Positions 1 to 64,000 of a stretch of 64,000 nt of DNA are shown here, one piece after another. The translations under genes and the position numbers were made by a program. The notes beneath the pieces are model-generated. The model was not told the DNA's origin. It did no database searches and saw only the letters and a program-made list of their open reading frames with translations. The stretch's first letter is position 1, and each line of letters opens with the position of its first letter. Source of the stretch: Bacillota bacterium (GTDB lineage Bacteria > Bacillota > Clostridia > Christensenellales > Pumilibacteraceae); NCBI GenBank assembly GCA_009779975.1, contig WRAY01000010.1:1-64000 (forward strand). Direction: 5' to 3'.

Positions 1-94
1 GTGTTCAAACTGTCAAAAACAGGACTAGGAATTTCTAAGATTTGTTTAGAAAAAGTTCATGAAAAATTCACAAACATTTGTTTTGTCAAAAGCA

Positions 95-124
95 TTGACA
101 AATAGGGTGTTTTCATGTTATAAA
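95..124 (+). promoter_or_regulatory. Extended -10 promoter for the large lipoprotein gene
   Basis: TTGACA lies at 95-100 and TATAAA at 119-124, an 18-nt spacer, with a TG dinucleotide one base before the -10 (TGTTATAAA). Transcription would start near 131 and give a leader of about 220 nt. Confidence 0.7.
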
Positions 125-130
125 TTAGAT

Positions 131-351
131 TGTGGTTTTGTCCTCATCAAGGAGCAGAAGAACTAAAACAGAAGACTGATGATGAGGTAAATCGTTAGTC
201 TTTTTATGTTTTAAAGATTAACAATAGTTACTATTTGAGCATACTAATTTTAGTTATGCTCAAATGAAAATTTTACATAATTAGATGAAAAAAAGGGTTT
301 TTTAAAACAGATTTGTTAAAAGTGCGTCAAAGACGCGAAGGAGAATAAAAT
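131..351 (+). promoter_or_regulatory. Long structured 5' leader
   Basis: The leader holds three inverted repeats. CCTCATCA at 142-149 pairs with TGATGAGG at 180-187. TTTGAGCATA at 234-243 pairs with TATGCTCAAA at 255-264. GCGTC/GACGC at 324-336 forms a small hairpin directly before the Shine-Dalgarno GGAG near 340. No known riboswitch was recognised, and there is no terminator-like hairpin with a U-tract. Its function is unknown; it may act on mRNA stability or translation. Confidence 0.4.
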
Positions 352-3300
352 ATGAAAAAAATCAAATTGATAATTGCAGTGGCGGTTATGATGGCGATGT
401 CGTTGATTATGCTTACGGCATGTCCCGGAACTACTCACACTGTGACATGGAACACCCCTCAAGGTGTGACATTGACCGCAACTCATGGCGGAGAGGTCAT
501 CACGACCGGTGCTGAAGTTGAGGAAGGCTCAAATGTCATATTTAGATGGGACATTCCCGCTACATACACTATGAGCATTCTGCCTTATGCCGGGGCAGCG
601 CCTATAACTCAAACAGGTCCCGGAACATGGACTCTTTCAAACATCGCTGCTAATAGTAATGTTGAGTTCACTGTAACGCCTCCGCCTCCGACAACGGTTG
701 CTGTTAATTTTACATCCGCTCACGGAACACCTCCGGCAGCAATTCCTTTGCATAGTATCGGAAGTGCAATTCAACTGGTGCCAATTCCAAATGTCGGCTA
801 CCTTCACTTTACAGGCTGGCAAATTCAAGGAAGAACAACCGCTCCTTTTGCAGGTAATGCCTCGGTTCCTTGGGCGACTGCCGCTCAATATGTTTCTGCA
901 GGAGCATTAACTTTTGTTGCCCAGTGGAGTGATACTACTCCGACAACGGTTGCAATTAATTTCACTTCTGTTCGCGGAACACCTCCGTCTGCAATTGCCG
1001 CTCATAATATCGGATATGATATTCAACTAACTGCGATGTCAAATGTCGGTTATTTCCACTTTACAGGCTGGCAAATTCAAGGAAGAACAACCGCTCCTTT
1101 TGCGGGTGACGCTTTAGTTACTTGGGCAGCGGCTGCTCCATATGTGAATTCATGGGCATTAACTTTTGTTGCACAGTGGAATGACACCACTCCGACAACG
1201 GTTGCAATCAATTTCACAACTGCACACGGAACAGCACCTTCGGTAATTCCTTCTCACAATATCGGATATGATATTCAACTAACTGCGATGTCAAATGTCG
1301 GATATTTTCACTTTACAGGCTGGCAAATTCAAGGAAGAACGGCCGCTCCTTTTGCAGGAAATGCCCTAGTTCCTTGGGCAACGGCTGCGCCTTACATGAA
1401 TGCATGGGCACTAACTTTTGTTGCTCAGTGGAATGACACAACTCCTACTGATTTTACTTATCTATCTGCGGCAATAACAGCGGCAGAAACACATAATGAA
1501 GCAGATTATACCGCCGCCTCATGGAGCAACTTGCAAAGTTATCTAACTGCGGCGCAAAGTGTCTATAACAATGCTGCTGCAACTCAAGGTGAGGTTAACA
1601 CTGCAACAACAAATCTTGAAAATGCAATTTCAGCACTTGTTGAAGTTACTGCCGGATATTTTGCAAACAGACTTAGAACAAGTCTTCAAACATTTGCAGC
1701 AACTTCGGGAATGATTGCGGCAGAATTTAGATTAACAACTGTCACAACTAACGGAAACTCCGCTTACTTTGAAGGCTTTTTCACTTATGCCTTTTCTTTA
1801 AGGGCAGGGGGAACTGTTGCCGGTGAAGATTTTAGAGTTACTGTTTTTCTAACCGAAGCACTTGCTAATGCTGAAACGCTTGCGGCAAACGAAGTTAGAG
1901 TTGACAATGTTATTATCTATGGTAATGCCCATGCGCTATGGTTTTTGGAAAATTTCATTGAACTTGGCGCTCCGACAAGAGTAGCGGCACTTAGCCGTCC
2001 TCCGGCAGTTCTTGGTTTTACTGTTGCCCCTTCCGCTGAAAACTCAGATTTGGCAAATGCTATTAGAGGTCACTTATTAAATGACCATGGCTTTGCTGTT
2101 TGGGCAGCAAATAATTGGTCATTTTTGAACAGAGGACCGGTTTTCTCTCTTGACTTGGCATTGCCGGGACAATGGTTTGAAGGTATTTTTTCTAATATCA
2201 CAATCCGTGTTTTTGGTTGTGCTGATTGGACAGAGGCTGCTGTGCAAAACGGCTTTGCTAACTTTGGCAATGCACTGACTCATTCTGTCGGAAATATTGC
2301 TTTTGGCGGAGATCCGAGAATTGTTGCTATTTTGGAAGCGTTCTTAGAATATCATATTAATGACTACGGCGCTCCTCTTTCTCGTGCGACTCGTCCGACA
2401 TTAGACAATGATATGTTCCTTGATGCCGTTTTGCTTTTTTATATTTTCGAACATTTTGATTTTCCTGTCAGAGGAACTCATTTTGCTCATTTCACCAATG
2501 CTGAATATCAAGACATTTTCTTTAGTTTCTTTTCGAATGACTTAGGTGCCGTATCATTCTACACCGGACCAACTCCTGTGCCTCTTGTGTTTGGTTCTGC
2601 TCCGAATCAAACAACAATTCGTTTTGGAGACGGTTGGGCAAACAGGGTTAGACCTAGAGATAACATTGTTGTTTGGGGAACAAACCAAACACTTATTGAC
2701 GAATTCTTACAATTACTAGATGATGTTGACTCTCTAATGCCGCTTGTCCAAGACATTCTTGACCTTCCGGAGCCCGGCGATATTGAAGATTATGATGATG
2801 CAACTGATGCCTATGTTTATGTTTCAGCAGCAAGAGCGGCGTTTAATGCACTATCTCCTGAGTTTCAAAACATAGTCAACTTATTTTTAGGATTTGATGC
2901 GGATGAATTACTAACCGAACTTGAAAACCTCATCGATTCAATTCTTAATCCTCCGGCAGTTGAAATTGAATTCATCTATGAAGACGGACACAAGCCGACA
3001 GAGGGTGTGTTCACATTCAACGGAGTTGAATTCAGCGGAATGACTTTAACAATTGTTGGGGATATTTGGACATTCTACTATGACGGCACAACCGTTGTTT
3101 TGAACACAGCGGTTATAACTACTGCAATAATCACAGAATTATTAGACCTTTTTGGCTTTGACTATGATGATGTTGATGGTATAACAATCGAAATTTTGCT
3201 AAATCGTAACATTGAAATAACGATTACTTACAATGTAAATCAAGAAGCAGAATTACTCTTTGACGCTCCTCATGCCGTTGCAGTGAACATCGTTCCGGGT

Positions 3301-4584
3301 GATTTGCCGACTTCGGGCATATTCGGAGTAACAACTCCTCAAGGGTTTGCTATGATAACGGTTAACGGCACAGTGTGGAGATTTGATTTTGACGGAAGAG
3401 TTGAAGAGATTAACATCGCCGCAATCACTCAATCACAACTCGCTGTTATCCTTGAACTTCTTGGTCACAACCATGAAGACACAATAAGCATTGAAGTTTT
3501 GATGAACAACGGTGCTATTCAAATTATTGTTGTGTTCTACTATAATAATACAGGTCCTTTTACTCACGACCACTACATTTTTGTACGCATTGTTGAAGAC
3601 GGAATATTTGCGTTCTCTACATTTCATGCATGGGGAGGAGCGTTTGAACCGCCAGTTAATGATTGGGTGTTAACATCTGATGCGAATATGAATATAATTT
3701 TCGGTTGGGGCGGAGTTGCTGCTGCAAATCAAGCAGCCTATGGGAATACTTATAGAAATTCAATTGTCACTATTTCAGGAAACACAATTATTTGGCAGTC
3801 ATCTGCCGGACTTGCAGGTTTTGTTAATAGTCCCAGAACGACTACCTTTGCATTAACCCCATATGGTGACGATTACTTTGAATTTATTGTCCCGAATGCA
3901 TTTTTGTTTAGCATTATTTTTGGAGGACCGTTTACTCCCGGAACAAGACTTTTGTATCGTCACACAGACAGCGTCTTAATATTAATTCCATCAGAGGCTG
4001 TTTTCACTACCGGAGCACCTGTTGCTAATCCTAGATACAGAGTGATATTCCATAGGTCTGAAATCCCGACAGATATTAAAATGGAAGTTGGAAATTTTCA
4101 AGTGACGGATAATGCCGGAACTTCATTTTCAGCAGGCACTATGAATGAAATGTTTAATTGGCTTCATACTAGGTTGGTAACTCAATTTAATGCCGGAAAT
4201 CCACAAGCAGTTGCTATGGTAACTCCGTTTCTTGCTGAGGCCGGCGGTAATGCAAGTCAAGCGGCATGGTATGCAGTTGTGGACAGAGCATTTCTTCTAT
4301 TGGGTGTTGCTTTTGTTTTTGAGCATGAGAATGGAGTTGATATTATCAGGGCATACACTTGGGATGATGACGAAGACGAATGGGAGTTATATGACTATTT
4401 TGAATTTGAACTTGTTCATCAAACCTCAGTTCTTTTTGATGTAGTAGTTGACGGAGTGTTGCCGTTTGGAATAAATCTTGTTTGGAATGCCAGATTTCAA
4501 CAACTCAACTTCCTTCACTTATTCACCCCAACCTTAGGATTTAGAATGTTTGCATGGGATATACCCCCACAACCTTCTCCTTAA
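352..4584 (+). CDS. Large surface lipoprotein with three InlB-type repeats and a FIVAR-like domain
   Basis: This is a 1410-aa protein with a lipoprotein signal peptide: basic MKKIK, a hydrophobic core and lipobox LTAC with the lipidated Cys at 24. It should be exported and anchored to the outer face of the membrane. Three 84-aa repeats (about residues 114-197, 198-281 and 282-365), each with GYxHFTGWQIQGRT and ending LTFVAQW, resemble the InlB B-repeat/Listeria-Bacteroides repeat fold. A helical segment at about 369-430 (TYLSAAITAAE, YTAASWSNLQ, VNTATTNLENAI) looks like a FIVAR domain. The remaining 980 residues are acidic beta-rich sequence with no recognised family; two related blocks carry TTAIITELLDLFGFDYDD and QSQLAVILELLGHNHED. 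The start is supported by GAAGGAG 9 nt upstream. Adhesion or carbohydrate binding is plausible but not shown. Confidence 0.75.
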   Translation: MKKIKLIIAVAVMMAMSLIMLTACPGTTHTVTWNTPQGVTLTATHGGEVITTGAEVEEGSNVIFRWDIPATYTMSILPYAGAAPITQTGPGTWTLSNIAANSNVEFTVTPPPPTTVAVNFTSAHGTPPAAIPLHSIGSAIQLVPIPNVGYLHFTGWQIQGRTTAPFAGNASVPWATAAQYVSAGALTFVAQWSDTTPTTVAINFTSVRGTPPSAIAAHNIGYDIQLTAMSNVGYFHFTGWQIQGRTTAPFAGDALVTWAAAAPYVNSWALTFVAQWNDTTPTTVAINFTTAHGTAPSVIPSHNIGYDIQLTAMSNVGYFHFTGWQIQGRTAAPFAGNALVPWATAAPYMNAWALTFVAQWNDTTPTDFTYLSAAITAAETHNEADYTAASWSNLQSYLTAAQSVYNNAAATQGEVNTATTNLENAISALVEVTAGYFANRLRTSLQTFAATSGMIAAEFRLTTVTTNGNSAYFEGFFTYAFSLRAGGTVAGEDFRVTVFLTEALANAETLAANEVRVDNVIIYGNAHALWFLENFIELGAPTRVAALSRPPAVLGFTVAPSAENSDLANAIRGHLLNDHGFAVWAANNWSFLNRGPVFSLDLALPGQWFEGIFSNITIRVFGCADWTEAAVQNGFANFGNALTHSVGNIAFGGDPRIVAILEAFLEYHINDYGAPLSRATRPTLDNDMFLDAVLLFYIFEHFDFPVRGTHFAHFTNAEYQDIFFSFFSNDLGAVSFYTGPTPVPLVFGSAPNQTTIRFGDGWANRVRPRDNIVVWGTNQTLIDEFLQLLDDVDSLMPLVQDILDLPEPGDIEDYDDATDAYVYVSAARAAFNALSPEFQNIVNLFLGFDADELLTELENLIDSILNPPAVEIEFIYEDGHKPTEGVFTFNGVEFSGMTLTIVGDIWTFYYDGTTVVLNTAVITTAIITELLDLFGFDYDDVDGITIEILLNRNIEITITYNVNQEAELLFDAPHAVAVNIVPGDLPTSGIFGVTTPQGFAMITVNGTVWRFDFDGRVEEINIAAITQSQLAVILELLGHNHEDTISIEVLMNNGAIQIIVVFYYNNTGPFTHDHYIFVRIVEDGIFAFSTFHAWGGAFEPPVNDWVLTSDANMNIIFGWGGVAAANQAAYGNTYRNSIVTISGNTIIWQSSAGLAGFVNSPRTTTFALTPYGDDYFEFIVPNAFLFSIIFGGPFTPGTRLLYRHTDSVLILIPSEAVFTTGAPVANPRYRVIFHRSEIPTDIKMEVGNFQVTDNAGTSFSAGTMNEMFNWLHTRLVTQFNAGNPQAVAMVTPFLAEAGGNASQAAWYAVVDRAFLLLGVAFVFEHENGVDIIRAYTWDDDEDEWELYDYFEFELVHQTSVLFDVVVDGVLPFGINLVWNARFQQLNFLHLFTPTLGFRMFAWDIPPQPSP
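691..1443 (+). repeat. Three 252-bp tandem repeats inside the lipoprotein gene
   Basis: Three consecutive 252-bp units encode the 84-aa repeats. Units 2 and 3 share long identical DNA stretches (for example around 1013-1045 and 1259-1297), including synonymous sites, which points to recent duplication or gene conversion. Unit 1 is more diverged. Confidence 0.85.
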
Positions 4585-4620
4585 ATTATCTTCGGTCAAA
4601 ATTTTAATTCAATCTAAACA

Positions 4621-4657
4621 AAAACACCTTGTACCTAATCCGCACAAGGTGTTTTTC
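4621..4657 (+). terminator. Rho-independent terminator after the lipoprotein gene
   Basis: Perfect 12-bp stem: AAAACACCTTGT (4621-4632) with ACAAGGTGTTTT (4644-4655), an 11-nt loop and a T-rich 3' side. Confidence 0.85.
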
Positions 4658-4776
4658 TTAATGATGATTATAAATTAATTAAGTTTTCTTTACAATACAT
4701 ATTATATTTTGTTACTCAACAACTATCAAAATATTAATCATTTGTTGGGTAAAACTTAAAATTATTTTTTTCACAT

Positions 4777-5070
4777 TGTGCGGGCGGCAGGTTGCCGCCC
4801 CTACGGTTTATTTTGTTGTATTATATTTGGGGGGAAATAAATTGTAGGGGTGAGCAACGCGAGCCCGATTAAATTATCATTATTATGTTGTCCATTATTC
4901 GGGTTCGCGTTGCTTATCCCTACAGTTTTGTCGGTTCGTTGTTTGTTACGAGGTTCGTGGTTATCGTTTCACATTGTGCTAGCGGCAGGTTGCCGCCCCT
5001 ACGATTATTTTGTTATTGATATTCGGGAAAAAAATTAAATGTAGGGGAGGTCGCCCTCGACCGCCCGCAC
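4777..5070. repeat. Cluster of GTAGGGG-type palindromic repeats
   Basis: Four related modules fill this gap. 4777-4804 is a GC-rich palindrome (GCGGCAGGTTGCCGC core) ending CCCCTAC. 4843-4924 has two long arms, TGTAGGGGTGAGCAACGCG and its near complement ending ATCCCTACA, around an AT-rich middle. 4974-5002 repeats the first type. 5040-5070 is a variant with core GGTCGCCCTCGACC. Short flanks such as TTCACATTGTG recur with the modules here and elsewhere in the window. The ORFs crossing them are repeat-derived and are not called as genes. Confidence 0.85.
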
Positions 5071-5190
5071 TTTGATACAAGGAGTATTTTTACTCACTTG
5101 CAAGGGCAAAAATACTACGATGACAAAAGGTGTGAAAGCCATGCCCCAATGGGCGGGATGACCGTCAAAGGCGGTCTGGTTCAGAGCGTG
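5071..5190. other. Structured non-coding stretch of unknown nature
   Basis: Non-palindromic sequence sits between the repeat cluster and the PFOR promoter. AGTATTTTT (5083-5091) pairs with AAAAATACT (5108-5116), and GACCG/CGGTC (5160-5176) forms a second small hairpin. The minus strand stays open in one frame across it. It could be a repeat interior, a gene remnant or a small RNA; nothing in it was recognised. Confidence 0.3.
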
Positions 5191-5251
5191 TCCTGATATG
5201 TTTGAATACCTTTTATTTTTTTATTTCCTAATAATATCCCTTGTTTTTCGT

Positions 5252-5280
5252 TTGACTATAGTTTTCAAATTAGTTATAAT
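5252..5280 (+). promoter_or_regulatory. Consensus promoter of the PFOR gene
   Basis: TTGACT (5252-5257), a 17-nt spacer and a perfect TATAAT (5275-5280). The predicted leader is about 108 nt. Confidence 0.8.
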
Positions 5281-5394
5281 TAATATCGTGGAAGTTTATG
5301 CTTTTCACTATTTTTAAAAATAACGATTATTCTATTAACTTAATAAAAAATAGTGTATTCATTATGCACTAAACAAGGAGATAAAAAAACAACT

Positions 5395-8300
5395 ATGAAA
5401 AAAATGACAATTGACGGAAACTTAGCGGCGTCACATGTAGCATATGCTTTCAGTGAAGTTGCGGGAATCTATCCGATTACTCCATCGTCTCAGATGGCTG
5501 AGTATGCGGATGAGTGGGCATCTTTGGGACGCAAAAACATGTTCGGGCAAGTTTTGCGTATCTCGGAGTTGCAAAGTGAGGCGGGAGCGGCAGGCGCTGT
5601 TCACGGTTCATTGGTGTCGGGTGCGTTAACTACTACCTACACTGCTTCTCAAGGCTTACTTTTAATGATTCCGAACATGTATAAAATTGCGGGCGAATTA
5701 CTGCCGACAGTTTTCCATGTTTCTGCAAGAGCGGTTGCGGCACACGCTTTGAGTATCTTTGGTGACCACCAAGATGTCATGGCGGCTCGTCAAACAGGCT
5801 TTGCAATGCTCTCGTCTAACTCTGTTCAAGAGGCTCATGACTTAGCGCTTGTTTCCCATTTGGCGACACTCAAGTCAAGAGTTCCTTTCCTTCACTTTTT
5901 TGACGGCTTCAGAACTTCTCATGAATTGCAAAAAGTTGAAATTTTGGATTATGACGAAATGAAAGATATGGTCGACATGGACACTATCAAAGATTTTAGG
6001 GCTCGTGCATTAAATCCTGAGCATCCGAAAGCAATGGGAACCGCTCAAAATCCTGATATCTACTTCCAAAACAGAGAAGCGGCAAATAAGTATTACAACG
6101 CAACTCCCGCTATCGTTGAAGAAGCAATGGCGCAAGTAGCAAAAGCAACAGGCAGAAAATATGAATTGTTCCAATATGTCGGAGCAAAAGATGCCGAGTT
6201 TGTTATCATCATGATGGGAAGCGGTGCTGAGGCTGCTGAAGAAACCGTTAACTTTTTGAACGCAAGAGGTGAAAAAGTCGGTCTTATCAAAGTTAGATTG
6301 TATCGTCCGTTTTCAATGGACCATTTGGCTAACGCTATTCCGAAGTCAGCAAAAAGAATTGCTGTTCTTGACAGAACAAAAGAAGCAGGGTCACTTGGTG
6401 AGCCGTTATATCTTGATGTTTGCACAGCGCTTTTGGAAAAAGGCATAACAAACATTAAAGTTATCGGCGGTCGTTACGGCTTAGCATCAAAAGAATTCAG
6501 CCCTATCCATGTCAACGCTGTTTTCAAGAACCTTAAAGGTGAGGCGAAAAACCACTTCACAGTCGGTATTAACGACGATGTCACAAGAACATCACTTGAC
6601 ATCTCAGAAGTAGTTGACGCATCTCCGGAAGGAACAAAATCATTCAAATTCTATGGTCTTGGTTCTGATGGAACAGTTGGTGCGAACAAAGAGTCTATCA
6701 AAATCATCGGTGATGCGATGGGAGATATCTACAACCAAGCATATTTCGTCTATGACTCGAAAAAAGCGGGCGGTATCACTATTTCGCATCTTCGTTTCGG
6801 AAAATCTCCTATTCAGTCAACTTATCTTATTAACACTGCGGCAGATTTTGTTGCTAACCACAAACAAAACTATGTCACTCGTTATGATATGATTTCCGGT
6901 CTTAAAGACGGCGGAACTTTCTTAATGAACACCACATGGTCAGACGAGCAATTCGCAAAAGAGTTACCGCCTGCAATGAAACAAGCGCTTGCGAAAAAGA
7001 AAATCAAAGTATTCTTAGTTGACGCTCAAAAAGTTGCGGAAGAAGCAGGTCTTGGAAAAAGACTTATTTCAACAGCAATGCAAGCATGTTTCTTCAAAGT
7101 CGTTGACATCATTCCTTATGCTCAATTTGAGACAATGACGAAAGACGCAATCAAAAAACGCTTTGGTAAAAAAGGCGAAACAATTGTTAACAACAACATT
7201 GCGGCAATCGATGGTGCTATTGCAGGTTTAAGAGAATTTAATGTTCCCGCTGAGTGGATAACTGCAAAAGAAGGTCCTGAAATGTTCGAGACTTCAAAAG
7301 ATGCTTACTACCAAGGAATGATTAAGCCTATATTCTCTCTAAAAGGCGACGACCTTCCTGTTTCAACTTTTGAGCCATGCGGAAGTGTTCCGACTGACAC
7401 CACAAAATACGAAAAAAGAGGTATTGCGGAAGTTGTTCCGTCTTGGATTAAAGAAAATTGTATTCAATGTAATCAATGCGTTCTCGTTTGTCCTCATGCG
7501 ACAATCCGTGCGTTCTTGACAAATGATAAACAAGACAAAGCAGGACCGAAGGAATATCAAACAGTAAAAGCAACAGGACTTGACGGCTATAACTACCGCA
7601 TTCAAGTGTCTCCTATTGACTGTGCCGGTTGCGGAAGTTGTGCTAATGTTTGTCCAAGCAAAGAAAAATCTCTCAAAATGGTTGAAATGGAAGAGGCAAC
7701 GAGAAAAGAACAACATCTTTGGGATTATGCTTTGACACTTCCGCAAGTTGATGTTTCTCATAAATTTAAAAAGACTTCCATCAAAGGAAGCCAATTCTTG
7801 CGTCCTTACTTTGAGTTTGAAGGTGCGTGCGCAGGTTGCGGAGAAACTCCTTATATTAAACTAATCACTCAATTATTCGGAGATCGTTTGGTTATCGGTA
7901 ATGCAACGGGCTGTTCGTCAATCTATGGCGGTAATGCTCCGACTGTTCCTTACACTAAAGACGAAAGAGGCTTTGGTCCCGCTTGGGCAAATTCACTGTT
8001 TGAAGACACCGCTGAGTTCTCATTCGGATTCCAACTTGCCTACACTCAACGCCGTGAAAAATTGGCAATGAACATGGAAAAAGCAATTGCATTAAAAGTT
8101 GATGCGAAAGCGAAAAAAGCATTTGAAGGATATATCAAATCGTTCCACAACGCTGACGAAAACAGAGTGTTCGCCGAAGAAATTAAAATCCTTCTTCCCG
8201 CTGCAATCAAAGGTGCAAAAGATAAAGAGTTGAAAGCGGTTTTAACTGAAATCCAAGACGAAGCAGTTGCGCTTATCAAAAAGTCTATTTGGGCATTCGG

Positions 8301-8925
8301 CGGAGACGGCTGGGCTTATGACATCGGCTACGGCGGTCTTGACCATATCCTGTCAACAGGTGAAGACATCAATCTTCTTGTCATGGACACTGAAGTCTAT
8401 TCAAACACAGGCGGTCAAGCGTCGAAGGCAACTCCGACAGGTTCAATTGCTAAATTTGCTTATGCAGGAAAAAGAACAGGCAAAAAAGACCTCGGCATGA
8501 TGGCAGTTTCTTATGGAAGCGTGTATGTTGCACAAATTGCTATGGGTGCTGACATGAATCAAACTATCAAAGCGATTGCTGATGCAGAAGCGTATCCGGG
8601 ACCATCACTAATCATTGCATACTCAACTTGCCGTGACCACTATATTGACATGTCGCAAGGTCAAAAGGTAACAAAAGATGCGGTTGAATGCGGATACTGG
8701 CCGCTATACCGCTATGACCCAAGACTAAAAGACGAAGGCAAAAATCCGTTTATGCTGGATAGCAAAGAGCCAAAAGGTTCTTATAGAGATTTCCTAATGC
8801 AAAACGGCCGCTACAAAAACCTTCTTGATGTTGCTCCAACCGCTGCAAACAAACTCTTTGAACAATCTGAAAAAGAAGCAATGGAAAGATATGCTGTCTA
8901 CAAAAAATTTGCTGACAACAAGTAA
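5395..8925 (+). CDS. nifJ: Pyruvate:ferredoxin (flavodoxin) oxidoreductase
   Basis: This single-chain PFOR oxidatively decarboxylates pyruvate to acetyl-CoA, CO2 and reduced ferredoxin, the central step of anaerobic clostridial metabolism. The 1176-aa length is normal for the homodimeric enzyme. Seen in order: the N-terminal pyruvate/TPP region with YPITPSSQMAEYADEW; a 4Fe-4S pair of motifs, CIQCNQCVLVCPH and CAGCGSCANVCP; a third cluster region starting CAGCGETPY; and the C-terminal TPP site with GDGWAYDIGYGGLDH and SNTGGQ. An in-frame GTG lies 14 codons upstream at 5353, but AAGGAG sits at 5375-5380, inside that extension, so the ATG at 5395 (MKKMTIDGN) is preferred. Codon use is strongly biased, as expected for a highly expressed gene. 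It is monocistronic, with its own promoter and terminator. Confidence 0.97.
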   Translation: MKKMTIDGNLAASHVAYAFSEVAGIYPITPSSQMAEYADEWASLGRKNMFGQVLRISELQSEAGAAGAVHGSLVSGALTTTYTASQGLLLMIPNMYKIAGELLPTVFHVSARAVAAHALSIFGDHQDVMAARQTGFAMLSSNSVQEAHDLALVSHLATLKSRVPFLHFFDGFRTSHELQKVEILDYDEMKDMVDMDTIKDFRARALNPEHPKAMGTAQNPDIYFQNREAANKYYNATPAIVEEAMAQVAKATGRKYELFQYVGAKDAEFVIIMMGSGAEAAEETVNFLNARGEKVGLIKVRLYRPFSMDHLANAIPKSAKRIAVLDRTKEAGSLGEPLYLDVCTALLEKGITNIKVIGGRYGLASKEFSPIHVNAVFKNLKGEAKNHFTVGINDDVTRTSLDISEVVDASPEGTKSFKFYGLGSDGTVGANKESIKIIGDAMGDIYNQAYFVYDSKKAGGITISHLRFGKSPIQSTYLINTAADFVANHKQNYVTRYDMISGLKDGGTFLMNTTWSDEQFAKELPPAMKQALAKKKIKVFLVDAQKVAEEAGLGKRLISTAMQACFFKVVDIIPYAQFETMTKDAIKKRFGKKGETIVNNNIAAIDGAIAGLREFNVPAEWITAKEGPEMFETSKDAYYQGMIKPIFSLKGDDLPVSTFEPCGSVPTDTTKYEKRGIAEVVPSWIKENCIQCNQCVLVCPHATIRAFLTNDKQDKAGPKEYQTVKATGLDGYNYRIQVSPIDCAGCGSCANVCPSKEKSLKMVEMEEATRKEQHLWDYALTLPQVDVSHKFKKTSIKGSQFLRPYFEFEGACAGCGETPYIKLITQLFGDRLVIGNATGCSSIYGGNAPTVPYTKDERGFGPAWANSLFEDTAEFSFGFQLAYTQRREKLAMNMEKAIALKVDAKAKKAFEGYIKSFHNADENRVFAEEIKILLPAAIKGAKDKELKAVLTEIQDEAVALIKKSIWAFGGDGWAYDIGYGGLDHILSTGEDINLLVMDTEVYSNTGGQASKATPTGSIAKFAYAGKRTGKKDLGMMAVSYGSVYVAQIAMGADMNQTIKAIADAEAYPGPSLIIAYSTCRDHYIDMSQGQKVTKDAVECGYWPLYRYDPRLKDEGKNPFMLDSKEPKGSYRDFLMQNGRYKNLLDVAPTAANKLFEQSEKEAMERYAVYKKFADNK

Positions 8926-8975
8926 CTTCGTTTCCTTTGCCTAATTAAGAAACTCAAATAACTAAATGAAATAAA

Positions 8976-9009
8976 AAAAACAGCGAGTCTTTTATCTCGC
9001 TGTTTTTTT
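8976..9009 (+). terminator. Terminator after nifJ
   Basis: CAGCGAG (8981-8987) pairs with CTCGCTG (8996-9002), flanked by A-tract and T-tract that extend the stem. It can also serve the convergent XRE gene. Confidence 0.85.
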
Positions 9010-9032
9010 CAATGTTTAAGGCATGACTTTTA

Positions 9033-9236
9033 TTAATATTCCGTCAATCCCAAAAGATAGTCGCTTGTGACATCAAAAAATTTGCAGAGTTTTTTAATGG
9101 TTTTTATGTCCGGTTCGGTATATCCTATCTCATAATGTCCAATGGTTGCTCTATGCACACCGATTGCCTTAGCAAGTTGACCTTGGGTCAATCCTTTTTC
9201 TTCTCTTAATTCTCTGATTCTTAAAATTTCTTCCAT
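9033..9236 (-). CDS. Tiny XRE-family HTH repressor
   Basis: A 67-aa single-domain Cro/CI-type DNA-binding protein. The helix-turn-helix is clear: LREEKGLTQGQLAKAIGV, then recognition helix HRATIGHYEIGYTEPD. It ends in the FFDVTSDYLLGL tail shared by all eight small XRE proteins in this window, and there is no effector or dimerisation domain beyond it. It is divergent from the 70-aa gene at 9305. The 68-bp spacer carries a 13-bp direct repeat that is the likely operator. Its own start has a -10-like GAAAAT only 6 nt upstream and no Shine-Dalgarno, so the mRNA may be leaderless. It probably represses itself and its partner. Confidence 0.85.
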   Translation of the reverse strand: MEEILRIRELREEKGLTQGQLAKAIGVHRATIGHYEIGYTEPDIKTIKKLCKFFDVTSDYLLGLTEY

Positions 9237-9304
9237 ATAAATATTTTCTCAAAAATTGAGCAAAATGCTTGACATTCGCAAAAATTGAGCATACAATATT
9301 ATAT
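9237..9304. promoter_or_regulatory. Divergent promoter region with 13-bp direct-repeat operator
   Basis: CAAAAATTGAGCA occurs at 9250-9262 and again at 9279-9291, 29 bp apart. The second copy exactly fills the end of the spacer between TTGACA (9269-9274) and TACAAT (9292-9297), a 17-nt spacing, of the rightward promoter, so a bound repressor would block RNA polymerase. The -10 is 7 nt from the ATG at 9305. The leftward -10 (GAAAAT on the minus strand) is 6 nt from the ATG at 9236. Confidence 0.7.
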
Positions 9305-9517
9305 ATGAAAAAAATAATAAAAACAAAAATTGAATTAAATTGGCTCATTGCTAATTATTATTTAGAATCAATCGGTAATTTGTGTGACCTTATGACAGAC
9401 GATGAATTTGTGAAAAGATTTCATGAACTCGAAAATTATGTTGAAGAAAAAATATTTGTTAAAAAATCTCATGACATAGTTGATATGTATGCTATCGCTG
9501 AATATCAGAAAAAATAA
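9305..9517 (+). CDS. Small protein of unknown function, XRE-cassette partner
   Basis: A 70-aa soluble protein starting MKKIIKTKIELNWLIA. It is clearly homologous to the protein at 53862-54080: shared pattern MKKxIKTKxELxW, YLES, a D-E-F-V motif, VExKxF and YAIxE. Both copies are divergent from a tiny XRE repressor. The ATG at 9305 is chosen because the -10 lies 7 nt before it and the homolog begins at the same residue; an in-frame TTG at 9269 is part of the -35 box. No known domain, TM segment or signal peptide is visible. A role as toxin, anti-repressor or immunity factor is possible but only inferred. Confidence 0.75.
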   Translation: MKKIIKTKIELNWLIANYYLESIGNLCDLMTDDEFVKRFHELENYVEEKIFVKKSHDIVDMYAIAEYQKK

Positions 9518-9580
9518 TGTGCGGGCAACACTCTGTTATTCACAATAACCACCTGCTTTTTTTTTGCACCTTAAAAACAA

Positions 9581-9609
9581 TTGCAATAATCTCTTAAATA
9601 TGATAAAAT
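9581..9609 (+). promoter_or_regulatory. Promoter of aspS, apparently leaderless
   Basis: TTGCAA (9581-9586), a 17-nt spacer and TAAAAT (9604-9609). Only 7 nt (AAAAAAT) separate the -10 from the ATG at 9617, and no Shine-Dalgarno exists. The 9518-9580 stretch before it holds a decayed repeat fragment (GTGCGGGCAAC). Confidence 0.7.
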
Positions 9610-9616
9610 AAAAAAT

Positions 9617-10972
9617 ATGAAAAGAATAACTATTGAAAATGCGATTAAAAAACACGGCAAAAAAGTCAAGGTTTCGGGTTTTTTGGAAAACATCCGTGAC
9701 GGGAAAAGCATGGCTTTTTTAGTTGTCAAAGACATAACCGGAAAAATTCAAGTGACAATTGAAAAAGAAAAATTGCCGAAAATTTGTGAACAGTTGCCGC
9801 TCTTAACTCCCGATAGTGTTGTCAGTGTTATGGGGAAAATTCTCAAAAGCGATTTTGTCAAACTTAACGGAGTTGAATTGCTTCCGAGCGAAATCATTAT
9901 TGAGAGCGTTGCGGACGCGCTTCCAATCAATCGTAAAGAAATTCCGGCGTCTAAGAATAAACAAGCGTTGGAGAGAAGCAGTATTGACCAACGACTTGAT
10001 TATCGTTGGATAGACTTACGAACTGATGAAAATCAATTGATGTTCAAAGTACAAACGCTTTTAACAAATGCGATGCGTGAATTTTTAACAAAAGAAAATT
10101 TTATTGAAATTCATTCTCCAAAACTAATCGGAGCGGCAAGTGAGGGGGGGGCAGATGTTTTTTCAGTTGATTATTTTGACGGCAAAGCATTTTTAGCGCA
10201 ATCTCCGCAGTTCTACAAACAAATGGCGATGGCTTCTGGTTTTGAAAGAGTTTTTGAAATAGGACCTGTGTTCAGGGCTGAAAAATCCTACACTAACCGC
10301 CACGCAACAGAGTTCACAGGCTTTGACATTGAAATGTCATATATTTCATCATTTCGTGATGTCATGGAGTTGCAGCAAAACCAACTTGCCTACGCACTAA
10401 AAAAAGTGAAAGAAAAATATGGCGAGGAGATTGGAAAATTATTCGGAATGGAAGTCGTTGTCCCGAAAGTGCCGTTTCCTGTTATGACGGTGAAAGAAGT
10501 CTATGAAGCATTAGAAAAAGAATTGGGACTTACATTCCCTGTAGGGGATGCCGCCCACGGCATCCCGCAAAGAGCAGACCTTTGTGCAGAAGCGGAAAGA
10601 GCGACTGCGGAATTAACTCAAAAATTATTCAATCACGAGTTTTTATTCGTCACCGATTTCGACAAAGAAAAACGAGCATTCTATCATATGAGAGATGATA
10701 TGGGAGTTCCGCTTGGCTATGACCTTCTTTGGAAAGGCTGCGAAATAACAACAGGGGCGCAAAGAGAACATCGCTATGAACAATTAAAAAAACAAGCAGA
10801 GGAAAAAGGCATAGAAAAAGATGTCAACTTCTATCTCGAGTTTTTCCGCTACGGCTGTCCTCCTCACGGCGGCTACGGCACAGGAATTGACCGTTTGACA
10901 ATGCTTCTTCTTGGAGTTCCGATTAAAGAGGTGATGTATCTCTTCAGGGGAGTGAACAGGCTAACGCCTTAA
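9617..10972 (+). CDS. aspS: Aspartyl-tRNA synthetase, archaeal-type
   Basis: Attaches aspartate to tRNA(Asp), and possibly tRNA(Asn) if non-discriminating. The 451-aa length fits the short archaeal/eukaryotic-type class IIb enzyme, not the roughly 590-aa bacterial AspRS with a GAD insert. Seen: N-terminal OB-fold anticodon domain (KVKVSGFLENIRDGKSMAFL), class II motif 2 (FRAEKSYTNRHATEF) and motif 3 (GTGIDRLTMLLLG). Residues in GLTFPVGDAAHGIPQ come from a palindromic repeat inserted in frame at 10541-10568. It begins a run with two membrane proteins and asnS, whose SDs suggest co-transcription, and its own start lacks an SD. Whether it is discriminating cannot be judged by eye; the AsnRS downstream makes discrimination likely. 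Confidence 0.93.
   Translation: MKRITIENAIKKHGKKVKVSGFLENIRDGKSMAFLVVKDITGKIQVTIEKEKLPKICEQLPLLTPDSVVSVMGKILKSDFVKLNGVELLPSEIIIESVADALPINRKEIPASKNKQALERSSIDQRLDYRWIDLRTDENQLMFKVQTLLTNAMREFLTKENFIEIHSPKLIGAASEGGADVFSVDYFDGKAFLAQSPQFYKQMAMASGFERVFEIGPVFRAEKSYTNRHATEFTGFDIEMSYISSFRDVMELQQNQLAYALKKVKEKYGEEIGKLFGMEVVVPKVPFPVMTVKEVYEALEKELGLTFPVGDAAHGIPQRADLCAEAERATAELTQKLFNHEFLFVTDFDKEKRAFYHMRDDMGVPLGYDLLWKGCEITTGAQREHRYEQLKKQAEEKGIEKDVNFYLEFFRYGCPPHGGYGTGIDRLTMLLLGVPIKEVMYLFRGVNRLTP
10541..10568 (+). repeat. GTAGGGG palindrome inserted in frame in aspS
   Basis: GTAGGGGATGCCG, then CCCA, then the complementary CGGCATCCCGC. It is a single copy of the intergenic family, read as PVGDAAHGIPQ. Confidence 0.85.
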
Positions 10973-11160
10973 TCAAATTACAAATTACAGTTTACAAATA
11001 ATGTTGATAAAATTTAATTTAATATTATATAATTTATAATAGAAGCAAACCAACGGTTGGTTTGCGACAACCTCAAAAGGTATAAAAACCCCTACGCTTG
11101 CGTCAGAAGGTAACGCCGAAGGCGTTTCGGGGGCAGGGCTCGCCCTGCGGTTTATTACCT
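10973..11160. repeat. AT-rich palindrome plus GC-rich repeat modules between aspS and the next gene
   Basis: 10973-11035 carries an AT-rich repeat half (AAATTACAAATTACAGTTTAC) of the family also seen at 19553, 21811, 26459 and 51721. A 21-bp near-perfect palindrome, GCAAACCAAC/GTTGGTTTGC, lies at 11045-11065. 11085-11160 holds diverged GC-rich hairpins (AACGCCGAAGGCGTT, GCAGGGCTCGCCCTGC). No coding signal is seen. Confidence 0.6.
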
Positions 11161-11176
11161 TTTATAAATATCAATT

Positions 11177-11680
11177 ATGAACATTAAACTTAGTCTTTTC
11201 ATCTTTTCAGCAATATTTTTGCTAACGAGCATTGTCGGCTCGTTACTTATTCCCATGTCTATAAATGTCTATAATATTGATGAGTTTGAAAAAGTTGATG
11301 GAATAATCGAAAGAGTTGAAATAATTCACGACAGAGTGACAGTGTTTTTGGAAGAGAGCGAAAGAGAATATCGAATAATTCCTGCCGCTATTGAAATGTT
11401 TTCAAGAGAGCGGATAGAAGAAGAGTTAACTTATGGAACAATTGTTGAAATGAAAGTCACACCATTCGGCAATATAATAAGCATTAAAGAAATACGAGTT
11501 GGGAACAGGACGCTGCTAAGTGCCGCTGAAATGGTTGAAAGACTATATGAAGATGACAGAGTAACAAGAAATTTCGGTATAGGTCTAACAGCAGGCGGCT
11601 TTACCCTTAGTCTGGCACTTTTCCTTATTGGATTTATAAAACACAAAAAAGAAAAGAGAATAGAACAAAGAGAAGGGTAA
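11177..11680 (+). CDS. Small two-TM membrane protein of unknown function
   Basis: A 167-aa protein with an N-terminal hydrophobic helix (residues about 4-28), a soluble extracytoplasmic region of some 100 residues and a second helix at about 134-153 followed by a basic cytoplasmic tail (KHKKEKR). The middle region (VDGIIERVEIIHDRVTVFLE, then YGTIVEMKVT) looks like a small beta domain of the kind seen in DUF3592-like membrane proteins, but the match is weak. It sits 10 nt before a YcxB-like gene, and both proteins are probably membrane partners. No Shine-Dalgarno stands out before the ATG (TATAAATATCAATTATG). Confidence 0.6.
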   Translation: MNIKLSLFIFSAIFLLTSIVGSLLIPMSINVYNIDEFEKVDGIIERVEIIHDRVTVFLEESEREYRIIPAAIEMFSRERIEEELTYGTIVEMKVTPFGNIISIKEIRVGNRTLLSAAEMVERLYEDDRVTRNFGIGLTAGGFTLSLALFLIGFIKHKKEKRIEQREG

Positions 11681-11710
11681 ACTCCTCTTTTGTTCCAAAG
11701 GAGAAAAAAC

Positions 11711-12262
11711 ATGATTGAAGTGAAAACAATTAAAAATTGGAAAAAAGATAATTATATTTCAAAAATGAATATGAGTATGATTAGAAAGCAATTAATTTTG
11801 TCTTTCGTCACATTAATTTTTGTGATTAGTTTTATAGTATTAGGAGTATTGAATCCTATTGGCTCAAATTTTGGTCGCATTTTTCCTTTGGTGAGTGGTG
11901 GTATTATAGGGGTTCTTAATGTTTTTTCGTTTTCATTGTTATTTTTTGTTATTTATTCACAAAAGGCTATTAATAAATCTGCAAGATATTTGCATGTAGA
12001 CACAACACAACATTATTCTTTTTATGAGGACAGGTTTGTTGAACAGACAACATCAGATGTTAGCAACAGCAATTTTATGTTTTTATATTCTGTGCTTCAT
12101 GAAGTAAAAGAAACACAGTCTCATTTTCTCATATATATTTCTGTTGCAGAAGCGTATGTGATTCCAAAAAAAGACATAGTGACAGGCAGTGCCGATGATC
12201 TTAAGCAAATTCTTACAAGATGGCTTGGACAAAAATATAAAACACTAGTAAAAGTGAAATAA
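11711..12262 (+). CDS. YcxB-like membrane protein
   Basis: A 183-aa protein. Two adjacent TM helices (about 24-46 and 56-82 from this start) precede a cytoplasmic C-terminal domain with the pattern typical of YcxB-like proteins: HYSFYEDRFVEQT, a Y-x3-H-E-V-K-E-T segment, FLIYISVAEAYVIPKKD and GSADDLKQIL. The function of that family is not established. The ATG at 11711 follows AAAGGAG with good spacing; an upstream in-frame ATG at 11690 is not needed. CTCCTCTTTTG just upstream can pair with CAAAGGAG and so could mask the SD. The gene lies between two aminoacyl-tRNA synthetase genes on the same strand. Confidence 0.65.
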   Translation: MIEVKTIKNWKKDNYISKMNMSMIRKQLILSFVTLIFVISFIVLGVLNPIGSNFGRIFPLVSGGIIGVLNVFSFSLLFFVIYSQKAINKSARYLHVDTTQHYSFYEDRFVEQTTSDVSNSNFMFLYSVLHEVKETQSHFLIYISVAEAYVIPKKDIVTGSADDLKQILTRWLGQKYKTLVKVK

Positions 12263-12273
12263 AGGAAAAAATT

Positions 12274-13659
12274 ATGAAACGAATTGATATAAAAGAAATA
12301 GTTCAAAACAAGAAAAAGTTTGTCGGGAAATCTGTCACGGTTTGCGGATGGGTTAGGACTTCAAGAGACAGTAAAACTGTTGCGTTTTTGGAACTCAATG
12401 ACGGAACAACATTCAAGCATATGCAGATTGTTTTGGACAAAGAGGTATTAAAGGATGTCTCGACATTTTTACCATTATGCACATCACTCAAAGTGATTGG
12501 AAAAGTTGTTGTTGCGGCGAATAATGCGGAGAATGTTGAGATTAATGCGACAAAGGTTGAAGTTTTGGGTGAGTGTCCGCCTGAATATCCAATTCAGAAA
12601 AAACCGCATTCATTAGAATTCTTGAGAACCATTCCGCATTTAAGAATGAGGACAAACACCTTTAATGCTATGTTTCGAGTGAGAAGTGTTTTGACGAATG
12701 CTATTCACAAGTATTATCTTGATAGAAACTATGTCTATGCTCATACTCCTATTATCACAGGAAGTGACTGCGAAGGAGCAGGCGAGGGATTTAAAGTGAC
12801 GACTATCGGTTTTTCGTCAAAATTCAAAACTGAAGAAGAATATAATGCTGCCGACTTTTTTGGACAAAGTGCGGGTCTTACTGTTTCCGGGCAACTTGAA
12901 GGTGAGATGATGGCGATGGCATTTGGAAAAATCTACACTTTTGGACCGACATTCAGAGCCGAGAATTCAAATACCTCTCGTCATGCCGCAGAGTTTTGGA
13001 TGAATGAGCCTGAAGTTGCGTTTTGTGATATTAACGGATTGATTGAAATAGCGGAGGAGTTTATCAAATTCATCACCAAATTTGTCCTCGACAACTGCAA
13101 AGAAGAATTATCGTTTTTTGAAAGGTTCTATGAAAAAGGACTGATTGAAAAACTTTCTTCAATAGTCGAAAAAGATTTTGCAAAAGTGGACTACACGGAG
13201 GCAATTGAGATATTGAAAAAATGTCCGAAAGCGAATGAATTTGTCTATCCCGTTGAGTGGGGCTGTGACTTGCAAACCGAACATGAACGCTACTTAACAG
13301 AAGAGCATTTCGCAAGACCATGTTTTGTTGTCAACTATCCAAAAGACATAAAATCATTCTATATGAAGCAAAACGATGATGGAAAAACAGTTGCTGCAAC
13401 AGACCTTTTAGTTCCGGGTGTTGGTGAAATAATCGGTGGAAGTGAAAGAGAAGCGGACTATGAAAAGTTGAAAAATGCAATTATTGAGCGAGGAATGAAA
13501 ATATCCGATTATGAACAATATCTTGATTTAAGAAAATACGGCTCAGTTCCGCACGCCGGATTTGGATTAGGATTAGAAAGAATGCTGATGTATATCACCG
13601 GCATCGGAAACATAAGAGATACTGCGATTTTCCCAAGGGCAAAAGGGGAACTTAGGTAG
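12274..13659 (+). CDS. asnS: Asparaginyl-tRNA synthetase
   Basis: Charges tRNA(Asn) with asparagine. The 461 aa is the normal length. The N-terminal OB-fold begins SVTVCGWVRTSRDSKTVAF. The class IIb core shows motif 2 (FRAENSNTSRHAAEFW), the Asn-specific MNEPE segment directly after it and motif 3 (GFGLGLERMLMYITG), then the terminal FPRAKGELR. AAAGGA lies just upstream of the ATG and the gap to the preceding gene is 11 nt, so it is an internal operon gene. Its presence means Asn-tRNA(Asn) can be made directly without the GatCAB route. No repeat insertion is visible, unlike aspS. Confidence 0.97.
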   Translation: MKRIDIKEIVQNKKKFVGKSVTVCGWVRTSRDSKTVAFLELNDGTTFKHMQIVLDKEVLKDVSTFLPLCTSLKVIGKVVVAANNAENVEINATKVEVLGECPPEYPIQKKPHSLEFLRTIPHLRMRTNTFNAMFRVRSVLTNAIHKYYLDRNYVYAHTPIITGSDCEGAGEGFKVTTIGFSSKFKTEEEYNAADFFGQSAGLTVSGQLEGEMMAMAFGKIYTFGPTFRAENSNTSRHAAEFWMNEPEVAFCDINGLIEIAEEFIKFITKFVLDNCKEELSFFERFYEKGLIEKLSSIVEKDFAKVDYTEAIEILKKCPKANEFVYPVEWGCDLQTEHERYLTEEHFARPCFVVNYPKDIKSFYMKQNDDGKTVAATDLLVPGVGEIIGGSEREADYEKLKNAIIERGMKISDYEQYLDLRKYGSVPHAGFGLGLERMLMYITGIGNIRDTAIFPRAKGELR

Positions 13660-13785
13660 GTAAACGGTAATAGGTAAAATTTAGCGTAAATTACGCAACC
13701 TTAAAAACAAAACGCAATTGAAATGCGAATTTGTTTTTACAAAAGGTTTGTGATAAAAGCATCATTGATGCAAAGGAGAAAAAAT

Positions 13786-14115
13786 ATGAAAAAAATAATA
13801 ATAACACTTTTAGCATTAATGCTGGTTTCAACGGTATTTATCGGCTGCGGTGAGCCTTATCGCACTGTGACAATTGCTGCTCCTGAGTTGCAGGTTAACT
13901 TGACTGTCACCTATGAGATTGACGGCGTGACAAGAACACTTGTTATGGGAGAAAATCAAGTCAAAGACGGAGTTGAGGTTGAAATTTTTTTCACACTAGA
14001 CCCTCACTACTTTGCATATCTCTATATCAACAACACAAGACAAGAACTAGTCACTCCAAAACTCCACACAATAACTCAAGACACAACAATAGAAATTAGA
14101 GTTGAAAGACAATAA
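13786..14115 (+). CDS. Small lipoprotein of unknown function
   Basis: A 109-aa lipoprotein: MKKIIITLLALMLVSTVFIG followed by the lipobox Cys at residue 21. The mature part (about 88 aa) is beta-rich with an HxFxYLYIN segment and repeated Thr/Glu, similar in style to the repeat units of bacterial surface proteins; no family was recognised. The ATG at 13786 follows AAAGGAG (13772-13778), and the longer in-frame ATG at 13723 is rejected because the signal peptide and SD both point to 13786. A small hairpin (GCATC/GATGC, 13759-13771) lies immediately before the SD, as at 324-336 and 41176-41191. Confidence 0.75.
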   Translation: MKKIIITLLALMLVSTVFIGCGEPYRTVTIAAPELQVNLTVTYEIDGVTRTLVMGENQVKDGVEVEIFFTLDPHYFAYLYINNTRQELVTPKLHTITQDTTIEIRVERQ

Positions 14116-14120
14116 AAAAA

Positions 14121-14156
14121 TAATAAACCGAAGGTCACAAGTCCTTCGGCTTATTA
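14121..14156 (+). terminator. Hairpin terminator after the small lipoprotein gene
   Basis: TAATAA and CCGAAGG (14128-14134) pair with CCTTCGG (14143-14149) and TTATTA. It lies between convergent genes and may act both ways; the U-tract is weak. Confidence 0.55.
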
Positions 14157-14216
14157 CATTTAATTAAAAAAATCGTTTTTGAATGAATAGCGATTTTAGA
14201 TTTTTATTGCCACAGT

Positions 14217-16436
14217 TTATATTCTAAAATGTCTCATATGTTCGTTAACTAATGCTGACCATGTTATCGGTCCTACTATTCCGTCAACTGAGAGACCGGT
14301 CATTTGCTGAAAGGCTCTAACTGCTTGCAGTGTGATTGGACCGAATATACCTGTTTCGGGAATAGTAATGAGTTGAGTTGGAAAGAGTGTTGCCAAATCA
14401 TTTAACAACCTTTGAATGAGCAAGATGCTCGGTCCTTGCATTCCTTCTCGGAGCAAAACTCCCGGAAAAGGAGGTCCCGGCGGCCATAAAGGTTCAATCG
14501 GTCTTCCGCCCGGTGTCGGAGGCTGAGGCGGGGAAGGCGGGGAAGGCGGAGAAGGCGGAGAAGGGGGAGTAGGCGGAGGAGTGACAGGAGGAGTTGTTCC
14601 GGGTGTGTTGGCGTTAACCAGCATAAATTTTTCAACAATTCTTCCCCATGTTATGGGTCCGATTATTCCGTCAGAGTTTAATCCGAATTGAGTTTGGAAC
14701 GCTCTAACCGCCGCCTCTGTTCTGGGACCGAAAACTCCGTCTTCAGTCAAATGATCCCAGAATGGAAACTCTGTTCGGATTGAGTTTAAATATCTTTGCA
14801 TCAAGCGAACGCTCTCGCCTCTTGAGCCGTTTCGAAGCAGCACTCCCGGATATGGAACAAAGCCGTCCCCAAATCCCGGACCTGTTCCCGGCGGAGTTGG
14901 AGGAGGCGGAGGGGGATTAGGGGCAATATTAACATTATCACGAATACCCCAATAAACTTGATATAATCTTGCCCATGTGTTAGGACCGACAATACCATCA
15001 GGATTTAGTCCAAACGCTCGTTGAAAATCCATAACAGTCGTTCTTGTTGCGGGACCGAAATTGTTATCTTTGACAACAAACGGAACTTCCGGATGGAACA
15101 AACTTATTTCTTGAAGAATAAATTGCAAAAGATTGACATTTTGTCCTCTCGCTCCTTGCTGCAAAACAACATTAGGAGGAGTTCGAGTTATTCCGATACG
15201 ATGTCCTTCGCTGTCTAACTCTGCAAGTCTCGTTACAGCAACATAAGTTCTTGTTATTGTGTTCCAAGTAATTGGGCCGATAACCCCGTCTTGAGTTAAG
15301 TTAAAAATTCTTTGAAACGCTCTGACTGCCGCATCAGTTTGAGCATCAAATGTTCCAAAAGGCTGAGTGATTTGAGGGATTGCCGGAAAGTTAACTCTAA
15401 TACGGTTCAGCATGTTTTGCATTCTTTGAACATCAACGCTTCTTGACCCCAGTCTCATTGCAGTTCCCGGAAAGGAATTTGCAATACCTTCAACATTGGC
15501 GGTTGTGTCTAAAATAATGTCGGATGGATAAAAATGGCGAAGCATTTGAAGGGGAGTGAAGCCTCTTCTTGCTAAGTCGACCGTTCCCCATTGAGAAAGT
15601 CCGTTGCAAGTTGCTGTTGTTCCGGAGCAGTATTGAGTGAAAAACGGATTGCGGAAATTTTCACGCCTGGCAAATGTCGCAAAATAAACATCAACTAAGT
15701 CAGAGATATTTTGAAAAATATTTCGTCCATAGACAAAAAATTGGTCAAACCTTGTTGAGTTTGTGATGTCGAAGTTGTGACCGCGAGATGGATACCATTC
15801 AGTGTAAATTCTGTTTAGGGCAAAAGTCACAATAACATGAATATTTGCAATAAGACTCGGCACAGGCCAAGTCGGATAAATTTCACTCGAAGTCACATTT
15901 TTTATGTAGTCAATAAAACGAACTCTGACAGTTCTTGCAGAAGTGTTTGTCGGCACTCCCAAATGAACTCTGATGAATTCGGGAATAAAAGGTTCTCTTA
16001 ATCCCGGGGCATTAAAGCCGGGTTGATTTCCGGTGAGTGCGTTTGCTCCTTGAACTGCCGATATTGTTGGAATTGTGATAACACCGCCTCGTGTGTGCGG
16101 CATTGCACCATCTTCTAAAAGCGGCGCAAGACTGACAGGAAGTATTGCGAGTTGTGTGTCAACTATTTCAACGCCTCGGACAGTGAAAGTTTCATAGCCT
16201 TGCTTTGAAACTTCAACAATACAAGTTGAAAACTCGGGTCTATCGGAGTAATCGACATCTGTTGTGTATTCTGCATCAGGTGCAGTCAGATTTTGTGTGA
16301 TAGTGTGACCCGAAGCGTCAGATGTCATTTCATATAAAAGAGCCCCAGAATTATTAGTTATCCGAACTCTTGCCCCCTCAATAGGCAGGTTTCCGTCCGC
16401 TGTCGTGACCATAACCTTTAGTTGTCCTAATCCCAT
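14217..16436 (-). CDS. SpoIID-like protein with four peptidoglycan-binding domains
   Basis: A 739-aa protein. Residues 1-105 form a carboxypeptidase-regulatory-like beta domain (GQLKVMVTTADGNLPIEGARV). Residues about 147-316 match the SpoIID/LytB fold and keep its best-conserved stretch, CNGLSQWGTVDLARRGFTP followed by MLRHFYPSDI. Four PG_binding_1 domains follow at about 324-398, 422-495, 528-603 and 656-731, each with a VRAFQ-type helix (VMDFQ in the second) and GxxGPxTW, joined by Pro-rich linkers (507-519, 611-645). No signal peptide is visible, so it may leave by a non-classical route or be loaded onto the spore or wall from the mother cell. A spore-cortex or cell-wall role follows from the family. 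It has a long leader and an SD (TAGGAG) before the ATG. Confidence 0.8.
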   Translation of the reverse strand: MGLGQLKVMVTTADGNLPIEGARVRITNNSGALLYEMTSDASGHTITQNLTAPDAEYTTDVDYSDRPEFSTCIVEVSKQGYETFTVRGVEIVDTQLAILPVSLAPLLEDGAMPHTRGGVITIPTISAVQGANALTGNQPGFNAPGLREPFIPEFIRVHLGVPTNTSARTVRVRFIDYIKNVTSSEIYPTWPVPSLIANIHVIVTFALNRIYTEWYPSRGHNFDITNSTRFDQFFVYGRNIFQNISDLVDVYFATFARRENFRNPFFTQYCSGTTATCNGLSQWGTVDLARRGFTPLQMLRHFYPSDIILDTTANVEGIANSFPGTAMRLGSRSVDVQRMQNMLNRIRVNFPAIPQITQPFGTFDAQTDAAVRAFQRIFNLTQDGVIGPITWNTITRTYVAVTRLAELDSEGHRIGITRTPPNVVLQQGARGQNVNLLQFILQEISLFHPEVPFVVKDNNFGPATRTTVMDFQRAFGLNPDGIVGPNTWARLYQVYWGIRDNVNIAPNPPPPPPTPPGTGPGFGDGFVPYPGVLLRNGSRGESVRLMQRYLNSIRTEFPFWDHLTEDGVFGPRTEAAVRAFQTQFGLNSDGIIGPITWGRIVEKFMLVNANTPGTTPPVTPPPTPPSPPSPPSPPSPPQPPTPGGRPIEPLWPPGPPFPGVLLREGMQGPSILLIQRLLNDLATLFPTQLITIPETGIFGPITLQAVRAFQQMTGLSVDGIVGPITWSALVNEHMRHFRI

Positions 16437-16439
16437 TTA

Positions 16440-16560
16440 AAAAATCTCCTAGATATGTATTTTTCATGTCATAGGAAAAATCGATTACAAGTAATCTGAA
16501 ACATCCCTGACCAAAAAAGCCGAGTTTCAAGCGAGGGAATCGCCGAAGGCGGCTTTTTTA
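16440..16560 (-). promoter_or_regulatory. Leader of the SpoIID-like gene with terminator-like hairpin
   Basis: AAAAAAGCCG and CGGCTTTTTT (16513-16522 and 16550-16559) form a 10-bp stem with U-tracts on both strands. Read leftward, the first GCCG can also pair with a nearby CGGC (GCCGCCTTCGGC), giving two mutually exclusive folds. This could be an attenuator or simply a bidirectional terminator. The rest of the 16561-16688 gap shows no signal. Confidence 0.35.
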
Positions 16561-16688
16561 TAACAATATATGAGGAGATTTTAAATGTGTGAATTTTTAC
16601 AAGTATTTGTATGTTTATAAATTAGGATAGGGAAGGGCGAATTGCCATTGCTGTTTGTCAGATAAAAAAAACTCGTCAAAAAACTATA

Positions 16689-17174
16689 GTGGCGGTCAAT
16701 GCCCGCCCGCACAATATGAAACAATAACCACGAACCCCAATCAAATAACAAATCAATAAAATAATGTGCGGGCGGCAGGTTGCCGCCCCTACATTTAAAT
16801 TATTTCTCGAATATCACACGACAAAATAAATAGTAGGGGCGATTAGGCATTCCGCGGTCTGCGACTAATCGCCCACACAATGTTATAGTTGTCCACAAAC
16901 CACCCCATCAAAAAACGGAACCAAACAAAACTGTAGGGGTGAGCAACGCGAACCCGAATACCGGGCTGCATAATATTGATAATTGAATATATGATAATTT
17001 AATCGGGCTCGCATTGCTCGCCCCTACAATTTAATCCATTCCCGAATATCATTCGTCAAAATAAAATCGTAGGGGCGGCAATCTGCCGCCCGCACAATGT
17101 TATTCGTTGTCCACGAACCACCATCAAAAACAAACCAATGAAATAATGTGCGGGCGGTCAATGCCCACCCCTAC
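16689..17174. repeat. Array of six GTAGGGG-family palindromic modules
   Basis: Modules lie at about 16689-16715, 16763-16792, 16831-16878, 16933-17028, 17069-17098 and 17149-17174. Most have a GCGGC...GCCGC core, ending CCCCTAC on one side and CGCAC on the other. The 16933-17028 copy has GGGGTGAGCAACGCG arms around an AT-rich centre. Flanks such as ACAATGTTAT, CCACGAACCACC and AAAATAATGTGCGGGCGG recur between copies, so the mobile unit is larger than each palindrome. Confidence 0.85.
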
Positions 17175-17184
17175 AGTTTATTTT

Positions 17185-17388
17185 TTATATTTCCTCAACA
17201 CCCAAAAGTTGTCCAACTGTTAAATCAAAAAATTGTGCTAATGCTATCAACATGCTTGCTGTCGGCTCTGCTTTTGATAATTCCCATTTTGCTATTGCAG
17301 ATTGACTAATACCTGTTAATTTTGCCAGTTGTTCTTGTGAAAGATTTTTTTCTTCTCTTAATTCTTTAATATTAATTGCAAATCTCAT
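17185..17388 (-). CDS. Tiny XRE-family HTH repressor
   Basis: A 67-aa Cro/CI-type regulator: LREEKNLSQEQLAKLTGI, then SQSAIAKWELSKAEPT, and a C-terminal FFDLTVGQLLGVEEI tail. It is divergent from the 131-aa gene at 17461. A 37-bp imperfect palindrome between them is its likely operator. Its -10 (TATAAT on the minus strand) ends 6 nt before the ATG, with no SD, so the transcript is probably leaderless. Confidence 0.85.
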   Translation of the reverse strand: MRFAINIKELREEKNLSQEQLAKLTGISQSAIAKWELSKAEPTASMLIALAQFFDLTVGQLLGVEEI

Positions 17389-17460
17389 TGTATAATTATA
17401 TTATATTCAAGTCTTAAAGTAGTTGACAACCACTATAAGACTTGATATAATAGATTAATT
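17389..17460. promoter_or_regulatory. Divergent promoters over a 37-bp palindromic operator
   Basis: The operator spans 17408-17444: CAAGTCTTAAAGTAGTTG, one base, then CAACCACTATAAGACTTG, with arms matching at 16 of 18 positions. The rightward promoter is TTGACA (17423-17428), 17 nt, TATAAT (17446-17451), and its -35 lies in the middle of the palindrome. The leftward promoter uses the TTGTCA/TATAAT pair. The ATG at 17461 is 9 nt after the -10. Confidence 0.75.
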
Positions 17461-17856
17461 ATGAACTTTGATTTTAACATAGGGAACACAAAAAGACCAT
17501 CTGTGAGAATAACGCAAAGATGCTTTTCATTTAACAAAAATGCAATTGAACTTTTGGGATATCCAAAATATATTGCTATTGGTCTTGACAAAGAAAACAA
17601 AAAAATAGCGTTTAAACCGCTTGCGGAAAAAACGCTATTTGAGCCTTGTTATAAATTTGCAATTTTTGAAAGCATAACCTATGTTTCAATCTCAGCAAGT
17701 GAAATAAGAAAACTGGCAATTGAATTGATGAGCGAAAAACCTCAAAAAATCGGTGTTTCTTTTGCACTGGAACTGGATGAAGAAACAAAGTTTGGTGTGA
17801 TTAAGTTAATAAAAGGTGTTAAACCTCAAGGCAAGCCTTTCGATGTTAACTATTAA
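17461..17856 (+). CDS. 131-aa protein of unknown function, XRE-cassette partner
   Basis: A soluble protein with a segment QRCFSFNKNAIELLGYPKYI followed by AIGLDKENKKIAFKPL. This looks like a small beta-barrel/swapped-hairpin style fold seen in other small phage- or plasmid-type proteins, but no named family was recognised. It is divergent from an XRE repressor across a large palindromic operator, and its predicted mRNA begins within a few bases of the ATG. Its 3' end overlaps the convergent thioredoxin gene by 11 nt. A mobile-element or stress-response accessory role is inferred from the layout only. Confidence 0.65.
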   Translation: MNFDFNIGNTKRPSVRITQRCFSFNKNAIELLGYPKYIAIGLDKENKKIAFKPLAEKTLFEPCYKFAIFESITYVSISASEIRKLAIELMSEKPQKIGVSFALELDEETKFGVIKLIKGVKPQGKPFDVNY

Positions 17857-18151
17857 TCAAACTTGTCAATTTTTCTTTTGTGAAAGGTCCGTTACCTCTT
17901 GCTGTTTGAATTCCGTTTTTAAAAACCAAAACAGTCGGAACGCTCATCACTCCGTTTTCTCTGGTAAGTGCTGACTCATCGTCAATGTTGACATTATAGA
18001 AATTAGCACCGGACGCATTGTCTTCAGCAAATTCTTCCAAAAGCGGTTTTAATGCACGGCATGGCGGACACCATGGTGCAGTAAAAGCAACAAGAGTTGT
18101 TTTTTGATTGATTGCATTATTAAATTCATTTATTGAAAGTGGTTTTATCAT
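17846..18151 (-). CDS. trxA: Thioredoxin
   Basis: A 101-aa thioredoxin-fold thiol-disulfide oxidoreductase. The active site is WCPPC rather than the usual WCGPC, in FTAPWCPPCRALKPLLEEFA, which may shift its redox potential. The cis-Pro region is VPTVLVFKNG. The start follows AAAGGA with normal spacing. It has no signal peptide and is cytosolic. It lies 99 bp downstream of the pepV-like gene on the same strand, with a decayed repeat (about 18205-18240, TCATTCTGAACTGAATGAAGG) between them. Confidence 0.9.
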   Translation of the reverse strand: MIKPLSINEFNNAINQKTTLVAFTAPWCPPCRALKPLLEEFAEDNASGANFYNVNIDDESALTRENGVMSVPTVLVFKNGIQTARGNGPFTKEKLTSLINS

Positions 18152-18250
18152 AAGTTTTTCCTTTGTGTTTATTTTGATTCAGGATGAAAAAAGACATTCT
18201 TTTATTGTCATTCTGAACTGAATGAAGGATAGCGAATAGTAAATTAATTA

Positions 18251-19537
18251 TTATTTTATTTTCTCTAATTCTTCAATCGCTCTCATATATATCCCGCTCA
18301 ACTTTTCAAACTCTTTTAAACTTGTTCCTTCATCAATGTTGTGGATATTTGTTTCTTGGTTTGGAAAGGTTGTTCCGAATGCGACAGCATTTGGCATTCT
18401 TCTTGCATAAGTTCCGCCGCCTGTTTGACGGGGCGGGGTGTCAAAATCGCCTGTTGTTTCTTGATATGCTTTTATCAACGCTTTGATATAAGACGAATTT
18501 AAATCAACACATAAATGCTCTTGAAATGCCAACTCTGTTATTTTGCTCGAAAAAACATTTTTGTATTCATCAAGTTTCTTTTGAATATGAGCAATAACCT
18601 CTTTCTTAGTTAAGGTTTTCGGCATTCTAATATCAAGTGTAATGTCTAAATTTTTGTCGCCGTCTTGATAATCAATACACGCAAAATTAAGAGTTGTTTT
18701 TCCCGAGAGCGGACAGAATTCATCAATGCCAAAGTTTTGGGTTGCATCAAGATTGAAAAGCCCGAGAACTTCTAAAAGATCGCATTTTGGAAATTTCTCT
18801 TTCAAAAGGTCAACTGCTTTAAAAATAGCATTATCCGCTTTGTGAGGTGATTTTGCATGTCCGGCAATACCTGTTGTTTCAAATGCTAATTCGTTTTGCA
18901 AAACGACAGAACAACGATCGGGAACAACATTCGCTCTGTCTCCTGCTTTTAATGACTTGATATTTTTCTTGCAGCATTCTGGCATAACGAATGACACCTT
19001 TAATTGCAATATCCCTTTTTCGCTTGATACTAAAGGAAAGTCCGCATCAGGAACGAGAGAGAATGCGGGAATTTCAGCATTCTTAACATAGTAATGCATG
19101 CATGCCGAGCCGGTTTCCTCGTTCATTCCGACAATAAGACGATAGCGGTTTTTTAGTTTTTTGTCTTCGCCTTTTTTGACCATTTCTTTAAAAAGATGCA
19201 AAAATACAATTGCCGCACCCTTGTTGTCAACAACGCCTCGCCCATAAAGATGACCATCCTTTTCAGTCAAGTCATATGCTGGGTATGTCCAGCCATCGCC
19301 TGCCGGAACAACATCAAGATGACAAAGAACACCGATGAGTTTTCCTTTCGGGTGTCCAATCTCAGCATAGCCGGCATAGCCGTCGACATTGCCTGTTTTT
19401 AGTCCATACTCTGCGGCTTTTCTTAAAAACCACTCTAAGGCAAGATGACATTCATGTCCGAAAGGCATTTCTTTTGTTGCAGTTGCCATATCCTCAACTG
19501 AGGGAATCTGCAGAAGTTCTTTTAAGTCTTTTAACAT
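18251..19537 (-). CDS. pepV: M20 family dipeptidase, PepV-like
   Basis: A 428-aa metallopeptidase expected to cleave dipeptides in the cytosol with two Zn ions. Family motifs: CHLDVVPAGDGW (first metal His and catalytic Asp), GRGVVDNKGA (bridging Asp), NEETGS (catalytic Glu and metal Glu), DADFP, and a late HNIDEG for the last metal His. The ATG at 19537 (MLKDLKELL) is preferred over an upstream in-frame start at 19576, because AAGGAG sits 7-12 nt before it and the upstream extension lies in an AT-rich repeat. Related succinyl-diaminopimelate desuccinylases share the fold; the length and the PFGHECHLALEWFL segment favour PepV. Confidence 0.88.
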   Translation of the reverse strand: MLKDLKELLQIPSVEDMATATKEMPFGHECHLALEWFLRKAAEYGLKTGNVDGYAGYAEIGHPKGKLIGVLCHLDVVPAGDGWTYPAYDLTEKDGHLYGRGVVDNKGAAIVFLHLFKEMVKKGEDKKLKNRYRLIVGMNEETGSACMHYYVKNAEIPAFSLVPDADFPLVSSEKGILQLKVSFVMPECCKKNIKSLKAGDRANVVPDRCSVVLQNELAFETTGIAGHAKSPHKADNAIFKAVDLLKEKFPKCDLLEVLGLFNLDATQNFGIDEFCPLSGKTTLNFACIDYQDGDKNLDITLDIRMPKTLTKKEVIAHIQKKLDEYKNVFSSKITELAFQEHLCVDLNSSYIKALIKAYQETTGDFDTPPRQTGGGTYARRMPNAVAFGTTFPNQETNIHNIDEGTSLKEFEKLSGIYMRAIEELEKIK

Positions 19538-19552
19538 TTTGGTTCTCCTTAA

Positions 19553-19625
19553 TAAATTGTAAATTACAGTTTGCAAATTACAAATGTTGAAAATTAATTT
19601 GTCAATTGTAATTTGTAATTTTCTT
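19553..19625. repeat. AT-rich palindromic repeat
   Basis: AAATTGTAAATTACAGTTTGC on one side and TTGTCAATTGTAATTTGTAA on the other surround a short AT spacer. It is the same family as 10973, 21811, 26459 and 51721, and lies between the divergent pepV and gltX promoters. Confidence 0.65.
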
Positions 19626-19638
19626 CAATGTTAAATAG

Positions 19639-19667
19639 TTGATTTTTCTATTTATTTTTAGTATACT
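19639..19667 (+). promoter_or_regulatory. Promoter of gltX, apparently leaderless
   Basis: TTGATT (19639-19644), a 17-nt spacer and TATACT (19662-19667). Six nt (ACTTCC) lie between the -10 and the ATG at 19674, and no Shine-Dalgarno is possible in that space. Confidence 0.7.
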
Positions 19668-19673
19668 ACTTCC

Positions 19674-21263
19674 ATGAGTGCAAGTAAAGTAAATTTGAGC
19701 AAAAAAGTAAAAACTCGTTTTGCTCCGTCTCCGACAGGATTTTTGCATATCGGAGGCTTAAGGACTGCGTTATATGCTTATCTCTATGCTAAAAAGCATG
19801 GGGGTGAGTTTATTTTGAGAATTGAGGACACCGATCAAGAAAGAGAAGTTGAAGGAGCAAAAGAAGTCATCTATTCAACGCTTCGTGAATGCGGAGTTTT
19901 CTACACAGAAGGACCTGATGTCGGAGGAGATTATGGTCCATATATTCAAAGTGAGAGAAGAGAGATTTATGCAAAGTATGCAGATATTTTAATTGAAAAA
20001 GGTGGGGCATACTATTGCTTTTGCAGTGGGAAAGATGACAATAATAATGACAACAATATTGTAGGGGACGGCGTCCTCGCCGTCCCGAATGAGTGTGTCT
20101 CAAATAATGACAGCGGGACGGCGAGGACGCCGTCCCCTACAAGTTCACCGACCACCGACCACCGACCACCGACCACCAAATATGACAAGAAATGCTTGCA
20201 TTTATCAAAAGCCCAAATTCAAAAGAATCTCTCCCAAAATATCCCTTACTGCATTCGACAAAACATACCGCTTGAAGGAATTTCTGAATATGAGGACTTA
20301 GTTTTTGGAAAAATATCCGTCCCAAATGCCGACCTTGAGGATAATGTTCTATTGAAAAGTGATGGTTTGCCGACTTATAATTTTGCAAATGTTGTCGACG
20401 ATTATTTAATGGGAATAAATTATGTTATCAGAGGAACGGAATATCTTTCTTCAACTCCGAAATATAATTTGCTATACCAAGCATTCGGTTGGGAACTTCC
20501 GAAATATATTCATCTTCAGCCTATAATGAAAGACAGAAATCAAAAACTTTCGAAACGGCATGGTGCGGCGTCATATGATGATTTTGTGAAAAAAGGCTTT
20601 TTAAAAGATGCGATAATAAACTATATTGCTCTTCTTGGTTGGAGTCCGAAGTCAACAAGAGAAAAATTTAACCTTACTGAATTGGAAGAGGCATTCTCGC
20701 TGGACGGCATTTCAAAATCCCCAAGCATATTTGACGAAAATAAAATGAGGTATATCAATTCGCTTTATATGAAAGAATTGAGCGAAGAAGAATTTTTTAA
20801 ACTCGTTGAACCATTTTTGAAAAAGTTGAATTATTTGAAAGATTATGACCTAAAATATCTTGCAACACTACTTCAAGGAAGAGCGGAAATTTTGAGCGAT
20901 GTCGAAAAATTAACAGAGTTTCTAAAAGAAGAAGAATTCAAAAAATTCGATTTAAACAACTTTATTCACGAAAAAAATAAAACAGACATAGACTTAGCAA
21001 AAAAATTATTGCCCGATTTAGCGAATATAGTATCTCGTCTCTGCGACCCAGAGCGAAGCGAAGGGGAAACAATCCAGAACATCGGCGAATTGTTAGGAGA
21101 ATACGCACAATCAAAAGAATTAAAAAAAGGTCAAGTCCTCTGGATTTTCCGAATAGCAATAACAGGAGCAGTAACAACCTGTGGCGGAGCAGGAGAGATG
21201 GCAAAGTTGTTGGGGGGATGGAAGTGTTTAGAAAGAATAAATGGTTTTATTAGAAGAATATAA
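19674..21263 (+). CDS. gltX: Glutamyl-tRNA synthetase with in-frame repeat insertions
   Basis: A class I synthetase that charges tRNA(Glu). HIGH-like motif HIGG in APSPTGFLHIGGLRTALY; KMSKS-like motif KLSKRHG; YYCFC zinc-region start; EYLSSTPKYNLLYQAFGW in the core. The 529 aa exceeds the usual 470-490. The excess is mostly at residues about 121-168, where a composite palindrome plus heptamer repeat encodes IVGDGVLAVPNEC and SPTTDHRPPTTKYD, replacing the normally short loop between YYCFC and KCLHLSK. A second insertion near the C-terminus reads CDPERSEGE, from a different dispersed repeat. Catalytic motifs are intact, so the enzyme is probably active. Confidence 0.94.
   Translation: MSASKVNLSKKVKTRFAPSPTGFLHIGGLRTALYAYLYAKKHGGEFILRIEDTDQEREVEGAKEVIYSTLRECGVFYTEGPDVGGDYGPYIQSERREIYAKYADILIEKGGAYYCFCSGKDDNNNDNNIVGDGVLAVPNECVSNNDSGTARTPSPTSSPTTDHRPPTTKYDKKCLHLSKAQIQKNLSQNIPYCIRQNIPLEGISEYEDLVFGKISVPNADLEDNVLLKSDGLPTYNFANVVDDYLMGINYVIRGTEYLSSTPKYNLLYQAFGWELPKYIHLQPIMKDRNQKLSKRHGAASYDDFVKKGFLKDAIINYIALLGWSPKSTREKFNLTELEEAFSLDGISKSPSIFDENKMRYINSLYMKELSEEEFFKLVEPFLKKLNYLKDYDLKYLATLLQGRAEILSDVEKLTEFLKEEEFKKFDLNNFIHEKNKTDIDLAKKLLPDLANIVSRLCDPERSEGETIQNIGELLGEYAQSKELKKGQVLWIFRIAITGAVTTCGGAGEMAKLLGGWKCLERINGFIRRI
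20058..20179 (+). repeat. Composite palindrome plus heptamer repeat inside gltX
   Basis: 20061-20140 is an 80-bp inverted repeat whose arms begin GTAGGGGACGGCGTCCTCG and end in the complement CCCCTAC. It is followed by about four CCGACCA heptamers (20148-20178). The composite matches the insertion in hutU (58661-58785) in order and reading frame. Confidence 0.9.
21040..21066 (+). repeat. ERSEG-type dispersed repeat inside gltX
   Basis: CTGCGACCCAGAGCGAAGCG, then AAGGGG, reads CDPERSEGE in frame. Related copies occur in gaps at 18205-18240 and 41047-41075. Confidence 0.7.
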
Positions 21264-21267
21264 AAAT

Positions 21268-21336
21268 GTAGGGGACGCCGTCCTCGGCGTCCCGCAAGAT
21301 AAAGATGTTTGTAACGGGACGCACGGCATCCCCTAC
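21268..21336. repeat. GTAGGGG palindrome between gltX and smpB
   Basis: GTAGGGGACGCCGTCCTCGG and the right arm ending GGCATCCCCTAC, around a 20-nt AT spacer. It is the same subtype as the gltX and hutU insertions, here without the heptamer tail. Confidence 0.85.
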
Positions 21337-21363
21337 AAATTTTGAGAACAACTAAAAAAGCAC

Positions 21364-21810
21364 ATGAAAATTATCGAAAAAAACAAAAAAGCATATCATG
21401 ACTACTTCATTGAAGAAACATTTGAGGCAGGGATTGCACTCGAAGGGAATGAGGTGAAAAGTATCCGAGTGAATGGAATATCACTAAGGGATAGTTTTTG
21501 TCATTTCGATAAGGGCGAGTTATTCTTAAAAAACGCTCATGTCAACCCTTATGAAAAAGGCTCACATTTTAATGCCGAACCTCGCCGAAATCGAAAATTA
21601 CTTCTTAATAAACATGAAATAAAAAAACTAATCGGCAAAATTGCTCAAAAAGGTTTCACTCTTGTTCCGACAAAAGTCTACTTTAAAGGCAACTACCTCA
21701 AAGTAGAAATAGGACTGGCAAAAGGAAAAAAACAACACGACAAAAGAGAAACACTGAAAGAAAAGCAATTGAAGAGAGAAAGCGAGAGGGAAATCTCTAA
21801 AATTAAATGA
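21364..21810 (+). CDS. smpB: SsrA-binding protein SmpB
   Basis: Binds tmRNA and delivers it to stalled ribosomes for trans-translation. A 148-aa OB-fold protein with all family landmarks: NKKAYHDYFIEETFEAGIAL, then EGNEVKSIR; HVNPYEKGSHFNAEPRR; RKLLLNKHEI; the GLAKGKKQHDKRE turn and a basic C-terminal tail that inserts in the decoding site. No clear SD precedes the ATG. It lies between gltX and mnmE, separated from both by repeats. The tmRNA gene itself is not in this window. Confidence 0.96.
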   Translation: MKIIEKNKKAYHDYFIEETFEAGIALEGNEVKSIRVNGISLRDSFCHFDKGELFLKNAHVNPYEKGSHFNAEPRRNRKLLLNKHEIKKLIGKIAQKGFTLVPTKVYFKGNYLKVEIGLAKGKKQHDKRETLKEKQLKRESEREISKIK

Positions 21811-21966
21811 CAAATTACAGTGGACAAATTACAAATATTAATAAATTTAATTTGTCCTTTCAAGCCTAGGAGCGAGAGTTGCGAGCATGCTTGCATGCTC
21901 ATGACCGAGCGACGAAGGCTTTCAATAATTATTATTTGTGATTTGTCCACTGTAATTTATAATTTA
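21811..21966. repeat. Nested repeat between smpB and mnmE
   Basis: The outer AT-rich palindrome arms are ACAAATTACAGTGGACAAAT (about 21812) and ATTTGTCCACTGTAATTTAT (about 21943). Inside lies a separate GC-rich element with the perfect hairpin GAGCATGCTTGCATGCTC and imperfect outer arms AAGCCTAGGAGCGAG...CGAAGGCTTTC. The right arm supplies a TATAAT 8 nt before the mnmE ATG. Confidence 0.75.
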
Positions 21967-21971
21967 AAAGA

Positions 21972-23783
21972 ATGAAACTAAAGAAAGAAAAAGAAACTCC
22001 TATGCAACTCCCCCCCATCGTTGCAATCAGTTCCCCTCGTGGAACGGGTGCAATTTCAATAATCAGATTAAGCGGAGAAGGAGTGCATGAAATCGCAAAA
22101 AGGCTTGTGACAGTCAAAGAGACAGTGAAGCCCAAGTTTTTGCATTACGGCATATTTTCAACGCATAACGCACAATGCACAACGCATAATGATTGTTGGA
22201 GTGATTTTGACGGACAATTTGTAGGGGCGGCAACCTGCCGCCCGCTGTTTTGTTCCGAACAAAGCAACGGGCGGCAGGTTGCCGACCCTACAAGTATTGC
22301 CACAAAAAATCGCACAAAATCACTGAATGCTAAAAAATTCGACAAACATTGTGCGTTATGCGATATGCATTCTGCGTTGAAGGACGAAGTCCTAATCTCA
22401 TTCTTTTCCGCTCCTAATTCCTACACAGGTGAAGACATGGTTGAGTTGTATCCGCACGGCGGAGAATTTTTGACAAATGAGATTTTGAATTGTTTCATCG
22501 CAGAAGGTTGCCGAATTGCCGAAAACGGCGAATTTTCAAAGAGGGCATTTTTAAACGGTAAAATAGATTTAACAAAAGCGGAAGCAATAGTCGACCTCAT
22601 CAATGCCCAAACAAGGGGCGAAGCATCTTTAGCCTTCAACGCTCTTAGCGGCGGCGTCAAAGATAGTATTCAAGTTTTAGAGCGTGAACTCATTGAAACG
22701 ATTGCGAAAATATCGGTTTGTGTTGACTATCCCGAAGAAGATTTGGAGATAGTCACAAAAGGCGAAGTTTTTGCAAGTGTTTCAAAAGTACTTGAAAAAA
22801 TCAATGTTCTTATTTCTTCATACGGTCAAGGAAAACTTCTTAGGGAAGGAATTCGAGTTGCCCTAGTCGGAGAAACCAATGTCGGAAAATCTTCATTAAT
22901 GAATGCTTTATTAGGGCATGACCGCTCAATTGTCACAGAAATTGCAGGAACTACCCGGGACTACATTGAAGAAGGTTTTGTCATAAACGGTCAAAAATTT
23001 GTCCTAATCGACACCGCTGGAATAAGAGAGAGCGATGACGAAGTAGAAAAAATTGGAATCGAAAGAACAAAAAAGATGATAGAAACTGCCGACATAGTTT
23101 TATACATTTTTGACTTAATAGGGAACGAAAATAAAATCGTAGGGGGGTGTAATGTCCAAGAGTCAATCGAAACGAAGTGTCACGGGGACTGGCTCACTGA
23201 CACGAAGTGCCCCGAAGGGGTTGAGGCAATCCCTTGCCTCAATCAGAGTGTCTGTCCCCGTGACATGAAGTGGGTATTTGGATGTCAGCCAGACACTACG
23301 GGGGCGGTCAATGACCGCCCGCACAAGAACACAATCTTTGTCCAAAACAAAATTGACTTAAAGAACGAAAAAATAAACTATAGGGGCGGCATTCTGCCGC
23401 CCGAAAAAGATAACAATAAAATTGTAGAGGTGCTCGCTCCTACAAGCACCAACAAAAATTCTATTTTCCGAATAAGTGCCAAAACAGGTCAAGGTATTGA
23501 AGAGTTAAAAAAACTGCTATCCCAGAAATCAAAACAACTAACACAACCACTGACCGCTAATCACCAATCACCAACCACAATTTCAAATCCTCGTCACTAT
23601 CAAGCATTAGTCCACGCAAAAGAATCTCTAACTTTAGCACTTCAAAATCTTAACAGCTTTACTCTTGACTATGTCAATGTTGACTTAAACGATGCCTTAA
23701 ACTCTATTTCATCAATTACAGGCATTCGAGCAACCGACGAAGTAATCGGCGAAATATTCAAAAACTTCTGCGTCGGGAAATAA
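21972..23783 (+). CDS. mnmE: tRNA modification GTPase MnmE, enlarged by repeat insertions
   Basis: With MnmG, MnmE installs (carboxy)aminomethyl groups on wobble U34 of tRNAs. N-terminal folate-binding region (ISSPRGTGAISIIRLSG, SYTGEDMVELYPHGG); G1 GETNVGKSS; G3 DTAG; G4 NKID; SAKTGQG; and the C-terminal FCVGK cysteine motif (CIGK-type). At 603 aa it is about 145 longer than usual. The excess sits in three or four repeat insertions: residues about 63-137 in the N-domain, about 382-455 just before G4, about 465-492 just after G4, and a heptamer block (TANHQSPTT) near 522-535. All core motifs survive. The ATG at 21972 is 8 nt after TATAAT; an ATG at 22002 (MQLPPIVAISS) is an alternative start closer to the family N-terminus. 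Confidence 0.93.
   Translation: MKLKKEKETPMQLPPIVAISSPRGTGAISIIRLSGEGVHEIAKRLVTVKETVKPKFLHYGIFSTHNAQCTTHNDCWSDFDGQFVGAATCRPLFCSEQSNGRQVADPTSIATKNRTKSLNAKKFDKHCALCDMHSALKDEVLISFFSAPNSYTGEDMVELYPHGGEFLTNEILNCFIAEGCRIAENGEFSKRAFLNGKIDLTKAEAIVDLINAQTRGEASLAFNALSGGVKDSIQVLERELIETIAKISVCVDYPEEDLEIVTKGEVFASVSKVLEKINVLISSYGQGKLLREGIRVALVGETNVGKSSLMNALLGHDRSIVTEIAGTTRDYIEEGFVINGQKFVLIDTAGIRESDDEVEKIGIERTKKMIETADIVLYIFDLIGNENKIVGGCNVQESIETKCHGDWLTDTKCPEGVEAIPCLNQSVCPRDMKWVFGCQPDTTGAVNDRPHKNTIFVQNKIDLKNEKINYRGGILPPEKDNNKIVEVLAPTSTNKNSIFRISAKTGQGIEELKKLLSQKSKQLTQPLTANHQSPTTISNPRHYQALVHAKESLTLALQNLNSFTLDYVNVDLNDALNSISSITGIRATDEVIGEIFKNFCVGK
22160..22380 (+). repeat. Nested double insertion in the mnmE N-domain
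   Basis: Outer arms: ACGCATAACGCACAATGC (about 22161) and ATTGTGCGTTATGCGATATG (about 22348). Nested inside at 22221-22291 is a GTAGGGG palindrome (arms GGGGCGGCAACCTGCCGCCC and its complement ending CCCTAC). Both are read through in frame. Confidence 0.85.
23116..23336 (+). repeat. Compound insertion in the mnmE G domain
   Basis: GTAGGGGGGTGTAATG opens the insertion. GTGTCACGGGGAC and GTCCCCGTGACA form an outer stem, and TTGAGGCAA/TTGCCTCAA an inner perfect hairpin. A GGGGGCGGTCAATGACCGCCC palindrome closes it. It lies between the DLIGNE strand and FVQNKID (G4). Confidence 0.8.
23379..23445 (+). repeat. Third repeat insertion in mnmE
   Basis: TATAGGGGCGGCATTCTGCC and a second degenerate copy (GTAGAGGTGCTCGCTCCTAC) lie between the G4 and SAK motifs. 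The first copy is read as YRGGILPP, the AGG-GGC frame of the element. Confidence 0.75.
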
Positions 23784-23786
23784 TGC

Positions 23787-23815
23787 TTGACAGAAAAGAA
23801 AAAATGTGTTATAAT
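23787..23815 (+). promoter_or_regulatory. Consensus promoter of the toxin-antitoxin pair
   Basis: TTGACA (23787-23792), 17 nt, TATAAT (23810-23815): both boxes are perfect. The ATG at 23823 is 7 nt downstream, so the mRNA should be leaderless. The promoter begins 3 nt after the mnmE stop. Confidence 0.85.
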
Positions 23816-23822
23816 AGAAATG

Positions 23823-24452
23823 ATGAGCAAATTTTCTCAATACAAAGAATTAATTGATGTTACTATCAAATTACATTTTACAATTAGTGACAAATGGAAA
23901 GAGTATTGCGGTAAGAACAATATATTGTTGTTTAATCAAAAAAAGAAATTAATTAAAGATATAATTGTAAATGAAGAAATAGAAAATGCAATCTACAAAT
24001 ATCAATCATTCCTTGTTCCAAGACTATTTAGCATATTAAAAAACGGCGATGATTTTAGAGTAAGAATAAAAGATGGAAAGTCAATACAATTCAAAATTCC
24101 CGAATATATGAAGAGAAAAGAAGAAGGGAAAGTTCCGATTCAAGATTGCTTGAACGATATTTTTGGAATCAGAATTATAACAGATGAATTTATAAACACT
24201 AGTGAAATCAAAGAATTTATAGAAAAAAATTATTCAAACAATGAAATCAAAGTAATTGACAGTAGCAAAAAAATAGGTGAAAATGAATATAAAGCAACAC
24301 ATTTATATTTTAAAAATGATAATTATTCTTTTCGCTGGGAATTGCAAGTGTGGTTTAAGGATTTTGTGAAGTCTAATGAAGCAAGTCACAAAAAACATAA
24401 ACAAGCATATACTAAGTGGACAAAAGAACTTAAAAAGGAGGTAGGCGAATGA
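23823..24452 (+). CDS. Small alarmone-synthetase-like toxin (toxSAS type)
   Basis: A 209-aa protein made almost only of a RelA/SpoT synthetase-like domain. Recognisable signatures: RVRIKDGKS (ATP-binding basic stretch), DIFGIRIIT (the metal-binding Asp strand), YKATHLYF and WELQVWF with the conserved Glu/Gln, then SHKKHKQAY. No HD hydrolase, TGS or ACT domain is present. It overlaps the next gene, a Panacea-domain antitoxin, by ATGA. That pairing matches known toxSAS toxin-antitoxin operons, whose toxins pyrophosphorylate tRNA CCA ends or make alarmones. ATG 23823 is preferred to 23820 and to the upstream TTG, which is the -35 box. Which substrate it uses cannot be told from sequence. Confidence 0.82.
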   Translation: MSKFSQYKELIDVTIKLHFTISDKWKEYCGKNNILLFNQKKKLIKDIIVNEEIENAIYKYQSFLVPRLFSILKNGDDFRVRIKDGKSIQFKIPEYMKRKEEGKVPIQDCLNDIFGIRIITDEFINTSEIKEFIEKNYSNNEIKVIDSSKKIGENEYKATHLYFKNDNYSFRWELQVWFKDFVKSNEASHKKHKQAYTKWTKELKKEVGE

Positions 24453-25285
24453 AAACTCATTATATTATCATTAGCAGTTCATATTCTCGTGGTGTTAGAA
24501 TATGCTTGGAAGTCTTGGATGATATGGACAAGGCACAATCTTTTATAGACAAAATTATAGAAGAGTGCGGAGAAGATGTCTCATTATCGGTCCATTATCT
24601 TCAAACTGAAGATGGAAAATGGGAAACTGTGCAAAAAGAGAACTCTTTTTTTGAAGATATAGAAAAAGTCGAAACTGTTGAAGGGTTTATTTTTTGGATT
24701 AAAAAAGATAGGAGTTTGTCTGCTCTTGATATTACTAGATATATTCTTTCTAAAATGTCGTGCACTCATTTAAAACTTCAGAAACTTTTATATTTTTGTT
24801 ATGCGGAATATTTGTTGAAAGAAAAAAAACAATTATTTGAGAATGAGAGAATTTGTGCTTTGCCTCGTGGACCTGTTGTGTCGTCAATTTGTAATAAGTA
24901 TTATGGAAGAACAGATTCTCTTCGAGAAGATGATGTGCTTTCGGAAAAAGAAAAATTGGAAAGACTAAACAAATGGTTTAAGAGCAAAGATTTTGCTGAA
25001 AAAAATAAAAAAATAGATACTGAACAAATTTCTGAAAAACAATCACTAATGCTTCCTGCAAGAAGCAGGATTCTATTTGCGGAAGATGGAAAGAAAAGAG
25101 CAGCAAGCATTGATGCAACATTAGCAAGATATGCGAGTTTATCTGACAATGAACTAGTTCATTTGACTCACAGGGAAAACACTCCATGGAGCATAACTCG
25201 TGGACCACATGATACATGGGGAATAATAACAGACGAATGCATAATTGGATATCACAAAAATGAAACTTTGAGAAGCACTGAATAA
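24449..25285 (+). CDS. Panacea/SocA-domain antitoxin
   Basis: A 278-aa protein. Residues 1-90 form an N-terminal extension of unknown fold. From about 95 to 265 it matches the Panacea (DUF4065, SocA-like) domain: HLKLQKLLYFCYAEYLL, then ICALPRGPVVSSI, and the late LVHLTHRENTPWSITR. Panacea proteins act as antitoxins against many unrelated toxins, including toxSAS enzymes. The 4-nt overlap with the toxin and a strong SD (AAGGAGG) inside the toxin gene ensure coupled translation. The toxin-first order is less common than antitoxin-first among TA pairs. Neutralisation is presumably by direct binding; that is inferred from the family. Confidence 0.85.
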   Translation: MKTHYIIISSSYSRGVRICLEVLDDMDKAQSFIDKIIEECGEDVSLSVHYLQTEDGKWETVQKENSFFEDIEKVETVEGFIFWIKKDRSLSALDITRYILSKMSCTHLKLQKLLYFCYAEYLLKEKKQLFENERICALPRGPVVSSICNKYYGRTDSLREDDVLSEKEKLERLNKWFKSKDFAEKNKKIDTEQISEKQSLMLPARSRILFAEDGKKRAASIDATLARYASLSDNELVHLTHRENTPWSITRGPHDTWGIITDECIIGYHKNETLRSTE

Positions 25286-25327
25286 TCGGTGCTTTTTTAT
25301 TACTTCTAAAAAACATATGACATTGAT

Positions 25328-25356
25328 TTGCAAACTTTTTTGATATATGCTATACT
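25328..25356 (+). promoter_or_regulatory. Promoter of pheS, apparently leaderless
   Basis: TTGCAA (25328-25333), 17 nt, TATACT (25351-25356), then TAAAACA and the ATG at 25364. There is no SD, and no T-box or other leader of the sort often found before clostridial pheST. Confidence 0.7.
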
Positions 25357-25363
25357 TAAAACA

Positions 25364-26455
25364 ATGAACAATTTAATTGATATAAAAAATGAATTTGATT
25401 TGAAGATTCAGGTTGCAGCGACGAGCGAGGAACTTGATTCTGTTAGGATTGAATTTTTGGGAAAGAAGGGTAAGGTTCAAGAACTTCTCAACGGTCTTGG
25501 GGCTGTTCCGAAAGAGGAAAGAAAGGACAGGGGACAGGCGTTGAATGAGTTGAAGAATGCCATTCAAACTGAGATTGAACAAAAAGGTGTTCGTATTAAA
25601 GTGGCGGAACTTCAAGAAAAAGTTGCAAAAACACCTGTTTATGATGCTTCGCTTCCTTATGAGGCAAAGTGTGGTTCACTTCATCCGATAACTCTAATCA
25701 CAAATGAACTCGAAGATATTTTCGCTTCATTCGGTTTTTCTGTTGAGGACTATTCTGAAGTTGTTTCTGACTTTGAATGTTTTACTTCATTAAATATACC
25801 CGAGCATCATCCGGCAAGAGATATGCAGGATACATTTTATCTTGAGGATAGTGATAGTGGTCAGTGTGATGGTGAAATTAAATTGTCATCCACTGACCGC
25901 CGACCACCGATCACTGACCACCAAAAATTACTAAAAACCCACACTTCCGCTGCTCAAAATTCACTCATGAAAAAGTATGGTGCGCCGCTTCGTGCTATAT
26001 TTCCAGGGCGTTGTTTTCGCAATGAAGCAACGGATGCAACTCATGAGAACACATTTTTTCAAATGGAAGGCATGATGATTGACGAGGGTGTGTCTATTTC
26101 CAATTTGATTTATTTCATGAAAACTATGCTTTCAAAAGTTTTTGAAAGAGATGTTGAGGTTAGACTTCGTCCCGGGTATTTCCCATTTGTTGAGCCGGGG
26201 TTTGAGTTGGATATTAAATGTTTGATATGTGGCGGTGAGAAATGTGCAAGTTGCAAACATTCTGGCTGGCTTGAGTTATGTCCATGCGGAATGATTCATC
26301 CGAATGTTTTGAAACAAGGCGGTATCGACACAGAAAAATTCAGCGGTTTTGCTTTTGGTTTGGGCTTAACAAGACTTGCAATGATGAAGTATGGCGTCAA
26401 AGACATCAGGGTCTTTAATGGGGGGAGGATAGAAGAGTTGAAAATAGGCAAATAA
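25364..26455 (+). CDS. pheS: Phenylalanyl-tRNA synthetase alpha subunit
   Basis: The catalytic class II subunit of the alpha2-beta2 enzyme, 363 aa. Coiled N-terminal arm, then LHPITLI, DYSEVVSDFECF, HHPARDMQDTFY, THTSAAQ, FPGRCFRNEATDATHENTFFQMEG (motif 2 region, shown as parts), RPGYFPFVEPG and a motif 3 FAFGLGLTRLAMMKYG. Between DTFYLED and KLLKTHTSAAQ lies an extra segment of about 30 aa (TDRRPPITDHQ) produced by a repeat insertion; elsewhere in the family this loop is very short. The region FDIKCLICGGEKCASCKHSG (residues approximate) has a Cys-rich loop. It is separated from pheT by an AT-rich palindrome. Confidence 0.95.
   Translation: MNNLIDIKNEFDLKIQVAATSEELDSVRIEFLGKKGKVQELLNGLGAVPKEERKDRGQALNELKNAIQTEIEQKGVRIKVAELQEKVAKTPVYDASLPYEAKCGSLHPITLITNELEDIFASFGFSVEDYSEVVSDFECFTSLNIPEHHPARDMQDTFYLEDSDSGQCDGEIKLSSTDRRPPITDHQKLLKTHTSAAQNSLMKKYGAPLRAIFPGRCFRNEATDATHENTFFQMEGMMIDEGVSISNLIYFMKTMLSKVFERDVEVRLRPGYFPFVEPGFELDIKCLICGGEKCASCKHSGWLELCPCGMIHPNVLKQGGIDTEKFSGFAFGLGLTRLAMMKYGVKDIRVFNGGRIEELKIGK
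25850..25927 (+). repeat. Heptamer-type repeat insertion in pheS
   Basis: GATAGTGGTCAGTGTGATGG and CCACTGACCGCCGACCACCG with ATCACTGACCACC form an imperfect inverted repeat. It is read in frame as TDRRPPITDHQ, related to the gltX and hutU tails. Confidence 0.75.
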
Positions 26456-26458
26456 CAA

Positions 26459-26563
26459 GTGATTTTAAATTGCAAATTACAATGTACAAATTACAAATGA
26501 GGACAAATTAATTTATCAATATTTGTAATTTATTTTGATTTGTAATTTATTTTAAAAGGATAA
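26459..26563. repeat. AT-rich palindrome between pheS and pheT
   Basis: AAATTGCAAATTACAATGTAC and TTTGTAATTTATTTTGATTTG arms surround a TTAATTTATCAAT spacer. The right arm runs to within a few bases of the pheT SD (AAAAGGA). Confidence 0.65.
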
Positions 26564-26571
26564 ACTAAAGT

Positions 26572-29112
26572 ATGAAGATCTCGATTAACTGGCTAAAAGA
26601 CTTCGTTGATATTAAAGACAACGAAATAGAGAAACTACTCGAAAATTTTACTCTGCGTGTTGCGGAAGTGGATAGCGTTTTTTATTTGGGAAAGAACATT
26701 AACAGCATTGTTGTCGGTGAAATTATTGAGTGTGAGAAAGCGCCTAATTCGAAAAAGTTGTCGCTTTGCAAGGTTTGTGTCGGCGGCAAAACTCCGCTTG
26801 ATATTGTTTGCGGAGCGCCTAATGCGCGAAAAGGGTTAAAGACTGCAATTGCTTTAGAGGGTGCTGTTTTGCCCGGTGATTTGGTTATAAAACCGACAAC
26901 AGTTGCCGGATATCCGTCTAACGGAATGTGCTGCGGACCTGATGAATTAGGAATTGGTCACAGTGACGGCATTTTGGAACTGACTGAACAAGACTTAACG
27001 GTTAACGGAAAGAAAGTCAAAAACGGGACAGACATAAAACAAGTTCTTCCGATTGAAGATGTTGTTTTCGAAATTGACAACAAAAGTTTGACAAATCGCC
27101 CCGATATGTGGGGGATTTATGGTGTTGCAAGAGAAGTTGCGGCGATATTGGATAAGCCTCTAAAAGAGTTGCAAAAAGAAAAACTGCCTGTTGTGAGAGC
27201 GACTGACCGTTCTGCAATGGGAACATATGTCGGGGGAGAAGGTCGTCCTATTGAAATTTGTGAAGGTGTTCACAGGTATAGTTGCATAACGATTGAAAAT
27301 ATTACAGGGAGCAGGAAACAGGAAACAGGGAATGGTGAAAATGAGTTTATCAATCACCAATTATTAATCACTAACCACCAATCACCAACTACCCCGCTCT
27401 ATATACAGATAAGAATGCATTATGTCGGGCAACGGTCTATCAATCTACTTGCGGATTTAACTAACTATGTCATGCTGGAAATGGGACAACCTATGCACGC
27501 ATTCGACAAAAAGCATATTGGAGTTTTGAGCGTTCAAAACAACTTTGAAGGCGAATTCGAAACTCTTGACAACACAAAAAGAAACATTGACAAGGGCATG
27601 ATGATGATTATGTCAGAGGGCACTCCTGTTGCGGTTGCGGGTGTTATAGGCGGCTTAGAGAGTGCTACAGAAGTTGGCACCAATGCAATAGTTTTGGAGA
27701 GTGCAACATTTTGTCCTGTTTCGGTTCGAAAAACTTCCAACAAACTAGGGGTGAGAACAGATTCATCCGCCCGCTTTGAAAAGACCCTTGACCCTGAACT
27801 GACGATGCAGGCGATTGCAAGATTTGTTCACCTATTAAAAAATATTGTCCCCGATATTAATGTCAGCGATTTGCATGATACTTGGGCAAAAAAATATCCA
27901 GAAATAAAAGTAATCTTGACAAAAGACTATATCAACCGCATCACAGGCATTGACATTAAGAAGGATAAAATCATCTCAATCCTTACTTCACTAGGTTTCA
28001 TCGTTAAATATAATGAAACAAAAAAATCATTTGAAGTGAAAGTCCCATCATGGAGAAGAACAAAAGATATTTCAATAAAAGAGGACATCATTGAAGAAAT
28101 TTCAAGAATATACGGCTATGATAACTTCAAGCCAATACCTCCTTTATTTTCAATTCAGAATTATGGAAAAAATAAATTTGATATCAATTCAGAATTAAAC
28201 AAATATGTCCCCCAATCCTCCCGTCTTGTTCGTCGAATAAAAAACATTTTGGTTGACAAGTTCTCGCTAAACGAAATTCATTCTTATATTTGGCAAGATG
28301 CTAAAAAATTAAAAAAATTAGGTATTGAAGTTGAAAAAAACATTCGCATTCAAAACGCTCAAAATTCGGAAAACGACACTTTGAGAAAAACAATCGTTTC
28401 ATCGCTTTTACCTGTTGTCTATGAAAACAGGTTCTATGACGATGAGTTCGGAGTGTTTGAAATCGGGAGAATTTTTGACCGTGAAGACAGACAAATAAAA
28501 GAAGAGATGAGTTTAGGTTGTGTTCTTTTGTCAAAAACAAAAAAAGAAAAAGAATTATTTAATGAGGCAGTCCGCATAATAAAATATATACTAAAAGACA
28601 CAAAAGGTATATCTCCGCATTTTATTTTAGACACTGAGGCAACATTTAAAAAAGAATATGAGCATCCGAAAAATTTCTATATCATCTGCACTGAAGAAGA
28701 GCCGGTCGGAATTTTGAACTTGGTTCACCCTAATATCAAAGACGAGATTGACAAAAACGCATCAATAGTTTGTTTTGAACTCTATTTCAATGCTTTCGGA
28801 GTGAAAGAAAAGGGCAAAGAAAAAATCTCTGAAGTTTCAAAATATCCATCCATGTCCTATGACTTAACTCTTATTATGAACAAAAATATTTTGTTTTGTG
28901 ATATTGAAAACGCATGGGCGAACGCTGATATTGAAGCACTAAAAAAAGTTGAAGTCATTGATTTATTTGAAAAAGATGAAAAAATTAATGCATTAACACT
29001 AAGATTTCACTTTTCACTGCAAGAGCGTAGTTTGACCCAAGAAGAAGTGAATTCGGCAATGGAAGAGGTAAGAGAGAGATTAGAGGAAAGAGGAGTTAGA
29101 TTTAATGCATAA
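26572..29112 (+). CDS. pheT: Phenylalanyl-tRNA synthetase beta subunit
   Basis: The 846-aa beta subunit, about 40 aa longer than usual. In order: N-terminal SINWLKDFVDI; tRNA-binding OB domain (VVGEIIECEKAPNSKKLSLCKV); B3/B4 editing domain; B5 domain; a degenerate class II core; and the C-terminal anticodon-binding FDX domain (SKYPSMSYDLTLIMN). The extra length lies at residues about 245-275, where a repeat encodes SRKQETG and ITNHQSPTT between IENITG and LYIQIRMHYVGQRSIN. AAAAGGA precedes the ATG. Its last 33 nt overlap a small antisense ORF (29080-29208). Confidence 0.95.
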   Translation: MKISINWLKDFVDIKDNEIEKLLENFTLRVAEVDSVFYLGKNINSIVVGEIIECEKAPNSKKLSLCKVCVGGKTPLDIVCGAPNARKGLKTAIALEGAVLPGDLVIKPTTVAGYPSNGMCCGPDELGIGHSDGILELTEQDLTVNGKKVKNGTDIKQVLPIEDVVFEIDNKSLTNRPDMWGIYGVAREVAAILDKPLKELQKEKLPVVRATDRSAMGTYVGGEGRPIEICEGVHRYSCITIENITGSRKQETGNGENEFINHQLLITNHQSPTTPLYIQIRMHYVGQRSINLLADLTNYVMLEMGQPMHAFDKKHIGVLSVQNNFEGEFETLDNTKRNIDKGMMMIMSEGTPVAVAGVIGGLESATEVGTNAIVLESATFCPVSVRKTSNKLGVRTDSSARFEKTLDPELTMQAIARFVHLLKNIVPDINVSDLHDTWAKKYPEIKVILTKDYINRITGIDIKKDKIISILTSLGFIVKYNETKKSFEVKVPSWRRTKDISIKEDIIEEISRIYGYDNFKPIPPLFSIQNYGKNKFDINSELNKYVPQSSRLVRRIKNILVDKFSLNEIHSYIWQDAKKLKKLGIEVEKNIRIQNAQNSENDTLRKTIVSSLLPVVYENRFYDDEFGVFEIGRIFDREDRQIKEEMSLGCVLLSKTKKEKELFNEAVRIIKYILKDTKGISPHFILDTEATFKKEYEHPKNFYIICTEEEPVGILNLVHPNIKDEIDKNASIVCFELYFNAFGVKEKGKEKISEVSKYPSMSYDLTLIMNKNILFCDIENAWANADIEALKKVEVIDLFEKDEKINALTLRFHFSLQERSLTQEEVNSAMEEVRERLEERGVRFNA
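27304..27394 (+). repeat. Heptamer-type repeat insertion in pheT
   Basis: Two units: GCAGGAAACAGGAAACAGGG (microsatellite-like), and a heptamer run with CAATCACCAATTATTAATCA, then CTAACCACCAATCACCAAC. The latter reads ITNHQSPTT, the same peptide as in mnmE and hutI. Confidence 0.8.
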
Positions 29113-29208
29113 AATTGCAAGGAAAATGCTATTACGATAAATCTTCAATCCGCTCTTTTTATAATAAGCAAAATAATGTTCACAGTGTTTACAATTAGTT
29201 TTTTTCAT
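29080..29208 (-). CDS. Possible 42-aa Cys-containing small protein, antisense to the pheT end
   Basis: It begins MKKTNCKHCEHYFAYYKKSG after AAGGAG with 6-nt spacing. The CxxC at the N-terminus recalls a small zinc-binding peptide. It is divergent from the XRE gene at 29253, across a TGCTAGAAATTTAGCA palindrome, and this layout matches the other XRE/partner cassettes. The second half overlaps pheT and looks less protein-like, so the true gene may be a truncated copy. Confidence 0.4.
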   Translation of the reverse strand: MKKTNCKHCEHYFAYYKKSGLKIYRNSIFLAILCIKSNSSFL

Positions 29209-29252
29209 ATTAATCTCCTTTGCTAGAAATTTAGCATGATATTTTTAGGACT
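29209..29252. promoter_or_regulatory. Palindromic operator before the XRE gene at 29253
   Basis: TGCTAGAAATTTAGCA at 29221-29236 has inverted TGCTA/TAGCA arms. It sits between the divergent small ORF (SD at about 29214-29219 on the minus strand) and the XRE start. A GATATT -10 candidate lies at 29238-29243. Confidence 0.5.
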
Positions 29253-29468
29253 ATGAGCATGGAAATTTTCGTCAAAAGATTGAATGAATTAATAAAAGAA
29301 AGAGGAATAACTCGCTATAGGTTATCTAAGGATTTAGGCGTAAATAAACAGACAATTACTTTTTGGGTTGATGGAATAAATGAACCTAAAATATTCTATT
29401 TATATAAACTATCAAAATATTTTGATGTTTCAGCAGATTATTTATTGGGTTTGTCGGACGATATATAA
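29253..29468 (+). CDS. Tiny XRE-family HTH repressor
   Basis: 71 aa (or 69 from the second ATG at 29259). HTH: LIKERGITRYRLSKDLGV, NKQTITFWVDGINEPK, and the tail FDVSADYLLGLSDD. It is the only one of the eight whose recognition helix starts NKQTITFWV. It is probably autoregulated through the palindrome just upstream. A strong bidirectional terminator follows. Confidence 0.83.
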   Translation: MSMEIFVKRLNELIKERGITRYRLSKDLGVNKQTITFWVDGINEPKIFYLYKLSKYFDVSADYLLGLSDDI

Positions 29469-29490
29469 TGTAGGTATGATATATTACTAC

Positions 29491-29533
29491 AAAAAAAGGT
29501 GAAGAGTTCTAGTTGAACTTTTCACCTTTTTTT
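29491..29533. terminator. Bidirectional terminator
   Basis: AAAAAAAGGTGAA (29491-29503) pairs with TTCACCTTTTTTT (29521-29533), and an inner AGTTC/GAACT extends the stem. It serves the XRE gene and the convergent ankyrin gene. Confidence 0.85.
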
Positions 29534-29542
29534 TTACTCAAA

Positions 29543-30514
29543 TTATTCAACGACAACTTTTTTTCTTGTTGTGGTTGGATTTTCTTTCAGCCATGCGAGC
29601 AACTTGAAATTGTTGTCATCAATTGCATTTTCAACAAGTGTTTTTCCGTTGTAACTATCGCTTGGACCATAGCCGTGTTCAAACAGAAATTTTATTCCGT
29701 TAGTGTTATTATACATTGCGCTTCTTGCTGCTCGTTCTAAATAGAGCGGATGAGCGCCGTCTTTTCCTTCTTCCGATTTGTAGAAATCATATCCGATTTT
29801 TTCCAAAATATGCAGAACCTCAAAGTGACCGGCATATAACGCTTCGCCAACCGCTTTGTCTGTCGGCACTCTCAAATCAGAGTGTTTAAGAATATATTCA
29901 AGCGTCAGCCACTCATTGCTTCTAACCGCACTGTCAAATGCCTCTTGGTCTATCCATTTGTTGTGCATTTCAATGAACGCTAATATATCAAAGTGTTCAC
30001 GGACAACAACTTCGCAAATTATTCGAGCGCCGACAATATTTGCAACTTCATAGTGCGAAATGTTAAACCTTGCCAAAAGATTAAGAAGTCTTGGCAATTT
30101 TCCTTGAACACACATTGCGTTTATGTAAGGCTCAAGCAACTTGTGCTTTTGAGACGGGTCAAGGTCAATGAGTGTCTTGAGTAGTCCAAAATATAATTCT
30201 TCATGCTCATCGTCTTTATAACCCTTAAAATCTATCATTTTCGCAACATATGAATATGCAACAGGAACTTTCAGAATGCCATTTTCAATAAGGAACTTGA
30301 CAACATCAAATTTCAATTCTTTCGCAGCGACCAAAAGGGCTTTTGCGTTTGAGTGTGTCACTTCGCCGCCTTGGGAGATAATGTCTTTTAGTGTATCAAT
30401 GCAAGTATTTTTCTCTCTGCATTCATTAACTAAAACTTCGCCCAACGCTTTGATGCGGGCTTTTTCAAGTTGCTTTTCTCTTAGTAATTGTAGTTTATCA
30501 ATTTTTTTAGACAT
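29543..30514 (-). CDS. Ankyrin-repeat-like protein
   Basis: A 323-aa protein with an initial basic helix (MSKKIDKLQLLREKQLEKAR) followed by degenerate ankyrin repeats: HSNAKALLVAAKELKFDVVK, then FLIENG; AVRSNEWLTLEYILKHSDL; VGEALYAGHFEVLHILEKIG; LERAARSAMYNNTNGIKFLF, then EHG; and LVENAIDDNNFKLLAWLKEN. It lacks a signal peptide and TM segments, so it is cytosolic and probably a protein-binding scaffold. The SD is GGAG. It lies downstream of htpG on the same strand, 84 bp away, but a repeat sits between them. No specific partner can be named. Confidence 0.75.
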   Translation of the reverse strand: MSKKIDKLQLLREKQLEKARIKALGEVLVNECREKNTCIDTLKDIISQGGEVTHSNAKALLVAAKELKFDVVKFLIENGILKVPVAYSYVAKMIDFKGYKDDEHEELYFGLLKTLIDLDPSQKHKLLEPYINAMCVQGKLPRLLNLLARFNISHYEVANIVGARIICEVVVREHFDILAFIEMHNKWIDQEAFDSAVRSNEWLTLEYILKHSDLRVPTDKAVGEALYAGHFEVLHILEKIGYDFYKSEEGKDGAHPLYLERAARSAMYNNTNGIKFLFEHGYGPSDSYNGKTLVENAIDDNNFKLLAWLKENPTTTRKKVVVE

Positions 30515-30539
30515 GATGTATTAAAATCTCCGATTTTAT

Positions 30540-30594
30540 GAGTGATTGGTGGACAGTGGGGGTTAAATTAAAAAATAATCTTACACTAATCACC
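30540..30594. repeat. Heptamer-type inverted repeat between htpG and the ankyrin gene
   Basis: GAGTGATTGGTGGACAGTGG on one side and CACTAATCACC on the other surround an AT-rich centre. It is the intergenic form of the element that is inserted in pheS, pheT, mnmE and hutI. Confidence 0.6.
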
Positions 30595-30598
30595 TTAT

Positions 30599-32542
30599 TT
30601 AAATTGTTCTTTGAACCAACTCGCTCAATTCTCCGCCGTCTACGGGCAGACCTACTCCCAGCATTGCGAGACTAAGCAGTAAATCTGAGTAGTTTCTTAA
30701 CAAACTATGGTCGTCTTTTAGTGCTTGCTGCATTTTTTGAAAGACTGAGTGGTTAGGGTTGATAAGTAGTATTTTTTTTGCTTTTGGCGGTTGTAGTTTT
30801 GAATTGGGTGAGGGGACTGAGCCAAGAACCTTTTCCATTTCTATTGTTATTTCGCCCTCGCTTGTCAGTGAAGTTGCATGGTCTAAAATTTTTGTTGAAA
30901 GGCGGACATCAAAAATTTTACCTTTGAGATGAGTTTTAATAAAGGTTAATAACTCTTTCGCTGTGTCTTCTTCTTTGAGCAATTCATCTTTTTCATCATT
31001 TGACAATTCAACAGCATCGGGGGAAGTGACAGGCAAAAACTTCTTTTCGCCATACTCCATTAAAACTTTCATGACAAATTCATCAATCTTGTCGTGAAGA
31101 AAAAGCACCTCATAACCTCTCTCTAAAACAGCACCGCAATGAACACTCTTTTTTATTTTCTCGGCACTTTCACCAACAGCGTAATAGATATATTCTTGTG
31201 AAACTCCCGCTCTTTCAACATATTCTTTGAGTGTTGTAAGTTTATTCTCATGTGATGAATTGAAGAGCAGCAAGTCTTTGAGACTGTCTTTGCGAACGCC
31301 GAAATGTTCATAAGAGCCAAACTTCAATGCCGTCCCGAATTCACGCCAAATCTTTTCATACAACTCTCTATCATTATCTAATGTTTTTCTGAATTCGTCA
31401 AGTATTTTTTTCTCTAAACTGCGAGATATTATTTTTAAATGCTTTGTGTGCTGCAAAATTTCTCTTGAAATATTTAGCGGCAAATCAGAACTGTCGACAA
31501 GTCCTTTGACAAACGAAAGATATTCCGGCAAAACATCACTGCATTTTTCCATGACTAAAACACCTTCGCAATATAGTTTTAGTCCATAAGAAATTTTTTC
31601 GCCTCTCATGAATTCGTCTGACAATTTTGACGGAATGAAAAGAAGCGTGTTATATGAAATTGTTCCTTCCATTGACGCAAAAATATGTTTAAGAGGGGGA
31701 GAGAAGTCAGAAAACTCCGTCATATAAAACTCGTTTAACTCTTCTTCCTTGACTTTAGATTTAGGTTTTTTCCAAATCGGAATCATGGAGTTGAGAGGGG
31801 GCTTTGTCTCGTTTGCCTTGGCTTTTTGTTTTTTTGAATTTTTGGTTTCCTTTGAGTTTTTTTCGACAACTTCAACTTCAATCGTTTCTTCAAGCCTTAT
31901 TGGGTAGCGAATATAATCACTATACTTTTTGACTAACTCTTCAATAGTATCATCGTTCAAAAATTGAGAATACCTAAAATCATCATCATCATCATGCAGC
32001 GTCAGAATTATAGTTATGCCTCCATTTTTGTCAAGAAGAAGTGATTGTTTTTCAGATAATTGTGTCGAGGATACTTTCTTGATGTCGTATCCGTCGACTC
32101 CATAACTTGTCCAGAGGAAAATTTCTTTTGAGTCAAACTTTTTTGAAACAACCTCAATTTTTTTTGCAACCATAAATGCCGAATAAAAACCGACACCAAA
32201 CTGCCCAATCTGCCCGGCATCTTTTGGATTTTCTTTTGCAATCTTTTGTTTAAATGCAAGCGTTCCGCTTTTTGCAATAGTCGAGAGATTCTCTTCCAAA
32301 TCACTCTCATCCATTCCGATCCCGCTGTCTTTTATAGTGATAGTTCTTGCGTCTTTATCGAGTGAAATAACAATCTCAAAATCAGCAGATGCCTTATCAT
32401 TAGTCAGCGACAGAAACTTTCTTTTATCCAAAGCGTCGGAAGAATTAGAAATCAACTCACGCAAAAAAATCTCCTTATTCGTGTAGATGGAGTTAATCAT
32501 GAGTTCAAGTAGTCTCTTCGATTCAGATTTAAATTCTTTCAT
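30599..32542 (-). CDS. htpG: Molecular chaperone HtpG (Hsp90)
   Basis: A dimeric ATP-dependent chaperone of 647 aa. N-terminal GHKL ATPase: LRELISNSSDALDKRKFLSL, DSGIGMDESDL and GQFGVGFYSAFMVA (lid and ATP contacts). The middle domain keeps the catalytic-loop region (SSDLPLNISREILQ). The charged linker at about 235-255 is Lys/Glu/Asn rich (ETKNSKKQKAKANETK). It lacks the MEEVD tail, as expected for bacteria. Its promoter is unusually close to the ATG. No HrcA CIRCE operator was seen, so heat control, if any, uses another route. Confidence 0.96.
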   Translation of the reverse strand: MKEFKSESKRLLELMINSIYTNKEIFLRELISNSSDALDKRKFLSLTNDKASADFEIVISLDKDARTITIKDSGIGMDESDLEENLSTIAKSGTLAFKQKIAKENPKDAGQIGQFGVGFYSAFMVAKKIEVVSKKFDSKEIFLWTSYGVDGYDIKKVSSTQLSEKQSLLLDKNGGITIILTLHDDDDDFRYSQFLNDDTIEELVKKYSDYIRYPIRLEETIEVEVVEKNSKETKNSKKQKAKANETKPPLNSMIPIWKKPKSKVKEEELNEFYMTEFSDFSPPLKHIFASMEGTISYNTLLFIPSKLSDEFMRGEKISYGLKLYCEGVLVMEKCSDVLPEYLSFVKGLVDSSDLPLNISREILQHTKHLKIISRSLEKKILDEFRKTLDNDRELYEKIWREFGTALKFGSYEHFGVRKDSLKDLLLFNSSHENKLTTLKEYVERAGVSQEYIYYAVGESAEKIKKSVHCGAVLERGYEVLFLHDKIDEFVMKVLMEYGEKKFLPVTSPDAVELSNDEKDELLKEEDTAKELLTFIKTHLKGKIFDVRLSTKILDHATSLTSEGEITIEMEKVLGSVPSPNSKLQPPKAKKILLINPNHSVFQKMQQALKDDHSLLRNYSDLLLSLAMLGVGLPVDGGELSELVQRTI

Positions 32543-32549
32543 ACTCTAC

Positions 32550-32578
32550 ATTTTACCACATTTTTAAAACTTCGTCAA
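32550..32578 (-). promoter_or_regulatory. Promoter of htpG, apparently leaderless
   Basis: On the minus strand: TTGACG, 17 nt, TAAAAT, then GTAGAGT (7 nt) and the ATG at 32542. No SD is present. Confidence 0.7.
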
Positions 32579-32648
32579 ATAAATTTAAATCACTATTTTG
32601 TCGAAACTTGGGCAAATTTTTAAAGTAAGGTTATCTGGTTTAATATAA

Positions 32649-32879
32649 TTAATAATCAGCAATTCCTAAAAGATAATCTGCCGATATATCATATAGTTTA
32701 CATAGAAATATAATTTGAGAATAGTTTAATTCAAAGATACCATTTTCAAAACGACTGTATTGCTGTTGAGTCATGAGCATGAGGCGAGCCACTTCAACTT
32801 GTGTTTTATTTGATACAACTCTACTTTCTTTTAATCTTTGTCCAACTGTTTTTTTAATATCTATGTCAATTTTTTTCAT
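32649..32879 (-). CDS. Tiny XRE-family HTH regulator (third of a tandem trio)
   Basis: 76 aa. HTH: RLKESRVVSNKTQVEVARLM, LMTQQQYSRFENGIFE, tail YDISADYLLGIADY. It is the 3'-most of three consecutive small XRE genes, 14 nt after the second. The recognition helix MTQQQYSRFENG differs from its neighbours, so the three should bind different DNA sites. Confidence 0.83.
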   Translation of the reverse strand: MKKIDIDIKKTVGQRLKESRVVSNKTQVEVARLMLMTQQQYSRFENGIFELNYSQIIFLCKLYDISADYLLGIADY

Positions 32880-32893
32880 GAATTTATTTTTAA

Positions 32894-33118
32894 TTATTGA
32901 AGTCCTAAAATTTCATCGGCAGAGATATCTAGTATTTCGCATAAACGGGTGAAAGTGATGAGGCTAGGAAGTTTATTTTTATTTTTGTAGTCCGTTAACA
33001 TTGAAACGGAAATGCCCACCTGTTTAGCAATAGCGGTATTTGTCATGCCGCTAAATTTTATCGCTTCAATAAGCCTTTTTCGAATTTGTTCCTGTTTTAT
33101 TTTTATCTCATCTACCAT
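32894..33118 (-). CDS. Tiny XRE-family HTH regulator (second of a tandem trio)
   Basis: 74 aa. HTH: AIKFSGMTNTAIAKQVGI, SVSMLTDYKNKNKLPS, tail LDISADEILGLQ. The start is 6 nt after the first gene's stop, so the trio is probably one transcript. There is no good SD, so translation may be coupled. Confidence 0.82.
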   Translation of the reverse strand: MVDEIKIKQEQIRKRLIEAIKFSGMTNTAIAKQVGISVSMLTDYKNKNKLPSLITFTRLCEILDISADEILGLQ

Positions 33119-33124
33119 ATTATT

Positions 33125-33337
33125 TTAATACAAATCCGTTCTTCCCAAGAGATAATCGGTTGTTACTTCAAAAAAATTTGCTAATTCTATTAATTCGTAA
33201 ATACTTGGTGAACTATAATCTCTTTCCCAATTTCCGATTGTATTGTATGTGACATGCATTGCTTTAGCCACATCGGACTGAAGCAATTCTTTTTCCAGTC
33301 GTAATTCCTTTAATCTTTTGTAAAATTTTCTTTCCAT
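33125..33337 (-). CDS. Tiny XRE-family HTH regulator (first of a tandem trio)
   Basis: 70 aa. HTH: LRLEKELLQSDVAKAMHV, TYNTIGNWERDYSSPS, tail FEVTTDYLLGRTDLY. It is divergent from a small Cys-rich frameshifted gene at 33442, whose promoter contains a repeated CGCAAGA (33363 and 33380 areas) that may be the operator. It leads the three-gene XRE run. Confidence 0.83.
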   Translation of the reverse strand: MERKFYKRLKELRLEKELLQSDVAKAMHVTYNTIGNWERDYSSPSIYELIELANFFEVTTDYLLGRTDLY

Positions 33338-33372
33338 TTATTAAAATATTATTATTTTATACCGCAAGATTA

Positions 33373-33401
33373 TTGACAACGCAAGAATCTTTCGGTATAA
33401 T
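33373..33401 (+). promoter_or_regulatory. Consensus promoter upstream of a small Cys-rich gene
   Basis: TTGACA (33373-33378), 17 nt, TATAAT (33396-33401). It is flanked by CGCAAGAT and CGCAAGAA repeats. The start codon at 33442 has its own SD (AAGGAG), so this transcript is leadered. Confidence 0.8.
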
Positions 33402-33441
33402 AATTATGATTGAATGAAAAAAATTATCAAGGAGTTAAATA

Positions 33442-33608
33442 ATGTTTAAAAAAGAAAACTGTGATTGCTTCGAGTGTTTATTTAATTACAAAAAAAATGT
33501 CAAGCACCGCTTAAAGAAAAATACGAAAAAGGGAATTGCAAAGTTTGCCTTTTGATAAAAGACGCTGAAAAAACTATTGAAGAAGTAAAAAAAGAATTAT
33601 ACGAATAA
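33442..33608 (+). pseudogene. Frameshifted small Cys-rich protein gene
   Basis: From an ATG with a good SD it reads MFKKENCDCFECLFNY, then runs into an A8 tract. The same frame goes on KKNVKHRLKKNTKKGIAKF and stops. Shifting frame at the A8 tract gives QKKCQAPLKEKYEKGNCKVC and then LLIKDAEKTIEEVKKELYE, with sensible charge pattern and a second CxxC. The intended product is thus about 55 aa with C-x-C-x2-C and C-x2-C motifs, a likely zinc-binding mini-protein. Indel, sequencing error, phase variation or slippage are all possible. It carries a strong promoter and pairs divergently with the XRE trio. Confidence 0.55.
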
Positions 33609-33617
33609 CATAAAAAA

Positions 33618-33648
33618 TTCCTTCGCTTCATATTGTGAAGCGAAGGAA
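33618..33648 (-). terminator. Terminator of the pur operon
   Basis: TTCCTTCGCTTCA (33618-33630) pairs with TGAAGCGAAGGAA (33636-33648), a perfect 13-bp stem. Read leftward it is followed by TTTTTTA, so it ends purA transcription. Confidence 0.88.
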
Positions 33649-33661
33649 AAAATGTCACTAT

Positions 33662-34927
33662 TCAAAACTTTATATATTCATCTCTTGCAGGACCGACAGA
33701 GACATATTTTATGGGGCAGTTAACGGCATTTTCAATAAACTCAATATAATCTAGGGCTTGTTTCGGGAGGTCTTCTTTTTTGCGGCATTTTGAGATGTTG
33801 CATTTGAAACCGTCTAAAAACTCAAATATCGGCTTTGCTCTAAAGAGAGCAGGACCGGTTGGGAAGTGATTGATGCGTTTTCCGTCAAGTTCATAGGCAA
33901 CGCAGACGGGGATTTTGTCAAGGTAGGAAAGAATGTCGAGTTTTGTCAACGCTATTTCAGTTGCACCTTGTGCGAGTATGCCGTAACGACTAGCGACGAT
34001 ATCAAACGCACCGACCCGTCTTGCTCTTCCTGTAGCGGCACCATACTCGTCACCTTCTTCACGAAGTTTAGATGCCTCGTCATCACTCATCTCAACAACA
34101 AAAGGGCCTTCGCCGACACAAGATGAATAGGCTTTCATGACCCCTAGAACTCTGTCCAACTTCACGAACGGAACACCGCTGCCTATTGGGGCGTATGCGG
34201 CGAGGGTGTGGGATGATGTTGTGAAAGGATAAATTCCATAGTCAATATCTCTGAGCGCTCCAAGTTGAGCCTCAAACAAAATCTTTTTGCCCTTTTGAAT
34301 TTCTTCTTTTAAATACTCGGTTGAGTCAACAATAAAAGGTGTCAAAAATTCAGCACATTTTTCAAGTGATTCAAGAACTTTTTTTGCATCAGTTGTTTCG
34401 CCGTATCCTTTCAAAGTCAAATTTTTCCACTGGGCAAAGGCAGGAACTATTTCACGAAGATAGTTAATGTCGAGAAGGTCTGCCATTTGGACGCCTTTTT
34501 TCATGTATTTGTCGCTATAGCATGGAGCAATTCCTCGTCTTGTTGAGCCGAATTTTTTGTCTTTTAATCTCTCTTCTTCCAAAATATCTTGGCGAACATG
34601 ATAAGGCAGGCAAACATGGGCTTTGTCAGATATTTTTAAGTTTTCAGGCGTTATCTCAATGCCTTGAGAAATTAGTCCTTGAATTTCTTTAACTAAATAT
34701 TCGGCGTCAATAACCATTCCTGCGCCTAAAAGGTTAACCTTTCCTTCACGGGTGATTGCGGAAGGAAGCAAGTTTAAAATGAATTTGCCCTTGTCATTTT
34801 TGATAGTGTGACCTGCATTGTTGCCGCCTTGATACCTGCAGATGATGTCATAGTCTCGACTCAAAAGGTCGACCATGCGGCCTTTTCCTTCATCACCCCA
34901 GTTTATTCCGACGATTGCTGTTTTCAT
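33662..34927 (-). CDS. purA: Adenylosuccinate synthetase
   Basis: Converts IMP, aspartate and GTP to adenylosuccinate, the first committed AMP step. 421 aa with the P-loop-like GINWGDEGKGRMVD (family GDEGKG), NAGHT, the GSTRRGIAPCYSDK IMP loop and GVGEGPFV-type SSCVGEGPFVVEM, and TGRARRVGAFD. It is the last gene of purC-purB-purA. AGAGGT precedes the ATG. The three genes give both AMP-branch enzymes (purA, purB) plus SAICAR synthetase, in which purB also acts. Confidence 0.97.
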   Translation of the reverse strand: MKTAIVGINWGDEGKGRMVDLLSRDYDIICRYQGGNNAGHTIKNDKGKFILNLLPSAITREGKVNLLGAGMVIDAEYLVKEIQGLISQGIEITPENLKISDKAHVCLPYHVRQDILEEERLKDKKFGSTRRGIAPCYSDKYMKKGVQMADLLDINYLREIVPAFAQWKNLTLKGYGETTDAKKVLESLEKCAEFLTPFIVDSTEYLKEEIQKGKKILFEAQLGALRDIDYGIYPFTTSSHTLAAYAPIGSGVPFVKLDRVLGVMKAYSSCVGEGPFVVEMSDDEASKLREEGDEYGAATGRARRVGAFDIVASRYGILAQGATEIALTKLDILSYLDKIPVCVAYELDGKRINHFPTGPALFRAKPIFEFLDGFKCNISKCRKKEDLPKQALDYIEFIENAVNCPIKYVSVGPARDEYIKF

Positions 34928-34944
34928 ATCGTTTTACCTCTTTT

Positions 34945-35032
34945 TTAATTCGTAGGGGCGGCACTCTGCCGCCCGAATGTTGCTGACAATGAAGTTTTAT
35001 AATGCTGTGCAAGCGACAGATGCCCCTACACT
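34945..35032. repeat. GTAGGGG palindrome in the purB-purA gap
   Basis: CGTAGGGGCGGCACTCTGCC, then GCCCG, followed by a looser copy ending GATGCCCCTACAC that reaches the purB stop. It lies inside the operon, so it is transcribed and can fold in the mRNA between the two genes. Confidence 0.75.
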
Positions 35033-36456
35033 TTTATTTCCACTCTTGCCCCTAAGAACTTCTTATTATTTTTAATAACTTCCCCAACCTCAACCAAAAA
35101 CTCATCAACCTGTTCGGATGCTCTTCCGACAAATTTTTCAACGACCAGAATTTTGTCCAAATCGTCTTTTGTTAATGAAAAATCATTATCCGCTAACAAC
35201 TTCTCCAATAAATCACTTTTTCCGCCTTTTTTGATTTTTTCAGATGCGCCGAATGCATATTGTTTTATTTTCTCATGCAACTCTTGTCGATTGCCGCCGT
35301 TTGAAACAGCATGCATTAAGATGTTTTCAGTTGCTAAAAATGGAAGTTCATTTTTGATATTTTTCTTGATTACTCCCTTGTTGACTTGGATGCCTTTTAT
35401 TATGTCAATATATAACGATAAGATAGCATCAAGTGCCAAAAACGATTGAGGAAGAGTTATTCTTCTGTTTGCACTGTCATCAAGCGAGCGTTCCAAAAAT
35501 TGCTCGCTTGCTGTGAATGCTGCATTCAAAAGATTGATATTGACATATCTCGATAGCGAAGTAATCCTTTCACTTCTCATCGGATTGCGTTTATAGGGCA
35601 TTGCGCTTGACCCGACTTGCGCTGACCCGAAAGGCTCTTCTAATTCTTTTAAGTGAGAGAGCAGTCTCATGTCAAACGAAAATTTCATTGAACTTGTTGC
35701 AATCGCTGACAAAGCACTTAATACCGAAAAGTCAATTTTTCTTGAATAAGTTTGTCCTGCTATCGGGTAAACTTCACTAAATCCAAAGCGTTTCGCAATC
35801 TTTTTTTCCAATTCTAAAACTTTTTTGTGGTCTTCGTTAAATAGACTTAAAATACTCGCAGCCGTTCCGGTTGCTCCCTTGCATCCGAAAAACTTCAATT
35901 TTGAAAGGGCAAAATCAAGTTGTTCCAAATCGCTTATCAAATCACTAAGCCACAAACATGCTCTTTTGCCGACAGTTGTCGGTTGAGCGGATTGAAAGTG
36001 AGTAAAACCTAAGCACGCAATATTTTTGTGTTTTTTTGCAAAAACAGATAACTCGTTGATTAATGTCACGAGCAGTCCTTTTATGTGAAGCAGCCCCTCT
36101 CTTAGTAAAATTATGTCGGTGTTATCGGTGACAAAGCAACTTGTTGCTCCAAGGTGAATAATAGGAGCAGCCTCTATTGCTTTTTCGCCGAATGCTTTGA
36201 TATGTGCCATAACATCATGACGGGTTTCTTTTTCAATTGTCCTCACTCTTTCATAATCAATATCTAAGGCATGTTTCTCCATCGCCTCAATCTGTTCATT
36301 AGTAATTTTTAATCCCAACTCTTTTTGACTTTTAGCGAGTGATATCCAAAGTGAGCGCCATGTTTGAAACTTAACATCGCTTGAAAACAAGTGCTGCATT
36401 TGAGAACTCGCATATCTTGTTAATAATGGGTTTTCGTAAATTGCTGTGTTTGACAT
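35026..36456 (-). CDS. purB: Adenylosuccinate lyase
   Basis: Acts twice in purine synthesis: SAICAR to AICAR, and adenylosuccinate to AMP, each with fumarate release. 476 aa with the fumarase/aspartase superfamily signature SSAMPYKRNPMRSE (catalytic Ser loop), TRHDVMAHI and LGATSCFVTDN. The long C-terminal region and DDSANRRITLPQSF resemble the eukaryotic-like form of the enzyme. GGAG lies upstream of the ATG. A degenerate repeat (about 36480-36540) separates it from purC. Confidence 0.95.
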   Translation of the reverse strand: MSNTAIYENPLLTRYASSQMQHLFSSDVKFQTWRSLWISLAKSQKELGLKITNEQIEAMEKHALDIDYERVRTIEKETRHDVMAHIKAFGEKAIEAAPIIHLGATSCFVTDNTDIILLREGLLHIKGLLVTLINELSVFAKKHKNIACLGFTHFQSAQPTTVGKRACLWLSDLISDLEQLDFALSKLKFFGCKGATGTAASILSLFNEDHKKVLELEKKIAKRFGFSEVYPIAGQTYSRKIDFSVLSALSAIATSSMKFSFDMRLLSHLKELEEPFGSAQVGSSAMPYKRNPMRSERITSLSRYVNINLLNAAFTASEQFLERSLDDSANRRITLPQSFLALDAILSLYIDIIKGIQVNKGVIKKNIKNELPFLATENILMHAVSNGGNRQELHEKIKQYAFGASEKIKKGGKSDLLEKLLADNDFSLTKDDLDKILVVEKFVGRASEQVDEFLVEVGEVIKNNKKFLGARVEIKV

Positions 36457-36539
36457 TGTAATATCTCCAAAAAAATCAATTATAGGGACTGCACTTTGCC
36501 GTTCGAACCTTATGTATTGTGGGAGGCAGGGTGTCGCCC

Positions 36540-37244
36540 CTAGATAATTTTTTTTAATCTTTCTAAAACTTCCGCATATCCTTTTAAAACATCTCCTAAA
36601 TCTCTTCTGAAAACATCTTTGTCCAGTTTTTTGCCTGTCTCAATATCCCAAAGTCTGCAACTATCGCCTGATATTTCATCACACAAAATTATTTCACCAT
36701 TATGTCTGCCGAATTCCAGTTTGAAATCAACCAAGGTTATTTTCGCTTTTTTGAACAAATCAATCAATAACTCATTAATTTTCAGCGTTGTTTTTTCCAT
36801 GAACTTCAACTCTTCCTCAGTTGCAGTTCCGATTGCTAAGATTTGAGAAGAATTAATCATTGGGTCGCCCAATTCATCACTTTTTAGTGAAAACTCTAAA
36901 GAAACATTTTTTAAAGGTATTCCTTCCGGGATTCCATACTTTTTTGAAAAACTTCCCGCCGCAATGTTTCTTGCAATTATTTCAATCGGAATAACTTGAC
37001 ACTCTTTAACAATAAAATTCACCTCGTCGATTTTTTCAACGAGGTGTGTTTTTATTCCATGGTTAGAAAGGTAGTCGTAGATTAGGTGAGAAGTTTCAGC
37101 GTTTAGTGCGCCTTTACCTTGCTTTGAGGCAGTCTTTTTTCCGTCAAAGGCAGTGAGTGTATTTTTATAATGCACCCTCAAAGTATTAGGAGTGTTCCCA
37201 CTATATATGCTTTTGCTTTTGCCCTCATATATCAGTTTTTCCAT
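36540..37244 (-). CDS. purC: Phosphoribosylaminoimidazole-succinocarboxamide (SAICAR) synthase
   Basis: Joins CAIR and aspartate with ATP to form SAICAR. 234 aa is standard. Motifs: LIYEGKSKSIY, FDGKKTASKQGKGALNAE, PIEIIARNIAAGSFSKKYG and LVDFKLEFGRHNGEIILCDE. It is the first gene of the leftward purC-purB-purA unit. A TATAAT with an upstream TGG (extended -10) lies 6 nt before the ATG and there is no SD, so the operon mRNA is likely leaderless. No guanine or PRPP-type riboswitch precedes it. Confidence 0.97.
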   Translation of the reverse strand: MEKLIYEGKSKSIYSGNTPNTLRVHYKNTLTAFDGKKTASKQGKGALNAETSHLIYDYLSNHGIKTHLVEKIDEVNFIVKECQVIPIEIIARNIAAGSFSKKYGIPEGIPLKNVSLEFSLKSDELGDPMINSSQILAIGTATEEELKFMEKTTLKINELLIDLFKKAKITLVDFKLEFGRHNGEIILCDEISGDSCRLWDIETGKKLDKDVFRRDLGDVLKGYAEVLERLKKII

Positions 37245-37250
37245 TTTTAA

Positions 37251-37259
37251 ATTATACCA
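37251..37259 (-). promoter_or_regulatory. Extended -10 of the pur operon promoter
   Basis: On the minus strand TGGTATAAT, then TTAAAA and the ATG. The -35 is weak (TTAGGA at 18 nt), which fits an extended -10 promoter. The 37265-37419 gap before the next gene holds no other clear signal except AT-rich sequence. Confidence 0.6.
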
Positions 37260-37419
37260 TAAAAAATCGCTTTTTCCTAATATAATAATGGGGAAGAGAA
37301 AAATAATTGAAAATTTTTAGGGGTCCTCGCCTCTTTTATCAACTATTTTCAATAGTTTTACCGAAGATTATTACTACATAAAATTCCACGACAAAAGGGT
37401 TGAAGACCCATAAAATCGT

Positions 37420-37449
37420 TTGACATACAAACTACTTTTTTGTTATAAT
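37420..37449 (+). promoter_or_regulatory. Promoter of the thioesterase gene, apparently leaderless
   Basis: TTGACA (37420-37425), 18 nt, TATAAT (37444-37449), then 7 nt to the ATG at 37457. Confidence 0.75.
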
Positions 37450-37456
37450 AAAATGT

Positions 37457-37864
37457 ATGAAACCAAAACCCTACAAACGCAAGGTATACTACTATGAAAC
37501 TGATGCAATCGGAATTGTGCATCACTCTAATTTTATCCGCTGGCTTGAAGAAGGACGGCTTAATTTTTTTGAGCAGATGGGAATTTTCTATGAGGACCTT
37601 GAAAAAAGCGGAATTGCTATTATCCTCACCAATGTCACATGTGACTATAAAAAAATGTTCAAATTCAACGAAGAGTTTGAAATTCATATAAAAATAAAAT
37701 CAATTTCTCACGCAAAATTCACTCTTTCCTATAAAATCAAAAACAAAGACCAAGTCTATGCAACCGCTGAAACAACCCATTGCGGAGTTCAAAACAACAA
37801 ACTAATCTCGCTCAAAAAAACTCTTCCGGAAATATACTTGGCAATGGAAAATTTGATTGAATAA
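37457..37864 (+). CDS. YbgC/4-hydroxybenzoyl-CoA-type acyl-CoA thioesterase
   Basis: A 135-aa hotdog-fold thioesterase expected to hydrolyse acyl-CoA or acyl-ACP thioesters. The active-site segment YYETDAIGIVHHSNFIRWLE has the family Asp and the H-x-S-N-F pattern (usually D-x2-G-x-V-x-H-x-x-Y). The VTCDYKKMFKFNEEFEIHIK strand continues the fold. In Proteobacteria YbgC works with Tol-Pal, but in Firmicutes the substrate is unclear. It is monocistronic by its promoter and the terminator that follows. Confidence 0.85.
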   Translation: MKPKPYKRKVYYYETDAIGIVHHSNFIRWLEEGRLNFFEQMGIFYEDLEKSGIAIILTNVTCDYKKMFKFNEEFEIHIKIKSISHAKFTLSYKIKNKDQVYATAETTHCGVQNNKLISLKKTLPEIYLAMENLIE

Positions 37865-37961
37865 AAGGTAATAAAATTTCAAAAAGTTTTATTAATAAGC
37901 AAGGTTGACTTTTCCATAAACAAAAAAATCAATAAAAAATTCATCAAAAATAAAAAAAACA

Positions 37962-37996
37962 AAAAACGAAAAAAACACTTGCTTTTTTCGTTTTTT
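37962..37996 (+). terminator. Terminator after the thioesterase gene
   Basis: AAAAAACGAAAAAA pairs with TTTTTTCGTTTTTT (14 bp, 7-nt loop). Its 3' arm overlaps the -35 region of the next promoter. Confidence 0.65.
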
Positions 37997-38007
37997 TTTG
38001 TTAGAAT
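37979..38007 (+). promoter_or_regulatory. Promoter of the agmatine deiminase gene
   Basis: TTGCTT (37979-37984), 17 nt, TAGAAT (38002-38007). A GTG codon starts 5 nt later at 38013, and an ATG lies at 38034. No SD precedes either. Confidence 0.6.
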
Positions 38008-38012
38008 AAAAA

Positions 38013-39035
38013 GTGAGGCAGTTTAATAACAAAATGAAAGCAGAATTTGAAAATCACAAATACACAGTCCTTTTATATCCTCAAAGACAAGATGTCTGGA
38101 GAAAGGATGCTGTCTGCATAAAAAAAACAGTCGAAGAATTATCTCAAGTTGTGTCAAAATATGAAAAAGTTTTCCTAGGTCACAATGAGGATAATGTTCC
38201 AAAAATTAAATCAAGTGAACATCTAAAAGTTATCAACATTCCAAATGACGATATTTGGACAAGAGACACGGGACCTATTCCGTTAAAAGACGATAGTTTG
38301 GTTTCGTTTGAGTTTGATGCATGGGGCGGATTGTGCAAAGACACTGACAAAGACAGAGAGGTTGCACAAAAGATTGCTGATTTAGAGGGAAAAGAAACAA
38401 AAAAAAGTTTTTTAGTTTTAGAAGGCGGAAACATAGTTTCAGATGGACACGGAACACTGATGGCAATCAAAAGTTGTGTCATGTCCCGTAACTCAAAGCC
38501 GTTTGATGAGATTAAAAAAGAGTTAAAAAGTGTTCTTCAAGTTCAAAACATAATTTGGATTGAACGAGGACTTATTCATGATGAGACCGGCGGACACATT
38601 GACAACCTTTGCGTTTTTGCTGATATTTCGACAATTCTTCTTGCTTGGACAGATGACGAAAAAAATCCGCAATATGAAGTTGTGAGAGAAGCGTTTGAGG
38701 TTTTGTCAGTTGCGAAAAACATGTCTGACAAAAATTATAAAATTATCAAAGTCCCGCTTCCCGATATTTTTATGAAAAACAAAGAAGATGTATGCGGAGT
38801 TGAAATTGTCCATGGGACAAAAACAAGATTCGAAGGAGAGTCAGTTCAGCCAAGTTACATAAATTTTATGTTTGTTAACGGGGGTATTATTTTGCCGCAA
38901 TTTGGAGTTCAACAAGACGAAGAGGCATATGAAATTTTCAAAAAGATTTTTCCTAAGAGAGAAATAATTCGCTTTGAGGCAAGAGAAGTAGTTTTGGGCG
39001 GCGGCGGCTTGCATTGCATAAGCCGAAATATCTAA
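38013..39035 (+). CDS. aguA: Agmatine deiminase family protein
   Basis: Hydrolyses agmatine to N-carbamoylputrescine and ammonia, feeding putrescine synthesis. It is 340 aa from the GTG or 333 from the ATG at 38034. It has a guanidino-modifying (PPAD) fold: AEFENHKYTVLLYPQRQDVW, WTRDTGPI, LEGGNIVSDG, HDETGGHIDNLC, and the catalytic Cys in GGGGLHCISRN at the C-terminus. FDAWGG matches the family. The GTG start is 5 nt from the -10 and would be leaderless. It lies 54 nt before the accessory cluster with no terminator between, so co-transcription is possible and links polyamine chemistry to the AdoMetDC-like gene there. Confidence 0.88.
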   Translation: MRQFNNKMKAEFENHKYTVLLYPQRQDVWRKDAVCIKKTVEELSQVVSKYEKVFLGHNEDNVPKIKSSEHLKVINIPNDDIWTRDTGPIPLKDDSLVSFEFDAWGGLCKDTDKDREVAQKIADLEGKETKKSFLVLEGGNIVSDGHGTLMAIKSCVMSRNSKPFDEIKKELKSVLQVQNIIWIERGLIHDETGGHIDNLCVFADISTILLAWTDDEKNPQYEVVREAFEVLSVAKNMSDKNYKIIKVPLPDIFMKNKEDVCGVEIVHGTKTRFEGESVQPSYINFMFVNGGIILPQFGVQQDEEAYEIFKKIFPKREIIRFEAREVVLGGGGLHCISRNI

Positions 39036-39089
39036 ACGACATTAAAAAGAAACAACTAAAAAATAACAATCAAAAAACGGAGGAAAATA

Positions 39090-40985
39090 ATGATAGAAAA
39101 AGAGGCAACGGTGCTGGATGAAATTCTTGCACTTATTGAGGTCAAGCAAGACCAAGAAACGAAAGATAAAGCGGTTTTTCGTGAACTAAAACACGACCAT
39201 CGTGAACTTTTGGGAAGAAAAATATTTGATGACTTGATGAAAAGACGCAAAGATGCCGAATTTGCAAACAAAACAATAAAATGTTTTTATCTTGATTCAG
39301 AAAATGAAAAAGTCGGATTGATGAGTATGCTGTATGGTTTGACCGGAATACTCAGTCTTATTAATAGATATAAACTAAAAGTGACCGCCAAACAAAAAGA
39401 AGAAATCAAAGAAATGGCGAGTGCGGTTTTAGCATATACCAAAAACAATGGATATGACGCATCGCCATATGTTAGTAATAAGATTAATGAAGAATTTTTC
39501 CTAAGTGAAGACAGAGTAAAAGACAGACTCAGTTACATGGGTGCAAGAACATGGGCTTTTTCGCTTTTTATATCTCTCTACACAAACGCCAAGGAATTGG
39601 GAATATCCGACGAAGATAAAAAAGAGGTTAAAAAAAGAATAAGAGAATGCACGCAATTTTTTGTCAAAAATGTAATAAGAGATGAAAACGGCAATCCGAC
39701 GGGATGGGGTTTTGCAGACGGTTGTGAAGAGCCGTCGCTATTTTTCACATATTCGGTTATTGAAGCGTTTTCGGAATTTGACGATGCATTTATGGGCGGT
39801 GCGGACGAAGAAGGCATTGATGAAGAAATGCTGGCGTTCATAAATAAAAACAGCGAAGTTAAATATGATGCAGAGTTTCTGGACATAGTGTTTAAAATCG
39901 GCGACAGGGCATGGGATTTGTTCAAAGACAAACTAAGAGACGAATTGTTCTCTGATGCCTTTGACAAAGAAAGTATTGCTCGCATAACAAAAGAACAAGT
40001 TGAAAACTCGTCTCGTTCTCCTGTTCTTTTTAACACGCTGTATGTTATTTTTATCTTGTTCTATTCTTATAAGAACAATCGTCAAACAAGAGGTTTGACT
40101 CATCTGACAGAAAAACAAAAAATAGAAAAACAAAAAATATTTGATGCCGATAATATTCAAGTTCAAAACGCAATGTCGCTTGCACTTCAAAATATTCAAA
40201 ATTTCTATGATGATATGCAGAGGAAAGGAAAAGAAGCGATTGTTGAGCGTAATGCGTTGATACTTAATCAAAAGCATGAAAGAAAAGGACTTGCAAAAGA
40301 GTTGAGCAGTGCCTCAATTCAAGCGGGCGGATTTATTCCGATGAGTGCAAAAGCAAACAACCTTATCGCCAGATATAACTACAAATTCCCCCAACAAAAA
40401 ATGGGACTTCTTCTGAATGATATTTTCATGATGAGGCGTCCTGATGAATGGCTTTGGTCGGAAAGGATTTTTGACCTTCTTGAAACTGAAAGATGCTTAG
40501 AATCTATTGCAGACTTTTTTGACTACTACAAAGAATTTGAACAGCCTTTTGTTTCAAAAAGTTTAGATGACACTCGAAGACGAAAGGAAATAAGAGAAGA
40601 TTTGGTAAAAACATTAGGTCCTGCTGCGGAAAAAAGAGCAGAGGAAAAAATGAAAATGCAGTTGGAAAAGGAATTGCATGAGAAATTAGAAGAGGAAAGA
40701 CAAAAATACACAATTGAAATAGCGATTAACCAAAGGATTGAGAGTAAAATAAATGAAGGAATTGTTTCGTTCATAGAAGAATTTGTGAAAAATCCTTCGG
40801 AAAAAGCAGCAGCCTCAACAGTGGATAATGAGTCCGACAAGAATGCTATTGAGGAGAAAAGACAACAAATGCTATCTTCAAGCAAAGAAGATGTAAAAAA
40901 GGCACTGCAAGAATTCTTCAAATATATTGATGTTGAAGGAAAATCACTAAAAGATATTTTCACACTACTAGGAGGAAAAAAATAA
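39090..40985 (+). CDS. Large helical protein of unknown function, first gene of the accessory cluster
   Basis: A 631-aa soluble, acidic, mainly helical protein. A middle segment (GARTWAFSLFISLYTNAKEL, then GWGFADGCEEPSLFFTYSVI) resembles the GWGF-type repeats of alpha/alpha toroids such as prenyltransferase or squalene-cyclase folds, but key catalytic motifs are not seen. Residues about 490-560 are a strong coiled coil (KRAEEKMKMQLEKELHEKLE). A conserved-looking DIFMMRRPDEWLWSERIFD lies near 450. GGAGG precedes the ATG. It opens the run that includes the ATPase and the AdoMetDC-like gene. The function is unknown; it may be a scaffold or sensor for that set. Confidence 0.7.
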   Translation: MIEKEATVLDEILALIEVKQDQETKDKAVFRELKHDHRELLGRKIFDDLMKRRKDAEFANKTIKCFYLDSENEKVGLMSMLYGLTGILSLINRYKLKVTAKQKEEIKEMASAVLAYTKNNGYDASPYVSNKINEEFFLSEDRVKDRLSYMGARTWAFSLFISLYTNAKELGISDEDKKEVKKRIRECTQFFVKNVIRDENGNPTGWGFADGCEEPSLFFTYSVIEAFSEFDDAFMGGADEEGIDEEMLAFINKNSEVKYDAEFLDIVFKIGDRAWDLFKDKLRDELFSDAFDKESIARITKEQVENSSRSPVLFNTLYVIFILFYSYKNNRQTRGLTHLTEKQKIEKQKIFDADNIQVQNAMSLALQNIQNFYDDMQRKGKEAIVERNALILNQKHERKGLAKELSSASIQAGGFIPMSAKANNLIARYNYKFPQQKMGLLLNDIFMMRRPDEWLWSERIFDLLETERCLESIADFFDYYKEFEQPFVSKSLDDTRRRKEIREDLVKTLGPAAEKRAEEKMKMQLEKELHEKLEEERQKYTIEIAINQRIESKINEGIVSFIEEFVKNPSEKAAASTVDNESDKNAIEEKRQQMLSSSKEDVKKALQEFFKYIDVEGKSLKDIFTLLGGKK

Positions 40986-41039
40986 CAGTTTTCGACTGTT
41001 TTGTCGAAATAAAATTTCTCGCTTATCCTGATTATACAA

Positions 41040-41140
41040 CCATACAATGTCATCCTGAACAGAGTGAAGGATCTAGACACGAAGTGTCGTAAAACAATGC
41101 TTTTTTACGCTTCGCTAGATCGATTATGTTGAAGTTGTGT
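41040..41140. repeat. ERSEG-type repeat and hairpin in the cluster
   Basis: GTCATCCTGAACAGAGTGAA, then GGATCTAGACACGAAGTGTC, is a copy of a widely dispersed hairpin repeat (CATCCTGA...GAAGGATC). ACGCTTCGCTAGATCGATTA follows as its partner arm. The rest of the gap up to 41208 holds a small hairpin, GCCGTC/GACGGC (41176-41191), directly before the SD of the next gene. Confidence 0.6.
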
Positions 41141-41208
41141 CATTAGGGTAAGCGTGTAAAATTACATTTAAAACAGCCGTCCTTTGACGGCAGGAGGAAA
41201 AAAATAAT

Positions 41209-42141
41209 ATGGTTCACATAACAACATTCTTTTCATACAAAGGCGGAGCAGGCAGAAGTTCAACTTGTCTTAACACCTTGCCTTATTTAGCAACAGAGTT
41301 AAACGCTAGCAAAAATGCACCGATTCTTCTAATCGACATGGATTGGAAAAGTGCCGGCATGACATACTTGCTAGACCAAGAAAAAACATTTCGCTCTAAG
41401 GACAGAGATGATATTATAAGATACATAAAATCACAAAATACTTATTCGCCGAAAATAGACGGCAGCATTTTTGACCATCCGATTTTTAAAATGTTTGTTC
41501 CTGTCGGGAAAAAATTAGGTCTCAAAGACGATGATGCAGTCATGTTTTTGGGGGTTGATGACCAAGAAAAAATAAGTCAGGAAGAAGCGAAAACCGGCGG
41601 TTATGCAAAAATTGATGCAATAAGAAGGTTTTGTGCAAATTCTGAAAGAAATGCTCAAAAGATAAAAGCAATGGTCATAGACTCATCTGCCGGCGACCAA
41701 GAATCGGCAGAAATATCGACAAGAGCGGCAACTGATTTAGTGACTTGCTTTAGGGCAACAACACAGTTCAGGAAAGGAACATTTAGTTATCTTGAAAGAC
41801 TTCAAAGCGAGAATCTAGACCAAGACAAAAGGATATTCTTGCTTCCGACAGTAATACCGCCAAATGTTGAAATTGATAAAGTTTCTCAACTTGAATCAAC
41901 AGTCAAAAATATCAGAGCCTTGCTTGATATCTACAAATTCCAAACAGTGAGAGAGGATTTTATTGATGAGAAATGTTTCGGAATAAATGAAGTAACCAGA
42001 TTCAAATGGCAAGAGGGAGTGCTTTTTGAAATTGCACAAAAACAAAGTTTGGCAAAAGACGAAGAAGAGGCAGTAAAACGCTATTCAAAACTAGCAAAAT
42101 TATTAAGTGAGGATGACGAAGAAGATGATGACGATGAATAA
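41209..42141 (+). CDS. ParA/MinD-like ATPase with KGGAGRS Walker A
   Basis: A 310-aa SIMIBI-class P-loop ATPase. It starts HITTFFSYKGGAGRSSTCLN: a deviant Walker A in which the usual K-T/K-S pair is R-S, keeping the signature first Lys (KGG). The switch-I Asp is in LLIDMDWKSAGMTYLL, and the Walker B/switch II region is MVIDSSAGDQESAEIS. KGGxGR-type members commonly accompany TIR and other effector genes rather than plasmid partition. The C-terminus is acidic (DDEEDDDDE). AGGAGG with a hairpin just before it drives translation. The next gene overlaps its end. No ParB is near, so partitioning is unlikely; signalling or assembly control is inferred. Confidence 0.85.
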   Translation: MVHITTFFSYKGGAGRSSTCLNTLPYLATELNASKNAPILLIDMDWKSAGMTYLLDQEKTFRSKDRDDIIRYIKSQNTYSPKIDGSIFDHPIFKMFVPVGKKLGLKDDDAVMFLGVDDQEKISQEEAKTGGYAKIDAIRRFCANSERNAQKIKAMVIDSSAGDQESAEISTRAATDLVTCFRATTQFRKGTFSYLERLQSENLDQDKRIFLLPTVIPPNVEIDKVSQLESTVKNIRALLDIYKFQTVREDFIDEKCFGINEVTRFKWQEGVLFEIAQKQSLAKDEEEAVKRYSKLAKLLSEDDEEDDDDE

Positions 42142-44431
42142 CAATAATATGACCCCAAAAAAATTTGCAGACTATCTCAACAAAAAAGTTTGTGCTAATG
42201 TTCTTGAGATTATTTTTGACGGCTCAAGTGTTGTTGACGCACAATGCCTAAAAGATGTCAAGGTAGTTTCTCAAATGCTGACTTTTGGGTTTGTTTTTTC
42301 ATATGTTAAGTTCAAGCAAGATTTCATAGACAACTATGATTTTCCTTCAACTTCAAATTCAAAAAGGGTTTTTGATGTTTTCAAAACTATCTACAGCGGT
42401 GAAAATATTGCTCTGGATTTGATGATATATGCAATAACAGAAATGCAGATGGATGTTCTGAAAAACGGAGACAATTCTTATTTTAGAGGCGTCATTGCTC
42501 CTTTAAAGGGCGATATGCAAATCCCGTCTCTTAGAGAACCTATAAAAAAATGGCTGCAAAACGAAACATACGCAGAGAAAAATCCATTGGTTATTCTTGA
42601 GATGTTAATGGCAGTGTATCACTCGTTTCCATTTTTGGAGAAAATAGAGGTAAACTACAAAAAAGAAGAAGAGTTGCCTTTTAAGAGTTTGATAGAATTT
42701 ATTAATCCTCAAACAGAAAAGACCTACCCTTCATTTTTGACATTGGTTGAAAATGATTTTGGAGTTTATTATCTATTTAGTTATGAAGGAATACCTTCTG
42801 AAAACAATGAAGAAAAAACTAAGTTGACTTATTATTCATTGTGCGGTGCGACATCCTGCAGTGAAGATTTACCGACAAAAAAATTCAACCCTTTTTTTAA
42901 GCCGAGTTGCCTCAAAACCAAAGTAAAATCAGAACCGATTTTTGCAAAGTCTTTTTTTTCCTTGAGTTACAGAAACATCAAAAATCTTTCTCTTGCAATC
43001 AGTGATGTCATCTCAGACGAAACAAAAGATGAACTGGAAGACAGGTTCGAGACAAAATATATTGACATTTTCAAATTCGGAAAAAAGAAAAGTGAATTAA
43101 ATTGGGACAACATAATAACGATTTTAATGATTGATTTAGGACCGAGTGCATTACTAGAAATTATTTTGGGCACAGACGGACTATACTTTAACAACATTTT
43201 AAAAAATCTTGAAATGCGTTATATAGGCTGTAAAGAGGCTAAAAACTTTCGTGAAAATGTCAAAAAAAAGTATTATTCCGCTCTTGAAAATGAAGAAAGA
43301 ATACTCAAAAGAATGAGCGGAGAAGCACTTTCTCCAAAAAATAAAAGAGCATTAAAACGCTCATTAATGGCAAAAAGCATAATCGTTGAGATGACAAATC
43401 TTGACGAGGCAAAAAAGAACAAACAAGAAGTCAATATCTCAATTGCTGAAAGTTTGGTCGACAAAATAAAAAAGGTTAACAAAATCATTAACAACACAGC
43501 ACTCTCAAACAGTGCTGCAATTTTGAAAATCAATCGGGAACTGGAGGCAATTTTCCGACACATAATTCCGTTTTACTGCGGAATACTTGCGTATCAAGAA
43601 CACAAAGAGAAAATGTGGAGAGAGGTTGTTGATGAGAGTTCGGTAAACAAAGAAGAAGTTTTCAATGAATGTGAAAGAAGATTTTTTGAAGCGGCAAAAA
43701 ATGAAATAGTGAAAATAAAAAAGAGCAGTCTCGGAGAACTCATAGGAGCGTTTAGAGCGCTTTGCCATTCTGTTTTTTCATGTGAAAAGAAAGCAACGGA
43801 TAAGCAACTGGAGAATTCAAGATTGCTGAACGGAGCAATCGGTAGAGGTTATGTTTGTTCTTACGGGGCTTTTGAAAAGATTTTGAAAGTAAAGTGCGAT
43901 GAAGATATGGACAAAGAAATGGTGAAAGGAGACAAGAGGATGGAATGGTTTTTTAACACCGAAAAACATTCAAAGCCGCTCGAAGATGTCTATGCCAGTT
44001 CAATTTTGTATGAAAATTTTCTCTACACCGTCAAAGACCTCCTTGACTTTTTGATGTATAACCAAGACTATGAAAAAGAAAGGGTTTTAGGCAAGCAAAT
44101 TTCCTATGACCCTGTTTATCCTTTTGTTGTCAGATACGACACGAAAAGTGAAAACAGAGACGGCTATAACATCAACAGTTTCAGAATATCATCACTTGAC
44201 GAAGGTCTTTCACACGATGAAGATATTGTCACCGGCGTAAAAATACTATCAGAGAGAGAGTATTGCATAAACGAAAAATACTATTGCATACCAAATGCCG
44301 CCTCATCAAATTCAAGATGGTGGATTGAACCGTTCTTGATAAATTGCAGAAAATATGACCAAATGATTTGCGGTGTTTTTAATGAAGAAACAAACGAAGA
44401 AAAAAAGAAATCCATAGATAAGGAGACCTAA
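42125..44431 (+). CDS. 768-aa protein of unknown function, cluster gene
   Basis: It is translated from overlapping sequence at the end of the ATPase gene. Several ATGs (42125, 42128, 42134, 42149) are possible starts; 42125 is taken because GAGG lies 12 nt before it, but MTPKKFADYLN at 42149 reads most like a natural N-terminus. The protein is soluble and mixed alpha/beta. A Lys/Glu-rich helical region spans about 380-470, with Cys-rich patches (SCSEDLPTKKF, ALCHSVFSCEKKAT). The C-terminal 120 residues look globular (YDPVYPFVVRYDT, SSNSRWWIEPFLIN). No family was recognised. Tight coupling to the ATPase and to the AdoMetDC-like gene (4-nt gap) argues for one functional unit. Confidence 0.7.
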   Translation: MMTMNNNNMTPKKFADYLNKKVCANVLEIIFDGSSVVDAQCLKDVKVVSQMLTFGFVFSYVKFKQDFIDNYDFPSTSNSKRVFDVFKTIYSGENIALDLMIYAITEMQMDVLKNGDNSYFRGVIAPLKGDMQIPSLREPIKKWLQNETYAEKNPLVILEMLMAVYHSFPFLEKIEVNYKKEEELPFKSLIEFINPQTEKTYPSFLTLVENDFGVYYLFSYEGIPSENNEEKTKLTYYSLCGATSCSEDLPTKKFNPFFKPSCLKTKVKSEPIFAKSFFSLSYRNIKNLSLAISDVISDETKDELEDRFETKYIDIFKFGKKKSELNWDNIITILMIDLGPSALLEIILGTDGLYFNNILKNLEMRYIGCKEAKNFRENVKKKYYSALENEERILKRMSGEALSPKNKRALKRSLMAKSIIVEMTNLDEAKKNKQEVNISIAESLVDKIKKVNKIINNTALSNSAAILKINRELEAIFRHIIPFYCGILAYQEHKEKMWREVVDESSVNKEEVFNECERRFFEAAKNEIVKIKKSSLGELIGAFRALCHSVFSCEKKATDKQLENSRLLNGAIGRGYVCSYGAFEKILKVKCDEDMDKEMVKGDKRMEWFFNTEKHSKPLEDVYASSILYENFLYTVKDLLDFLMYNQDYEKERVLGKQISYDPVYPFVVRYDTKSENRDGYNINSFRISSLDEGLSHDEDIVTGVKILSEREYCINEKYYCIPNAASSNSRWWIEPFLINCRKYDQMICGVFNEETNEEKKKSIDKET

Positions 44432-44435
44432 ACTA

Positions 44436-45233
44436 ATGCTGCATATAATGCTTGATGCTTATAAATGTACTGACGAGAAAGCGGCGGATATGAGTTCGAT
44501 TTATTCAGTAATATCACGGCTCACTCATTCGCTTGGGGTAAAAACGATTGCACCGCCGATTTTAGTGCCGTATTATTATGGAAAAGAAAAAGCCGATGAC
44601 GGAATAAGCGCTTTTGTTTTGCTCAAAGGCGGACATTTTACTATTCACACTTTTCCGGAAAGAGAATGTTATTTTGTTGACATGCTTTATGACGGCTTTT
44701 TTAATCCTGAGAAATTCCAGCAGATTCTTTCAAAAGAGTTGCCGTTCGGAGTATTTAAAATTGCCAGTATAGACAGAAGGTTTGATGTTATTTCACAACA
44801 AAAAGATTTAAGGATTGACGAGTGCAAAGATTTTGGACCGCATTACCTCATCAAAGGTGAGAATGAGATTGAGTTGAATATCGACAAAATTTATCACTTC
44901 TTGGACAGATTGCCTCCAAAGGTAAACATGACTCCAATCATGCGTCCTTATGTCATGACCGATGCTTTGAAAAAACCGACCTATATCAGCGGCATAACTA
45001 TGATAGCAGAAAGTCACATAGCGCTTCACTATCACATTGAAACAAAGACATTTTTCGCCGATGTTTTCTCATGCAGTTTTGTAGACGCTGCAAAAGTGCA
45101 AAAAGAAATTGAGAAAGAGTTGGGAGTAAAGTGTGAAAACGCCCTTATATCCCGCGGCTCAAAACACACCCACCGCCTCCCATCCCGGGAAGAATTCACT
45201 TCTCGATATGACAATTGGAGAGAGAATATTTAA
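44436..45233 (+). CDS. Tandem S-adenosylmethionine decarboxylase-like protein
   Basis: 265 aa made of two AdoMetDC/SpeH-like halves. Half 1 (about 1-120) keeps GGHFTIHTFPE and VDMLYDG, but the cleavage-site Ser is Gly66 and the later Cys is replaced (Asp86); only His71 matches. Half 2 (about 140-262) has AESHIALHYHIE and ADVFSC: Ser193, His198 and Cys213. Their spacing (5 and 15) equals that of the prokaryotic class 1b enzyme (Ser63, His68, Cys83 in Thermotoga). It could therefore self-cleave to a pyruvoyl enzyme with one active half. Normal bacterial class 1b enzymes are single 120-130-aa domains. It may make decarboxylated SAM, or sense SAM. The start is 4 nt after the previous stop, with AGGAG. 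Confidence 0.82.
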   Translation: MLHIMLDAYKCTDEKAADMSSIYSVISRLTHSLGVKTIAPPILVPYYYGKEKADDGISAFVLLKGGHFTIHTFPERECYFVDMLYDGFFNPEKFQQILSKELPFGVFKIASIDRRFDVISQQKDLRIDECKDFGPHYLIKGENEIELNIDKIYHFLDRLPPKVNMTPIMRPYVMTDALKKPTYISGITMIAESHIALHYHIETKTFFADVFSCSFVDAAKVQKEIEKELGVKCENALISRGSKHTHRLPSREEFTSRYDNWRENI

Positions 45234-45260
45234 TCATCATTTCCCATGTGAAAAATAATA

Positions 45261-45289
45261 GGGGGCGAGTTCTTTGAGTATTCGCCTCC
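45261..45289 (+). terminator. Probable terminator of the first cluster transcript
   Basis: GGGGGCGA (45261-45268) and TCGCCTCC (45282-45289) pair with a G bulge and are followed by TAAATTTTAT. The rest of 45290-45424 is AT-rich and shows nothing else. Confidence 0.5.
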
Positions 45290-45424
45290 TAAATTTTATA
45301 AACATGCCCCTTGGGGTGAAATTACCGCTAAATGAGGTCGGATTCAAAATTAAACCCAAAGGTTTTAATATTTTTTATTAAGATTAAAACAAGATTAAAA
45401 CGAATTTTGAATGCTGGCAGGCGG

Positions 45425-45453
45425 TTGACATGCTGCAAAATATATAGTATAAT
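45425..45453 (+). promoter_or_regulatory. Consensus promoter of the second half of the cluster
   Basis: TTGACA (45425-45430), 17 nt, TATAAT (45448-45453), both perfect. The leader is about 40 nt and AGGAG lies before the ATG at 45501. Confidence 0.85.
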
Positions 45454-45500
45454 ATGAAGAATAAATAGGGAGAGTTTCATCATTTCCTTCAGGAGTAAAT

Positions 45501-47108
45501 ATGGAAAAAATAAAAGAAATATTAAAGCCTATTAAAAAAATAAAAGACAAAGTTGAAGAAAAAATAAAAGAAAAAACAACTTCAAATTCAACTGAGCCGA
45601 CTTTGGTCAAACATTTCACAAAGTTTGTCTATCCTTTCAGGTTCACAAAAAATGATAAAGCATCCCGCCTTAATGAAGCAATAACCAGCGGAAAGGGAAC
45701 TGAGATGAAATTGTTTTTATCAACAGGTATTGACGGAAGTGAATTGAGAGGGGGCGTTAGTGAATACTATTCTGACAAGGAAGATGAATGCAGTTCAAGA
45801 ATTGCAAAATGTTATCGTCTCAACGACCAATGCAGACGGCATTTCAATTTGCCGCAAAGAGCAATTGACTTTTTGATATTCACTGCTCGCGGGGACAATG
45901 CTCAATATAAAATTCAGTTAACTGATGTCAGAATATTTTTGTTTGAGACAGGGGTTGGATTTTTGGAGGTTGAGTGTGTGTATCCTGAGGGAAGCACAAT
46001 AAATGACTATCTTGAATGCAACTATTTTATCAGTGAAACAAAGGGAACAAAAGCAGATGTTAATGTTTTTTCCCACACTCGAAAACTTGACAAAGACACT
46101 GAAGAAGTCATGGAATTCAAGTTGAAAGACTTGCTTTTAAATGTTTTGTCCTATGTCGGTGATGTTAGACATTTTGAGGGTGACTCAACACAATTCAGCG
46201 ACAAGAACACAGTGATTTATTCTTATGCCCTTTTGACAAAAGAGCCGAAAACTTTGCCTTATGACCTTGCAGCAACTCTATTTTTAGCACGAAAAAACTT
46301 TAAAGGTTCTTATAAATTTCCTCAAAGAGAATATGACATAGCAAGCAATCGCAATATTTTTCAGTCATTTGGAAACTCTTATTGGGCAACTTCTCAATGC
46401 GGAACAATTAATTTGAGTCACTTGACTGATGACGAAACAACAAATGATTTTTTTAAAACACTTTTTCCATCAAAACTTCGCAATGCCTACTATCATCTTT
46501 TTTTGAGTGTTTTGCACCAAAAATATGCAATGTATATTCTGTCTCGAATTGAATGCCTTGAAAAGATTGAGAAAAATTATGAAGCGTCAAAAAAACAATT
46601 AAAAGAAGTGAGAGAAAATCAAGAAAAAGCAGCACTGCTTAAAATGCGTGCGTTTTTCAAAAATCCGTCAAATCATGAACACATCAACAAATATTTTGAA
46701 CTGCTTAATGTAACTTATGAAATTGAAGAAATCTATAAAGATTTTTGCGATAGTATTCAAAGTGCCGAGACAATATGCGACACCCATGTTGCAAAAATTG
46801 AGTCCTATGAAAACAAAATAGCAGCATTGAAAAAAGAAAAAATAAGTGTAATTTTAACAGTTTTTACTCCGGTCGTTGCTTTCATCACCGTTTTTCGGAT
46901 ATTATGGGAAGTTTTGGAGTCTTTTTGGAGCGAACAATTAACTTTTGCTGACCCCCAAATATTCATCATGGCAATTGTTTTGGCATTTCCTGTCATGTTG
47001 ATTTTGCTTGGATTGGTGCGAAGAATGAAAGAAATAAGGAAACTAAAAAGAGAAATACAAGAAATGTGCAAAATAGAAGGTGAGGAAAAGGTAAGAGGTA
47101 AAAAGTAA
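45501..47108 (+). CDS. Membrane protein with large cytosolic domain and C-terminal two-TM hairpin
   Basis: A 535-aa protein. A Lys/Glu-rich amphipathic N-terminus (residues 1-30) is followed by a soluble domain to about 335 that includes TARGDNAQYKIQLTDVRIFL and DLAATLFLARKNF. Helical and coiled-coil sequence runs to about 450. Two TM helices (VILTVFTPVVAFITVFRILW and IFIMAIVLAFPVMLILLGLV) and a basic helical tail close it. This layout (cytosolic domain, long helix, two TMs at the C-terminus) recalls CorA-type or pore-forming effectors, but no CorA GMN motif is visible. It is the first gene of the promoter-led second operon, ahead of the TIR protein. The function is unknown. Confidence 0.7.
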   Translation: MEKIKEILKPIKKIKDKVEEKIKEKTTSNSTEPTLVKHFTKFVYPFRFTKNDKASRLNEAITSGKGTEMKLFLSTGIDGSELRGGVSEYYSDKEDECSSRIAKCYRLNDQCRRHFNLPQRAIDFLIFTARGDNAQYKIQLTDVRIFLFETGVGFLEVECVYPEGSTINDYLECNYFISETKGTKADVNVFSHTRKLDKDTEEVMEFKLKDLLLNVLSYVGDVRHFEGDSTQFSDKNTVIYSYALLTKEPKTLPYDLAATLFLARKNFKGSYKFPQREYDIASNRNIFQSFGNSYWATSQCGTINLSHLTDDETTNDFFKTLFPSKLRNAYYHLFLSVLHQKYAMYILSRIECLEKIEKNYEASKKQLKEVRENQEKAALLKMRAFFKNPSNHEHINKYFELLNVTYEIEEIYKDFCDSIQSAETICDTHVAKIESYENKIAALKKEKISVILTVFTPVVAFITVFRILWEVLESFWSEQLTFADPQIFIMAIVLAFPVMLILLGLVRRMKEIRKLKREIQEMCKIEGEEKVRGKK

Positions 47109-47149
47109 AAAGTAAAAAGTATTGTTTAATTATTTTTTGGAGGAAAATA

Positions 47150-50122
47150 GTGAGAGAAGAAACAACACGAATTTGTCAATATTGCAGTGCATCATTATCA
47201 GGCATCTCTGGACGACGGGTTAGGTGTCGTTTTTGCGGTGAAGAAAATTTTATTACTGCTTGGAGCGGTGAAGTTCAATCGCTTTTGGACTCTGCTTCAA
47301 ATTTTAGAAATCTGAAACAGCACTATAACGCTTTAAAAACTTACTCTGATATATTAATCATTGACCCAGAATGTACCGAGGCTCTTTGGGGAAGGCTTTT
47401 GGCAAACTATGGAGTTGAGATTATCGGACGAGAGGGGGATGTAAAATTTATTATCACCTTTTTGCAAGAAACACCGCTTCAAAATAACAATGACTACAAC
47501 ACACTTTTGTTGGTTGTGAGGCGAAAACTTGACGGTGAGAGTGAAGCAAAACAATATGAAAACTTTGCTCAAAAAATTGAAAACCTCAGACAAAACACAC
47601 TTGAAATAACAAAAACCCTTGACCCTTATGATGTGTTTATTTGTTTTAGTGACACAGAAAAAAACATTGAAGGCAGAAAACTAACTGACTATGATGTTGC
47701 GCTTTCACTCTATGAAAAACTGGAACGGGAAGGTCTGAATGTCTTTTTCTCAACGCAAAGTCTTGCAGGGATTAGCGATGAAGAAAAAGAGCCGATAATT
47801 TATCATGCGCTAACAACTGCAAAATCAATGGTTCTTCTTGCAACAACAAATGAATGCTTAGAAGAGACAAGCGTTCACAACCAGTGGTCAAGATTTTTTG
47901 ACATTCGACTAAAAGACACTCGAAAAGAACTAATCACTTATTTTTGGAAAACCGTCAGACATAATCTTCTTCCTGACACTTTGAAAAACTATTTTAGTTC
48001 TTCAAAAAGCGACATAAGAGTTCATGATGACGAAAAAAGAAGCATCAAAAATCTGTCTCAAAAAGTTTTGGAGGTCAATGCAAAGTTTTGCTCAACCGAA
48101 AAAATTCAATTAAGAGAAAGTGATTTCAAAAACGAAAAAGAATCAATAAGAAGAGAAAAAGTTGACCTAGGACTTGAAAAAAGACAGAAACTCGGCACTC
48201 ACAAAATTGCCTCAATCTCAGCAGACGCAAAAGAATTAATTGCTTCTGCTAAAAACGCAATTAAAAGAGGTTCATTCACATTTGCGGAAAAACTAATCTA
48301 TGAAGATCTACTCCCTGAAAAGTCAAATAATCATGAAGTAATTCTTTTAAAACTTTTCACAAAAAGCGAAGCGAGAGACCTTGACGAACTATTTTCTCAT
48401 CACAGAAATCTATCAAATCGAGAACTAATCGACCTCTACATAACTCACGCTCCAAGAGAAAGCAGTGAAGAATTTTTAAATTGCTGGATTGAATTAATCA
48501 CCAATTTAAAAGGGGTTAACTCACTAAAAGAAAGTTTGAAAGACATTGAATATATTGTTCAATTTGATGTCTCTCGCCACAAGCAACTAGTAGACTTTGT
48601 TGAAAAAAAGGCAATTGAGACACTTGATAGCGACATTATCGAAACACTGGAAAGATGTCTTTTCAGCGGCGATGTCGGAAGATTTGTGTTTTTATATTCG
48701 TCGCTCGGAAAAAGACACTTTGCAAAAAAAGACAAAACAAAAGCACTGTTCTATTTTGACAAGGCACTTGAATTGGATGAAGGGCATCTCGGAACTCTTT
48801 TTGAAAAATACAAAGTCAAACATTTCAACGACAATATTTTTACTTCTGAGGCAAGAGCAGACGCACTTAGTATATTTGAATTTAAGCATTGCAAGCCCGA
48901 AACAAGGGAAAAGTATCTTGACAAAATAATCGACACGCTTATTGAAGAATGTGAATGCACGACAAAACTTTGTTTTGAAAAAAATGTCGACTACTATTTG
49001 CCGTTCTACAACCGCAAAAAAGACCAACAAGTCATCATTAACAAAGTCTACAACGAAATGCACAAATTCGGCTTTTTCAATATTGCTGAAAAATATTGTG
49101 CTGTTGCAATCAGCCTTGAGCCAAGGGCAAGACATTATTTTAATCTTTTGCAAATCAAACTCCATTGCTACTCTCAAAACGACCTCATTAACTTCAAAGA
49201 CCCCGAGATTTACAAAACTGACGAATTCAAACAAGCAATAAGAGCGGCAGGGAGCGAAGGCAATGAAAAATTTATAGACACTCTCAACGAGTTGTCAAGA
49301 AAGCAGCAAGAAAATATAGTTTCAAAAAAAGCAAAAAGAACTGCCCCTATTCCGCCTTCGCCCGAGCATTGCGTTCTTTTGGAAAACGCAAGACTAAAAA
49401 AGAAATTAGAACAAGTTAAATTTGAAAAAGAAGCAATAAAACTCGAAAAAGAAATAGTCAAAGCGGAAAAACAAAAACTAAAAGATAAAAAACATGTTTA
49501 TATTGTTTTTGCATTAGTTAGCGGAATAGCATTGCTGTTTGCAAGTCTTGCAGGGACTATATTCATTTCTCTTACAAGGGCTTTTCCTAATCCTCCTCGT
49601 TATCCGTCTCTTTTTAACTTAGGTGCGGGAATAACAGATTTTTTTAGACAAATTTTTGGAGATGGATTTTGGAACAGCGGACTAGAGTCTATGCCTATCA
49701 TCTTTAATATTTTGTTTTATTCAGGAATTATTTCAATTTTAGTTTGGACACTACTCAAAAAAAAGAAAATAAGTGCTATCTCAAAATTCCTAATTGCTAT
49801 CGGTTCAATTGTTTTTGTCCTTAATATTGTTGCTTCAACATCATTGCTAATTGCTAATTCGAACGATATCGGAAGAGGTTTATTAAATGGTGCAATCCAT
49901 ATTTTTAGTCAATTTGTTGGCGGAGGCTTTTGGCAGCATGTAAGTCTATTATGGCTGAGTGGAAGTTCCGAAATCCTTGCAACTCTCAATTTTGTTTATT
50001 ATATTGCCCTAGTAATGTTGGGGCTGGGAATTTTCCTTCACCTAAAACAAAAACGAGAGCAAAAAATAGTTCATCAAATTGAAAAAAAATACTCTCAAGA
50101 GTCCGATGTTAACTCATTATAA
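47150..50122 (+). CDS. Zinc-ribbon/TIR/TPR membrane protein
   Basis: A 990-aa multidomain protein with a GTG start after GGAGG. Residues 9-29 form a zinc ribbon (CQYC, CRFC). Residues 45-110 are TPR-like. Residues about 158-285 form a TIR domain: PYDVFICFSDTEKN, GLNVFFSTQSLAGI, EEKEPIIYHALTTAKSMVLL, then NQWSRFF. The Glu cluster at 211-214 is where bacterial TIR NADases place the catalytic Glu. Residues 350-720 are helical/TPR repeats (KTKALFYFDKALELDEGHLG). A charged coiled coil spans 740-780, and four TMs lie at about 782-808, 848-869, 876-902 and 942-965. TIR enzymes cleave NAD+ or make cyclic-ADPR signals in antiphage defence; here the membrane tail suggests a bound sensor/effector. Confidence 0.82.
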   Translation: MREETTRICQYCSASLSGISGRRVRCRFCGEENFITAWSGEVQSLLDSASNFRNLKQHYNALKTYSDILIIDPECTEALWGRLLANYGVEIIGREGDVKFIITFLQETPLQNNNDYNTLLLVVRRKLDGESEAKQYENFAQKIENLRQNTLEITKTLDPYDVFICFSDTEKNIEGRKLTDYDVALSLYEKLEREGLNVFFSTQSLAGISDEEKEPIIYHALTTAKSMVLLATTNECLEETSVHNQWSRFFDIRLKDTRKELITYFWKTVRHNLLPDTLKNYFSSSKSDIRVHDDEKRSIKNLSQKVLEVNAKFCSTEKIQLRESDFKNEKESIRREKVDLGLEKRQKLGTHKIASISADAKELIASAKNAIKRGSFTFAEKLIYEDLLPEKSNNHEVILLKLFTKSEARDLDELFSHHRNLSNRELIDLYITHAPRESSEEFLNCWIELITNLKGVNSLKESLKDIEYIVQFDVSRHKQLVDFVEKKAIETLDSDIIETLERCLFSGDVGRFVFLYSSLGKRHFAKKDKTKALFYFDKALELDEGHLGTLFEKYKVKHFNDNIFTSEARADALSIFEFKHCKPETREKYLDKIIDTLIEECECTTKLCFEKNVDYYLPFYNRKKDQQVIINKVYNEMHKFGFFNIAEKYCAVAISLEPRARHYFNLLQIKLHCYSQNDLINFKDPEIYKTDEFKQAIRAAGSEGNEKFIDTLNELSRKQQENIVSKKAKRTAPIPPSPEHCVLLENARLKKKLEQVKFEKEAIKLEKEIVKAEKQKLKDKKHVYIVFALVSGIALLFASLAGTIFISLTRAFPNPPRYPSLFNLGAGITDFFRQIFGDGFWNSGLESMPIIFNILFYSGIISILVWTLLKKKKISAISKFLIAIGSIVFVLNIVASTSLLIANSNDIGRGLLNGAIHIFSQFVGGGFWQHVSLLWLSGSSEILATLNFVYYIALVMLGLGIFLHLKQKREQKIVHQIEKKYSQESDVNSL

Positions 50123-50128
50123 AAATGT

Positions 50129-50267
50129 GGGTTCGCGTTGCTCACCCCTATATGCTTTTAAATATTGAGGGTCATAATGTTTGAGAGGTGCACCTGAAGT
50201 TAGCATAAAGTATTAATAAAATGTGTGTGCTTGACACAAAAAAAGTAGGGGTGAGCAACGCGAACCC
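50129..50267. repeat. MITE-like element with 22-bp perfect terminal inverted repeats
   Basis: GGGTTCGCGTTGCTCACCCC, then TA (50129-50150), is the exact reverse complement of 50246-50267. The 95-bp AT-rich interior encodes nothing. It is the full-length form of the GGGGTGAGCAACGCG subtype and lies between the TIR and SPFH genes. Confidence 0.85.
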
Positions 50268-50316
50268 GAAAAAAATAGACAACAATAAAATCAACAACAA
50301 AAGGAGATAATCAAAA

Positions 50317-51396
50317 ATGCCAAGAAGTAAAAAAGATTTTTCAACCTATAACATTCAAAATGAACGCCCCGGAGACTTGTTTTCAAGGCAATGCGTTTTA
50401 GACACTGTCACAAAGAAATCGGAGTTTATTGTCGCCGACGGCTATGTTGCGTTTGTTCTCCGTGACGGAGTTCGCCAAGAAACTATCCGAAGCGGCAGAC
50501 ATCAACTTTTCGGAAGAAAAGGTGTTTTTGGCAAAATCGATGTCAAAAGAATGGGCGGATTTAATATTATTTTCGTCTCAAACAACACCTCAAAAAATAT
50601 CGTCCCATGGGGAATTCCAAGTAAAGAAATGGAAATGAAAGACCCATTGACGGGCGTTGATTTTTCAATGGCTTCCCATGGCGAGATGACAATAAGGGTT
50701 GCAAATCCTGAAAAATTCTATGAAGAATGGCTTGTCAACAAGCCTGAGGGTTTTTCAGTTCTTGATTTTCAAACACTGGCACTCACTAAAATTAAAATCA
50801 AAGTGAGAGAAGCAATCTTGAAAACAATTCGTGAACAAGATATTCCTTATCACAGAGTTGACGAGAGAACAAACGACATAGCAAGAGGCGTTCTTAAAAT
50901 TTTGCAAAACGAATTTGCAACGCATTTTGGAATTAATGTTGCAGATTTCGGCATCATCAAAATCACCATCCCTCAAGACAGAAAAGAAGAGATGATGAAA
51001 AAATATGATACGGCAAGGGCAAAACGAGAAGAAAAAGACGACATCAGAGAAACTCTCGACATGCTTGAAAGGATGCAAGACAGAGAATGGGAAAAAGAAA
51101 AATTCCTAATCGAGTTAAAAGCAAGAAACTATGACAAATACTTGCAGGTTTGCCGTGCAATCGGCTGGGAAGGAACTGCTCAAACAAAAGCAAAAGGCAA
51201 AGCGGAAAATGTTAAAGCGGGCGGATTTTGTAATAAATGCGGAAAAATGTTCGCAGAAGGCTGCGAATTCTGTTCAGGTTGCGGCAACCGAGTTTCAGCC
51301 CAAGCGTGCAAATGCGGAAATATTTTAGCACCCGGTGCTATGTTTTGCAACAAATGCGGAACAAATGTCGGAAATATCAAGGAGGAAACAAAATAA
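50317..51396 (+). CDS. SPFH-domain protein with C-terminal zinc ribbons (YdjI-like)
   Basis: 359 aa. Residues about 35-235 form an SPFH/band-7-like domain of the virion-core/YdjI type: VADGYVAFVLRDGVRQETIR, SGRHQLFGRK, MASHGEMTIRVANPEKFYEE. Then comes a charged helix (DDIRETLDMLERMQDREWEK) and two double zinc ribbons at about 300-352 (CNKCGKMF, CEFCSGCG, ACKCGNIL, CNKCGTNVG). It lacks an N-terminal TM. In Bacillus the relative YdjI acts with PspA-type proteins at the membrane under stress. Here it is followed, with a 1-nt overlap, by a small coiled-coil protein, and it shares the zinc-ribbon theme with the TIR protein and the protease. Confidence 0.88.
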   Translation: MPRSKKDFSTYNIQNERPGDLFSRQCVLDTVTKKSEFIVADGYVAFVLRDGVRQETIRSGRHQLFGRKGVFGKIDVKRMGGFNIIFVSNNTSKNIVPWGIPSKEMEMKDPLTGVDFSMASHGEMTIRVANPEKFYEEWLVNKPEGFSVLDFQTLALTKIKIKVREAILKTIREQDIPYHRVDERTNDIARGVLKILQNEFATHFGINVADFGIIKITIPQDRKEEMMKKYDTARAKREEKDDIRETLDMLERMQDREWEKEKFLIELKARNYDKYLQVCRAIGWEGTAQTKAKGKAENVKAGGFCNKCGKMFAEGCEFCSGCGNRVSAQACKCGNILAPGAMFCNKCGTNVGNIKEETK

Positions 51397-51719
51397 TGTT
51401 TGGACTATTTAAGAAAAAAGACAGACAAATAACAGTTGCCCAAAACAAACAGGTAATAGAGGATAATGTCAAAAAACTTGACTCGCTCTTCATCGTCTTT
51501 GATGGTCGTGAGGAAATACTGGCGAAACTAACCGAGTTAAAAACAGAATACGAGTTTGCATCCCCAAAAGAAAATGCCTCAAGCCACAAAGTTGATTTAA
51601 AAATCGGCGAACTATTAAAAGACACAGAACTTGCCGCCCAAAGAGTAATGCGGGGCGGAAGCGAAACAGAAGTTTTAACGCTCATTCAAAGAGCAAGAGT
51701 AGAAGTAACGAAGAGATGA
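51396..51719 (+). CDS. 107-aa helical protein of unknown function
   Basis: It begins MFGLFKKKDRQITVAQNKQV after AAGGAGG, overlapping the SPFH stop by one base (TAATG), so it is translationally coupled. The short N-terminal FGLFKKK could be a membrane-touching amphipathic start. The rest is two or three helices (VKKLDSLFIVFDGREEILAK, KVDLKIGELLKDTELAAQRV). No family was recognised. A longer ORF reaching back to 51237 is an overlap with the SPFH zinc ribbons and is not the gene. Confidence 0.7.
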   Translation: MFGLFKKKDRQITVAQNKQVIEDNVKKLDSLFIVFDGREEILAKLTELKTEYEFASPKENASSHKVDLKIGELLKDTELAAQRVMRGGSETEVLTLIQRARVEVTKR

Positions 51720-51720
51720 T

Positions 51721-51807
51721 TTTCAAATTACGAATTACAGTGGACAGATAAGGTCAAATTAAGTTATCAACATTTGTAATCTGTCCACTGTAATTTGTAA
51801 TTTTTAA
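51721..51807. repeat. AT-rich palindrome upstream of the coiled-coil gene
   Basis: CAAATTACGAATTACAGTGG, then ACAGAT, and its complement ATCTGTCCACTGTAATTTGT, with a TTAAGTTATCAAC spacer. Its right arm runs directly into the SD (AAAGGAG) of the next gene. Confidence 0.8.
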
Positions 51808-51817
51808 AGGAGAAACT

Positions 51818-52903
51818 ATGTTCAAAAAACTAAACAAACTAACTCGTGATGAAGTTATTGATGCGATGCTTGATTTGAATGAAAAAGAGTATATCATTGA
51901 ACATCGTCTCAAAACACTGAGAAAAGATATTAATGTCCTCATGGAAAGAGGAAAAACTGAGGATGACCGTTCATCTAAGATTTTGCTTGCAAAAAGAATA
52001 AACATTCTAAAAGAAGAGAAAGAAACTCTCATTGAGCAAGCAATGTTCATAATGTATAACTTGCAACTGCTCGGCAAACTTAAAAACGCAATAGACAACA
52101 AAAATTTCACAGCAAAAGTCGGTTCAATGAAATTGAACAACATGCTCTCCAACCACAAAGACCTAGCCAAATTTTTGAATAAAGCGCTAAAAAACAAAAT
52201 CAAAGAGCAAGACATCTTAACAAAAGCAGATGCCGTTTTCAATAAAGTAGGTGATGCATTCGGAAGAAAAGAAACAATCTATGGAGTGAACGCCAAAGAT
52301 GAAGACTTACTGAAAGTTTTTGAAACTATAGAAGAAGAGAGTGATGCAGTGGAAAGCAGTGCGAGCCAGAATAATTTTAACAACATTCAGCCTCAACCAC
52401 CTCACGCAATCAATCCTAATTTGGGCGACAAAATGCCGCCTTTACAGGAAAACAATCAATCTCCTCCAACTCCTCAACCTCCACCGACTATTTCGCCACC
52501 CCAACAACCAAAACCGGAAGTCCCTCAACCTCCAATCCCAAATCCCGACATCGACAAAATATTTGAAAACAACAAACTTCCTCCCCTTCCTCCAATTCCC
52601 GAAATTCCTCCGCAACCAACTCATGAGGTTGAAGTTTTTATTGACGAAACAACTATAAGACTGCTTCCGAATTCTCGTCCGAAACTGGAATTTGGTCTTA
52701 GCAAAAACTTTGAAAAGGTCTATTTGAAAATAGACTGTCAACATTTCATGTGCCAACAAAGAGTAAATAACTACATATCCGACGAAATAACAATAACAAC
52801 TCCTGGTGACTATCAGGTTGAAGTATTTTCTCGCGGGGAAAGAATAACCTCATTTGACATCAAAATAACTAAGGGGATGGAAGAAAAAGACTTTGGTCTT
52901 TAA
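51818..52903 (+). CDS. Coiled-coil protein with Pro-rich linker and beta domain
   Basis: 361 aa. Residues 1-165 form a helical hairpin-like domain (EYIIEHRLKTLRKDINVLME, KRINILKEEKETLIEQAMFI, FLNKALKNKIKEQDILTKAD). Its charge pattern and length resemble PspA/ESCRT-III-type membrane-remodelling proteins, though no diagnostic motif proves this. An acidic patch (EEESDAVESS) is followed by a Pro-rich linker at about 195-270. The C-terminal 85 residues (VEVFIDETTIRLLPNSRPKL to the end) look like a small Ig-like beta domain. A PspA-like partner beside a YdjI-like SPFH protein would parallel the Bacillus ydj operon; this is inference. Confidence 0.68.
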   Translation: MFKKLNKLTRDEVIDAMLDLNEKEYIIEHRLKTLRKDINVLMERGKTEDDRSSKILLAKRINILKEEKETLIEQAMFIMYNLQLLGKLKNAIDNKNFTAKVGSMKLNNMLSNHKDLAKFLNKALKNKIKEQDILTKADAVFNKVGDAFGRKETIYGVNAKDEDLLKVFETIEEESDAVESSASQNNFNNIQPQPPHAINPNLGDKMPPLQENNQSPPTPQPPPTISPPQQPKPEVPQPPIPNPDIDKIFENNKLPPLPPIPEIPPQPTHEVEVFIDETTIRLLPNSRPKLEFGLSKNFEKVYLKIDCQHFMCQQRVNNYISDEITITTPGDYQVEVFSRGERITSFDIKITKGMEEKDFGL

Positions 52904-52905
52904 TA

Positions 52906-52990
52906 GCGATTAGTGATTGATGGTTAGTGACTGATGAAGAATAGAAATTAAATTAATAAACACCAACCACTAATCACTAGTCACCAATAA
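52906..52990. repeat. Heptamer-type inverted repeat between the coiled-coil and protease genes
   Basis: GATTAGTGATTGATGGTTAG, then TGACTGATG, and its partner CACCAACCACTAATCACTAG, then TCACCAAT. It is the intergenic form of the element inserted in several genes. Confidence 0.75.
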
Positions 52991-53008
52991 AAAAAGGAAC
53001 TAAAAACT

Positions 53009-53797
53009 ATGGAATGTCCAAAATGCCTTGCTTGTCCTGTTCAGATAACAAGCGAAAATGAAAAAGAAACGACAATAAGATGTCCGTTTTGTTTATACTC
53101 TGGCAAAATTGTCTCAAACAAAGCGTTGAAAGACAAGATTAACAACGCTGTTCAAGACGCCCTAAAAGACTTAAAAGTCCCGGGAGGCGAAGCGGTCTAT
53201 TCAAAAAACCGTCCTGCTGTCGTTGAAATTAATTCAAAGTATAAAATCGGCGGAGGCAACTCAAGCGGTTTTGTTATTAATGCTAAAGATGGTTATATCA
53301 TGACAAACGAACATTGCGTTGTCCACAAAACTCACGGAGCGGCAGTCCAAGTCACAATAACGGACGAGAACGGCAAACAATTTTCTGCCGACATTGTTAA
53401 CTATGGAAAACCAAACGGAATTGATGACCTTGCAATGCTTAAAGTGAAAGGAAAATCAGAACTCACAACTCAAACAACACTGGGCTGTTCCGACGCCGTC
53501 AAAAACGGACAAAAACTTTTCGTCATGGGAAATCCTCATGGTGAAGGAATAAGCATCACTAGCGGAATTGTCGGCGACACAAAAAGAAAAAGAGGTGAAG
53601 GCGTCCAAATCATGACGGATGCAGCAATAAATCCCGGAAACTCAGGAGGTCCTGTTTTTAACCAAAACGGCGAAGTAATAGCAGTAGTAGTCGAGTCAAA
53701 ACTAAATGCCGACGGCATGAGATACTCAATTCCAATTAACCACGCTAAAGATTTCATCAAAAAAACCGAAAAGAAAATTAAACAAAAAATTATCTAG
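53009..53797 (+). CDS. Cytosolic trypsin-like serine protease with N-terminal zinc ribbon
   Basis: 262 aa. Residues 3-28 form a zinc ribbon (CPKC, CPFC). Residues about 65-255 form an S1C/HtrA-type protease: His102 in MTNEHCVVH, Asp140 in GIDDLAMLKV and Ser212 in NPGNSGGPVF, with GNPHGEG and SGIVGD as further family marks. There is no signal peptide, TM or PDZ domain, unlike DegP/HtrA, so it should act in the cytosol. It shares the zinc-ribbon theme with the cluster's TIR and SPFH proteins, perhaps as a docking module. Trypsin-like proteases are recurrent effectors in bacterial immune clusters. AAAGGAAC precedes the ATG. Confidence 0.88.
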   Translation: MECPKCLACPVQITSENEKETTIRCPFCLYSGKIVSNKALKDKINNAVQDALKDLKVPGGEAVYSKNRPAVVEINSKYKIGGGNSSGFVINAKDGYIMTNEHCVVHKTHGAAVQVTITDENGKQFSADIVNYGKPNGIDDLAMLKVKGKSELTTQTTLGCSDAVKNGQKLFVMGNPHGEGISITSGIVGDTKRKRGEGVQIMTDAAINPGNSGGPVFNQNGEVIAVVVESKLNADGMRYSIPINHAKDFIKKTEKKIKQKII

Positions 53798-53861
53798 GAA
53801 ATATGATGAAACAAATTGTAAGGAGATGCTATCATCGTCATTCCGAAAAATTTCAACTGCG

Positions 53862-54080
53862 TTAATTTTTGATTTTTTCATGCTCAACTATAGCATAGAA
53901 ATTTAATATTTCACCATTTATCAAAGAGAATGCTTTATTTTCAACATGCTTTTCAATATCTTTTAATTTTGTAACAAATTCTTCATCATTCATAATACCG
54001 CCCAGCCTACTGAGAGATTCTAAATAATCTTTGGCAACAAACCAATCTAATTCGCATTTTGTTTTTATTTTCTTTTTCAT
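53862..54080 (-). CDS. Small protein of unknown function, XRE-cassette partner
   Basis: 72 aa, homologous to the protein at 9305-9517 (MKKKIKTKCELDWFVAKDYL, a D-E-E-F-V motif, VENKAF, FYAIVEHEK). It is divergent from the XRE gene at 54153. On its strand TTGACA, 17 nt and TATAAT lead to the ATG after 9 nt, with no SD. Upstream in-frame codons overlap the promoter and are excluded. The repeated pairing with an XRE repressor shows a real two-gene module. Confidence 0.75.
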   Translation of the reverse strand: MKKKIKTKCELDWFVAKDYLESLSRLGGIMNDEEFVTKLKDIEKHVENKAFSLINGEILNFYAIVEHEKIKN

Positions 54081-54152
54081 AATAAATATATTATAACTTC
54101 CCAAAATGGGATTGTCAAGTGATTTTATCCCGTTTTGTGATAAAATATTTTT
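54081..54152. promoter_or_regulatory. Divergent promoters with a repeated palindromic operator
   Basis: TCCCAAAATGGGA (54099-54111) lies between the -35 and -10 of the leftward promoter. A degenerate copy, TCCCGTTTTGTGA (54128-54140), abuts the rightward -10 TAAAAT (54141-54146), which is 6 nt before the ATG at 54153. The two copies match at 11 of 13 positions when aligned on opposite strands. Confidence 0.75.
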
Positions 54153-54350
54153 ATGGGAAAAACAAGAATAAAAGAATTAAGGGAAGAAAAAAATCTTTCA
54201 CAAGAACAACTCGGAAAAGAAATAGGCTTTAAACCTAATACAATAAGCAATTGGGAAAGGGGAACGAGAGACCCCGATATTGATACTATCAAAAAATTGT
54301 GCCAATTTTTTGATGTGACGGCAGGGTATCTTTTAGGACTTGAGGATTAA
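54153..54350 (+). CDS. Tiny XRE-family HTH repressor
   Basis: 65 aa. HTH: LREEKNLSQEQLGKEIGF, KPNTISNWERGTRDPD, tail FFDVTAGYLLGLED. It is leaderless by promoter position and close in sequence to the XRE at 60463. It separates the protease gene from the BrxL-like gene, so it could control the cluster's end as well as its own cassette. Confidence 0.85.
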   Translation: MGKTRIKELREEKNLSQEQLGKEIGFKPNTISNWERGTRDPDIDTIKKLCQFFDVTAGYLLGLED

Positions 54351-54409
54351 TAAAAATTAAAAAACTGTAGGAAATGTGCCAAAAGATACCTTTAAAAAGC
54401 GGTTTAGAT

Positions 54410-54560
54410 TTTCATCGTCATTGCGAGGATTTGCAGAGTAATTTGATGAGAGAGGCAGAGAGTTGTTTCGCAAATTCGAAGCAATCCGGTTATGATTTGA
54501 AAAATGGTATTCCTTTCGTCTGTCATAACTGGATTGCTTCGAATTTGTGGTAGTGTTTCC
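54410..54560. repeat. Long inverted repeat of the GCAATCC type
   Basis: CAAATTCGAAGCAATCCGGT, then TATGA (54471-54495), pairs with 54523-54547 over 25 bp with one mismatch. It is preceded by GTCATTGCGAGG (about 54418), as in widely dispersed bacterial repeats of this kind. The surrounding gap 54351-54740 has no other clear signal until the SD of the next gene. Confidence 0.75.
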
Positions 54561-54740
54561 GATTTCTCTCAACCTATATATCTCCACAAATTCTTGAAAA
54601 GACAATAAGGTAATATATCGTATTTTCATGAGTAATAATTTTATTAACATTTCTTAAAGGTTGCATTTGTCACTTGCACATTAAACAAATCGTATGAGAC
54701 GCCGTCTTTGGCGTTCCGCTAAAACTAAAGGAGACTCCAC

Positions 54741-56174
54741 ATGTTTGAAGAAAAATTGAAAAAGCATTTTGATGGAATGATTGTCAAAAAGACAAATTCG
54801 CAAAGTATTTTTGCATCGCTTTCGCTTCCGAGTTTTATTCGGGATTGGTTTTTGAAAAAGTATGCCGACAAAAACGGCGATGTTAATGTTAACTTTATTT
54901 CCGAAAGAATAAAGGAGATTTTGCCGAGCAAAAAGGAATGGAACAGACTTCTTGACGGTGCTATCGCCGGAGAAAAAGTCAAATTCCTTGGTCGAATAAA
55001 GGCTCGCCTTGACATAAAAAACGGTCGGGTGAATTTTGAGTTGCCTGACTTTGGAATAACTTATTCCGAAACTTTTATTCCGTCTCACACTTGGAACAAA
55101 TTCAAAGACGGTTTTTTGAGAAGTGACGAAGATGTTTGGGGCATTATTGAATTGGGTTACCTTGAGGCTGAAATGTCGCCGACAAAAAAAGGACTTCTTA
55201 TCTTAAAAAGTTTTCAATGTTTTCGTCCCTACACACCCGACCTTGACTATTTCAAAGCGGTTAGGGCGGAGTTTGATTTTGACGAGTGGCTTGATGTTTT
55301 GCTTTCTGCAATCGATTATAATCCCAATGCCTACAAAACAAAAGAAGGCAAAATTGCAATGCTTACCCGCCTATTGATATTCGTTGAAAAACGCCTCAAC
55401 CTTATTGAACTTGCGCCCAAAGGAACAGGGAAGTCTTATCTTTTTTCCCGCATTTCAAAGCACGGTTGGCTTGCAAGCGGCGGCGTTATGACAAGAGCAA
55501 AAATGTTCTATGACATGAACCGAAAAGAAAAAGGACTGGTTTCCGGTTATGACTACATCGCCTTAGACGAAATTTCAACAATAAAATTTCCTGACGCAAA
55601 TGAAATGCAAGGGGCTTTAAAAGGATATTTGGAGAGCGGAACTTTCACTGTCGGTAACAAGTCAGGAAACGGCGATGCGGGCATGATACTCCTTGGAAAC
55701 ATTCCGTCAGATATGTTCAACACCGAAATCAACATGTTCCAAACTCTCCCTCCGATATTTGCAGAGAGTGCATTAATCGATAGATTCCACGGCTTTATTG
55801 AAGGCTGGAATATTCCGAGAATGAGCGAGTCGATGAAAGTCAACGGTTGGGCATTAAACACCGAATATTTTTCAGGAATTATGAACGCACTTCGAGGAGA
55901 TATCACTTCATCGGGGCTAGTGAATAAATTGGTAGATGTTCCGAAAAACTCCGACACAAGGGATGTGACGGCAGTTCGCAGACTAACAAGCGCTTATCTC
56001 AAACTATTCTTCCCTCACTGGAAAGATGTTAAAGATGTCAACCTTTCTGAATTTGAAGAATACTGTCTAAAACCGGCAGTTCATATGAGAGGCATAATCA
56101 AAAAACAACTCTGCATAATCGACAAAGAGTATCTAAATTATCCGTTGCCGACATTTAGTATTAAAGCAATATAA
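54741..56174 (+). CDS. BrxL-like AAA+ ATPase without Lon protease domain
   Basis: 477 aa. The N-terminal DNA-binding/OB-like region of BrxL proteins is followed by an AAA+ domain with Walker A LAPKGTGKSYLFSRI and Walker B YDYIALDEISTI. GGVMTRAKMFYDMNRKEKGL and the sensor-like GNIPSDMF also follow the family. Full BrxL proteins of BREX systems are about 680 aa with a Lon-like C-terminus; that domain and its Ser-Lys dyad are absent here. The protein ends soon after the AAA+ lid, and a perfect terminator follows, so this looks like a natural short form rather than a truncation. No PglX, PglZ, BrxC or BrxA/B genes are present. AAAGGAG precedes the ATG. Confidence 0.85.
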   Translation: MFEEKLKKHFDGMIVKKTNSQSIFASLSLPSFIRDWFLKKYADKNGDVNVNFISERIKEILPSKKEWNRLLDGAIAGEKVKFLGRIKARLDIKNGRVNFELPDFGITYSETFIPSHTWNKFKDGFLRSDEDVWGIIELGYLEAEMSPTKKGLLILKSFQCFRPYTPDLDYFKAVRAEFDFDEWLDVLLSAIDYNPNAYKTKEGKIAMLTRLLIFVEKRLNLIELAPKGTGKSYLFSRISKHGWLASGGVMTRAKMFYDMNRKEKGLVSGYDYIALDEISTIKFPDANEMQGALKGYLESGTFTVGNKSGNGDAGMILLGNIPSDMFNTEINMFQTLPPIFAESALIDRFHGFIEGWNIPRMSESMKVNGWALNTEYFSGIMNALRGDITSSGLVNKLVDVPKNSDTRDVTAVRRLTSAYLKLFFPHWKDVKDVNLSEFEEYCLKPAVHMRGIIKKQLCIIDKEYLNYPLPTFSIKAI

Positions 56175-56200
56175 TTCGCTGTCATGAAAAATCAACTATA

Positions 56201-56231
56201 AAAAATCATAGGGGCGTCCCCTATGATTTTT
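56201..56231 (+). terminator. Terminator after the BrxL-like gene
   Basis: AAAAATCATAGGGG (56201-56214) pairs perfectly with CCCCTATGATTTTT (56218-56231), 14 bp with a 3-nt loop and further T residues. It separates the cluster from the hut genes. Confidence 0.92.
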
Positions 56232-56256
56232 TTATGGAGAATATTTATATTTTCGC

Positions 56257-56285
56257 TTGCTTTCTTATTTCAAATATGTTACTAT
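56257..56285 (+). promoter_or_regulatory. Promoter of hutH, apparently leaderless
   Basis: TTGCTT (56257-56262), 17 nt, TACTAT (56280-56285), then AAATAT (6 nt) and the ATG at 56292. TATAAA at 56283-56288 is an overlapping alternative but too close to the start. Confidence 0.5.
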
Positions 56286-56291
56286 AAATAT

Positions 56292-57809
56292 ATGAGTATT
56301 TTACTAGACGGAAACACGCTTAGCATTTTGGATGTTGTCAAGATTGCAAGACTGCGTTCAAAAGTAGAAATTGACAAAAAGGCTATTGGGCGAATAAAGG
56401 TGGCACGAAAAGTAGTAGATGGCATTGCGTGTCAAAAAGAAGCAGTCTATGGAATAAACACAGGCTTTGGAAAGTTTGCGGATGTTCCTATTTGTGAAAA
56501 TGACTTAAAAACTCTTCAAAAAAATCTCATACTCTCTCACGCATGCGGGGTGGGTGAACCTTTGCCGAAAGAAGTTGTTCGGGCAATGCTTGCACTTCGA
56601 ATTAATGCTTTATGTGTTGGAAACAGCGGCATAGATTTGTCAACTGTTCAATTAATGATTGACATGCTAAATTATGACATCGTCCCCGTTGTTCCCTCAA
56701 AAGGCTCACTGGGAGCAAGCGGTGATTTAGTTCCTTTGGCTCATATGTCGCTTCCCTTAATCGGATTGGGGGAAGTCTTTTTCAAAGGGAAGAGAGTGCC
56801 GAGCGAAATCGCCTTTGAGAAAGCAAATTTGAAACCTATTGAACTAGGAGCAAAAGAGGGATTAGCATTAATCAACGGCACTCAAGCAATGTGTGCGATT
56901 GCAACACTACTTATTAACGATAGCAAAACACTTCTAAAAACTGCCGACATTATTTCCGCATTAACAAGCGAGGCTCTAACAGGAATTGTTGCCGCCTATG
57001 ACGAAAGACTTCATGCCGCAAGAGGGCAAAGAGGACAAATTGAAACGGCAGCGAATTTGAGAAAACTACTCTCATCAAGTAACCTTTCTTCAAAAGACAG
57101 AGTTCAAGATGCCTACACACTAAGGTGCATTCCTCAAATTCACGGAGCAAGCCGTGACACTCTAAAATTTGTCGAACAAATAATTTCAAACGAAATAAAT
57201 GCTGTGACTGATAACCCTTTGATATTTCCAAAAACAGGTGAAGTTATATCAGGCGGAAATTTTCACGGGCAATACATGGCATTCGCAAATGACTTTCTAG
57301 CGATTGCAATGAGCGAAATTGCAAATGTGTCGGAAAGAAGAATTGAAAGATTAGTTAACCCACAACTCTCAAATTGCTTGCCGGCATTCTTGGTCAAAAA
57401 AGGCGGACTAAACAGCGGTTTTATGATTCCGCAATACACCGCCGCCTCACTAGTTAGTGAAAACAAGGTCCTATCGCATCCTGCAAGTGTTGACAGCATA
57501 ACGAGCAGTGCAAATCAAGAAGACCATGTGAGCATGGGAATGACCGCAGCCCTAAAAGCAAAAACAATTATTGAAAATGTCACAGCAGTTCTTGCAATAG
57601 AACTCTTCACAGCAACGCAAGCCGCAGAACTAAGAGGAAAAGATAAACTATCCAAATCAGGCAAGGGAATATTCGAGAGAGTTCGCAAAGATGTTCCATT
57701 TATCGAAAACGACGACTATCTAGCCCCAATGATTGAAAAATGCATAGCATTAGTAAAAAGTGGAGAGATTGTCAAAATCGCAGAAAAAGCAGTTGGGAAA
57801 TTGAAGTAG
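56292..57809 (+). CDS. hutH: Histidine ammonia-lyase
   Basis: Deaminates histidine to urocanate, the first step of histidine degradation. 505 aa. The MIO prosthetic group forms from Ala-Ser-Gly in GSLGASGDLVPLAHMSLPLI. Other marks: YGINTGFGKFADV, NALCVGNSGI, QDAYTLRCIPQIHG and TDNPLIF. The ATG at 56292 (MSILLDGNTL) fits the family; a longer in-frame start at 56223 would add a hydrophobic leader and overlap the terminator, so it is rejected. It begins the hut gene run, which continues in the same direction with hutU, ftcD, hutI and fchA. Confidence 0.97.
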   Translation: MSILLDGNTLSILDVVKIARLRSKVEIDKKAIGRIKVARKVVDGIACQKEAVYGINTGFGKFADVPICENDLKTLQKNLILSHACGVGEPLPKEVVRAMLALRINALCVGNSGIDLSTVQLMIDMLNYDIVPVVPSKGSLGASGDLVPLAHMSLPLIGLGEVFFKGKRVPSEIAFEKANLKPIELGAKEGLALINGTQAMCAIATLLINDSKTLLKTADIISALTSEALTGIVAAYDERLHAARGQRGQIETAANLRKLLSSSNLSSKDRVQDAYTLRCIPQIHGASRDTLKFVEQIISNEINAVTDNPLIFPKTGEVISGGNFHGQYMAFANDFLAIAMSEIANVSERRIERLVNPQLSNCLPAFLVKKGGLNSGFMIPQYTAASLVSENKVLSHPASVDSITSSANQEDHVSMGMTAALKAKTIIENVTAVLAIELFTATQAAELRGKDKLSKSGKGIFERVRKDVPFIENDDYLAPMIEKCIALVKSGEIVKIAEKAVGKLK

Positions 57810-57945
57810 GGGACACTCAACTATGCTCAGTACAGACTCTGCCCACGGCGCCCCAAAAAGAACCAACAAAAATTGTAGGGGCGGCAGGTTGCGCTCCTAC
57901 ATGGCAAACATTTGTAGGGGTGAAAAACGGAGAACCCGAACAAAA
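57808..57945. repeat. Decayed repeat cluster between hutH and hutU
   Basis: TAGGGGACACTC..., GTAGGGGCGGCAGGTTGCGC, then TCCTAC (about 57876-57900), and GTAGGGGTGAAAAACGGAGA, then ACCCG (about 57914-57940). All are imperfect copies. Confidence 0.65.
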
Positions 57946-57962
57946 TTAACCACAAAAAAATT

Positions 57963-60062
57963 ATGATGAAAAACGAAACAATAACAATCAATGAATTACC
58001 CTCAAAAAAATCTTTTCAAGAGGGAATAAGACGAGCGCCGAAAAGAGAGTTGAACCTAACTCAATCGGATATTGCACTTGCTCTAAAAAACGCACTTCGC
58101 TATATTCCGTCGAAGTGGCATGACGAGTTAGCCCCTGAATTTCTTGACGAACTCTATTCAATGGGTCGGATTTACGGCTATCGTTTTCGTCCGGAGGGGA
58201 ACATCAAGGCAAAACCGATTGATGATTACACCGGCAAAACGCTCGAGGGAAAAGCGTTTCAACTCATGATTGACAACAATCTGGATTTTGATATTGCGCT
58301 TTATCCGTATGAGTTAGTGACCTATGGCGAAACCGGTCAAGTTTTTTCAAACTGGATGCAGTTTGTTTTAGTGAAAAAATACCTTGAAGAGATGGAAGAG
58401 GACGAAACTCTTGCAATTCTTTCCGGACACCCTCTAGGGCTTTTTAAAAGTGCAGTGACTTCGCCGAGGGCAATCATCACAAACGGCTTAATGATTGGTC
58501 AATTTGATGATGCGGAAAATTTCTCTAGAGCGACAGCGCTAGGGGTTGCCAACTATGGGCAAATGACAGCAGGGGGTTGGATGTATATCGGACCTCAAGG
58601 AATTGTTCATGGGACTTATAATACTTTGGTTAATGCCAAGCGTTTAATTCAGAATAAAAATGTAGGGGACGCCGCCCTCGGCGTCCCGAATGGGTGTGGT
58701 TCTATGTTCGACAGCGGGACGCCGAGGGCGGCGTCCCCTACAAATAACACCGATCACCGATCACCGACCACCGACCACAAAGAACTAAAAGGCACTCTCT
58801 TCGTCTCCTCAGGCCTCGGCGGCATGAGCGGAGCGCAAGGAAAGGCGGTTGAAATTGCGGGCGGTGTCGGAATTATTGCGGAAGTTGACTACTCGAGAAT
58901 TGAAACCCGTCACTCTCAAGGATGGGTTAGTGCGGTGACAAAGTCGCCGAAAGAAGCATTTGACTTAGCACAAAAACACCTAAAAAATGGAACTGAATGT
59001 GCAATAGCAATGCACGGCAACATTGTTGACCTTTTGGAATATGCCGTTAAACACAATATCAAAATAGACCTTCTTAGTGATCAAACTTCATGTCATGCTG
59101 TCTATGACGGAGGCTATTGTCCAAAAGGAATTAGTTTTGAAGAGCGGACAAATCTTCTTAAAACCGACAAACAAAAATTCAAAAAATTAGTTGACAAAAC
59201 TTTACTTTCCCACTTTGAGGCGATAAAAACTCTTTCGCAAAGAGGAACATATTTCTTTGACTACGGCAATAGTTTTCTAAAATCAGTCTTTGATGCAGGT
59301 TCAAATGAGGTTTGTAAAAACGGCAAAAACGAATTAGACGGTTTTATTTTCCCGTCTTATGTTGAAGATATTTTGGGACCTGTGTGTTTTGACTATGGCT
59401 ATGGACCATTCCGCTGGATATGTTTATCGGGACTTGACAGCGATTTAGACAAAACCGACAAAGCGGCAATGGACTGCATAGACCCCAATCGCAGATTCCA
59501 AGACAAAGACAACTATGTTTGGATAAGAGATGCCAAAAAGAACAAATTAGTAGTCGGTTCAAAAGCAAGAATACTCTATCAAGACGCACTCGGCAGATTA
59601 AAAATCGCTCTTAAGTTTAATGAAATGGTGAGAAAAAAAGAAGTTGGTTCAATCATGCTTGGCAGAGATCACCACGACACAGGCGGAACGGATAGTCCGT
59701 TTCGTGAAACATCAAACATAAAAGACGGCTCAAACATAATGGCAGACATGGCGACCCAAGTGTTCGCAGGAAACGCAGCAAGGGGCATGAGTTTGATTGC
59801 TCTTCATAACGGCGGAGGAACAGGCATTGGAAGAAGTATAAACGGCGGTTTCGGAATGGTTTTGGACGGAAGCAAAAGAGCAGACGAAATCCTAAAAACA
59901 GCAATGCTGTGGGACACAATGTGCGGAGTAGCAAGAAGAAACTGGGCACAAAACCCCAATGCAAAAGAAACCGTCATCAAACACAACGAAATGAAACAAT
60001 ACGGACAAATCACCGTTCCGTATGAGGTTGATGAAAACCTAATAAAAAAACTAATAAAATAA
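57963..60062 (+). CDS. hutU: Urocanate hydratase with in-frame repeat insertion
   Basis: Adds water to urocanate to give imidazolone propionate, using NAD+ as an electrophile. 699 aa, about 30-40 longer than near relatives. The NAD-binding region is SSGLGGMSGAQGKAVEIAG, and the active-site Cys lies in the FDYGYGPFRWICLSG region. Between AKRLIQNKNVG and TDHKELKGTLFVSSG lies a composite repeat insertion (58661-58785) encoding NVGDAALGVPNGC and SPTNNTDHRSPTTDHK. It falls just before the NAD-binding strand, in a surface loop. Two ATGs (57963, 57966) are possible starts; no clear SD is present. Confidence 0.95.
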   Translation: MMKNETITINELPSKKSFQEGIRRAPKRELNLTQSDIALALKNALRYIPSKWHDELAPEFLDELYSMGRIYGYRFRPEGNIKAKPIDDYTGKTLEGKAFQLMIDNNLDFDIALYPYELVTYGETGQVFSNWMQFVLVKKYLEEMEEDETLAILSGHPLGLFKSAVTSPRAIITNGLMIGQFDDAENFSRATALGVANYGQMTAGGWMYIGPQGIVHGTYNTLVNAKRLIQNKNVGDAALGVPNGCGSMFDSGTPRAASPTNNTDHRSPTTDHKELKGTLFVSSGLGGMSGAQGKAVEIAGGVGIIAEVDYSRIETRHSQGWVSAVTKSPKEAFDLAQKHLKNGTECAIAMHGNIVDLLEYAVKHNIKIDLLSDQTSCHAVYDGGYCPKGISFEERTNLLKTDKQKFKKLVDKTLLSHFEAIKTLSQRGTYFFDYGNSFLKSVFDAGSNEVCKNGKNELDGFIFPSYVEDILGPVCFDYGYGPFRWICLSGLDSDLDKTDKAAMDCIDPNRRFQDKDNYVWIRDAKKNKLVVGSKARILYQDALGRLKIALKFNEMVRKKEVGSIMLGRDHHDTGGTDSPFRETSNIKDGSNIMADMATQVFAGNAARGMSLIALHNGGGTGIGRSINGGFGMVLDGSKRADEILKTAMLWDTMCGVARRNWAQNPNAKETVIKHNEMKQYGQITVPYEVDENLIKKLIK
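58661..58785 (+). repeat. Composite palindrome plus heptamer repeat inside hutU
   Basis: 58662-58741 is an inverted repeat (GTAGGGGACGCCGCCCTCGG and the complement ending CCCCTAC), followed by GATCACCGATCACCGACCAC heptamers. It has the same composition, order and reading frame as the gltX insertion at 20058-20179. Confidence 0.9.
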
Positions 60063-60158
60063 TGTGTGAGCGTTAATACTTGCTCCTACAATTTAATTTT
60101 TTATTGCCTTGAATATCGTATGACAAAATGACTGCAGTAAATGACCGCTCGGACATTA

Positions 60159-60401
60159 CTAATTCTCATTCTTCACTTTGCGGACAAAATTGCGAACCTT
60201 TTTTAAAATATTAAATTTTCGGCATGTTGAAATTAACAGCAATTCATTTTCAGTTAAACCGCTTTGCGCAGTAGCCTTTTTTAGCAGATCTCGTGCAAAG
60301 TCAGTCTCTTCTTCCGGCACATCATCAACATCAATCTTTTGACAATGCCATTCATAAGTTAGATTACAGTATTGATTAAAATAAGGTTTTTCAGTTTCCA
60401 T
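60159..60401 (-). CDS. 80-aa protein of unknown function, XRE-cassette partner
   Basis: A soluble, charged protein (METEKPYFNQYCNLTYEWHC, then KKATAQSGLTENELLLISTC). It is unrelated by eye to the 70-aa partners at 9305 and 53862, but in the same divergent position next to an XRE repressor. TATAAT on its strand ends 6 nt before the ATG. The C-terminus is basic (KKVRNFVRKVKNEN). Together with the XRE gene it interrupts the hut genes, so it is probably a mobile or independently acquired cassette. Confidence 0.6.
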   Translation of the reverse strand: METEKPYFNQYCNLTYEWHCQKIDVDDVPEEETDFARDLLKKATAQSGLTENELLLISTCRKFNILKKVRNFVRKVKNEN

Positions 60402-60462
60402 GATTATATTATACTTCCTAAATGACGAATTAAGTGTATTCTAAATGTAGTAAAATATTTTT
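60402..60462. promoter_or_regulatory. Divergent promoters with CTAAATG direct repeats
   Basis: CTAAATG occurs at 60418-60424 and 60441-60447 (23-bp period). The rightward -10 TAAAAT is 6 nt before the ATG at 60463, and the leftward TATAAT is 6 nt before the ATG at 60401. Both transcripts look leaderless. Confidence 0.65.
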
Positions 60463-60669
60463 ATGGAAACATTCGCAAAAAGATTCAAAGAGTTGAGAGA
60501 AGAAAAAGGATTAAATCAAACTCAACTTGCAAAAGAGTTAGGTTTTAGTTCAAGAACAATCAGTAGTTATGAAACAGGCAGAGGAGAGAGTGATTTTCAA
60601 ACTCTAACGAGATTGTGTAAGTTTTTTGATGTAACAGCCGGATATCTCATAGGAATAGAGGAATTCTAA
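60463..60669 (+). CDS. Tiny XRE-family HTH repressor
   Basis: 68 aa. HTH: LREEKGLNQTQLAKELGF, SSRTISSYETGRGESD, tail FFDVTAGYLIGIEEF. It is divergent from the 80-aa gene. The position between hutU and ftcD raises the possibility that it also affects the hut genes, but hut control would be unusual for so small a repressor. Confidence 0.85.
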   Translation: METFAKRFKELREEKGLNQTQLAKELGFSSRTISSYETGRGESDFQTLTRLCKFFDVTAGYLIGIEEF

Positions 60670-60722
60670 AAAATCGTAGGGATGGCACTTTGCCGGTCTC
60701 ACAACATAATAAGGAGAAAAAA

Positions 60723-61619
60723 ATGCAAAAAATTATTCAATGTGTGCCTAACTTTTCAGAGGGCAAAGACAAGAAAAAGGTTGAAGCAATCATAGATTGC
60801 TTTCGTGAGACGGAAGGCGTGAAGTTGCTTGACTACTCACTTGATGCCGATCACAACAGAACGGTTGTCACAATTGTCGGTGATCCAAAGTCGCTAAAAA
60901 CAGCAATCCTGAAAGCAATCAAAAAAGCACTAATAACAATAGATTTAACAAAACATCAAGGTCAGCACCCACGCATGGGAGCATGTGATGTTGTGCCGTT
61001 TATTCCGATTAAAAATGTGACGGAAGAGGAAGTCATCGCTCTGTCAAAAGAAGTCGGCGAAGAAATCGGCAAACTCGGAATACCTGTCTTTTTCTATGAA
61101 AAATCAGCAACTGCCCCCCACAGAGAAAACCTCGCAGATGTTCGCAGAGGACAATTTGAGGGTTTAGCAGAAAAGATGAAAGACACGAAATGGCATGCCG
61201 ACTTCGGGCCCAAAGATGCCCCCCACAAAACATTCGGGGCAGTCGCAGTATGCTGCAGAATGCCGCTGGTTGCTTTTAATGTCAATTTAGGAACCGACAA
61301 TCTCGAAATTGCAACTGCAATCGGCAAAAAAGTTCGTTTTCTTGGGGGTGGTCTAAGATACTGCAAAGCCATGGGAGTTGACCTTGCCGAGAGAAAAATA
61401 ACCCAAGTTTCAATGAATTTAACTGACTACACTAAAACAACAGTCTATTCAGTCATTGAACTAATCCGCATTGAAGCCAAACGCTATGGCGTTCCGATAG
61501 TCGGAAGCGAAGTTATAGGCTTAGTCCCAATGCAAGCCCTAATCGATTGTGCTGAATACTACCTCCAAATCGAAAATTTCAAAATTGATCAAGTCCTTGA
61601 ATACAAAATAATGGAATAA
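60723..61619 (+). CDS. ftcD: Glutamate formimidoyltransferase
   Basis: Transfers the formimino group of N-formimino-glutamate to tetrahydrofolate, releasing glutamate. 298 aa, the transferase half only; the cyclodeaminase is the separate fchA at 63457. Marks: QCVPNFSEGKDKKKVEAIID, LDYSLDADHNRTVVT, GQHPRMGACDVVPFIP, GAVAVCCRMPLVAFNVNL and VSMNLTDYTKT. AAGGAG at 60711-60716 fixes the ATG at 60723 rather than the upstream in-frame codon at 60690, which lies in a repeat fragment. Confidence 0.96.
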   Translation: MQKIIQCVPNFSEGKDKKKVEAIIDCFRETEGVKLLDYSLDADHNRTVVTIVGDPKSLKTAILKAIKKALITIDLTKHQGQHPRMGACDVVPFIPIKNVTEEEVIALSKEVGEEIGKLGIPVFFYEKSATAPHRENLADVRRGQFEGLAEKMKDTKWHADFGPKDAPHKTFGAVAVCCRMPLVAFNVNLGTDNLEIATAIGKKVRFLGGGLRYCKAMGVDLAERKITQVSMNLTDYTKTTVYSVIELIRIEAKRYGVPIVGSEVIGLVPMQALIDCAEYYLQIENFKIDQVLEYKIME

Positions 61620-61634
61620 GCAAGGTGGATGACA

Positions 61635-62175
61635 AAATGTGCGGGCGACAGAATGCCGCTCCTACAGAATATGTCAATCCCCACTGAATATCACACGACA
61701 AAATAACCGTAGGGGACGCCGCTTCGGCGTCCTGCACAATGCGTGGCTGCCCCTGCAATAAATAATTATGCGTTGAAAAGAACTCGTCAAAAATCTGTGC
61801 GGGCGGCAACCTGCCGCCCGCACAATGTGAAACGACAACCACGAACTTCGCAACAAACAACGAACCGACAAAACTGTAGGGGTGAGCCTGAATACTGGAC
61901 AACATTATTGATAATTTAAGCAATCTTGCGTTGCTCGCCCCTACAATAAATGATTCTTATCTGAAAAGAACTTGTAAAAAAATCGTAGAGGTGAATTGTT
62001 AGAAGGGCACACCTAAGTATAAGCAGAAAGCGGGCTAGAGGTTAGGTGTGTTCGAATCAAAAATTGCAGGGGTGTTCATTGACCGCCCACACAATGATTT
62101 CCGATAATCACGAACCAACCAATAAAACACGAACCAATAAAAACTGTAGGGGCGGCATTCTGCCGCCCGCACAAT
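61635..62175. repeat. Array of GTAGGGG-family repeats between ftcD and hutI
   Basis: Modules at about 61638-61665, 61709-61740, 61796-61828, 61876-61945 (GGGGTGAGC arm and TTGCGTTGCTCGCCCC arm), 62065-62095 and 62144-62174. A further hairpin CACACCTAA/TTAGGTGTG lies at about 62010-62050. CGACAACCACGAACTTCG-type flanks recur with the modules at 4925-4975 and 16720-16745. The last module ends 10 nt before the hutI ATG, so a transcript through here would be highly structured. Confidence 0.85.
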
Positions 62176-62185
62176 ATAAAAAATC

Positions 62186-63463
62186 ATGAATCTAATACTA
62201 AAAAACATTTCACGATTAATTACCCCCATTGGCAAAAAGCCTGTCAAGGGAAAAGACATGAATAATCTAAAAGTTATTGTGGATGCTGTTCTCGTTGTTG
62301 AAAACGGCGTCATCACTCATGTCGGCGATATGAAGGGCTATGATGAAAAATTTTCATCAATCGCCAAACCACTAACCACCAATCACAAATCACCAATCAT
62401 TGAAACAATTGACTGCACCGGAAAAACTGTTCTTCCGGGATTTGTCGACAGTCACACTCATCTTGTATTCGGCGGCTATCGTGACAACGAATTTCTTTGG
62501 AGAATGGGCGGCATGTCCTATATGGAAATAATGCAAAAGGGCGGCGGGATTGCAAAGTCTGTTGAATTGACAAAAGAGGCAACAGAAGCAGAGCTTTTTG
62601 AAGTTGCTTTAGACAGGATTAAAGAACTTGAAAAAATGGGGGTGACTGCGGTTGAAATAAAAAGCGGATATGGCTTAGACAAAGAAACCGAACTAAAACA
62701 GTTGAGAGTCATCAATCGTCTAAAAAAAGAGTGTAAATCCGAAATCGTTTCGACATACATGGGTGCTCACTCAATCCCTAAATCCTATAAATCACGAGAA
62801 AACGGAAGCGGAGAGTATATTGACTTTATAATCAATGAAATCCTACCTCAAGTAAAGAAAGAAAACCTTGCCGAATTTGTTGATATCTTTTGCGAAAAAG
62901 GAGTGTTTAGTGTTTTGGAGAGTGAAAAACTTCTCACTCATGCCGCAGCACTCGGTTTCAAAACAAAAATTCATGCAGACGAAATCGTGTCTTTAGGCGG
63001 AGCAGAACTTGCCGCAAAATTAGGATGCACTTCTGCTGACCACCTTTTGCGCGCAAGCGAAAAGGGAATAAAAGATTTAAGCCATTCTAACACTATTGCA
63101 ACTCTTCTTCCGCTCACTGCTTTTTGCCTAAAAGAGCAGTTTGCTAATGCTCGAAAACTAATTGACAGCGGTGCGGCAGTGTCACTCGCAACCGACTTTA
63201 ATCCCGGCAGTTGCTTTTCATTTTCAATTCCGCTGCTCATCGCACTTTCAGTTATTAAAATGAATATGACAATAAATGAAGTGATAACTGCTTTAACGCT
63301 AAACGGAGCGTGTGCAATAGACTGCGGTGAAACAATGGGTTCGCTAGAGAAAGGAAAACAAGCAAATATTACGATTCTAAAATACCCCTCAGAAAACTTT
63401 TTAGCCTATCACACAGGCATAAACATAGTTGAAAAAACAATAATAGGAGGCATATTATGCTAA
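62186..63463 (+). CDS. hutI: Imidazolonepropionase
   Basis: Hydrolyses imidazolone propionate to N-formimino-glutamate. An amidohydrolase-superfamily metalloenzyme of 425 aa: metal ligands in GFVDSHTHLVFGGYR, IKSGYGLDKETELK, GAHSIPKSYK, FKTKIHADE, and the late metal Asp in SLATDFNPGSC. Residues about 61-72 (PLTTNHKSPI) are a heptamer-repeat insertion between an early helix and ETIDCTGKTVLPG. TATAAA lies 5 nt before the ATG but no -35 is evident. The stop overlaps the fchA start by 7 nt. Confidence 0.95.
   Translation: MNLILKNISRLITPIGKKPVKGKDMNNLKVIVDAVLVVENGVITHVGDMKGYDEKFSSIAKPLTTNHKSPIIETIDCTGKTVLPGFVDSHTHLVFGGYRDNEFLWRMGGMSYMEIMQKGGGIAKSVELTKEATEAELFEVALDRIKELEKMGVTAVEIKSGYGLDKETELKQLRVINRLKKECKSEIVSTYMGAHSIPKSYKSRENGSGEYIDFIINEILPQVKKENLAEFVDIFCEKGVFSVLESEKLLTHAAALGFKTKIHADEIVSLGGAELAAKLGCTSADHLLRASEKGIKDLSHSNTIATLLPLTAFCLKEQFANARKLIDSGAAVSLATDFNPGSCFSFSIPLLIALSVIKMNMTINEVITALTLNGACAIDCGETMGSLEKGKQANITILKYPSENFLAYHTGINIVEKTIIGGILC
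62366..62399 (+). repeat. Heptamer-type repeat insertion in hutI
   Basis: AACCACTAACCACCAATCAC, then AAATCACCAATCA, is read as LTTNHKSPI. It closely resembles ITNHQSPTT (pheT) and TANHQSPTT (mnmE). Confidence 0.75.
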
Positions 63464-64000
63464 TTGAAAAAACAGTAAAAGACTTCGTTAATGAAGTTGC
63501 GTCAAATTCTCCGGCACCGGGAGGCGGAAGTGTTGCCGCACTCTCATCTAGTTTGGGGGCTTCTCTTATTTCCATGCTCGCAAATTTGACCATTGGAAAA
63601 GAGGGTTACGAAGAGGTGCAAGACGAAATGAAAAAAATTGCAGATTTAGCGAAAAAATCAGCAAACAAATTTCTTGCAGTAATCGACGAGGACACTAAAG
63701 CATTTGATGCCTACATGCAAGCAATCCGTATGCCGAAAGATACTGACGAGCAAAAAGTTGTTCGTATTGAAGCAATGCATACAGCGGCAAAAGGAGCAAC
63801 AAATGTCCCTCTGCAACTTGCTCGTGATGCTTTTACTCTCATTGATGTTGCTGAATACGCAACAAAAAAAGGCAACAAAAATGCAGAAAGTGACGGAAAA
63901 GTCGCCGTTCAAATGCTAAAAAGCGGAATTTTGGGCGCTATCTACAATGTTCAAATAAACCTAGGCATGATAAAAGATGCAAACTACATTTCAAAAGTAG
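63457..64000 (+). CDS. fchA: Formimidotetrahydrofolate cyclodeaminase (5' part, cut by window end)
   Basis: Converts 5-formimino-THF to methenyl-THF and ammonia, completing the folate branch after ftcD. The 181 residues visible match the all-helical family: FVNEVASNSPAPGGGSVAAL, SLISMLANLTIGKEGYEEV, DEDTKAFDAYMQAIRMPKDT and NVQINLGMIKD near the end. The full protein is usually about 205-210 aa, so about 25 residues lie beyond the window. AGGAGG at 63445-63450 precedes the ATG, which lies inside the hutI 3' end, so translation is coupled. Confidence 0.95.
   Translation, partial: MLIEKTVKDFVNEVASNSPAPGGGSVAALSSSLGASLISMLANLTIGKEGYEEVQDEMKKIADLAKKSANKFLAVIDEDTKAFDAYMQAIRMPKDTDEQKVVRIEAMHTAAKGATNVPLQLARDAFTLIDVAEYATKKGNKNAESDGKVAVQMLKSGILGAIYNVQINLGMIKDANYISKV

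Follow-up and report, generated by a model that had tools for sequence, protein, structure and literature searches.

The window (the whole 64,000-nucleotide stretch of DNA analysed here) contains an operon of four genes, A to D, the last of which encodes a protein of two fused halves with the fold of S-adenosylmethionine decarboxylase (AdoMetDC). Judging from residue conservation and gene context, it is fairly probable that D is a pyruvoyl-dependent L-arginine decarboxylase with one composite active site, and that it closes an A-B-C-D conflict or immune operon. The features discussed below are collected in Table 1.

Table 1. Genes of the module region and key residues of D, with window coordinates.
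Feature	Coordinates	Strand	Description	Evidence
Agd	38013..39035	+	agmatine deiminase family; GHIDN and C-terminal GGGGLHC kept	PF04371 E=1.7e-89; sole copy found in source genome
A	39090..40985	+	conserved gene at the head of the operon; 631 aa, motif GWG...PSL.FTY.V.EA, no recognised family	
B	41209..42141	+	MinD/ParA-like ATPase, deviant Walker A KGGAGR[ST]	NCBIfam NF047398 E=1.7e-13, 51 bits, below cut-off of 90
C	42107..44431	+	about 774 aa (start codon uncertain); helical for the most part, two beta-rich regions; no recognised family	
D	44436..45233	+	tandem AdoMetDC-fold decarboxylase, 265 aa	ORF, Pfam, orthologues, AlphaFold2 model, conservation
Asp54 of D	44595..44597	+	aligned with T. 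maritima Pro51	invariant, 81/81
Ser58 of D, half 1	44607..44609	+	equivalent to T. maritima Ser55	invariant, 81/81
Gly66 of D, half 1	44631..44633	+	at pyruvoyl-Ser position	Gly 74/81, Ser 7/81
His71 of D, half 1	44646..44648	+	equivalent to His68	invariant, 81/81
Ser193 of D, half 2	45012..45014	+	predicted pyruvoyl-forming serine	invariant, 81/81
Cys213 of D, half 2	45072..45074	+	equivalent to Cys83	invariant, 81/81
E	45501..47108	+	CorA-like, two C-terminal hydrophobic segments (residues 446-473 and 480-511)	
990-aa protein	47150..50122	+	TIR_2 and TPR	TIR_2 E=8e-4, below cut-off

Gene D encodes a tandem protein with the AdoMetDC fold

Pfam AdoMet_dc (PF02675) matches two stretches of D with E=1.8e-28 and 99.5 bits against a cut-off of 25, and the halves also match separately (E=2.1e-15 and 1.4e-11) in an AdoMet_dc search of the whole genome. 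This confirms the tandem AdoMetDC-like protein described in the initial annotation. The score against TIGR03330, 72.9 bits, falls slightly below the cut-off of 75.65. An AlphaFold2 model built with 17 orthologues as input (pLDDT 85.8, pTM 0.84) finds its best structural match in the AdoMetDC of Thermotoga maritima (TM 0.81 by target length, E=2.5e-6), and the prozyme structure 5tvm is also among its matches. A profile search against structures likewise returned the AdoMetDCs of A. aeolicus (5e-8) and T. maritima (2e-6). D thus has the AdoMetDC fold of SpeD class 1b.

Orthologues of D are found in dozens of genomes at 34-63% identity, so the tandem arrangement is far from a chance product. Their distribution is patchy, with D present in 16 of 396 genomes of the order. 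A phage origin was considered and rejected, as D has no relative among the viral contigs searched (viral_contigs) and only weak SpeD-type matches in the phage collection. Two adjacent speD-type genes do occur in the Microcystis phage MaAM05 (MW495066.1, 248252-249063).

D probably has a single composite active site

Residue conservation was counted in 81 distinct D homologues. In the first half, S58, G66, H71, F73, P74, E75 and D86 occupy the positions of S55, S63, H68, W70, P71, E72 and C83 of the T. maritima enzyme, while the second half contributes S185, E192, S193, H198 and C213. Several details given in the initial annotation are borne out: S193, preceded by E192, is followed by H198 and C213 at spacings of 5 and 15; the first half has the HTFPE motif with its histidine (H71); and a glycine (G66) lies at the pyruvoyl position of that half, leaving a pyruvoyl serine in the second half only.

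Contrary to the further proposal there, catalysis is probably not a matter of the second half alone. Both S58 and H71 are invariant, and S185 (77 of 81) and H198 (79 of 81), their counterparts in the second half, are not; the half-1 cysteine position (D86 here) varies freely. Active sites of the AdoMetDC fold are shared between halves: the half that supplies the pyruvoyl serine also supplies the cysteine, and its partner provides the histidine (PMC1282579). S193 and H198 lie five residues apart on a single strand of the D model (residues 193-200), a placement that makes H198 an improbable partner for S193; H71 should fill that role. The invariance of S58 and H71 indicates that the first half is a partner half, not a dead half. 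Together with the published fold architecture, the conservation of S58, H71, S193 and C213 suggests that D probably has one composite active site, to which the second half would contribute S193 and C213 and the first half S58, H71 and part of the substrate pocket. The equivalents of the catalytic Ser63, His68, Cys83 and Ser55 of AdoMetDC are all found in D as one composite set, in each of the 81 homologues. S193 would cleave itself to form the pyruvoyl group, and of the two sites in the ancestral dimer only this one would remain. Asp54, also invariant, is a candidate guanidinium-binding acid.

A conserved module with D in last place

A, B and D occur together in all 50 distinct B-bearing loci when iterated profiles are used, and C is detected by profile in 47 of them. 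The median gaps are short: 12 bp between A and B, 2 bp between B and C, and 4 bp between C and D. In this operon the last position invariably belongs to D. The 50 loci were gathered through D, so the count is silent on how often A-B-C occurs without D; such loci were sought separately via B. A is a helical protein, and B copies mostly carry KGGAGR[ST] or KGGSGR[ST]. Only scattered, inconsistent matches were obtained for A (against Pfam, NCBIfam and PDB profiles) and for C (against Pfam and PDB), with no PDB match below E 0.001 for the fold of C. A short form of C (about 230-270 aa, the N-terminal part only) is encoded in a set of agmatine-deiminase loci (L047, L049, L065, L067, L068, L073, L086, L124 and L059). 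In one subgroup of D-bearing loci, D is followed by a conserved radical-SAM gene and then by a gene resembling PPDK/PEP-utilising enzymes (L026, L027, L046, L054, L055, L066, L081, L083, L087 and L093).

A TIR gene lies upstream of A in 39 of the 50 distinct module loci (in L059 it stands beside Agd), in agreement with the TIR/ATPase context first noted for D. These genes belong to three upstream families, and a Pfam search of representatives of each confirmed TIR_2. E is found in eight other module loci, the window included, where it stands in for the upstream TIR gene. TIR and E never share a locus (Fisher p=3e-7, with loci treated as independent though they are related). The remaining three loci, which have neither, lie on contigs that are short or start near A. 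A TIR and a membrane protein that exclude each other in this way recall how effectors are exchanged in known immune systems. The family of the 990-residue TIR protein was found only in the window among the loci compared, and its membership of the module is therefore uncertain; other TIR genes are conserved with the module.

D itself can be replaced. B is present in 24 of 396 genomes of the order, eight of which have no D, and all eight of these keep A and a TIR protein. In three loci (L164-L166) a GNAT acetyltransferase takes the place of D behind TIR-A-B-C, and in three more (L167-L169) a radical-SAM enzyme lies upstream of A and D is absent. The last two, in which TIR is fused to a C-like protein (L170, 2651-7247, minus strand; L171, 709-4884, minus strand), replace D, within the same operon, by a CxxCxxCC protein together with a PLP decarboxylase of the Orn/Lys/Arg type (E 2e-68 and 1e-69). 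That a non-homologous amino-acid decarboxylase fills this position supports amino-acid decarboxylation as the job of D.

Further downstream in the window, an SPFH/band-7 protein with zinc ribbons (50317-51396) is encoded behind the TIR gene, and a distant relative lies downstream in L086. A BrxL-type Lon-like protease (54741-56174; PF13337 E=1e-109) is encoded near the module, with a trypsin-like peptidase (53009-53797) between the two. The proximity of the BrxL-type gene suggests a defence island.

Arginine is the best reading of the substrate

The recurring partners of D are enzymes that use agmatine. In 22 of the 32 D loci without A-B-C, an agmatinase gene (PF00491) lies directly upstream of D at a distance of -69 to +10 bp. 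Ten PF00491 neighbours were scored: the agmatinase model TIGR01230 outscores the arginase model for all ten and is above its cut-off for seven, while the arginase model falls far below its own cut-off in every case. A pairing of arginase with an ornithine decarboxylase was rejected on this basis. Agmatine deiminase is encoded upstream of A in 17 of the 50 distinct module loci, the window included. Two loci combine agmatinase with the A-B-C module (L056, identical to L109, and L113), and their D proteins nest with moderate support in the agmatinase-associated clade of the D tree. In the other 31 module loci neither agmatine deiminase nor agmatinase is found nearby. Conversion of arginine to agmatine by D would explain both kinds of partner, and D is therefore best read as a putative pyruvoyl-dependent arginine decarboxylase. 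D also has the context published for SpeDA: an agmatine-using partner, with SpeE either absent or accompanied by a separate SpeD.

The initial annotation had suggested that D might lower SAM, make decarboxylated SAM (dcSAM) or act as a SAM sensor. Production of dcSAM and depletion of SAM by D were rejected on three grounds: loss of the adenosine-binding glutamates, absence of SpeE (spermidine synthase) and the nature of the partner genes. A SAM-sensing role fits these observations no better. AdoMet binding involves one glutamate contacting the base and another contacting the ribose (PMC1282579), and neither of the equivalents of this pair (T. maritima E62 and E72) is conserved in D, with E192 kept in only 28 of 81 homologues (Gln in 53) and E75 in 4. 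SpeE has no match in the source genome or in 15 other D-bearing clostridial genomes, that is, in 16 of 17. Of the 37 D genomes, six have a strong SpeE match (E 1e-31 or better; G431 and G438-G442), each with a separate additional AdoMet_dc gene; a few D-bearing Bacilli have marginal SpeE matches only, and G127 is the exception, with a SpeE-like match of 6e-28 and no second SpeD. Arginine and ornithine decarboxylases have been found as SpeD homologues in just such settings, lacking SpeE or beside a second SpeD (PMC10407285). That D is nonetheless a true AdoMetDC, making dcSAM or depleting SAM for the module, is decidedly unlikely. The nearest solved structures of D are AdoMetDCs, the TIGR03330 score falls little short of its cut-off, and a spermidine synthase adjoins D in L126 and shares a gene string with D in L114; the genomes of these two loci are among those with a separate SpeD. 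One proline is fully conserved in true AdoMetDCs and not in SpeDA (PMC10407285). If this is Pro74, in the HTFP motif, it is kept in the first half of 68 of 81 D homologues, as an AdoMetDC would; the equivalent position of the second half is Pro in only 4 of 81. The marker favours neither reading.

Three other explanations were considered. A SpeDC-like ornithine decarboxylase, making putrescine directly, would belong to a known branch of the fold that occurs in SpeD-SpeDC fusions and is marked by four diagnostic residues, Gln, Thr, Phe and Tyr (PMC10407285). The PLP decarboxylase replacing D in L170 and L171 comes from a family with ornithine as well as lysine and arginine members and would fit this function too, but an ornithine decarboxylase would provide no substrate for the neighbouring agmatinase or agmatine deiminase, and we consider it quite unlikely. 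It is unlikely, too, that D is an ordinary polyamine-biosynthesis gene that happens to lie beside a defence island. Such a role would suit the Bacilli-type loci, where D is tightly paired with agmatinase and does not need A-B-C, and whose genomes mostly have no OKR-type decarboxylase. It sits poorly with the constant presence of D at the end of the A-B-C loci, at a few base pairs from C, across many families and with a patchy distribution. In five Agd-bearing genomes examined, moreover, the module Agd is the only one and no good N-carbamoylputrescine amidohydrolase match was found, which makes a housekeeping polyamine route via Agd unlikely in those five. Putrescine carbamoyltransferase scored below the model cut-off in all eight genomes searched, although there are several related carbamoyltransferase matches of about 300 bits. 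Finally, D could be a catalytically dead metabolite sensor. One of its two ancestral sites has gone, and trypanosomatids regulate AdoMetDC through pseudoenzyme partners; however, the two serines, the histidine and the cysteine of one complete site are invariant in all homologues, and a dead sensor is very improbable.

Proposed function of the module

From its gene composition, the module looks like an undescribed TIR conflict or immune system. With D as an arginine decarboxylase, A, B and C would sense a trigger and gate the response, and the TIR protein, directed at NAD, or the membrane protein E would act as the effector that kills or arrests the cell. D would turn arginine into agmatine and thus, along with the loss of arginine, provide a small-molecule input, which the deiminase or agmatinase present in some loci would consume and clear. 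Agmatine might serve as a ligand or as a co-substrate of the TIR protein, or its synthesis might merely drain arginine. A broader idea, which we offer tentatively and regard as rather unlikely, is that these loci form a new class of TIR or membrane-effector immunity. Its immune signal would have as co-substrate or ligand an amine made by the decarboxylase, probably agmatine, and each variant (decarboxylase, GNAT or radical-SAM) would provide or alter a small molecule of its own.

The operon would then link arginine and agmatine chemistry to TIR-type bacterial immunity, a link for which we found no precedent among the open-access papers searched. More broadly, the analysis brings out a conserved TIR/ATPase module whose decarboxylase can be exchanged, and this offers concrete genes to test.

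Comparison with known systems

Among the open-access papers searched, none was found that brings together a TIR domain, S-adenosylmethionine decarboxylase and anti-phage activity, though a description elsewhere is possible, and none was found for KGGVGR. No PADLOC model matches A, C or D, and B matches only a weak part of one. Like Thoeris and other TIR systems, the module combines a TIR gene with partner genes; unlike Thoeris, it gave no ThsA match, nor any CRISPR match, among the module proteins scanned. The CorA-type membrane protein E as an alternative effector recalls the CorA effectors of type III CRISPR systems. B resembles the MinD/ParA-like (KGGVGR) conflict ATPases (PMC7159879) in being a deviant P-loop ATPase in a multi-gene operon of conflict type. 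That paper, the nearest survey of conflict systems, describes MoxR-vWA and related systems, and no decarboxylase-TIR-ATPase operon was found in its relevant passages. AdoMet decarboxylase has also been linked to operons of the PspA/band-7 type, a different setting (PMC11237479).

Among relatives of D itself, SpeDA likewise has the AdoMetDC fold, occurs together with agmatinase or agmatine deiminase, and is found where SpeE is missing or a separate SpeD exists (PMC10407285, PMC9992855). The SpeDA proteins of these papers have a single domain, whereas D is tandem; no tandem SpeDA, nor one within a TIR operon, was found in them. The SpeD-SpeDC fusions of Desulfotignum phosphitoxidans, Omnitrophica and Victivallis vadensis (PMC10407285) are closer in architecture, a single chain of about 270-320 residues joining two class 1b halves, and the V. 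vadensis fusion, like D, keeps a single cleavage site. The working AdoMetDC of these fusions is the N-terminal half and they adjoin speE; D has its pyruvoyl serine in the C-terminal half, mostly lacks speE, and is partnered by agmatine enzymes or the TIR module.

The initial annotation compared D to the eukaryotic layout, and this holds for the fusion of two halves but not for their order. Eukaryotic class 2 AdoMetDC also arose by internal duplication and has a single composite site, as proposed for D, but its N-terminal half supplies the pyruvoyl serine and cysteine and its C-terminal half the histidine and the ribose-binding glutamate. In D these roles are swapped and the ribose glutamate is not conserved. 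If our reading is right, D mirrors the layout of eukaryotic AdoMetDC but acts on another substrate, and fused proteins with a single site evolved on more than one occasion.
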